A DNA stretch of 29,058 nucleotides from an uncultured Novosphingobium sp. (GTDB taxonomy: Bacteria > Pseudomonadota > Alphaproteobacteria > Sphingomonadales > Sphingomonadaceae), in NCBI GenBank assembly GCA_946886365.1, contig CAMPIM010000036.1, forward strand, positions 1 through 29,058. The letters are read 5' to 3'. Numbering within the stretch: the first letter of the stretch is position 1; each line of letters starts with the position of its first letter. Below are positions 1 to 29,058 of the stretch, piece after piece. Below the pieces are notes generated by a model. It saw only the letters and a list, made by a program, of their open reading frames with translations, was not told the origin of the DNA and ran no database searches. A program made the position numbers and the translations under genes.

Positions 1-1578
1 CAGATCAACCGGATCGCCACCGAAGCCGCCTCCGCCGCCGCCATGCGCGCCGCGCAAAGCGCGCGGGCAGCTGGCATCGCGAGCGCCGTGAGCAACATCA
101 CGACGGCGGGCGCGACGTCCCCGCTGCTCGACCAGCAAAGGCGGCAACTGGACGATCTGACCCGCACGCGCAGCGAACTCGCCATGATGTATGGGTCCGA
201 ACATCCCAAGATGCGTGGAGTAGAAGCGCAGATCGCGGAAACCACCGGCAGCATGCAGCAGGAACAGGCGAGGGTCATCGCCGCTGCCACGACCCAGGCC
301 CAGAACGCGGCCGCCCGTGAAGCGGGCATCGCAAGGAGCGAGGCGGCCTCTGCCGCATCGCGCGCAGGCCAGTTGGAAGGAACGCTGCGTTCGATCACTG
401 GCAAGGCATTCGCGAACACCGCCGCGACGGTCGAGCTGAACTCGCTCGAACGCAATGCGGAAGCCGCGCGCAGTGCTTTCACCGCCATGAGCACGCGTGC
501 GCAGCAGGTGAAAGCCAGCCTCGCGGCATCGGGCATCCATTCGCGCCTGATGTCGCCTGCCGCCGTCCCGCAGGACCCGATTTCGCCCCGGCCCAAGTCC
601 GCGACCTTCGCCGCGTTCGTCGGATCGCTGATCCTGGGGCTGCTGGTGGTGTTCGGCATCGAGCTGACGGACAACCGCCTCTGGAATGCCGAGCAGATAT
701 ATCATCAGTTCGGCCTGCGCACCTTTGCCCTGCTGCCCGAGTTGGATGGCGACGCCCTGAGGTCGGCAAAGGCGAACCCGGTGCTTCAAGACCCCCAGTC
801 GCTCTTTGCCGAGGTGGCCCGTGGGTTGGGAAGCGAGGTCGCCGAACTGGCCCAGCCGGGAAGGGCGCAGACCGTGCTGATCACCTCGCCCATTACCGGA
901 GACGGCAAATCGACCGTCACGCTCACCCTGCTGGCTGCGGCCGTCGCCATGGGCCGCCGCGCGATCGTGATCGACCTCGATCTGCGCCGTCCCAGTGACG
1001 TTCTGCGTCCCACCGATGATGCGGGGGGGAAGCCGGACCTCATCGATTTTCTCAGCGGTGCGGTCGATGCGCGCCATATGCTTCCAACGCTCGCCCTGAC
1101 GCAAAGGCCAGACGCAGAGCAGCCGTCCGAAATCACTACCTATGAACCCGTTGTCCTCAGCGCGCGTGAACCTGCGCGCAATCCGGCCGCGATCATGCGG
1201 CTGGGGAAGGTCAACGACCTGTTGGACCATCTGCGCGAACATTATGATCTCCTGATCATCAATGCGCCCCCCACGCTTGCCACGCGGGATTCGCGCATGC
1301 TGATGGATGCGGCCGATCAGACGCTGCTGGTGGTGCGGTGGGGTCGCACCACGATCGAACAGGTGCGCGCGGCGTTGCAGGTGCTGCAAAAGCCGGTGGA
1401 CGGTGTCGTCATCAATCGCGTCGATTATGCGGAACACGCCCGTCGCGGCTATGGCGATCCGGTCCAGTTCTACATGGATTCAGCGGAATATTTCAGCGGC
1501 GAAATGCCGACCCCTCGCCGCTGGTATGAGCGGATGGCCCCATCGCGCTGGCGCGACCGCGCGGACCATATGGCATGA
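1..1578 (+). CDS. Wzc/GumC-like polysaccharide co-polymerase with C-terminal BY-kinase domain (5' partial)
   Basis: Inner-membrane protein that would set exopolysaccharide chain length and link Wzy polymerisation to Wza export. The reading frame is open from base 1, so the N-terminal first membrane segment and most of the Wzz part lie outside the window. Visible in order: an Ala/Gln-rich coiled-coil periplasmic part, a Pro-rich stretch (PRPKS), a second membrane helix (about nt 607-675) and a cytoplasmic P-loop kinase domain. Walker A is GDGKST at nt 898-915, and Walker A' is VIDLDLRRP with Asp codons at 973 and 979. The Walker B position reads LLIINAPP, so the usual Asp is Asn (codon 1261-1263). 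The C-terminus carries a loose group of tyrosines (RGYGDP, FYMDSAEYF, RWYER) that could be autophosphorylation sites. It ends its transcription unit, with a hairpin just downstream. Family assignment is firm; kinase activity is uncertain. Confidence 0.93.
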   Translation, partial: QINRIATEAASAAAMRAAQSARAAGIASAVSNITTAGATSPLLDQQRRQLDDLTRTRSELAMMYGSEHPKMRGVEAQIAETTGSMQQEQARVIAAATTQAQNAAAREAGIARSEAASAASRAGQLEGTLRSITGKAFANTAATVELNSLERNAEAARSAFTAMSTRAQQVKASLAASGIHSRLMSPAAVPQDPISPRPKSATFAAFVGSLILGLLVVFGIELTDNRLWNAEQIYHQFGLRTFALLPELDGDALRSAKANPVLQDPQSLFAEVARGLGSEVAELAQPGRAQTVLITSPITGDGKSTVTLTLLAAAVAMGRRAIVIDLDLRRPSDVLRPTDDAGGKPDLIDFLSGAVDARHMLPTLALTQRPDAEQPSEITTYEPVVLSAREPARNPAAIMRLGKVNDLLDHLREHYDLLIINAPPTLATRDSRMLMDAADQTLLVVRWGRTTIEQVRAALQVLQKPVDGVVINRVDYAEHARRGYGDPVQFYMDSAEYFSGEMPTPRRWYERMAPSRWRDRADHMA

Positions 1579-1585
1579 CGGCCTG

Positions 1586-1614
1586 AAGGCTGCGCGATAC
1601 CTTCGTGCAGCCTT
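1586..1614 (+). terminator. Possible terminator hairpin after the kinase gene
   Basis: A perfect 8-bp inverted repeat (AAGGCTGC at 1586-1593, GCAGCCTT at 1607-1614) with a 13-nt loop starts 8 nt after the stop codon of the chain-length regulator. The following T-run is only three bases, so it is a weak candidate for intrinsic termination. It could also be an mRNA 3'-end stabiliser. Confidence 0.35.
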
Positions 1615-1744
1615 TCGCGGATTGGCCTGTCGCTGTGCGCGCCAGGGCAGGCGCTCTCCCCAGAGCAGAGTGCCAAGTTGCGGGCTCATCAGAAGCTGTC
1701 GGCGGGAAGAGGGCTGAAGCGCCTTTCTTCCGAAACGAACCTCA

Positions 1745-1768
1745 TGCAATCTCATGCGCGAGATTGCA
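1745..1768. repeat. Perfect 9-bp inverted repeat
   Basis: Arms at 1745-1753 (TGCAATCTC) and 1760-1768 (GAGATTGCA) surround the loop ATGCGC. It sits mid-spacer, has no T-run on either strand and is not near a start codon. It could be a protein-binding palindrome or an RNA hairpin; the sequence does not decide. Confidence 0.4.
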
Positions 1769-2027
1769 GCGCCGATCATTTGGGCCATGAACGCCGCTGA
1801 CGAACGATGGACTTAACAGCCAGGCGCGCAGAGATGTCCCGCAAAATCGCAATCGCCGCTGATGCCATGGCGCCCGCATATCCTGCCCAAATCGACACGC
1901 CCACTTAACCCCTCTGTCCGGCCTCTCGAAGGCCCCAGACGGAAGAAGGGTGATGATCCGGAAGATGTGTCAATGGTGCCCAGGAGAGCGAGTATGGGCA
2001 ACGGTCACTGAAAACCGGGCAGGGCCT

Positions 2028-3443
2028 TCAGCTTTCCAGCGGGGGAAGATGGCCGCGCATGCCTCTGCGTTGTGAGGGGGAAGGCAAGAAGCGAGGGCTG
2101 ATCACGCCCGGCCCGATCAGCGCAGGACTGACGGCGAGGAAGACGAACAGGAACCAGCATCGCCCATAAACGTGCGGCATGCCCATCACCGCGTTGGCAA
2201 AGGTTACGAGCGTCGTGACGATCGTCAGCAGCACGAGCTTTCCATACCGCGCTCGATAGCCGACGATGCCCGCCAATATCGGCACGGTCATCAGCACCAG
2301 ATAGCCGAGCAACGACAGGCCGCCACCCTCGTTCAACAGCAGCAAATAAAGATTATGGACAGGAAGACCATAGCGGCTTTCCTGCCGATACTGATCCGCG
2401 CCAAGGCCGATGATGAGATTCTTGTCGGCCATCTCCAACGCTTCCCGGTTCAACTCCTGCCGGGACTCGAACGTACCCGCGGTCGAAAGATCGCCAGAGT
2501 TCAGGGCGGAAAGAACCCTGGTCTGGAATGTCGCGGGAAGATAATTCTGCCCGAATGCGAGCACGGCAGCGCCCAGCGCCGCGACGATGATCAGGGTCTT
2601 GAAATTCCGTCTGCCGCCGAAGAAAATCAGGGCGGCGGCGATCATGCTGTAAAGTCCGGTATTGGAACTGGTCAGGATCACGCCCGTGATGAGAATGGCG
2701 AGGCAGGGCAGCGCAATCATCGGCCGCATCTGTTTGGACAGGAGCATCAGCCAGACGAGCGTCATCGCCATGACCGTCAGCACGCCCATGCCATTGGGAT
2801 TGCCGGCAAAGCCCTGTAGCCGCTTGTTGCCGGTGACCAGGGCCATCTGTTCCCTGTCGATGCTGTAATAACCGGCCGAGTAGACCATGGCGCCGAGCGC
2901 GCACATGACCACCATGCCCCAGATTCCGCATTTGATCAGGCGGACGACTTCTTCCTCCGGCCGACGCAGCAGGACGAGCGGCACGAGCAGATAGGCGAAG
3001 GAATATTGCGTGACCAACACCAGGCATCGGACCATATCGCCCTTGAAAACGCTGCCTATGAAAAGGCCGCCGCTAAGCATCAGCAGTCCCAGCACCCAGA
3101 GCCAGTTCAGACTGGCAAAGGGCGACGCCACCCTCCCTGTCGACACACGCAGGAAGAAGGCGCCTGCGAACATCACGTCGCTTATGGTTATGTAAAGGCT
3201 GGGATGGCGAAAGGCGTTGTAAGGCGCGAAAAACACCGCGCCTTGCAGCAGGACGAATTCCCATCTGTGGAGTTCGTCCGTCCAGAATTGCGTTCGTTCC
3301 TGGGCGGGGCTGGCACGACGGCCGCCGGGCAATGGATAATGGCTTGCCTGATACTGACTGGTTTGCACGCCTGGCGCTCCGGCTATTTTTCTGCCTTGTT
3401 CCGTGACTAGGATGCAAATCTGGCCCGACTTAGTCCATTGCAC
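2028..3443 (-). CDS. Wzy/O-antigen ligase-like polysaccharide polymerase
   Basis: Polytopic inner-membrane protein predicted to polymerise lipid-linked repeat units on the periplasmic face (O-antigen ligase/polymerase, Wzy_C-like). About ten or more hydrophobic helices are visible, starting at FVLLQGAVFFAPY. Before the last helices there is a larger periplasmic loop with the GLGADQYR and PVHNLYLLLLNEGG motifs typical of the family; the His-Asn (VHN) motif is a common ligase/polymerase hallmark. Length (471 aa) fits. The annotated start is a GTG with a weak upstream AGG. A second in-frame GTG at 3368, preceded by GGAG at about 8 nt, is an alternative that removes 25 residues with no membrane segment. 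It lies 121 nt downstream of the LuxR-type regulator gene on the same strand, with a hairpin between. Polymerase and ligase roles cannot be separated by sequence; context favours polymerase. Confidence 0.85.
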   Translation of the reverse strand: MQWTKSGQICILVTEQGRKIAGAPGVQTSQYQASHYPLPGGRRASPAQERTQFWTDELHRWEFVLLQGAVFFAPYNAFRHPSLYITISDVMFAGAFFLRVSTGRVASPFASLNWLWVLGLLMLSGGLFIGSVFKGDMVRCLVLVTQYSFAYLLVPLVLLRRPEEEVVRLIKCGIWGMVVMCALGAMVYSAGYYSIDREQMALVTGNKRLQGFAGNPNGMGVLTVMAMTLVWLMLLSKQMRPMIALPCLAILITGVILTSSNTGLYSMIAAALIFFGGRRNFKTLIIVAALGAAVLAFGQNYLPATFQTRVLSALNSGDLSTAGTFESRQELNREALEMADKNLIIGLGADQYRQESRYGLPVHNLYLLLLNEGGGLSLLGYLVLMTVPILAGIVGYRARYGKLVLLTIVTTLVTFANAVMGMPHVYGRCWFLFVFLAVSPALIGPGVISPRFLPSPSQRRGMRGHLPPLES

Positions 3444-3449
3444 ATAATG

Positions 3450-3474
3450 CCTGCCCGGCGTTCAAAAGGGCAGG
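3450..3474 (-). repeat. Inverted repeat directly upstream of the polymerase start
   Basis: CCTGCCC (3450-3456) and GGGCAGG (3468-3474) form a perfect 7-bp stem with an 11-nt loop. On the minus strand the promoter-distal arm ends 6 nt before the GTG at 3443 and contains the only Shine-Dalgarno-like AGG. Folding could therefore hide the ribosome binding site, or act as a partial terminator after the regulator gene. There is no T-run. Confidence 0.35.
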
Positions 3475-3564
3475 GGACGATATCCGATTGGGTAGGGGGT
3501 CAGGCAATGAAAACGGATGGTTAGCACCGCCCGTGAAAATGCTGCCTCTGTCCTCCGGCGGTCG

Positions 3565-4320
3565 TCACGCACTTGCCGAACAATCGGCGGTGCCGCGCGT
3601 GGCGCCCCTCGGCGGGAAAGCGGCAGGGCTGGCCTTGGATGGCGAGGGCGTTGCGCTGTCAGCTCTCTGACCATGCAGTCCCTGTCCTGCTGCCCATATA
3701 GCTGCCTGGGTGCGATTGGACACCCGCAGCTTGCGCAGGACCGCTTTCACATGAACCTTGACCGTGGCTTCGCTGATCGAAAGCTCGCGCGAGATGACCT
3801 TGTTGGGCAATCCTGCGATCAGGCGCCGTAATATCTCCATTTCCCGTGCCGACAGATTGGCGCAGTCGATAGACACGGCGTTGGGCGTTTCCTCGCAGAC
3901 GGCGGATTGGTCGATCAGCTTCTGGGCCAGTTGAGAAGGAAAGATCTTTTCTCCCAACGCGATCAGGTCGAGATACCCTCCTAGTCGTTCGCATGACAGG
4001 TCATTGATCAGATAGCCTTCGGCGCCCGATCGAAAAGCATCCAGCATTGCGTCGAAATCGAACTTGTTGGCGAGTATCGCGATCCGCGCGCTTGGATAAT
4101 ATTCGCGCGCTCGAGCAAGCGCCGCGCCGTTCCATTCCATGTCCTGATCTTCGATCAGCAGCAAAAGGCAGTCGGAATCGGCGACGTGGGCGGGGCAAGG
4201 CTCGTCCAGTCTGGCCCCGGTATAGAGGATCTGACGCTGTTGTGACGAAAGAAGCCGCCGGAGACCCTCTCTGACGATGGAGCTTCCGCCCACAAGCACA
4301 ACATCTGAATCCATTGTCAT
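3565..4320 (-). CDS. LuxR/NarL-family transcriptional regulator with degenerate receiver domain
   Basis: Cytoplasmic DNA-binding regulator of 251 aa. Residues about 5-125 have the shape of a response-regulator receiver domain. Residues about 155-212 are a clear LuxR/GerE helix-turn-helix (LSAREMEILRRL, then ISEATVKVHVKAVLRKL). The receiver lacks the phosphorylation residues: the acidic pair is GG (residues 11-12, VGGSSIVREGL), the beta-3 Asp position reads LLLLIED with no Asp in the expected place, and the conserved Lys is Asn (GYLIND, residue 106). The last about 30 residues are Ser/Pro/Ala-rich and look unstructured. The ATG start is backed by AGGGAGG at 6-nt spacing. An 8-bp inverted repeat lies 17 nt upstream of the start. 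It sits between the polymerase and the sugar-nucleotide genes, so it probably controls the locus, through ligand or protein binding rather than phosphorylation (inference). Confidence 0.9.
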   Translation of the reverse strand: MTMDSDVVLVGGSSIVREGLRRLLSSQQRQILYTGARLDEPCPAHVADSDCLLLLIEDQDMEWNGAALARAREYYPSARIAILANKFDFDAMLDAFRSGAEGYLINDLSCERLGGYLDLIALGEKIFPSQLAQKLIDQSAVCEETPNAVSIDCANLSAREMEILRRLIAGLPNKVISRELSISEATVKVHVKAVLRKLRVSNRTQAAIWAAGQGLHGQRADSATPSPSKASPAAFPPRGATRGTADCSASA

Positions 4321-4941
4321 CGTCCGCCTCCCTCAACATCACAGAAAGACTGTGATGGATTGAATGCAAAAGCACTTGCTGAAGGCGACCCCTGTCTTAT
4401 CGGGTCGGAGAGTATCACAAATGCAGCGTTGAACAATAGGCGTAACATTTTGGAAAAATTTAACTTACGTGAAGATCGTGCGTTGGCGCGATTTCGCTAA
4501 CCGCTTGTCTATTCATGAATTTGTCTGAACCATCCCAAAGAGCAAGGAAGCGCTGTCCTTTAGGGTGGCCTGATGACATGTGTTGAACAGCATGTGCGAT
4601 TCGCGCGTAACCTATTGTGGAAATGATCTTCTGGCAGTGGCTTGGATTTAGCCCGTCAGTCGATGTCGTGGGCGAATACGACCCGGCGCACATGTCAATT
4701 AGCCAAAAGACTTAATCCAGCTTCCTCCCGCAAATCATTCGGGGCGCATGCCTGCGGATATTCTGCTCGTTCGGCCAACACCCGCACCGATTCCTGCCAC
4801 AAGGGATGATAGCTGTCTGGTTCATTGCGGCCGGGGGCCAAGTTGTTACCGTTTTACTCGTGATCTAGACGATCGCGCTCCGCATGCTGCGACAGGCCCT
4901 CTTTGGCAGCATGCGGGGCTTGTTCGTCGGAGGTCCTTCTC
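4321..4941. promoter_or_regulatory. Long intergenic control region between regulator and sugar-nucleotide genes
   Basis: About 620 nt lie between divergent genes (regulator to the left, dehydratase to the right). Part of it is clearly more AT-rich than its surroundings (about 4410-4640). It holds the inverted repeat at 4337-4357, a perfect 10-nt palindrome ATTCATGAAT (4511-4520), and a minus-strand TGTGATACT at 4411-4419 that resembles an extended -10 element for the regulator gene. A 77-codon minus-strand open frame (4460-4693) has no ribosome binding site or recognisable product and was not called. Divergent promoters with regulator sites are likely here, but no complete promoter can be assigned. 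Confidence 0.5.
4337..4357. promoter_or_regulatory. Inverted repeat CATCACAG-N5-CTGTGATG, possible operator
   Basis: Perfect 8-bp arms (4337-4344 and 4350-4357) with the 5-nt centre AAAGA. It lies 17 nt upstream of the regulator start codon, next to its Shine-Dalgarno sequence. Size and position suit autoregulation by a dimeric HTH protein; an RNA hairpin in the leader is the alternative. Confidence 0.4.
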
Positions 4942-4955
4942 TTGAACCGCAAGGG
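4929..4955 (+). promoter_or_regulatory. Two ribosome binding sites deciding the start of the dehydratase gene
   Basis: A consensus GGAGGT at 4929-4934 lies 7 nt before an in-frame TTG (4942). AAGGG at 4951-4955 lies 7 nt before the in-frame ATG (4963). The two starts differ by seven residues. The ATG is used here because ATG is usually preferred, but the stronger Shine-Dalgarno belongs to the TTG. Confidence 0.5.
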
Positions 4956-4962
4956 TTTTGCT

Positions 4963-7044
4963 ATGGATGCGAGCGCGCCGCCCGCTGGATCTGACCCGCT
5001 TCTTGACGATCTCGCAGACCCGCGGGCGGAGGTTTCCGCTGGTGGGCCTGGATGGGCGATATTGCTGCACGATCTGCTGACGCGGCCGACCGGCTTTCCC
5101 GGCCCGGCCCGTTTCGCGGCGCTCATGCTGATCGACGCTTCGTTGATCCTGACCACCCTGCTTCTGGTCGTGATGGCCATACCGGGCAGCGTTTCGGCGG
5201 CCTTCTATGACCGTCCCAGCCTCATGATCTTCTTCACCCTGGTGGCGGTGTTCGCTCTCTGCCTGACGGGCCTTTACTGGCGAAGCTGGCGCTTTCTCTC
5301 CTTCGGCGACTGCATCGCGCTTTCGACAGGGGTCGCGGGCGGAGCGACCGCGGCATGGAGCATGTGCCTGATCATCTCGGCAAAGATACGGGCCGTGCCG
5401 CTGGAGGCGGTCGGTTTCGCGCTGCTGCATTCGGCGTTGCTGCTGGTGGCGATGATCGGCGTGCGAACGGTGCGCCGGGGTCTGCGCGAATTTGCCCTGG
5501 CGCATATCGTCCCTCCCGGCGGTGGTCACAACATATTGCTGCTGGGTGAGTTGGACTGGATACGGTCGCTGATGGACATGCTTCGCGCCGAGCGGACCAA
5601 TCGGTTCAATGTCGTCGGCGCGCTCACCTTTGACGGACGCGAGACGCGGTTGCAGGTCGCCGGTGTACCTGTGCTGGGTTCGCCCGACAAATTGCCGCAG
5701 ATCGTGGAGATGCTGGCGACGCGGGGGCTGAAGCCCGAAAGCCTCGTCATACGCGGCGACAGGACGATGCCGCGCCGGTCCTTCTCCCATCTGGTGAAGT
5801 TGGCCGATCAGTGCGACCTGACGGTCGCGCACGCCAACGATCTGCAAAAGGCGAAGGACGGAACGGCACGGTTGGAAATCAAGCAGTTCGAGCTGGCCGA
5901 CCTGCTCGGCCGACCCGAAGTCTCCCTCCAGCGCAGCATCGTGGATCGGCTGATCCGCGCCCGCCGGATATTGGTGACGGGCGCGGGCGGCACGATCGGC
6001 GGCGAACTGGTGCGCCAGATCGCCACCTTCCGCCCGGCCGAGATCGTTCTCCTCGATCATTGCGAGTTCAATCTCTACACCATCGAGATGCAGGCGCGGG
6101 ACAAGTTCCCGGATCTCATCTGTCGGCCCGAACTCTGCTCGATCCGCGACCGCGCCGCGCTCAATGACGTCTTCCAGCGGCATCAGCCGGAGGTCGTTTT
6201 CCATGCCGCCGCGCTGAAGCATGTGCCCATCGTCGAGGCCAATCCGTGCGAGGGTGCCCATACCAATGTGCTTGGCACACGAAATGTCGCGGACGCGGTC
6301 TGCGCTTATGGCTCGCTCGCGATGATCCAGGTATCGACGGACAAGGCGGTCAACCCGGTGGGCGTCATGGGCGCCACCAAGCGCCTTGGCGAACTCTACT
6401 GCCAGGCGCTTGACCTGATCGGCCAGTGCGACCCTGATAGCCCGCGTTTCATGACGGTACGGTTCGGCAATGTGCTGGGTTCCAGCGGATCGCTCGTGCC
6501 CCTGCTTCAACAGCAAATGGCCGCCGGAAAGCCGCTCACCATCACGCACCCGGACATCAAGCGCTATTTCATGACCGTGGGCGAAGCGGTGCAGCTCATC
6601 CTGCAAAGCAGCGCCCGCGCGATGGAAACCAACATTGATCGCGGCACCATTTTCGTCCTCGACATGGGTGAGCCGATCAAGATCGTCGACATCGCCCGGC
6701 GAATGATCCGTCTGGCGGGCCTGCGTCCGGACATCGACGTGCCGATCAAGTTCGTCGGCCTTCGTCCCGGCGAGAAGCTTTACGAGGAATTGTTCGACAC
6801 CACCGAGGAACAGCTTCGTTCCAGCATCCCTGGAGTTATCGAAGCAAGCCCTTGCCCCGTCCCGCTCGAAAAGCTCGTGAACGCTTTCACCGAATTGGCA
6901 AACCTCATCCATACCCATGATGAGGATGGGGTGCGCGACCTGATGAAGGAATTGCTGCGCGCGCCCGCCCAATCGAACTGGGCAAAAACGCTGCGAGAAT
7001 TGACTCGGGAGATCGACCTGGTCGGCAAGGCTGCGAACGAATGA
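4963..7044 (+). CDS. Membrane-bound nucleotide-sugar 4,6-dehydratase/epimerase (FlaA1/WbpM/CapD family)
   Basis: Predicted to convert UDP-GlcNAc-type sugars to a 4-keto-6-deoxy intermediate at the cytoplasmic face of the inner membrane. Four membrane helices lie at about residues 51-73, 88-105, 117-140 and 148-168. A CoA-binding-like Rossmann domain follows (about 188-295), then an extended SDR domain with the NAD-binding GAGGTIG (340-346). The active-site region reads VSTDKAVNP (457-465) followed by VMGATKR, so Met (469) replaces the usual SDR Tyr and Lys is at 473; this Ser-Met-Lys arrangement is known from WbpM-type enzymes. The C-terminal LRPGEKLYEELF is typical of the large family members, and 693 aa fits. 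It is followed 52 nt later by a DegT aminotransferase gene, which would take the keto sugar on to an amino sugar. The exact sugar substrate cannot be read from sequence. Confidence 0.92.
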   Translation: MDASAPPAGSDPLLDDLADPRAEVSAGGPGWAILLHDLLTRPTGFPGPARFAALMLIDASLILTTLLLVVMAIPGSVSAAFYDRPSLMIFFTLVAVFALCLTGLYWRSWRFLSFGDCIALSTGVAGGATAAWSMCLIISAKIRAVPLEAVGFALLHSALLLVAMIGVRTVRRGLREFALAHIVPPGGGHNILLLGELDWIRSLMDMLRAERTNRFNVVGALTFDGRETRLQVAGVPVLGSPDKLPQIVEMLATRGLKPESLVIRGDRTMPRRSFSHLVKLADQCDLTVAHANDLQKAKDGTARLEIKQFELADLLGRPEVSLQRSIVDRLIRARRILVTGAGGTIGGELVRQIATFRPAEIVLLDHCEFNLYTIEMQARDKFPDLICRPELCSIRDRAALNDVFQRHQPEVVFHAAALKHVPIVEANPCEGAHTNVLGTRNVADAVCAYGSLAMIQVSTDKAVNPVGVMGATKRLGELYCQALDLIGQCDPDSPRFMTVRFGNVLGSSGSLVPLLQQQMAAGKPLTITHPDIKRYFMTVGEAVQLILQSSARAMETNIDRGTIFVLDMGEPIKIVDIARRMIRLAGLRPDIDVPIKFVGLRPGEKLYEELFDTTEEQLRSSIPGVIEASPCPVPLEKLVNAFTELANLIHTHDEDGVRDLMKELLRAPAQSNWAKTLRELTREIDLVGKAANE

Positions 7045-7096
7045 CCGGGTGCCATCGGTTCCGGCGGCCGATGCCCATAGCCCGGGGGATGACGAT

Positions 7097-8344
7097 ATGA
7101 ATTCCGTAGTCCAGACGCGCGAAATCAGCGCGGCGGCCATCACGCACCCGCCTTTCCCACCGCCAGACCGGCGTTGGCCGCAATATGAAGCGGACGAGAT
7201 CGATGCCGTGGTCCGGGTGCTGGAAAGCGGCCGCGTCAACTCGCTGGTGCATGGTGACGAGTGCCGCGCCTTCGAACGCGAGTTCGCGCTGTATTGCGGC
7301 ATGCCCCATGCGATTTCCCTTGCCAACGGCACGCTGGCGCTGGAGCTGGCGTTTCGCGCGCTGGGCGTCGGGCCGGGCGATGAGGTGATCGTTCCGGCCC
7401 GCAGCTTCTTCGCCAGCGCCTCTGCCGTGGCGGCGGTCGGCGCTGTGCCAATATTCGCGGACATCGACGCCAATAGCCACACGATCGATCCCACCGCCGT
7501 CGTTCCGCTGATCAACGGAAGGACGAGGGCCGTATTGTGCGTCCATCTGGCTGGCTGGCCCTGTGACATGGAGGCGCTGTCGGCGATCGCGAACGGGCAT
7601 GGCCTGTGGCTGGTGGAGGACTGTGCCCAGGCGCATGGCGCCGCCATCGATGGAAAGAAGGTCGGCTCCTTCGGCCACGCCGCCGCCTTTTCCTTCTGCA
7701 CCGACAAGATCATGTCGACGGGCGGGGAAGGGGGCATGTTGCTGCTGAGGGACGAAGCGCATTGGGAACGCGCCTGGGCCTATAAGGACCATGGCAAGAA
7801 CCCCGCGATGCTCTCGGCGCCTTCGGCAGGTAACGCCTTCCGCTACCTGCATGAAAGTTTCGGCACCAATTGGCGGCTGACGGAAATGCAGGCCGCGATC
7901 GGGCGGGCGCAGTTATGCAAGCTGCCGTCCTGGCTGGCGCGGCGGCGCGCCAATGCCGCCATCCTGCGCGAAGGACTGGGCGATCATCCGCTGATCCATG
8001 TGCCACAGGTGCCGCAGGGGGTGGATCACGCCTTCTACAAATTCTACCTCATGCTGGACGCGGCGGATGCTAGACCTGCCGTCATCGCCGCGCTCGCTTG
8101 TCATGGCATACCCGCCGGGACAGGATCATGCCCGGACATGTCCCGGGAACTGGCCGTCCGGAACAGTGCCCACCCCAATCTCCATTCCCTGCCGATCGCC
8201 GCCGAAATAGGCGAACGCAGCCTCATGCTGCCGGTCGATCATCTGCTGGGGGATAAGGATATGCAAATCATCGTCGATGCGCTGCTGGAGGCGCTCGAGG
8301 ATGCTCGGGAAGGCGACCAGAGTTTATCCTTTCCGAACAAATAA
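7097..8344 (+). CDS. DegT/DnrJ/EryC1/StrS-family PLP-dependent sugar aminotransferase
   Basis: Cytoplasmic enzyme predicted to transfer an amino group from glutamate to the keto sugar nucleotide made by the preceding dehydratase. The fold-type I landmarks are present: the NGTLALELAFRALG segment (78-90), GDEVIVPARSF (94-104), the PLP-contacting Asp in VEDCAQAHGA (D175), and the Schiff-base Lys in FCTDKIMSTGGEGG (K204). Length is 415 aa, normal for the family. The ATG at 7097 is chosen because GGGGGA lies 7 nt upstream; a GTG at 7049 would add 16 residues without a good ribosome binding site. With the dehydratase it forms a two-gene unit for a 4-amino-4,6-dideoxy or 2,4-diamino sugar (inference). 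Confidence 0.92.
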   Translation: MNSVVQTREISAAAITHPPFPPPDRRWPQYEADEIDAVVRVLESGRVNSLVHGDECRAFEREFALYCGMPHAISLANGTLALELAFRALGVGPGDEVIVPARSFFASASAVAAVGAVPIFADIDANSHTIDPTAVVPLINGRTRAVLCVHLAGWPCDMEALSAIANGHGLWLVEDCAQAHGAAIDGKKVGSFGHAAAFSFCTDKIMSTGGEGGMLLLRDEAHWERAWAYKDHGKNPAMLSAPSAGNAFRYLHESFGTNWRLTEMQAAIGRAQLCKLPSWLARRRANAAILREGLGDHPLIHVPQVPQGVDHAFYKFYLMLDAADARPAVIAALACHGIPAGTGSCPDMSRELAVRNSAHPNLHSLPIAAEIGERSLMLPVDHLLGDKDMQIIVDALLEALEDAREGDQSLSFPNK

Positions 8345-8358
8345 CTATCCAGCAGCAA

Positions 8359-8387
8359 TTGACATTAATTTATTTCTGTTCTGAAAC
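8359..8387 (+). promoter_or_regulatory. Candidate sigma-70 promoter for the export genes
   Basis: A perfect TTGACA (8359-8364) is followed after 17 nt by TGAAAC (8382-8387), a poor -10. The surrounding 50 nt are much more AT-rich than the flanking genes. It sits 45 nt upstream of the export lipoprotein start, in the gap after the aminotransferase gene. It suggests that the export pair can be transcribed on its own. Confidence 0.45.
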
Positions 8388-8431
8388 TGTAACAAAAATG
8401 GCCAGAAGTGGCCAGGAAATGGGAGGTGGTC

Positions 8432-8998
8432 ATGCGGCTAGTTCACTCTATCGGCATTTCCCTGATGCTCGCGCTTTCGGCCTGTACCGGCTCTGTGTCC
8501 GGTCTGCCTGCTGTTTCCACTGCCAACGCCGATCAATATCGGCTTGGTCCGGGTGATGAACTTCGCATCATCGTTCCCGGCTTTACCGAAATCGATAATG
8601 GCACGGCCTTCGTCGTCAATGATCGCGGCGAACTGACGTTGCCGCTGATGGGCGGGATTCCGGTCAGGGGATCGACCATCCCCGAACTGGAACAGCGCAT
8701 CGCCGCCCTGCTGGTGGAAAAACGGCTGATGGTCTCGCCCGCCGTCAGTGTTCAGCCGGTGAAGCTGCGGCCCATCTACATCCTTGGTGAAGTGCGTAGC
8801 CCCGGCGAATATCCCTATCGGCCCGGTATGACGGTCGTCACCGCAGTATCGGTGGCAGGCGGGTACACATTTCGCGCCAATCGCAACACGGTTGCCATCA
8901 TCCGTCAGGTGAATGGCCAAGCGTCCACCGCCAAGGCTTCCGAAAATACGCCGATCCAGCCGGGTGACACCATCAAAGTCGTGGAGAAATGGTTTTGA
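8432..8998 (+). CDS. Wza/GumB-like polysaccharide export lipoprotein
   Basis: Periplasmic/outer-membrane lipoprotein expected to form or help form the export channel for the polysaccharide. The N-terminus has a short signal peptide and lipobox (LALSAC, Cys18). A Poly_export domain (about 35-111, beginning YRLGPGDELRI) is followed by one SLBB domain (about 114-165, IYILGEVRSPGEYPYRPG). At 188 aa it is the short GumB-type form, without the C-terminal barrel helix region of long Wza proteins. The ATG at 8432 is preceded by GGAGGT, and starting there gives a clean signal peptide; a GTG at 8408 would add eight residues. Its stop overlaps the start of the beta-barrel gene, and the two may act together in outer-membrane passage. 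Confidence 0.93.
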   Translation: MRLVHSIGISLMLALSACTGSVSGLPAVSTANADQYRLGPGDELRIIVPGFTEIDNGTAFVVNDRGELTLPLMGGIPVRGSTIPELEQRIAALLVEKRLMVSPAVSVQPVKLRPIYILGEVRSPGEYPYRPGMTVVTAVSVAGGYTFRANRNTVAIIRQVNGQASTAKASENTPIQPGDTIKVVEKWF

Positions 8999-10221
8999 CA
9001 GCAAAGCGCCTCATCCCCTTCTGCTCATGCGTCATTTTGACGGGCATGGCCCTTCCCGCTGCCGCACAGCAGCTGGATCGAGCCACGCCGCTGCTGGAAA
9101 CACCGGAGGAATATGAGGCGAGAGCGGTGCAGTTGGGCAGAATATCGGCCTATCTCGGTGCCGATGCCCGGCTTGAATATGATTCCAACATCTACGCCCT
9201 GTCCTCGAATGAAGTCGACGATGAGCGCCTGACCATCTCGCCGTGGCTCAACCTGCGGCTGAGCGATAACAAGTTCGAACTGGCGGCGCAGGCGCGGGGG
9301 GTAATCCGGCGCTATTTCAAGAATGACAGTGAAAATTCCGAAGGCATAAATACCAGCATCGGCGGCGTATATCACCTGTCTGGCGCCGATAATATTACCG
9401 CTAGCGCGGGCTGGATGCGGCTGGTCGAGGACCGCGGCGAACCTGAATCCCGCACGGGCGTCGGCACGCCGCCGCGCAGATATGACCAGTGGCAAAGTGA
9501 CCTTGGCTATACGCATCAGGGCGCCCGCTTCAATCTCGGCGTGAAGGGCACCTGGCTCAAGAACAACGCCTTAGCCGCCGTCGATGCCGAACGCGACTTC
9601 GACCAATATTCCGGCTCCGCCCGGCTGGGATACCGGGTCGGCGGCATGATGAATGTGTTCGGCGAGGGTTTTATCACCCGGCGCGAGTTCCGGTTGCCGG
9701 TGGACGCGTCGGGTGTAGACCGCGATTCCAAAACCTATGGCGCACGGGCAGGGGTCGCTTTTGAACCCGGCGGCCTGATCCGTGGCGAAGCGTCCGTCGG
9801 CGTGTTCCGCTTCAACCCCGACGACGCGCTATTTGACAGCAGGACCGGCCTGTCGGTTTCGGCCGGGCTGACCTACACGCCTTCGCCCAGATGGGCGGTC
9901 ACGCTCGATGGCTTCCGGGGCGATGTCGCCACTGTCCGCACTGGCGCGCAGTCGCGGACCGACACGAGATTCCGGCTGGGTGTGCAGAATGAGATTTATC
10001 ACAATCTGCGCTGGCAGGCTTCCGTGCTGTACCGCCGCAGCAGTTTCATTGGGTCGGGCCAGCACGAACGGACGATCGCCGGTGTGGCCGAAGTCGAATA
10101 TCTGGTGAACCGCAATATTTCCTTCGCGCTCACCGGCCGCATCGCCAATCGCGACAGCACAAGAGCGTTCGACGATTTCGACCGCTCGATCGTCGGCGCG
10201 GAAATCCGCCTGCAATATTGA
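8989..10221 (+). CDS. Outer-membrane beta-barrel protein of the exopolysaccharide locus
   Basis: A signal peptide (about 1-26, ending LPAAA before QQ) is followed by about 380 residues of alternating hydrophobic/polar strands rich in Tyr, Arg, Asp and Gly. The last residues, GAEIRLQY, end in an aromatic, as expected of a barrel handled by the BAM complex. It resembles the putative porin-type barrels (BBP2-like) that sit beside export genes in sphingomonad and rhizobial polysaccharide loci. Because the Wza-like partner is short and lacks its own outer-membrane segment, this barrel may supply the outer-membrane pore (inference). The ATG overlaps the preceding gene by 10 nt. A TTG at 8995 overlapping the stop as TTGA would sit better behind the GGAG at 8983, so the start may be two codons later. 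Confidence 0.85.
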   Translation: MVLTAKRLIPFCSCVILTGMALPAAAQQLDRATPLLETPEEYEARAVQLGRISAYLGADARLEYDSNIYALSSNEVDDERLTISPWLNLRLSDNKFELAAQARGVIRRYFKNDSENSEGINTSIGGVYHLSGADNITASAGWMRLVEDRGEPESRTGVGTPPRRYDQWQSDLGYTHQGARFNLGVKGTWLKNNALAAVDAERDFDQYSGSARLGYRVGGMMNVFGEGFITRREFRLPVDASGVDRDSKTYGARAGVAFEPGGLIRGEASVGVFRFNPDDALFDSRTGLSVSAGLTYTPSPRWAVTLDGFRGDVATVRTGAQSRTDTRFRLGVQNEIYHNLRWQASVLYRRSSFIGSGQHERTIAGVAEVEYLVNRNISFALTGRIANRDSTRAFDDFDRSIVGAEIRLQY

Positions 10222-10233
10222 TTGGATAGAGGA

Positions 10234-11643
10234 TCAGCGTATCTGCCGCCCGGCCATGACTTCGCGATGGGCAAAATCCAGGAATTCGTCCAGATTCAGC
10301 CAATTGTCATGGTCGGCATCCTGCCAGGCATCATTGCGCCGGGCGTTAATGCCATTGGCCCGCTCCCAGCTGTCGGCCATCCCGTCCTCATCCAGATCGA
10401 CATAGGGCGTTCCGGACGCAATCCGGGGTAGCGGGCGTGGTCCGTTTCGCATTCTTGCGTTACGCAGGATATTCCCTGTCCGGTTGCGAACATCGCTGAC
10501 GGTACGTAGGTCGAGCGCATCTCGCGGAAATGCTCCAGCGCCGTCCAGTACCTGGATATAGGCCTTTTCGGGTGAGGCGACCTTCATGCTAAGGGGGCAG
10601 ACGGGCCGCCCCACACGCGCAGCGGCTGCGGCGCGGGTCGTCATGACCTTGACCTGATCCAGCCTGTTGGCGGCCATGAATATTTCCGATTGGCCCGTGC
10701 TGGCGCCCACATCACGATCTATTGCAGCAATCTTGTCCGTGCCGTCCGGACCATTTTTGTAATAGTTGCCGACGATGTTGACGGGCGTTCCGCCATAGAT
10801 TTCCTGCACGCGGGTGAATTGGGACCTGGCATTATAAAAAATATTGTTGACGATCTCCACGCATGACTTGGGCGTGAAATTCACGTCTGGACTTCTGCTT
10901 CCATTATGAGCGCACAGGTTGCGGATGAAGCTGACCTTCTGCGGCTCCCGCGGGTCGAAAGCGAGCATCGCGCATTTGCTCCGCCGGGAAATGCCCTCTG
11001 TAAAGATGGAGTTGGACATTGTGATATTGTCGTTCACGCCAAAGCCGCCGATGATCTGACCTAATGCCCAGGCGCCACTGACATGATCGAAAATAACGTT
11101 GTGGCTGTTCTCAAAAAGGAATGATCCGTTGCTGGCGGCAGCATTGCCGTTGCGATCAGTGCGTACGCGGATATGGCGAATGATCACGTCATGCGTATTT
11201 TTGGCAACGATAGGGGTGTTGCCGCTTTCGCCTCCCGCATGGGTGATCAATATTCCGCCCCCAGGCGCGGTCTGACCGGCGACGGTGATATAGGGGTGGC
11301 GTATCACGGGCCGATCCGTCGTGAAACGGATCACGCCAGCGACGCGGAAGATGCACACGCGAGGCTTTTTGGCCTCTATGCATGCGCGCAGGGAACCGGG
11401 GCCGTGGTCCGCCAGCGTGGTGACCGGCATGATCACGCCGCCACGTCCGCCACGGGTCCGTCGGCCAAAGCCTTCGGCTCCGGGGAACGCTTCGGCGCCG
11501 GGTACTTCGGGCAATACTGAAGTTCCGTCGGAATTGCCGGTGCCCGTCAATTGCCGCACGATATCGGAAGGCGTGACAAACGGAGCCACCAGTAGCGCGG
11601 CGATCCCGACACCCAGGGCGGCCACCGCATTCGAACTCACCAT
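10234..11643 (-). CDS. Pectate lyase-like parallel beta-helix protein (polysaccharide lyase)
   Basis: Exported protein predicted to cut an acidic polysaccharide, probably the product of this locus. A hydrophobic N-terminal segment (about residues 8-23) is a signal or membrane anchor. The PL1-like entry motif GAEGFGRRTRGGRGG (55-69) is followed by right-handed beta-helix repeats (VIIRHIRVR, NVIFDHVSGAW, NITMSNSIF). The C-terminus has acidic DxDxDG-type loops (DLDEDGMADSW, DADHDNW) that look like calcium sites of dockerin/EF-hand kind. Length is 469 aa. The start overlaps the preceding glycosyltransferase stop by 7 nt; a GTG one codon later gives a 4-nt GTGA overlap and a better 5-nt spacing to GGAGG. 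Catalytic residues could not be assigned by eye. Lyases in such loci often trim or release the polymer. Confidence 0.85.
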   Translation of the reverse strand: MVSSNAVAALGVGIAALLVAPFVTPSDIVRQLTGTGNSDGTSVLPEVPGAEAFPGAEGFGRRTRGGRGGVIMPVTTLADHGPGSLRACIEAKKPRVCIFRVAGVIRFTTDRPVIRHPYITVAGQTAPGGGILITHAGGESGNTPIVAKNTHDVIIRHIRVRTDRNGNAAASNGSFLFENSHNVIFDHVSGAWALGQIIGGFGVNDNITMSNSIFTEGISRRSKCAMLAFDPREPQKVSFIRNLCAHNGSRSPDVNFTPKSCVEIVNNIFYNARSQFTRVQEIYGGTPVNIVGNYYKNGPDGTDKIAAIDRDVGASTGQSEIFMAANRLDQVKVMTTRAAAAARVGRPVCPLSMKVASPEKAYIQVLDGAGAFPRDALDLRTVSDVRNRTGNILRNARMRNGPRPLPRIASGTPYVDLDEDGMADSWERANGINARRNDAWQDADHDNWLNLDEFLDFAHREVMAGRQIR

Positions 11644-12899
11644 CGCCTCCGGTTCCGGCGCGGCCCCGTCCCGAGGAGCGACTGATAGATTGCGGACACT
11701 TGCGACGCATGCTGCTCCACGCCGTAACGGCGGTTCGCCAGGATCTGCGCCTGCGCGGCGATCGCCGTCAGGCGATCGGGACAATCGAGCAGCTCGACGA
11801 TGGCCCGCCCCATGGTGGCGGGATCATCGGGTTCGACCAGCATGCCCGTCACGCCATGGTCGATCGCTTCGATATTACCGCCCGATGCGGCAGCAATTAC
11901 GGGCGTGCCGAGCAGCATGGCTTCGATCAGGGACCGGCCAAAGGGCTCGTTGACGGCCGTCACCACATGAATGTCGCAGCCCGCCATCAACGCGGCGGAG
12001 GGATAGCGAAAGCCCATGAGGCGCAGGCGATCGCTTACGCCCAGCGCTTTGGCTTTTTCGTTGATCTGCTCCTCTATCCCATCCGTCAGCGGCAATCCGA
12101 ACATCAACCCCATCACCGGAAGATCGGGCCGCTTCCGGACAATATGTGCCAGCGTTTCCACGAACATCAGCGGCCTTTTGCGGTCGATGAAATGGCCGAA
12201 AAAACCAAGAAGGCGGGTGGCAGGATCTACCCCCAGCTCCGATGTCAGCGCCAGATGCGCCTGCGCCCGATCAATCGGCGCCGCGTCGGCATCGAAGGGG
12301 CTGTAGATGACGGAAGTCTTGCGCGCCGCGCGCTTTCGACGGCGCACCTCGGACAAGGCATAGGCGGATACGCCGACGATGCGATCCGCCGCGAAGGGGG
12401 CGACGAAGCGGACGCCTCGGGCATCATGACTGCCCCTATGGTGCCACAGCATCTTGGCCCCTGCCAGACGCGCGGGCAGTGCCCAGGACATATGCATCGG
12501 CCCATCATTGGTATGGACGATCCGGACGTCGTTCAGCCTCAGAAAATGGGTCATGCGCCACTGATCGATCAAGGCGCTCACCGTCTCCGCCTTGCCTCCC
12601 GCCTTAGGAACGCCAGGCGACTCGCCGAAGAATCGGGTATCGGGCAGAGTGACGAACTCCAGCCCCTCGGATCGCAGGAAATCGCCGAACTGACCCGATC
12701 CATAATGCAGGACGATGAGGGGCGAGAAGCGGCTCCGATCCAGCTGATGGATGAGCTTGGTCGCGGAGATATGGCTCCCCCCCATCGCGCCCCCGGCAAA
12801 GGGGAAGCAGATGCGCGCCGGGGCAGCGCTTCCGGCTTCGTGGTCCAGCGTCGCGGCGGATCCGGACAGAGAGGGGGAGGCGGGCAAGACCTGCAACAT
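11637..12899 (-). CDS. GT4-family glycosyltransferase
   Basis: Cytoplasmic or membrane-associated GT-B enzyme that would add one sugar to the lipid-linked repeat unit. The N-terminal Gly-rich loop (AGGAMGGSHIS) binds the acceptor side. The C-terminal domain has FFGHFIDRKRP and the EX7E motif EPFGRSLIEAM followed by LLGTPVIAAASGGNIEAI. Length is 420 aa. ATG 12899 is chosen because AGGTGA lies about 7 nt upstream; the GTG at 12905 would overlap the previous stop as GTGA and is possible. It is third in a leftward run of four genes (methyltransferase, GT, GT, lyase) with tiny gaps or overlaps. Donor and acceptor sugars cannot be predicted. Confidence 0.9.
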   Translation of the reverse strand: MLQVLPASPSLSGSAATLDHEAGSAAPARICFPFAGGAMGGSHISATKLIHQLDRSRFSPLIVLHYGSGQFGDFLRSEGLEFVTLPDTRFFGESPGVPKAGGKAETVSALIDQWRMTHFLRLNDVRIVHTNDGPMHMSWALPARLAGAKMLWHHRGSHDARGVRFVAPFAADRIVGVSAYALSEVRRRKRAARKTSVIYSPFDADAAPIDRAQAHLALTSELGVDPATRLLGFFGHFIDRKRPLMFVETLAHIVRKRPDLPVMGLMFGLPLTDGIEEQINEKAKALGVSDRLRLMGFRYPSAALMAGCDIHVVTAVNEPFGRSLIEAMLLGTPVIAAASGGNIEAIDHGVTGMLVEPDDPATMGRAIVELLDCPDRLTAIAAQAQILANRRYGVEQHASQVSAIYQSLLGTGPRRNRRRW

Positions 12900-12901
12900 G
12901 T

Positions 12902-14089
12902 TCACATCACCTGTGCGCGGCGTGGCGAGGCGGGGGCTCCCCGTTCCTGAAAGGAGGAACCAGATACATCCCGGTAAAGCTGGTGGTAGCGCGCCGCGAT
13001 CTGGCCCATCGAAAACTGCTCCTGCACGCGCGTGCGGGCGATCTCACCCCATTGGTGGCGCCCATCGGAACCCAGCCGGTCCATCGCCATGATCGCCTCG
13101 GCAAGCGCCGCCGGGTCGCGTGGCGGAACGACCGTCCCGCTTTTGCCGACGATCCAGCCGCTGTCCCCGACATCGGTCGCGATGCAGGGCACGCCGCATG
13201 CCATCGCCTCGCCCAGGATATTGGGAAAACCTTCACCCCAGGCCGAAGGCAGCGCGATTATGTCGAGGCCGGGCAGCAATGTCTCAAGATTCCGGTCATG
13301 GCTCCGCAGGGTCAGGCGGTCGGCAGGCATGGACGCCAGCAGACTTGCGAGCGCGCCGGTGGGTCCGTCCATGCCTTGACCCGTCAGCAGCAGGTGAACA
13401 TCGGTGCCACGCTCGCGAGCGCGCAGGACCGCTTCGACCAGAGTGGCCGCATCCTTCATCGGATGATTGCGCGCCGCCATCCCGACGATCAGCGCGCCCG
13501 GTGCAATCCCTAGATCGCGGATAAGCGCATCGCGAGCCTCTTCACGTGGACGAAAGAGGTCGCAATCGAACCCATTGGGAATGACCGCCATATCTCCCGC
13601 GTGAAAGCCCAGCCGCTGATGCTGCGCCGCCGCCGCATGGGAGTTATAGATGATCGTGCGCGGCCAGGATGAACATGCGGCGGCCAGCCGCACGATGACC
13701 CGCATCAGGGGCTTTTCCTGCGACAGTTCATCGATGCTGTGGCGCACATTCCAGATCACCGGCACAGTGTCCGCGCTCGCCAAGGTCGCCAGCCGGGTGG
13801 CGAGATGGGCGTGATACATCCACGCCATGATGACCGCTGGCTGTTCCTGCCGGATGACGGCGCGAAGGCGGGCAAGTCCCGGTAGCAGATCGATGGCCCT
13901 TCTCATGCCGCAATGATGAAGCGGCACGCCGCTCGCACGGATGCGGTCTCCAGCTACACCCGGTGGCATCAGCGACACGACCGACGGCTGCATCGCGCCG
14001 CCCTGCCTGCGTTCATGATCCACCAGCTTCGCGAGCATGGTTTCCGCGCCCCCGACATTCAAAGCGGTTATGACGTGGAGAATCTTCAT
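12902..14089 (-). CDS. GT4-family glycosyltransferase
   Basis: GT-B fold enzyme predicted to extend the repeat unit. It opens with MKILHVITALNVGGAETMLAKL, the standard GT4 start with the GGAE loop. The second domain has GMAARNHPMKDAATLVEA and the EX7E motif GEGFPNILGEAM, then CGVPCIATDVGDSGWIV, where the donor nucleotide sugar binds. Length is 395 aa. The ATG at 14089 has AGGAG 5 nt upstream, and nine extra upstream codons are rejected for that reason. It lies 23 nt after the methyltransferase gene and 2 nt before the next glycosyltransferase start, so the genes are cotranscribed. The sugar specificity is unknown. Confidence 0.92.
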   Translation of the reverse strand: MKILHVITALNVGGAETMLAKLVDHERRQGGAMQPSVVSLMPPGVAGDRIRASGVPLHHCGMRRAIDLLPGLARLRAVIRQEQPAVIMAWMYHAHLATRLATLASADTVPVIWNVRHSIDELSQEKPLMRVIVRLAAACSSWPRTIIYNSHAAAAQHQRLGFHAGDMAVIPNGFDCDLFRPREEARDALIRDLGIAPGALIVGMAARNHPMKDAATLVEAVLRARERGTDVHLLLTGQGMDGPTGALASLLASMPADRLTLRSHDRNLETLLPGLDIIALPSAWGEGFPNILGEAMACGVPCIATDVGDSGWIVGKSGTVVPPRDPAALAEAIMAMDRLGSDGRHQWGEIARTRVQEQFSMGQIAARYHQLYRDVSGSSFQERGAPASPRRAQVM

Positions 14090-14112
14090 GGGGGCTCCTG
14101 AAGCCGTGCCGC

Positions 14113-14991
14113 TCACATCGCGGTCAGCAACTTTTCTATTTCCGATCCGGCACCGATCCGTTCCACAACCTCCAAGGCACCACTGTCGCTCATGGCGAAC
14201 AGCGTCCCATGATGGTCCCCGGACACCCGCGTGCGCACGATGAACAGCAGCGATCCTGGACCTTTGAGATAGGAACGCAGATTATCCACCGCCTTTCGAA
14301 GGTCGGCTTCGGCGAAGTAATTTGCGTTGAGGATGTTGGCGGCGCGCACCAGATCGAAACGGCGGCCGAAACCGTCACGCGGGGTCAGCACATCATCCTC
14401 GACAATCGTGATGAGCCCATGGTTGCGGACGCGCGGGCTGACAAGTTCGACCTTCCTGACGCCCGCACCCTGGCGCAGCCTGCGTGCCGCCAGACCGCCG
14501 ACGATGCGGGACAGGATCGGCCGCACCAGCCACATGCCGGTCAGATAATCCAGACGGCGCCGCCATGGCTGTATCGACCGGCCGAACAGGTCGACCTGCA
14601 ACAGCTGACCTTCCGGGTTGAGCAGCGCCGCGCACCTTTTGCCCAGCGGGACGATCCAGGCATGGATGGCGTAATCGGTGCCGATGATGCGCGGCCGGTA
14701 TCCTTCACGGGCAAAGGCGTCGCACAAATCCAGCGTGGTCGTCCCCGACGATACCCCCACGTCCAGTACTTCCCGTACGTCCAGCCCGCGTGCCTTGACC
14801 GCGCCCACCAGACGGCCGTCCAGCGCGCCGAAACGGCCGCCCCACGTGCATTTGAACGTGTTGTTCGGGTTCTTGATGGAACTGAAGAAGGCGTCTTCCA
14901 CCTGCTGGGGAAGGGCTTCAGCCGGGTGCGAGAAAAATTCTGTTGCTGCTACTATCATAGCCGTTGAGCCTACAATGTGTGGCGGCGTCAT
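14113..14991 (-). CDS. Class I SAM-dependent methyltransferase-like protein
   Basis: A Rossmann-type SAM domain is indicated by VLDVGVSSGTTT (75-86, motif I), IIGTDYAIH (102-110, motif II) and FDLVRAANILNANYF further on. The general layout recalls CheR-like or sugar methyltransferases of polysaccharide loci, but the acceptor is unknown. At 292 aa it has an N-terminal extension of about 65 residues before motif I, including a Trp-Gly-Gly-Arg segment that may be lid or acceptor-binding. It is first in the leftward unit with two glycosyltransferases and the lyase, so O-methylation of a sugar in the repeat unit is the simplest role (inference). The start is uncertain: ATG 14991 and ATG 14958 both lack a good Shine-Dalgarno. 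Confidence 0.75.
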   Translation of the reverse strand: MTPPHIVGSTAMIVAATEFFSHPAEALPQQVEDAFFSSIKNPNNTFKCTWGGRFGALDGRLVGAVKARGLDVREVLDVGVSSGTTTLDLCDAFAREGYRPRIIGTDYAIHAWIVPLGKRCAALLNPEGQLLQVDLFGRSIQPWRRRLDYLTGMWLVRPILSRIVGGLAARRLRQGAGVRKVELVSPRVRNHGLITIVEDDVLTPRDGFGRRFDLVRAANILNANYFAEADLRKAVDNLRSYLKGPGSLLFIVRTRVSGDHHGTLFAMSDSGALEVVERIGAGSEIEKLLTAM

Positions 14992-15108
14992 GAAGTGGGC
15001 GCTTGGCTATGACGCAGGCCAATAGGGATTAGCCCAAATGCGAGCGGCCTGCGGTTCTGGCTAAGCCGCTTGGCCGCCGCGACCAACTGGCGATAATCCG
15101 CAAGTCCC
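14992..15108. promoter_or_regulatory. Divergent promoter region with nested repeats
   Basis: 117 nt separate the leftward methyltransferase unit from the rightward glycosyltransferase. A perfect 8-bp inverted repeat, CGCAGGCC (15013-15020) and GGCCTGCG (15046-15053), encloses 25 nt. It is flanked on both sides by the direct repeat CGCTTGGC (15000-15007 and 15067-15074), and GGCTAAGCC (15059-15067) is a further small palindrome. No clear -35/-10 pair is visible. The symmetry suggests a shared operator for the two divergent units. Confidence 0.45.
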
Positions 15109-16317
15109 ATGGATTTGACGCGGCCAAGGCTTCACTGTGCGCGGATGACAATGCCGATCCGGACGGATGCCTCAGCCAGAGGCAAGCCGCACATCGCCTT
15201 CATTCTGCCCGGCCTGCGTGCTGGAGGATCGGAACATATCGTCAGCCTCCTGTGCAATCATTTCAGCCGGTCGGGCTGGACGGTCAGTCTGTTCGCCTTC
15301 GAAGAGCCCGGAGCGCGCCCTTATTATGCGCATGATCCGGCGGTCAGCATCACGCAGCTGGGCTTTCCCGTCGGGCGCTTGCCGGTGCTGCGATCCGCCC
15401 TCGCGGTCTTCAATCGCATCGGCGCGCTCCGCACGGCACTGGCAAGCACGCGCCCGGACCTGATCATCAGTTTCCTGACGCGCACCAACGCCGTCACCGT
15501 TCTTGCCGCAAAGCCGCTCGGCATCCCGGTGATCGTGTCGGAACGCAACAATCCCGCCCAGCAACGACCCGGCGCCTTCTGGTCGGCTCTGCGCCGCTAT
15601 ACCTATGCGCGCGCGCACGGGCTGGTGACGATGACGCAAGGCGCGATGCAATATTTCCCCAAGGTCATGCGCCCGCGCCAGTGGGTCATTCCCAATCCCA
15701 CCTATGCTCCGATCACGCTCGATGAGGCGCGCCCATGCGGCAAGCAGGTCGTCGCCGTCGGGCGGCTGGTGCCGCAAAAGGGGTTCGACCTGCTGCTGGA
15801 TGCCTTCGCCCGCGCGGCCCCTATGATCCCCGACTGGTCGCTCGTGATCTGGGGCGAGGGGCCGGAGCGCGCGAAGCTCGAAGCGCAGCGGGACGCGCTA
15901 GGCCTGCAAGACCGGGTGTCGATGCCGGGCGTCACAAAGGATCATGGCGGCTGGCTGCGTGAAGCCGACATTTTCGTCCTCTCTTCCCGCTTTGAAGGGT
16001 GGGGGATCGTCGTCGGCGAAGCCATGGCGGCGGGCGTCCCCGTGATTTCCTTTGATTGCCGCTTCGGCCCCGGCGAAATGATCGCCGACGGGATCAGCGG
16101 CCTGCTGGTCCCGGATGGCGACGTGTCCGCTCTTGGCGCGGCCATCGCAGCCCTGTGCGCCGACCCCGATCAGCGCCGCCGCCTGTCCGAAGGGGCGCGG
16201 GCCGCGTCTCAGCGTTTCACCGTCGACCGTGTCCTTGTCCAATGGGAGCGCGCAGCGACGGAGGCGATCGCCCCGCGCCAGTCCGGGGCAAGCTCAACCA
16301 GGCCTGTCGCTATCTGA
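15109..16317 (+). CDS. GT4-family glycosyltransferase
   Basis: GT-B enzyme for repeat-unit assembly. The conserved part starts at HIAFILPGLRAGGSEHIVSL, and the donor domain has VAVGRLVPQKGFDLLLDAF, IWGEGPERAKLEAQ and the EX7E motif FEGWGIVVGEAM, then AAGVPVISFDCRFGPGEMI. This form (FDCxxGP) resembles amylovoran/GalNAc-type GT4 enzymes that retain the anomeric configuration; the exact sugar is not determined. Length is 402 aa from ATG 15109. In-frame ATGs at 15145 and 15151 would remove an unconserved N-terminal tail, and none of the three has a strong Shine-Dalgarno, so the start is open. It diverges from the methyltransferase gene across a 117-nt repeat-bearing gap. Confidence 0.9.
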   Translation: MDLTRPRLHCARMTMPIRTDASARGKPHIAFILPGLRAGGSEHIVSLLCNHFSRSGWTVSLFAFEEPGARPYYAHDPAVSITQLGFPVGRLPVLRSALAVFNRIGALRTALASTRPDLIISFLTRTNAVTVLAAKPLGIPVIVSERNNPAQQRPGAFWSALRRYTYARAHGLVTMTQGAMQYFPKVMRPRQWVIPNPTYAPITLDEARPCGKQVVAVGRLVPQKGFDLLLDAFARAAPMIPDWSLVIWGEGPERAKLEAQRDALGLQDRVSMPGVTKDHGGWLREADIFVLSSRFEGWGIVVGEAMAAGVPVISFDCRFGPGEMIADGISGLLVPDGDVSALGAAIAALCADPDQRRRLSEGARAASQRFTVDRVLVQWERAATEAIAPRQSGASSTRPVAI

Positions 16318-16598
16318 ACGGTGCAGCCTGTTTTTGACACTTCTAAGCGACGCTGATTTCGTGTCGGCGCGCGCGCCCTGACGCGTGCGAACCGGATTCC
16401 CGTCCGGAGAAGTCACTGCGCTAAAACGCATAATGCCGGAAGCGCGCCCCCAAATCGGCCTTCTCGTGCCTCCCGGACCCGCCGGAATCCGCGCCTGCCC
16501 GGCGGTTTCAATCAACCTATCGTTTAGATTAGCGTGAGACAGTTATGTCGGTCCCGCGCCATTTTCATGCGCGTGGGGCCTCTACTGGGAGCGGGTGA

Positions 16599-17792
16599 AT
16601 GGCGAAGTTTTACGGGACTGTCGGAGACGACATCATCAAGGGAACATCCTTGATCGACACTATATTCGGGGGCGCAGGCAATGATCAGCTGTGGGGCGGA
16701 TTAGGCGACGATTATATTGAGGGGAATGATGGCAACGACGTGCTTCATGGGGAAGCGGGCGCCGACTTCCTCAAGGGCGGTTTGGGCGATGACCAGCTTT
16801 GGGGAGAGGACGGCAATGACTCGCTCGATGGCGGGGCGGGGCACGACCGTATTTATGGCGGCCTGGGCAACAACATCGTCGTCGGCGGGGACGGCAACGA
16901 TCGCATCGAAACGCTCGACGGGCACGACCAGATATTGGGGGATGCCGGGAATGACACCATCCTCGCAGGCGGGGGCCGCGACTATATCGACGGAGGCGCG
17001 GGAGATGACATCATCTACGCTGGCGCTGGCGATGACGGGTTCCTGAACGAAATCAATCCGGCGACCGGCCTGCTGACGACACAGGCGGTGGCCGGCGGCG
17101 CTGGCAATGATTGGATTTATGGCGAAGACGGTAACGACAAGCTGAAGGGGCAGTCGGGCGACGACCATGTCTACGGCGGCAACGGCAATGACAGGGTCGA
17201 TGGCGGCGACGGCAACAACTATCTGTCGGGTGGCAGCGGCGACGATATTCTGGATTCCGAAGGCGGCGTGGATCAGCTCTATGGTGGTGACGGCCGGGAC
17301 AATATGGAATCGGGCGCGGGCAACGATTTCCTCGACGGCGGCAAGGACGCGGATTCCCTGAATGGGGAGGCGGGGAACGACATTCTCTTCGGCGGCGATG
17401 GCGACGACCTGCTCTTGGGTGGCGCCGGTGCCGACGAGCTGCACGGCGATGCGGGGAACGACAAGCTGACCGGCGATCTGGGCGCGGACAGGCTATGGGG
17501 TGGCGCGGGCGCCGACTGGTTCGTGTTCAAAGGCGCGGGCGCGCTGGATGGTGGCGACCGGATAGAGGATTTTCAGGACGGCGCCGACCGCATCGTGCTG
17601 GAAAAGCTGGGAGTCACCAAATATGCTGCGGGTGGAGCGCCGGGTACGGTGTTCGCGCATGACGGAGCCTCGGGTAACGTCTTGCTGGATGTCGTCACCT
17701 CTTCCGGGGCGAAGTTCAGCATCGACATTGCCGATCCCTTGGGGACGTTGACCGCCCATAATTTCACGGCTGCGGATTTCATCTTCGCCTGA
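16599..17792 (+). CDS. RTX calcium-binding repeat protein (type I secreted)
   Basis: Predicted extracellular protein made almost wholly of hemolysin-type GGxGxDxLx nonapeptide repeats, about 30 of them, which would wind into a calcium-binding beta-roll. A short non-repeat insert (NEINPATGLLTTQAV) near residues 150-164 splits the repeats into two blocks. The last about 80 residues (FKGAGALDGGDRIEDFQDG onward, ending DFIFA) resemble the serralysin-type C-terminal secretion region, so export by a type I secretion system is expected; no such transporter is in the window. There is no N-terminal signal peptide and no enzymatic domain. The ATG is preceded by GGGAG at 7 nt. Its place between a glycosyltransferase and the flippase suggests a calcium-dependent matrix or capsule-organising role (inference). 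The coding repeats also appear as DNA tandem repeats. Confidence 0.92.
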   Translation: MAKFYGTVGDDIIKGTSLIDTIFGGAGNDQLWGGLGDDYIEGNDGNDVLHGEAGADFLKGGLGDDQLWGEDGNDSLDGGAGHDRIYGGLGNNIVVGGDGNDRIETLDGHDQILGDAGNDTILAGGGRDYIDGGAGDDIIYAGAGDDGFLNEINPATGLLTTQAVAGGAGNDWIYGEDGNDKLKGQSGDDHVYGGNGNDRVDGGDGNNYLSGGSGDDILDSEGGVDQLYGGDGRDNMESGAGNDFLDGGKDADSLNGEAGNDILFGGDGDDLLLGGAGADELHGDAGNDKLTGDLGADRLWGGAGADWFVFKGAGALDGGDRIEDFQDGADRIVLEKLGVTKYAAGGAPGTVFAHDGASGNVLLDVVTSSGAKFSIDIADPLGTLTAHNFTAADFIFA

Positions 17793-17808
17793 TGGCGGTG
17801 CAGACCGG

Positions 17809-17866
17809 CCGTTTCTGAACGGAACGGGGCGCCGCTTGCCTGTTGGTGAGTGCGCTGCCCCGTTTC
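17809..17866 (+). terminator. Hairpin pair after the RTX gene, possible terminator
   Basis: Two inverted repeats share sequence: CCGTT (17809-17813) with AACGG (17818-17822), and GGAACGGGGC (17821-17830) with GCCCCGTTTC (17857-17866), 10 bp with one G-U pair and a 26-nt loop. They are mutually exclusive because they overlap. They lie 16-75 nt after the RTX stop codon. No strong T-run follows, so termination is only possible, and an attenuator before the flippase gene is an alternative. Confidence 0.35.
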
Positions 17867-17979
17867 GCAATTCTTCCCCCCGCACCGGCTATTCGGAGTT
17901 AAGACGACAGAGAAGCTGCGTCTTCCCTGCTTCGGTCCCATCATAAGTCTCGAAAAACAGGACTGAAGGTGGCGTGCCG

Positions 17980-19347
17980 ATGAATGCGGTGGGATTTCGA
18001 TTGAAGATGACCTTTTCCGCGATTCGGTTGCGCGATGCGCTGACTCATCGGCGTGCGCGGGCCGTCTTCCATCTTCTGTCCGGCACCGCCGCGACGCTGG
18101 CGCTGACGCTTCTGTCCATTGCCTTGGTCGCGCGGCTTCTGGGGCCTGCCACCTATGGCATCTTCGCCATGATCCTGACGCTGGGACAGGCGTGCGAGCG
18201 GCTCGTCAGCTTTCAGTCGTGGCAACCGCTGATCCGCAATGGGGCGACCGTCGATCCTCACGCGGACCCGGCCACCTATTTCGCGCTGCTCAAATTCGGC
18301 TGGCTGCTCGATATCGGCGGCAGCATCGCGGCCTGGGCGATAGCGAGCGTGCTGACGATCGCCGGACATTATCTGTTCGGCTTCTCCTTCCAGCATGTCG
18401 GCTACACGCTCCTCTTCGCCACCTCGCTGCTGTTCAACTTCAACGGTGTCTCAACCGCCATATTCAGGCTCGCGGGCCAATATCGCGCGGTGGCGCAGAT
18501 TCAGGTCGCGAACGCGTTCGTCCGCCTCCTTTGCGTGGCAGTTGCTTATCTGGCGGGCGCGGGCATGCTCCAGATCATCCTCATATGGACGGTCACCCAG
18601 ATACTGGGCTCGATTGCCAATTTCGTTTTTGCCATGCGCTTTTTGCCTCAGCCTGGATTTCGTCAGCTGCTAGGAGCAAGGGCGAAAGGGATCACCGGCC
18701 GCTTTCCCGACATCTGGCGCTTCGCGCTCGGGTCGAACCTCTCCCTCACCCTTTGGTCGAGCGTACAAGTGGTCGATACGCTGATCGTGGGGTGGCTTGC
18801 CGACCCGGCAAGCGCGGGCCTGTTCCACATCGCCAAACGCGTCAGTCGCATCCTTCTCCAGGTCGGCGCGCAGGTGCAGGCCGTGGTCTATCCCGACCTC
18901 AGCCGGTTGGTGGCGGCGGGCAAGCGCCACGCCTTCGTCCGCGTACTCGTTCAAACCGAATTGCTGCTGGGGGCTTTCGGCGTCATCTGCTTCGTTGCCA
19001 TGCTTTTAGTGGGCGGGCCGCTGATGCGCCTTGCGGTCGGGCCGCATTTTGCTGGAGCTGTCCCCTTGCTCACGATCCAGATACTGGCGGTCACCTTCGC
19101 GATCAGCGGGTCCGCCAGCCGCGCCGGGCTGCTTGCCCTGGGCGACCAGCGCGCTCTTCTCCGCACGGTGATGGCATGCACGCTCGCATTCTATTGCGCC
19201 GTATTTCCGCTGGTTCCGCTGGTCGGAGCGATGGGCGCGAACATCGCTCATCTGCTGTTCGGCGTGATCTGGCTGGGCAGCCTCACGCTGTGCCTGCGCC
19301 GGGCGATCAATGCCGCTCCGTGGACGGTGGAAGACGCGCGGAAATAA
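17980..19347 (+). CDS. Wzx-like polysaccharide flippase (oligosaccharide flippase family)
   Basis: Polytopic inner-membrane protein predicted to flip the undecaprenyl-linked repeat unit to the periplasm (MATE-like PST/Wzx superfamily). About twelve to fourteen hydrophobic helices are visible. The first is preceded by a basic segment (HRRARAVFHLL) and contains VARLLGPATYGIFAMI, the typical LG-x-YG motif after helix 1. Another family sign is the central VVDTLIVGWLADPASAGLFHIAKR, matching the fold repeat. Length is 455 aa. The ATG at 17980 has GAAGGTGG upstream; a GTG at 17974 is also in frame. It meets the HAD gene of the leftward operon tail to tail, with only 9 nt between the stops. It is the only flippase in the window, so it pairs with the polymerase at 2028-3443. 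Confidence 0.9.
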   Translation: MNAVGFRLKMTFSAIRLRDALTHRRARAVFHLLSGTAATLALTLLSIALVARLLGPATYGIFAMILTLGQACERLVSFQSWQPLIRNGATVDPHADPATYFALLKFGWLLDIGGSIAAWAIASVLTIAGHYLFGFSFQHVGYTLLFATSLLFNFNGVSTAIFRLAGQYRAVAQIQVANAFVRLLCVAVAYLAGAGMLQIILIWTVTQILGSIANFVFAMRFLPQPGFRQLLGARAKGITGRFPDIWRFALGSNLSLTLWSSVQVVDTLIVGWLADPASAGLFHIAKRVSRILLQVGAQVQAVVYPDLSRLVAAGKRHAFVRVLVQTELLLGAFGVICFVAMLLVGGPLMRLAVGPHFAGAVPLLTIQILAVTFAISGSASRAGLLALGDQRALLRTVMACTLAFYCAVFPLVPLVGAMGANIAHLLFGVIWLGSLTLCLRRAINAAPWTVEDARK

Positions 19348-19356
19348 CCGCGATCG

Positions 19357-20040
19357 TCAGAACTCTTCCAGCGTCTCGATGATCCGGTCGGCCTTTACGC
19401 CCTCATGTATGCCGAACTTGTGGATACGGTCGGGCCGGGCAATCTGCACCATCCGCCACCCGCGTGATCGGGGGGCGGTGAAATCCTTCGACGGGTTGTC
19501 CGCGACATAGGTCAGCGATCCGCCCGACCGACCGAAAATCTGCTCGACATGCTCGAACGCGCGCGGGTTTGGCTTCCAGCACTCCCGCCCCCATGTGTCG
19601 GTGCAGATACCAAGGTGGATGCCGCGCCCATACAGGCCCAGCGCCCTGATCTTGCGCCTCTGCGCATCAAGAAAGCCGTCGGTGATCACCGCAAAGCCCG
19701 TCTTGCCATCACGCCCCGCAAGGAACCGCTCCGCATCGGGCGCAAGGCAGATGTCGGGACGATGCTGCCGGTACGTAGCCAGCATCCGCGCGATCAGAAG
19801 GGGCGACGGCGCGAGGCCCATCTCCTGCAAGCTGTCGTCGAATATCTGGCTGCGAGACCCGGCGTCGAACCGCGCGCGCATCACCTCGCCGAGACCATCT
19901 ATGCCCAGCGCGTTGCTCGCCCATCGCCCCACGGCCCTCAGCCCGCTCAGCACATAGTCGCGCTCCAGATAGAGCGTGTCGTCCAGATCGAACACGATGA
20001 CGCGCTCGAACCGAGTGCTTTCAGACGAAAACGGCATCAT
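19357..20040 (-). CDS. HAD-superfamily hydrolase
   Basis: Cytoplasmic phosphatase-type enzyme with the four HAD motifs: DLDDTLY (nucleophile D18, acid/base D20), VITDG (T120), KPNPRAF (K156) and YVADNPSKD (D181, D186). A helical C1-type cap lies between motifs I and II (about 25-100). Length is 227 aa. Two adjacent ATGs occur at the start (20040 and 20037), both inside the 3' end of the ATP-grasp gene, which overlaps by 20 nt, so translation is coupled. It is the last gene of the six-gene leftward operon. Its substrate is unknown: removal of a phosphate from a sugar or acyl intermediate of the modification pathway is a reasonable guess. The NPSKD version of motif IV is common in the REG-2-like/YjjG-type branch. 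Confidence 0.9.
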   Translation of the reverse strand: MMPFSSESTRFERVIVFDLDDTLYLERDYVLSGLRAVGRWASNALGIDGLGEVMRARFDAGSRSQIFDDSLQEMGLAPSPLLIARMLATYRQHRPDICLAPDAERFLAGRDGKTGFAVITDGFLDAQRRKIRALGLYGRGIHLGICTDTWGRECWKPNPRAFEHVEQIFGRSGGSLTYVADNPSKDFTAPRSRGWRMVQIARPDRIHKFGIHEGVKADRIIETLEEF

Positions 20041-21061
20041 CGAAACGCAGCATCAAGACGCCTTCCTGCCAGCCATCATGCGCCGTGCGCGGCAGTCCCA
20101 GCCGTTCCTCCAGCATCCACTGCGCAAACCGCGCGCCCGCCCGGTGCGCCAGCGGATAGCCTCCACCGAAACGGGCGTTGATCTCGAAAATGGAGGCGTT
20201 CCCGTCCGCATCCACCCGCAGCTGAAAGCACATCGCCCCGCGCGCACCCTGAAGGGCGGAACCCAACCGCCAGGCCAGGTCCTGCATGACGGCATCCCTT
20301 ACTGTGACGCCCTTCTCGACCTCCCCCGACCGCACCCGCAGCCGCTCATGCGGAACCGCGCATTGCAGCTGTCCTTCGCCATCGAAATAGAGGCTGATCG
20401 TAAATTCCCGCCCCGCCAGAAACTGCTGGAGAATATAGGGTTCACTCTTGTCGAGCGCCGCCACCTCCTCGCGATCATAGACCATGCCGATGCCCCGGCT
20501 GGAGCTGCCATGTCGCGGCTTGGCCAGCAGTGGCAGTGGCAGATCGGCCGATCCCTCCAGATAGTCCTCCACCGATATGGTGGCGGGGGAGGGGAGACCC
20601 GCACCCGTCAGGAACCGCGCCGTGGCCAGCTTGTCCCGCGCCATCTCCACCAGCGGCGCGTCCGACACCGCGACATGGCAGTTGATCGCGGCGAACTGCT
20701 CGCGCGCATTGGCATAGGCGATAAGCTCGGTATCGATCGTCGGCACGATCAGTTCGATCCGCTCGCGCCTGCAAATATCGAGCATCGCCGGAATGAACCC
20801 ATCGCTCTCCGCAGGCGGCGCGGCGAAGCTGCCGTCCGCTTCGATACAGGCCGGGCTCCAGTCCGGCTTCAGGTCGCACGCGAACATGGCAAGGTCGATG
20901 CCCAGCGCCCCCGCCGCTTCGCGAAAGCTCCGCATCAGGCCAACCCGCCGCCCGGCTGAACTCAACATCATGCGCAGCGACCGGCCGCTGCGGTCGGGTC
21001 CTTCCCAATCCGTGCCCAAGGTTGCCGATGCTCCTCCAGTCCGAGTCGCGGATGCGTCCAT
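20021..21061 (-). CDS. ATP-grasp domain ligase (CarB-like)
   Basis: Likely forms an amide or peptide-like bond by activating a carboxylate as acyl phosphate. An N-terminal Rossmann-like preATP domain (MMLSSAGRRVGLMRSF, 31-46) is followed by the ATP-grasp domain. K144 and K181 (AKPRHGSSSRG) are candidates for ATP-contacting lysines, and the Mg-binding FEINARFGGG (E293, N295) is intact. The C-terminal segment is typical of CarB-like carboxylate-amine ligases. Length is 346 aa. The start at 21061 is supported by GAGAGGT about 8 nt upstream; relatives commonly begin near M31, but that ATG has no ribosome binding site. The gene starts 1 nt after the deacetylase stop and overlaps the HAD gene. Next to a deacetylase that frees an amine, ligation of an amino acid or other acid onto an amino sugar is an attractive but untested role. 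Confidence 0.88.
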   Translation of the reverse strand: MDASATRTGGASATLGTDWEGPDRSGRSLRMMLSSAGRRVGLMRSFREAAGALGIDLAMFACDLKPDWSPACIEADGSFAAPPAESDGFIPAMLDICRRERIELIVPTIDTELIAYANAREQFAAINCHVAVSDAPLVEMARDKLATARFLTGAGLPSPATISVEDYLEGSADLPLPLLAKPRHGSSSRGIGMVYDREEVAALDKSEPYILQQFLAGREFTISLYFDGEGQLQCAVPHERLRVRSGEVEKGVTVRDAVMQDLAWRLGSALQGARGAMCFQLRVDADGNASIFEINARFGGGYPLAHRAGARFAQWMLEERLGLPRTAHDGWQEGVLMLRFDDAVFV

Positions 21062-21062
21062 G

Positions 21063-21746
21063 TCAGGCTACCTCTCTTATCAGGACAAAGGCTTCCGCCG
21101 CGCGCCGGCTGACGCAACTGCCCCGCACCTGCGCCAGCGCGCGCAGGGTTTCGAAGGATCGTTCATTGGGAAAAGGACGAACCTGCGACTCAAAACAGCC
21201 AAAGGCCTCGATCTTCCGATCCAGATGCTCGCTGATGTCGATGAAGACGTGCGGCTGGAACGGAGGCGTCAGATAAGGCGCCGCCCAGTTAGTTTCCGAC
21301 ACCGTCTCATAGGCCAATATGCGCCTTGGATAATGGGCGCCAACCGGCCGCGCCGCCACCATCGCGGCTTCGAATATCAGGCCGTGGTCGAAATGCAGAT
21401 CGCCAGGAAAGGGTAGGAACAATGTGTCGGCACGGCTCTCCGCCACCACAGCGGCGATGCCCTCATTCAACTCCGCGCGCGGCACGCAATCCAGCGCCGC
21501 CGCCTCGAATTCCAGGAAATGCGTCCGCGCGACGCCCAGCAACTCATGAGCCTGGCGCGCTTCGGCCTGCACCCGCTCCACCTGCGACGTATCAAATCGC
21601 GGCGGCTTGCCCTGCGTCGCAATGACGACCTCGACATGGCGGCCCATCGCGGTGAGGCGCGTGATCGTTCCCCCGCAGCCCAGCACTTCATCGTCGGGAT
21701 GGGGCGCGATCACCAGCGCGCGCTCTATGCTATCGATCATGGTCAT
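21063..21746 (-). CDS. PIG-L/LmbE-family N-deacetylase
   Basis: Zinc-dependent deacetylase expected to remove an N-acetyl group from an amino sugar, on a nucleotide, lipid or glycoside carrier. The metal site is intact: APHPDDE (H16, D18, D19) near the N-terminus and HFDH (H118-H121) in the LPFPGDLHFDH segment. Length is 227 aa, normal for the family. The ATG at 21746 forms a 4-nt ATGA overlap with the stop of the formyltransferase-like gene. A longer open frame extending to 22082 runs antisense-like through that gene and is rejected. It is followed 1 nt later by the ATP-grasp gene. The order deacetylase-ligase suggests acyl-group exchange on a sugar amine (inference). Confidence 0.92.
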   Translation of the reverse strand: MTMIDSIERALVIAPHPDDEVLGCGGTITRLTAMGRHVEVVIATQGKPPRFDTSQVERVQAEARQAHELLGVARTHFLEFEAAALDCVPRAELNEGIAAVVAESRADTLFLPFPGDLHFDHGLIFEAAMVAARPVGAHYPRRILAYETVSETNWAAPYLTPPFQPHVFIDISEHLDRKIEAFGCFESQVRPFPNERSFETLRALAQVRGSCVSRRAAEAFVLIREVA

Positions 21747-22666
21747 GCCGCTGCCTTGGCCCGTCCCAATATGGCGTGGTTGGGCAGGGGCGCCTCCCGC
21801 GCCGTCTGCCACCGCAACACATGCAAACCCTGATCGTCGCCACAGCGCACGACGAAGCCTTCCGCCATACGCTCGACAATCTGCCCCGGCATGGCGGCGG
21901 CATGATGGCGCAGGGGCACCAAGGCCGCCTCTTCGATGACGATCTTCTCGCCCGCATAGCTCGTCCAGGCGCCGGGATAAGGATGACCGCAGGCCCTGAC
22001 ACAGCGCCAGATCGCCGATCCCGGCGCCGACCAGTCGATCAGCGCATCTTCCGGCCGCCTGCGCGCGGCATAGGTGGCGCACCGCTCATCCTGTACCGTG
22101 AGCGTCGGCGATCCGACCGCAATATCCTCCAGCACGTCCGGCAGCATCGCTTCCAGCGCTTCCATATGTTTGGCGTAGAGCGTCGCTGCCGTCTCATCCG
22201 GCGCCAGATGGAAATAACGCTGGCCAAGCAGCGGCCCGCTATCCACCCCCGCATCGATTAGGAAGAGAGAGGAAGCGGAAATGGGCTCATCCAGCAAGAT
22301 GGTCCATGGAATGACAGCGCGGCCCCGCAGGCGTGGCAGTGGCGCGGGATGATAGCCCACGACTCCCCGCCTTGCGGTAGCGCGGAACGCCTCCCCGCAA
22401 ATCTGCGACCAGCCGATGACGAAGATATAATCGGGCGCCACATCGCGGATCGCCTGCAACGCGGCATCGGAATTGATATTGGCGGTTCGCACCATCCGCG
22501 CCCCCGCTTTTTCGGCCTCGCCCGAAAGATCGACGAAATCGGAATGGCGATGGGCAAGGTCCGGCGGCAAGGTGAATACCGCCGCCAGATCCCATTGGCG
22601 GGATTCGCCAAGGGCCGTCACCGCGACCCGCGTGCTTTCAACCGCGCCAACGACTATTGCCTTCAT
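21743..22666 (-). CDS. Formyltransferase-fold protein (methionyl-tRNA/sugar formyltransferase-like)
   Basis: Its N-terminal domain has the formyl_trans_N fold (MKAIVVGAVESTRVAVTAL), and the active-site loop reads GYHPAPLPRLRGRAVIPWTILL with H106, followed by IDAGVDSGPLL with D142. Both match the catalytic His and Asp of tetrahydrofolate-dependent formyltransferases, but the catalytic Asn two residues before His is Gly104 here. A C-terminal domain (about 205-307) resembles the FMT C-terminal domain (WRCVRACGHPYPGAWTSY). At 307 aa it is not the housekeeping tRNA enzyme by context: it lies between sugar transferase and deacetylase genes. N-formylation of a 4-amino sugar is the likely role, if active. 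AAGGAGG lies 4 nt upstream of the ATG, and the gene overlaps the PglC-like gene by 29 nt. Confidence 0.87.
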   Translation of the reverse strand: MKAIVVGAVESTRVAVTALGESRQWDLAAVFTLPPDLAHRHSDFVDLSGEAEKAGARMVRTANINSDAALQAIRDVAPDYIFVIGWSQICGEAFRATARRGVVGYHPAPLPRLRGRAVIPWTILLDEPISASSLFLIDAGVDSGPLLGQRYFHLAPDETAATLYAKHMEALEAMLPDVLEDIAVGSPTLTVQDERCATYAARRRPEDALIDWSAPGSAIWRCVRACGHPYPGAWTSYAGEKIVIEEAALVPLRHHAAAMPGQIVERMAEGFVVRCGDDQGLHVLRWQTAREAPLPNHAILGRAKAAA

Positions 22667-23240
22667 GCGCCCTCCTTATCGATGACTGGTTGGACCGTTC
22701 GCCGCGCACCGCCACGCTGATCGTCCGGGCAAGGATGGTAAGGTCGAGCCACAAAGATCGGTTCGCAATGTACCAGAGGTCGAGCGCGATCTTGTCCCGC
22801 TCACCCAGCAGCGTGTTGCCGTTGACCTGTGCCCATCCAGTGAGGCCGGGCCTGACCGCGCACCGCTGCCGTCCCCGCTCTCCCGCTTCCTCTATGGTCG
22901 CGGGCAACAAGGGGCGGGGGCCGATCAGGCTCATGGTCCCGGTAAGGATGTTCCAAAGCTGCGGCAGTTCATCCAACCGTGAGCGCCGAAGGAACCCGCC
23001 GAGCCGCGTCGTCCGCATGGCGTCGGGCAGCAACCGACCATCCCGGTCGTGGGCGTCGGTCATGGTGCGAAACTTGATGACGGGAAAGCCCCGCCCGCCC
23101 TTCGTCACGCGCATCTGTCGGTACAGCACCGGCGCGCCATCGGTCAGCCTTATGGCGCCAGCGATGACCGCCATGACTGGCAGCGCCAGTGGCAAAGCGG
23201 TGGCCGCGAACAGCATGTCGATCAGCCGCCTCACGCCCAT
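22638..23240 (-). CDS. PglC-like monotopic phosphoglycosyl transferase
   Basis: Initiating enzyme that moves a phospho-sugar from a UDP-sugar to undecaprenyl phosphate at the inner membrane. It is the small form (200 aa): an N-terminal reentrant hydrophobic helix (MGVRRLIDMLFAATALPLALPVMAVIAG), then IKFRTM (55-60), the catalytic Asp-Glu pair in RRSRLDELPQLWNIL (D90, E91), MSLIGPRPLLP and RPGLTGWAQVNG. The long multi-helix N-terminal region of WcaJ/WbaP-type enzymes is absent. PglC-type members prefer diacetamido or other 6-deoxy amino sugars, which fits the dehydratase/aminotransferase pair upstream. Its start codon overlaps the GT4 stop as TGATG, and its end overlaps the next gene by 29 nt. 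Confidence 0.93.
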   Translation of the reverse strand: MGVRRLIDMLFAATALPLALPVMAVIAGAIRLTDGAPVLYRQMRVTKGGRGFPVIKFRTMTDAHDRDGRLLPDAMRTTRLGGFLRRSRLDELPQLWNILTGTMSLIGPRPLLPATIEEAGERGRQRCAVRPGLTGWAQVNGNTLLGERDKIALDLWYIANRSLWLDLTILARTISVAVRGERSNQSSIRRAHEGNSRWRG

Positions 23241-24424
23241 CAGGATTCTCCGGCAAGGATCGGCGCGTTGACCCTCTTCCGCCCAGTCCGCCCGGCCACG
23301 GGGCCGTTCATCTCCATGGTCGACAGCAGCAGCGCATTCACCATCTCGACCGAATAATGGTCTTCAACCGTCTTGCGCGCCGCCATGCCCAGTTGCGCGG
23401 GCAGGGTCGGCTGCTCGCATATCCGCACCATCGCGTCGGCGAGCGCTTTCGCATCGCGCGGCGCGACGATGAAACCGTTTACCCCCTGCCTGATCGGCTC
23501 ACGGCAGCCCGGCATGTCGGTGGTGATCACGCCCCGGCCCACCGCCATCGCTTCCAGTATCGTGCGCGGCAGCCCCTCCCTATACCAGCTTGGCAGAACG
23601 AAGATGCTGGCCTGCCCCAGATAGGGGCGAACATCGCGCGTCTCGCCCAGATATTCGATAATCCCCTCACGCTGCCATTGGGCGATCGCCTCGCGCGAAA
23701 CGGCGGCCGGATTTTCATCGAGAGGCCCCAGCAGTTGCAGGCGCGCATCGGGAAAGCGCGCCCGTACGATCCGGGCCGCCTCGACATATTCGATCAGCCC
23801 CTTGTTTCGCAGCAGCCGCGCAATCATCAGGAAGACGGGCGGTCCTTCCGGCAAAGCCGCCTGCGCATAATGGGAAAGGTCCACGCCCGACCCCGGCACT
23901 TGGATGACCCGGCTGTCGGGGTGCAGGATATGGTGGCGCAGCATCTCGCCACGGTCATCGCTGTTGAACACGAACACCGCCTTGGCGGTGCGCAGCGCCT
24001 GCCGGTACAGAATGGACACGATCGCCCGCACATAAGGCAGCAGGCGCGATTCACCGTCGCTGAACACATGACCAAGCCCGCTCACCATTGCGTAGAAGCG
24101 GATGGACGGGAAAAACCGGCTGGCGATGCCGCCATAGATGATCGGCTTCTGCGTATAGGCCATTACCGCGTCCGGCCGATGTTTCCGGAAGCAACCGATC
24201 AGCCAGCTCAGCGTGCCCATATCGGCAAAAGGGTTCATCCCCGCCCGCGCCATGGGGATGGGCAGGTAGGTCGCGCCCATCGCCGCCAGCTTTGCCTCGA
24301 TTTCGGGATCGCGGCCGGGCGCGCAGACAATGACCTCATGCCCGTTGCCGATCATTGCCGCGATCAGCCGCCCGCGAAAATTGATCACCGAATAGGCGAG
24401 GCTGGCGATGACGATGATCTTCAT
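23240..24424 (-). CDS. GT4-family glycosyltransferase (PglA-like)
   Basis: GT-B enzyme likely to add the second sugar onto the lipid-linked primer made by the adjacent phosphoglycosyl transferase. It starts MKIIVIASLAYSVINFRGRLI. The central AYTQKPIIYGGIASR and MVSGLGHVF segments are characteristic of the PglA/WbnH-like branch, and the donor domain has FLMIARLLRNKGLIEYVEA and the EX7E motif REGLPRTILEAM, then TTDMPGCREPI. Length is 394 aa from ATG 24424. An upstream frame adding 19 residues (to 24481) lacks both conservation and a ribosome binding site. It is first in the six-gene leftward operon. The divergent 240-nt gap to the sulfotransferase gene must hold its promoter; none is clear. Confidence 0.92.
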   Translation of the reverse strand: MKIIVIASLAYSVINFRGRLIAAMIGNGHEVIVCAPGRDPEIEAKLAAMGATYLPIPMARAGMNPFADMGTLSWLIGCFRKHRPDAVMAYTQKPIIYGGIASRFFPSIRFYAMVSGLGHVFSDGESRLLPYVRAIVSILYRQALRTAKAVFVFNSDDRGEMLRHHILHPDSRVIQVPGSGVDLSHYAQAALPEGPPVFLMIARLLRNKGLIEYVEAARIVRARFPDARLQLLGPLDENPAAVSREAIAQWQREGIIEYLGETRDVRPYLGQASIFVLPSWYREGLPRTILEAMAVGRGVITTDMPGCREPIRQGVNGFIVAPRDAKALADAMVRICEQPTLPAQLGMAARKTVEDHYSVEMVNALLLSTMEMNGPVAGRTGRKRVNAPILAGES

Positions 24425-24666
24425 GCGGTCCCGTGACTGCTCCCGGATCGCCGCGCTATTGGGTGCGGCAAGGGCAAGCATAGGACAAAGCAGCCGAAAA
24501 ACGCCGCACCATTCCGCACCTATACTTGAGGCCAGCCGCCCATCCTTTCGGATGATGAATGGGGATCGGGATTTGATCTCTGCTCAAAGGGATAAGGCCT
24601 CTACCCCTCTTCGGATCGTACCTATGCCCAACTGCCCGGCGCCCACATCCGCCCTATCTGAAGAAC

Positions 24667-25530
24667 ATGATTGATCGCCAGCCAAGCTTCGTCGTTATCG
24701 GCGCCATGAAGGGTGCGACAACCTGGATCGCTCATCAACTCCGCAATCATCCCGGCCTGTGGCTCCCTGACGCCGAACCGCATTATTTCAGTTCGGAATA
24801 TGATCGCGGCCCAGACTGGTATGCCTCCCTCTTCGATCCTGCACCGCCCGGCCGCATCATTGGGGAAAAGTCGGCGGACTATCTAGCGCATCCGCAAGCC
24901 CCGGAGCGCATGGCGGCCATGCTGCCCGACGCCCGGCTCATCGTTCAGCTGCGCGACCCGGTTCAGCGCGCCTATTCCGATTATTGCATGCTCTTCCGAC
25001 GCGGACAGGTCAGCAGCGACCCGCGCAAATATCTGGAAAGCGCGCAGCCTGAACAGTCGCGTTTCCTGTCGGGCGGACTTTACGGCGCCCATCTGCGCCG
25101 TTTCCTCCGCCATTATCCGCGCAATCAGATCCACGTGATCCTGTACGAATCGCTTCGGGAGCAGCCCGAACAGGTCATCGCGGACGTTTGCACCCATATC
25201 GGCGTGCCGGTGCATATCGCGCCGGAAGAGGTGGCCAGCCGGAAAAATGACAGCGCCAGCCCGATGTTGCCGTTGCCGCTGCGCCGTATGCTGCAACCGA
25301 TGCGCCCGGTGCTCGACCCGCTCCGCTCCAACCCCCATCTGGCGAAACTGCGCGCATCCCTGGCGGCGCCGATCCGCTACCCGCCCCTCACGGATGAATT
25401 GCAGCAGATGCTGCGCGATTTTTACTGCGAGGATCTGTTGATCCTGCAAGACATCCTCCAGATAGATTTGCGCCACTGGATCACCGGCGATCCTGCCACG
25501 AGGGACGTTCAAGCCGTGGCGGCGAAGTGA
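24667..25530 (+). CDS. Sulfotransferase domain protein
   Basis: Cytoplasmic enzyme predicted to transfer sulfate from PAPS, probably to a sugar hydroxyl. The 5'-phosphosulfate loop reads GAMKGATTW (K15), a conservative version of the usual PK[SG]GTTW. The 3'-phosphate site reads QLRDPVQRAYSDY (R96, S104). GEKSADYL (66-73) and the later HVILYESLREQP segment also match the heparan/bacterial sulfotransferase family. Length is 287 aa, typical. The ATG start has only a weak GAAG upstream. No PAPS-synthesis genes are in the window. It diverges from the amino-sugar operon. Placement at the edge of the locus suggests a sulfated exopolysaccharide; a lipid or other acceptor cannot be excluded. Confidence 0.9.
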   Translation: MIDRQPSFVVIGAMKGATTWIAHQLRNHPGLWLPDAEPHYFSSEYDRGPDWYASLFDPAPPGRIIGEKSADYLAHPQAPERMAAMLPDARLIVQLRDPVQRAYSDYCMLFRRGQVSSDPRKYLESAQPEQSRFLSGGLYGAHLRRFLRHYPRNQIHVILYESLREQPEQVIADVCTHIGVPVHIAPEEVASRKNDSASPMLPLPLRRMLQPMRPVLDPLRSNPHLAKLRASLAAPIRYPPLTDELQQMLRDFYCEDLLILQDILQIDLRHWITGDPATRDVQAVAAK

Positions 25531-25692
25531 GGCGCGCCGTCATTCTCCAGTAACGGCGGCGACTTATCTGACGCCGTATGGAGCATCGGCCCGACCCGCG
25601 GGCGGGCAACTGCGGAGGTACTCCGGAAAAGTCGGCCACGGACAATCATGCATGACGTAAATTGCCGGCCATAAGGGAAGTGAGGTGCGCTG

Positions 25693-27108
25693 ATGCCCGG
25701 TTTCAGGGTGGTTCGACCTTGGCTGTTGAACCTCTATGTCCACCGATTGCCTCGCTTTCGCGGGAAATGGCGGCTGTTGTCGCCTTTCGCCAGGTTGCTG
25801 GATGGCACGCCGATTCGGTCGAGCTATGGCCGTGTCCGACTGGCGTTCGATGTCCGCGACCGGACTCATCTGCTCGGGCTGACCGGGGAATATGGCGCGC
25901 GAGTCTCCGATGAGGTGGAATGCCTCCGTCCCGGTGACTGCTTCATCGATGTCGGCGCCAATTGCGGCATCTTCACCCTGCTTGCAGCGGAGCGGGTGGG
26001 GCCGGACGGGCTGGTGGTCGCCTTCGAACCTTGCTTTTCCACCTTCGCAAAGCTGGTCCGGAACATCAGCCTGAACGCGTTTGGCAATGTCCTGCCCTTC
26101 AATATGGCCCTTGCGGCCCTGACCCGCCCCGACCTGCTCGACAATCGCGCGACAGGGCATTCCGGGCGCTTCTCCATCGCCAGCGAGCCTGTGGAGGAGG
26201 GGGAACGGGTCATGACATTGTCGATCGGCGACTTTCCCGGCCTCCTCAAGCTGATCGGCGACCGATCCATCACGGTGAAGATCGATGTGGAGGGATTTGA
26301 ATATGCCGTCCTTCAGGGGCTGGCGCCGATCCTTGCCCTCCCGCAAACGCGTGCAGCGGTCGTCGAAATCGATAACCAGAACCTTCACCGCTATGGTGCT
26401 GATGCAGGCGAAGTCTTCACCCTGCTAGAGCGCCATGGCTTCACCCGCGTCGATCGTGACGGCGCAGGCGATCATTTCGACGCGGTTTTCCACCGCCGGA
26501 CTGACACCGCAGTAACCGTCGCGGCTTGTGCTAACGTCACGCCATTTCGTCGGCCGCCTTCTCATGCCGCCTCCGTCTCGCTCTCGCTTGCCCGATCAAC
26601 ATCCCGCCTCGCGCGCGTCGTTGCGGCCTTGTTGGTGTTGGCGGGCGGCTGGTTCGCCATGGGCAAGGGCGTGTCGGTCGATCGCGGCCGGGCGGAGGAA
26701 TATTTCATCAAGGAAGCCTTGCAGTCGCACAAAGTCGCGGAAATGCGGGCCGTCCTGCGCCGTTCCCCGCCCACGGTGTTCAACGTCGGCGAAGTCGGCT
26801 CCTTCGCCCGCATCGCGCTTCCCGTCCTGCCGCAGGGTTGGCGTATCACCGATGTACAGCTTTTCCCTTCCGACAGCGGTCCCAGCCTGCAGATGACCAT
26901 CACCAACGACGTCAGCCGTCCGGTATCCCTGTTCGCCGTCCGCGACGATGGCGTGGCGCCCGCCAAACCGGCCGTGCTCACCCGCGATGGCAAGACTGTC
27001 GCCTATTGGCAGGAGGGCGAACTGGCCTACGCCCTGATCAGCAAGAAGAAGCAGCCAGCCGAACTCGATCGCCTTGCCGAGGATATCGCCGACAATGTCT
27101 CGTCCTAA
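25693..27108 (+). CDS. FkbM methyltransferase fused to RsiW-like anti-sigma transmembrane/periplasmic domain
   Basis: Residues about 1-268 are a complete FkbM-type SAM methyltransferase: FIDVGANCGIFTLLA (84-98), VVAFEPCFSTFAKL (108-121) and VKIDVEGFEYAVLQG (195-209), with the usual C-terminal end FDAVFH. After a Ser/Arg-rich linker, a single membrane helix follows (about 309-324, VVAALLVLAGGWFAMG). The last about 145 residues resemble the periplasmic half of COG5662 anti-sigma factors, ending in YWQEGELAYALI and PAELDRLAEDI. The N-terminal zinc anti-sigma domain that normally precedes such a helix is missing. GAGGT lies 6 nt before the ATG. The frame is open throughout, with no frameshift sign. 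The enzyme domain should face the cytoplasm, anchored to the membrane. Whether this is a real architecture or a recent gene fusion is unknown. Confidence 0.8.
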   Translation: MPGFRVVRPWLLNLYVHRLPRFRGKWRLLSPFARLLDGTPIRSSYGRVRLAFDVRDRTHLLGLTGEYGARVSDEVECLRPGDCFIDVGANCGIFTLLAAERVGPDGLVVAFEPCFSTFAKLVRNISLNAFGNVLPFNMALAALTRPDLLDNRATGHSGRFSIASEPVEEGERVMTLSIGDFPGLLKLIGDRSITVKIDVEGFEYAVLQGLAPILALPQTRAAVVEIDNQNLHRYGADAGEVFTLLERHGFTRVDRDGAGDHFDAVFHRRTDTAVTVAACANVTPFRRPPSHAASVSLSLARSTSRLARVVAALLVLAGGWFAMGKGVSVDRGRAEEYFIKEALQSHKVAEMRAVLRRSPPTVFNVGEVGSFARIALPVLPQGWRITDVQLFPSDSGPSLQMTITNDVSRPVSLFAVRDDGVAPAKPAVLTRDGKTVAYWQEGELAYALISKKKQPAELDRLAEDIADNVSS

Positions 27109-27138
27109 GGGCGGTTAGTCCAACCCTCAGCGATCCGC

Positions 27139-28245
27139 CTAAGCGGACGGCGTCTCTTCCTGCGTCAACGGCCCTTCCAGCCCGTTGCCCGTCCGCATCC
27201 GCGTGACGATGTTCCATGTCGCGATGAACAGCGCGGCGATCACCGGCCCGATGACGATGCCGTTGAAGCCGAACATGTCGATGCCGCCCAGCGTCGTGAT
27301 CAGCACCACATAATCGGGAATACGCGTATCCCGCCCGACCAGCATCGGCCGCAGCAGATTGTCGATCAGGCCGATGACGAAAAGGCCGCACAGTATCAGG
27401 ATGATCCCCTTGACCACCGCGCCCGTCGCCAGCAGGTAAATCGCCACCGGCACCCACACCAATCCCGTGCCCACCGCCGGGATCAGCGAAAAGCATCCCA
27501 TCAGCACGCCCCACAGCAGCGCTCCGGTGATCCCCAACGCCCAGAAAACGGTGCCGCCGATCATCCCTTGAACGATGGCTACGACCACGCTGCCCTTGAT
27601 TGTGGCGCGGGTGACGACAACGAACTGCTGCATCAGCGCCCGCCGGTGGGTGGAACGCAGCGGCGCCGCGCGATCCAGCCGCGCCGCCAGCGCAGGCCCG
27701 TCGCGCAGCAGGAAGAAGGTGAGGTAGAGCGTGACGCTCAACGCCACGAAAAAGCTGAATGCGCTCTGCCCGATCTGGAACACCTGCGATGCGACGGACC
27801 GGAAGCTGTTGGCGATCCCCTGACCCAGCATGTCGCGCACCGCCGCGAAATTGGTGATGCCCACGCGCGCCAGCAGGTTCGAAGCCCAATCCGGCAGGTT
27901 CGCCCGGAATGCATTGAACATGGCGGGGATATTGATCTGCCCCGACTGTATCTTGGCGTAGAAAAGCCCCGCTTCCTGCACCAGCGAGACAGCCAGCACG
28001 ATCGCGGGCAGGATGACGACGGCCACGATCAGCAACAGCGTCAGCCCCGCCGCGCTATTGGGGCGGCCCGGCATCTGCCGCAACAGGTTCTGGTTGATCG
28101 GCCCGAACAATATGGCGGCGATCACGCCCCACAATATGGCCGCGAAAAACGGCTCGATCACCAGAGCAAAGGCCACCGACACCAACAGGACGAAGCCCAG
28201 AAAAACACCGTCTTCGATGCGGACATTCTGTGGCTTGTCGGTCAT
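27139..28245 (-). CDS. AI-2E/PerM-family membrane transporter
   Basis: Integral inner-membrane protein of the AI-2E transporter (PerM/YdiK/TqsA) family, 368 aa. Paired N-terminal helices (VFLGFVLLVSVAFALVIEP, then ILWGVIAAILFGPI) are followed by TLLLIVAVVILPAIVLAVS, a periplasmic segment, and the conserved second half with GSVVVAIVQGMIGG, LLWGVLMGCFSLIPAVGTGLVW and the GIDMFGFNGIVIGPVIAALF end motif. The substrate is not known for most members; autoinducer-2 export, ion transport and permease roles have been reported in different lineages. It is convergent with the FkbM fusion gene (30-nt gap) and appears unrelated to the polysaccharide locus, marking its right border. Confidence 0.93.
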   Translation of the reverse strand: MTDKPQNVRIEDGVFLGFVLLVSVAFALVIEPFFAAILWGVIAAILFGPINQNLLRQMPGRPNSAAGLTLLLIVAVVILPAIVLAVSLVQEAGLFYAKIQSGQINIPAMFNAFRANLPDWASNLLARVGITNFAAVRDMLGQGIANSFRSVASQVFQIGQSAFSFFVALSVTLYLTFFLLRDGPALAARLDRAAPLRSTHRRALMQQFVVVTRATIKGSVVVAIVQGMIGGTVFWALGITGALLWGVLMGCFSLIPAVGTGLVWVPVAIYLLATGAVVKGIILILCGLFVIGLIDNLLRPMLVGRDTRIPDYVVLITTLGGIDMFGFNGIVIGPVIAALFIATWNIVTRMRTGNGLEGPLTQEETPSA

Positions 28246-28425
28246 GTTCGCGCTTTGGCAGAAATGGGGGGCAAAAGTCCATCTCCCGCGCGATGGCGGC
28301 GCTTTTGCACCGCGACCAACATCCGCTGTGTCAAAAAGGTCGCAGTTGCGTCAATTTTCCCTGAGCGATTGAATCCGCGTCGGCGAAGCGTAAGAGCTTC
28401 AAGGACAACCATCGGAAAGCAGGAC

Positions 28426-28863
28426 ATGGCAAAACCCGAATCCTGGCGGCTGAGCCCGGAAGCCTACAGCTTCATCACCAGCATCGATACGCGCTTCCAG
28501 GATATCGACACGATGGGCCACATCAACAATGTGGCCATCTCCGGCATCTTCGAAACCGCCCGCATCCGCTTCCACCATCATCTCGGCCGTCACCCGCAGG
28601 AACAGGGCGTGCGCTGGCTCGTCGCTGCCGTGTCACTCAACTTCGTCGAGGAATCGCACTTCCCCTATCCGTTCGAAGTGCATTGCGGCATCGGCCATAT
28701 CGGCCGCACCAGCTGGACCGTCAGCTCCGCCGCCTTCCAGAAGGGAGTCTGCGTAGCCACCTGCGACACTACCGTCGTCACCCACGGCTCCGAAGGCCGC
28801 CGCAGCATCGACGCCAGCCTGCGCGAAGCCATGGAGCGCAACTTCCTGCGCCAGCCGGCCTAA
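28426..28863 (+). CDS. Acyl-CoA thioesterase, 4HBT hotdog family
   Basis: Small cytoplasmic hotdog-fold thioesterase of 145 aa. The active-site helix start RFQDIDTMGHINNV (23-36) carries D26/D28 and the GHxNN signature, followed by the long central helix (AISGIFETARIRFHHHL). The strands VRWLVAAVSLNFVEES and YPFEVHCGIGHIGRTSWTVSSAAFQ match the family. The substrate acyl group is unknown. The ATG at 28426 is used, with GGAA about 7 nt upstream; a much longer upstream open frame overlaps the divergent transporter gene and is not coding. It lies 180 nt from the start of that transporter. It is probably a housekeeping gene outside the polysaccharide locus. Confidence 0.92.
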   Translation: MAKPESWRLSPEAYSFITSIDTRFQDIDTMGHINNVAISGIFETARIRFHHHLGRHPQEQGVRWLVAAVSLNFVEESHFPYPFEVHCGIGHIGRTSWTVSSAAFQKGVCVATCDTTVVTHGSEGRRSIDASLREAMERNFLRQPA

Positions 28864-28875
28864 CTCATGACCGTC

Positions 28876-28895
28876 ACCCCAGCGAAAGCTGGGGT
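28876..28895 (+). repeat. GAAA-loop hairpin, dispersed-repeat type, possible terminator
   Basis: A perfect 8-bp stem (ACCCCAGC and GCTGGGGT) closes a GAAA tetraloop, 13 nt after the thioesterase stop codon. The sequence matches, from memory, a hairpin found in many copies between genes of sphingomonads. It lacks a T-run but could terminate or stabilise the thioesterase mRNA. Copy number in this genome cannot be seen from the window. Confidence 0.6.
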
Positions 28896-28944
28896 CTCGT
28901 GAGGCTTGCCCGCGCCGTCTCCCTGAACCAACCTCCCTCACCCC

Positions 28945-28970
28945 CGTTCGCCCTGAGCTTGTTGAAGGGC
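28945..28970. repeat. Second dispersed-repeat-like element (CGTTCGCCCTGAGCTTG...)
   Basis: The element reads CGTTCGCCCTGAGCTTGTTG followed by AAGGGC, with GCCCT/AGGGC arms. It closely resembles an intergenic element (GCCCTGAGCTTGTCGAAGGGC type) recalled from many GC-rich proteobacteria, with T for C at one position. It lies 50 nt after the first hairpin. The rest of 28971-29058 shows no feature. Confidence 0.5.
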
Positions 28971-29058
28971 TTTCCTTTCTTTCTCGAAGAGTAGGGTGGA
29001 GAAATCCAGATAAATGGTGAGGCGATCGAGCCCCGAGCAGCCTTAACAGGCCCCAGCC

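Follow-up and report, generated by a model that had tools for sequence, protein, structure and literature searches.

How real is a gene in which an enzyme is joined to the outer half of an anti-sigma factor, and what might that half do for the enzyme? The question is raised by a gene near the end of a stretch of DNA of 29,058 nucleotides from an uncultured Novosphingobium sp. (the whole stretch is referred to here as the window). An earlier note, made from the letters of the window, had read this gene as an FkbM methyltransferase fused in frame to the membrane and periplasmic half of an anti-sigma factor.

Domain layout of the fusion and origin of its tail

The fusion gene (25693..27108, + strand) runs from ATG to TAA as one intact frame and encodes a protein of 471 aa. 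In profile searches of this protein, its N-terminal part (residues 1-268; 25693..26496) scored above the cut-off with both TIGR01444 from NCBIfam (67.6 bits versus a cut-off of 37.7, residues 84-225) and PF05050 from Pfam (43.1 bits versus a cut-off of 22.7, residues 86-250). In an alignment of relatives, DVGANCG (residues 86-92; 25948..25968), which we take to be the SAM-binding motif, is kept in 19 of 20 rows (the 20th, P0003, begins downstream of the motif), and KIDVEGFE (residues 196-203; 26278..26301), presumably the DVEG motif of the FkbM family, is unchanged in all 20. Judged by two curated models and both motifs, the N-terminal part is an FkbM methyltransferase, as had been read in a single open frame with an FkbM domain to about residue 268; transfer of a methyl group to a sugar hydroxyl is its putative reaction. 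(Note that a long antisense frame, 25564-26388 (-), lies over the fusion gene; long antisense frames are usual in GC-rich DNA, and this one was not taken as a gene.)

The enzyme is followed by a variable linker of low identity and high dN/dS (residues 269-303; 26497..26601) and then by a membrane helix at about residues 304-323 (26602..26661), which was placed using the hydropathy maximum and the AF2 helices. In particular, residues 306-324 are the most hydrophobic stretch of the protein (19-residue mean 1.84), and the full-length AlphaFold model, although poor overall (pLDDT 60), has a helix at residues 302-322, in keeping with the single membrane helix previously placed at 309-324. Beyond it, the AF2 model of the tail predicts a long periplasmic helix (residues 331-355, helix 28-52 of the model; 26683..26757), and the AF2 tail model, Foldseek, and VIA together indicate a six-stranded domain with an end helix (residues 364-471; 26782..27105).

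The C-terminal part alone matched nothing in profile searches of Pfam and NCBIfam. The profile match to anti-sigma factors that the earlier note had envisaged was therefore not obtained, but sequence searches do reach anti-sigma proteins encoded beside ECF sigma genes. When the tail alone was used as the query, matches were found in 29 of 61 genomes, many of them in proteins of approximately 240-290 aa with an anti-sigma N-terminus, and the best anti-sigma match had an E-value of 5.0e-29 at 43% identity. L016 has a zf-HC2 domain (PF13490; 26.9 bits, above the cut-off), and the NCBIfam anti-sigma model matches L012, L016, and L020 weakly, with 22-29 bits versus a cut-off of 100. An ECF sigma gene adjoins the canonical anti-sigma loci in 45 of 45 cases and the fusion loci in none of 30 (nine FkbM, 20 Methyltransf_24, and one Glyphos-like; in short fusion loci the scan reached some 0.2-0.8 kb upstream), which argues that the tail is an anti-sigma tail. 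Moreover, 24 longer regions surrounding fusions, 5.5-29 kb in length (the window is one of them, and two pairs overlap), contain no ECF sigma gene, and neither Pfam nor NCBIfam detected a zf-HC2-like anti-sigma domain in the 471-aa protein. Taken on sequence homology, the tail is homologous to the membrane and periplasmic half of anti-sigma factors; the tail tree and the sigma genes at all 45 canonical loci agree with this assignment, which the earlier note had made. Its proposal that the enzyme stands in place of the cytoplasmic anti-sigma domain is also supported, FkbM profiles matching there and anti-sigma profiles not. Compared to ECF anti-sigma factors (NF052375 and zf-HC2 relatives), the fusion thus has a homologous membrane helix, periplasmic helix, and C-terminal domain but carries FkbM instead of the anti-sigma N-terminal domain and has no adjoining ECF sigma gene. 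Note that the nearest genome examined, G001, also encodes an ordinary anti-sigma factor of the family with its sigma gene adjoining (L059).

A plain anti-sigma factor is ruled out by the domain content and by a neighbourhood without a sigma gene. That the fusion nevertheless retains anti-sigma activity, a sigma factor being bound by its FkbM part, is very improbable: one source names the orthologue P0009 a 'putative transmembrane transcriptional regulator (Anti-sigma factor)', but there is no anti-sigma domain match and no adjoining sigma gene, and the FkbM motifs are kept. Annotation of these proteins calls for caution, as two sources label such fusion proteins anti-sigma factors (P0009 and P0021, the latter a tail protein whose database name is COG5662/RsiW-like, which we take to be the name of the tail family). 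A further idea, that an orphaned anti-sigma N-terminus left by a split gene would be found near a sigma gene, is ruled out within the examined stretches of 10 FkbM loci, none of which contains a sigma gene. (L051, in G216, is a tail-bearing frame whose N-terminal part matches no enzyme or anti-sigma query; its short examined stretch has no sigma gene.)

Conservation of and selection on the fusion

The fusion is present end to end in 8 of the 94 genomes of the nearest genus that were searched (residues 1-471 or 8-471, 61-96% identity; the searches of family, class, and genus genomes scored part of the first-look candidates, 12, 12, and up to 38 per genome, respectively, and their counts are lower bounds), and in all eight it forms one frame without an internal stop. 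Consistent with this, a search of a database of 5.8 billion proteins with the tail region gave 19 matches, 18 of them with FkbM; the remaining match is a 270-aa anti-sigma-like protein. The same two-domain architecture is thus found in other relatives. In a plasmid search, 193 records matched through FkbM-type hits of less than 60% identity, and none of the 193 covers 80% of the query. The fusion has the catalytic domain and conserved motifs of the FkbM family (TIGR01444, PF05050) but differs from its nearest tail-less relatives, which, among the matches scored in 298 family genomes (eight candidates per genome), occur in at least three genomes at 37-39% identity, the three frames being 272-280 aa long.

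Values of dN/dS were obtained by the Nei-Gojobori method for six pairs and are rough, the distant pairs having high dS; they are 0.08-0.16 for the FkbM part, 0.06-0.21 for the periplasmic part, 0.40-1.36 for the linker (in the four of six pairs for which it was computable), and 0.11-1.19 for the membrane helix. Despite this roughness, the contrast between the linker and the two domains is clear, and purifying selection acts strongly on both the FkbM and the periplasmic part. Moreover, the linker retains an identity of just 0.06-0.29 to five more distant relatives. The fact that the periplasmic part is about as constrained as the enzyme, while the linker drifts and the helix varies, argues that the outer domain is itself selected for and is more than a mere anchor.

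The variation of the helix bears on one way in which the tail might act, namely that site-1 and site-2 proteases cut it and so free the methyltransferase. The tail and helix come from a family with relatives that undergo regulated intramembrane proteolysis, the process that controls RseA according to an excerpt of PMC8103513. Against this, the membrane helix is poorly conserved, with an identity of 0.35-0.75 to the five more distant relatives, and we regard proteolytic release as improbable; both it and anti-sigma activity are less likely than readings in which the tail docks or senses.

A chance gene fusion or an assembly error has next to no probability. The architecture is unusual and one more distant relative has an in-frame TAG, but the fusion is intact in eight genus genomes, recurs in 18 fused protein clusters, and has low dN/dS on both sides, which refutes this explanation. 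In particular, the suspicion that a stop or frameshift at the join might split two genes is contradicted by the eight continuous frames, and an architecture common to many relatives, with both domains under purifying selection, speaks against a deletion that joined two genes by chance. (The sole TAG, in G311 (L122, about 8745-9941 (-) and upstream), is inside the FkbM part, and may reflect a decaying gene, a sequence error, or something else.)

Other enzymes on the same tail

The tail is also present on three further unrelated enzymes, a Methyltransf_24 enzyme, a transferase weakly resembling Glyphos_transf, and an asparagine-synthase-like amidotransferase, and this goes beyond the earlier note, which had FkbM alone. 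All share the C-terminal tail with the FkbM fusion and differ from it in having unrelated N-terminal enzymes. Methyltransf_24 (PF13578) with the tail occurs in L017, L022, L025, L047, L055, and L062, with more members identified by similarity. The Glyphos-like tail proteins are eight by similarity to P0020 (P0020-P0022, P0026, P0028, and P0030-P0032); Glyphos_transf scores 16.6 bits in L053 and 19.1 bits in P0026, in each case short of the Pfam cut-off (22.1), and P0032 has no match. Proteins of the amidotransferase type are P0023, P0025, P0027, and P0029, of which P0023 exceeds the cut-off for TIGR01536 and scores 583 bits with TIGR03108 (XrtA/PEP-CTERM amidotransferase), below the cut-off of 817. 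The tail scores at least 171 bits in all 32 proteins from three database searches, as expected given that the tail itself found those proteins.

At least 104 of 397 family genomes match Methyltransf_24, with four candidates scored per genome. In 19 of the 104 the tail is fused (20 places), in G377 the Methyltransf_24 and tail ends are on different contigs, and in the other 84 the matches stop before the tail; eight tail-less frames that were inspected are 245-289 aa long. Thus, the Methyltransf_24 enzyme exists both with and without the tail. Like the FkbM fusion, the Methyltransf_24 and Glyphos-like fusions have no sigma gene in 21 loci (20 and one, respectively). Gene context was dropped as a clue to the substrate of the Methyltransf_24 fusions, there being no match to the window's exopolysaccharide genes in 13 Methyltransf_24 loci (12 plus L072; neighbours were listed for 10 of the 13). 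(Note that L114 in G357 and L116 in G174, from two different genera, seem to carry one and the same Methyltransf_24 gene, standing alone and flanked by matching neighbours, which suggests transfer.)

For a tree of the tails, identical sequences were collapsed, which left 100, and six near-duplicates (P0001, P0003, P0005, P0006, P0007, and P0013) were omitted, which left 94; P0025-P0032 are absent from the tree. FkbM tails form one group (support 100/99), and the Methyltransf_24, Glyphos-like, and amidotransferase tails form a second (96/90), both lying among anti-sigma tails. The six labels on the tree need five changes, the minimum possible. The tree does not depict one origin shared by the enzyme fusions, the two groups lying apart, yet the AU test does not reject placing every enzyme tail in one clade (p 0.164). 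Since the four N-terminal enzymes are from different families, at least four joinings or swaps must have occurred, even with a single departure of the tail from the anti-sigma family.

These findings bear on whether the tail signals at all. It might be a scaffold only, anchoring the enzyme to a partner in the periplasm or membrane, for example the polysaccharide assembly complex. Strong selection on the periplasmic part is as compatible with a binding site as with a sensor, and a tail common to several unrelated enzymes also agrees with a scaffold. Nevertheless, anti-sigma factors transmit envelope signals, and the tail is taken from that family; we consider a pure scaffold possible, if on the unlikely side.

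Predicted fold, genomic neighbourhood, and proposed mechanism

In the AF2 model of the tail (mean pLDDT 86; the full-length model was left out of the fold search), the periplasmic domain is predicted to resemble the RseB/MucB C-terminal domain most closely, this domain giving the top matches with both Foldseek and VIA. Unlike the RseB/MucB domain (PDB 2p4b, 2v43, 6in9), the fusion tail is missed by the corresponding sequence model, PF17188, which has no match in the fusion protein and none above the cut-off in six genomes; a tail profile compared with PDB sequences gave a single hit, to an unrelated viral protein (E 0.91). The tail further differs from RseB/MucB in having no LolA-like N-terminal domain and in being part of a membrane protein rather than free in the periplasm. 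RseB/MucB act in anti-sigma control, as described in excerpts of PMC7400510 and PMC8103513.

The window is an exopolysaccharide cluster with genes for a ParA/GNVR-type kinase-like protein, Wzy_C, Poly_export, Polysacc_synt_3, a sugar transferase (Bac_transf, PF02397; 22638..23240, - strand), and glycosyltransferases, together with PIG-L, formyltransferase, ATP-grasp, HAD, and sulfotransferase genes. The sulfotransferase gene (PF13469/PF00685; 24667..25530, + strand) is the upstream neighbour of the fusion gene. The two adjoin in 6 of 10 loci (the window, G001, G004, G011, G023, and G366), and the sulfotransferase neighbour is absent from the other four FkbM loci (G332, G378, G379, and G311); exopolysaccharide genes border the fusion gene in 6 of the 10. 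These neighbours make a surface-glycan role likely, and one that is not bound to a single cluster.

The most economical reading is that the outer domain, by binding to something periplasmic, places or switches the enzyme. We infer the topology, the docking or sensing, the glycan substrate, and the control of activity as follows. The FkbM catalytic domain would stay in the cytoplasm, and the flexible linker and single helix would span the inner membrane. The periplasmic helix and the RseB-CTD-like domain, taken from an ECF anti-sigma factor, would bind an envelope component or a protein partner, and this contact would hold the enzyme at the glycan assembly machinery or switch it together with that machinery. 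Methylation of a surface-glycan intermediate would then track envelope state with no transcriptional step. A tethered methyltransferase of this kind, placed or switched at glycan assembly by a docking or sensing tail, has in our estimation about an even chance of being correct.

The tail may be a reusable module that places or controls enzymes from outside the membrane, and its conserved helix and RseB-like domain in one chain may amount to a built-in pair of the RseA/RseB type. Known variation among anti-sigma factors is mostly on the outside, where the sensor changes and the anti-sigma domain stays. Here the reverse is seen, the outer half being constant and the inner output exchanged for any of four unrelated enzymes. 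Provided that the tail has kept its sensing function, it would offer a direct route from envelope to enzyme. Tentatively, the sphingomonad anti-sigma tail could be a portable sensing cassette that couples envelope state to surface-glycan and related enzymes, either replacing transcription by sigma factors or running alongside it. A direct route of this kind can be tested through the shared tail, since the same type of ligand or partner would be expected to act in the sigma pathway and on the enzymes. The earlier note had named no precedent for the architecture, and our literature searches (mostly of papers outside subscription, bioRxiv preprints excluded) likewise returned no account of an anti-sigma tail carried by FkbM or by any other methyltransferase; the only paper found with both FkbM and an anti-sigma factor concerns FlgM, going by the excerpt of PMC5109656.

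Other features of the cluster were also apparent. Two frames have no Pfam match (10234-11784 (-), 516 aa; 14113-14991 (-), 292 aa), and an RTX-repeat protein is encoded within the exopolysaccharide cluster at 16599-17792 (+) (PF00353, 242 bits, 11 stretches). The HAD, ATP-grasp, PIG-L deacetylase, and formyltransferase set at 19357-22666 (-) resembles a sugar modification cassette, and the same block is found in G001, G004, G011, and G366, and in L003 within the reach of that locus.
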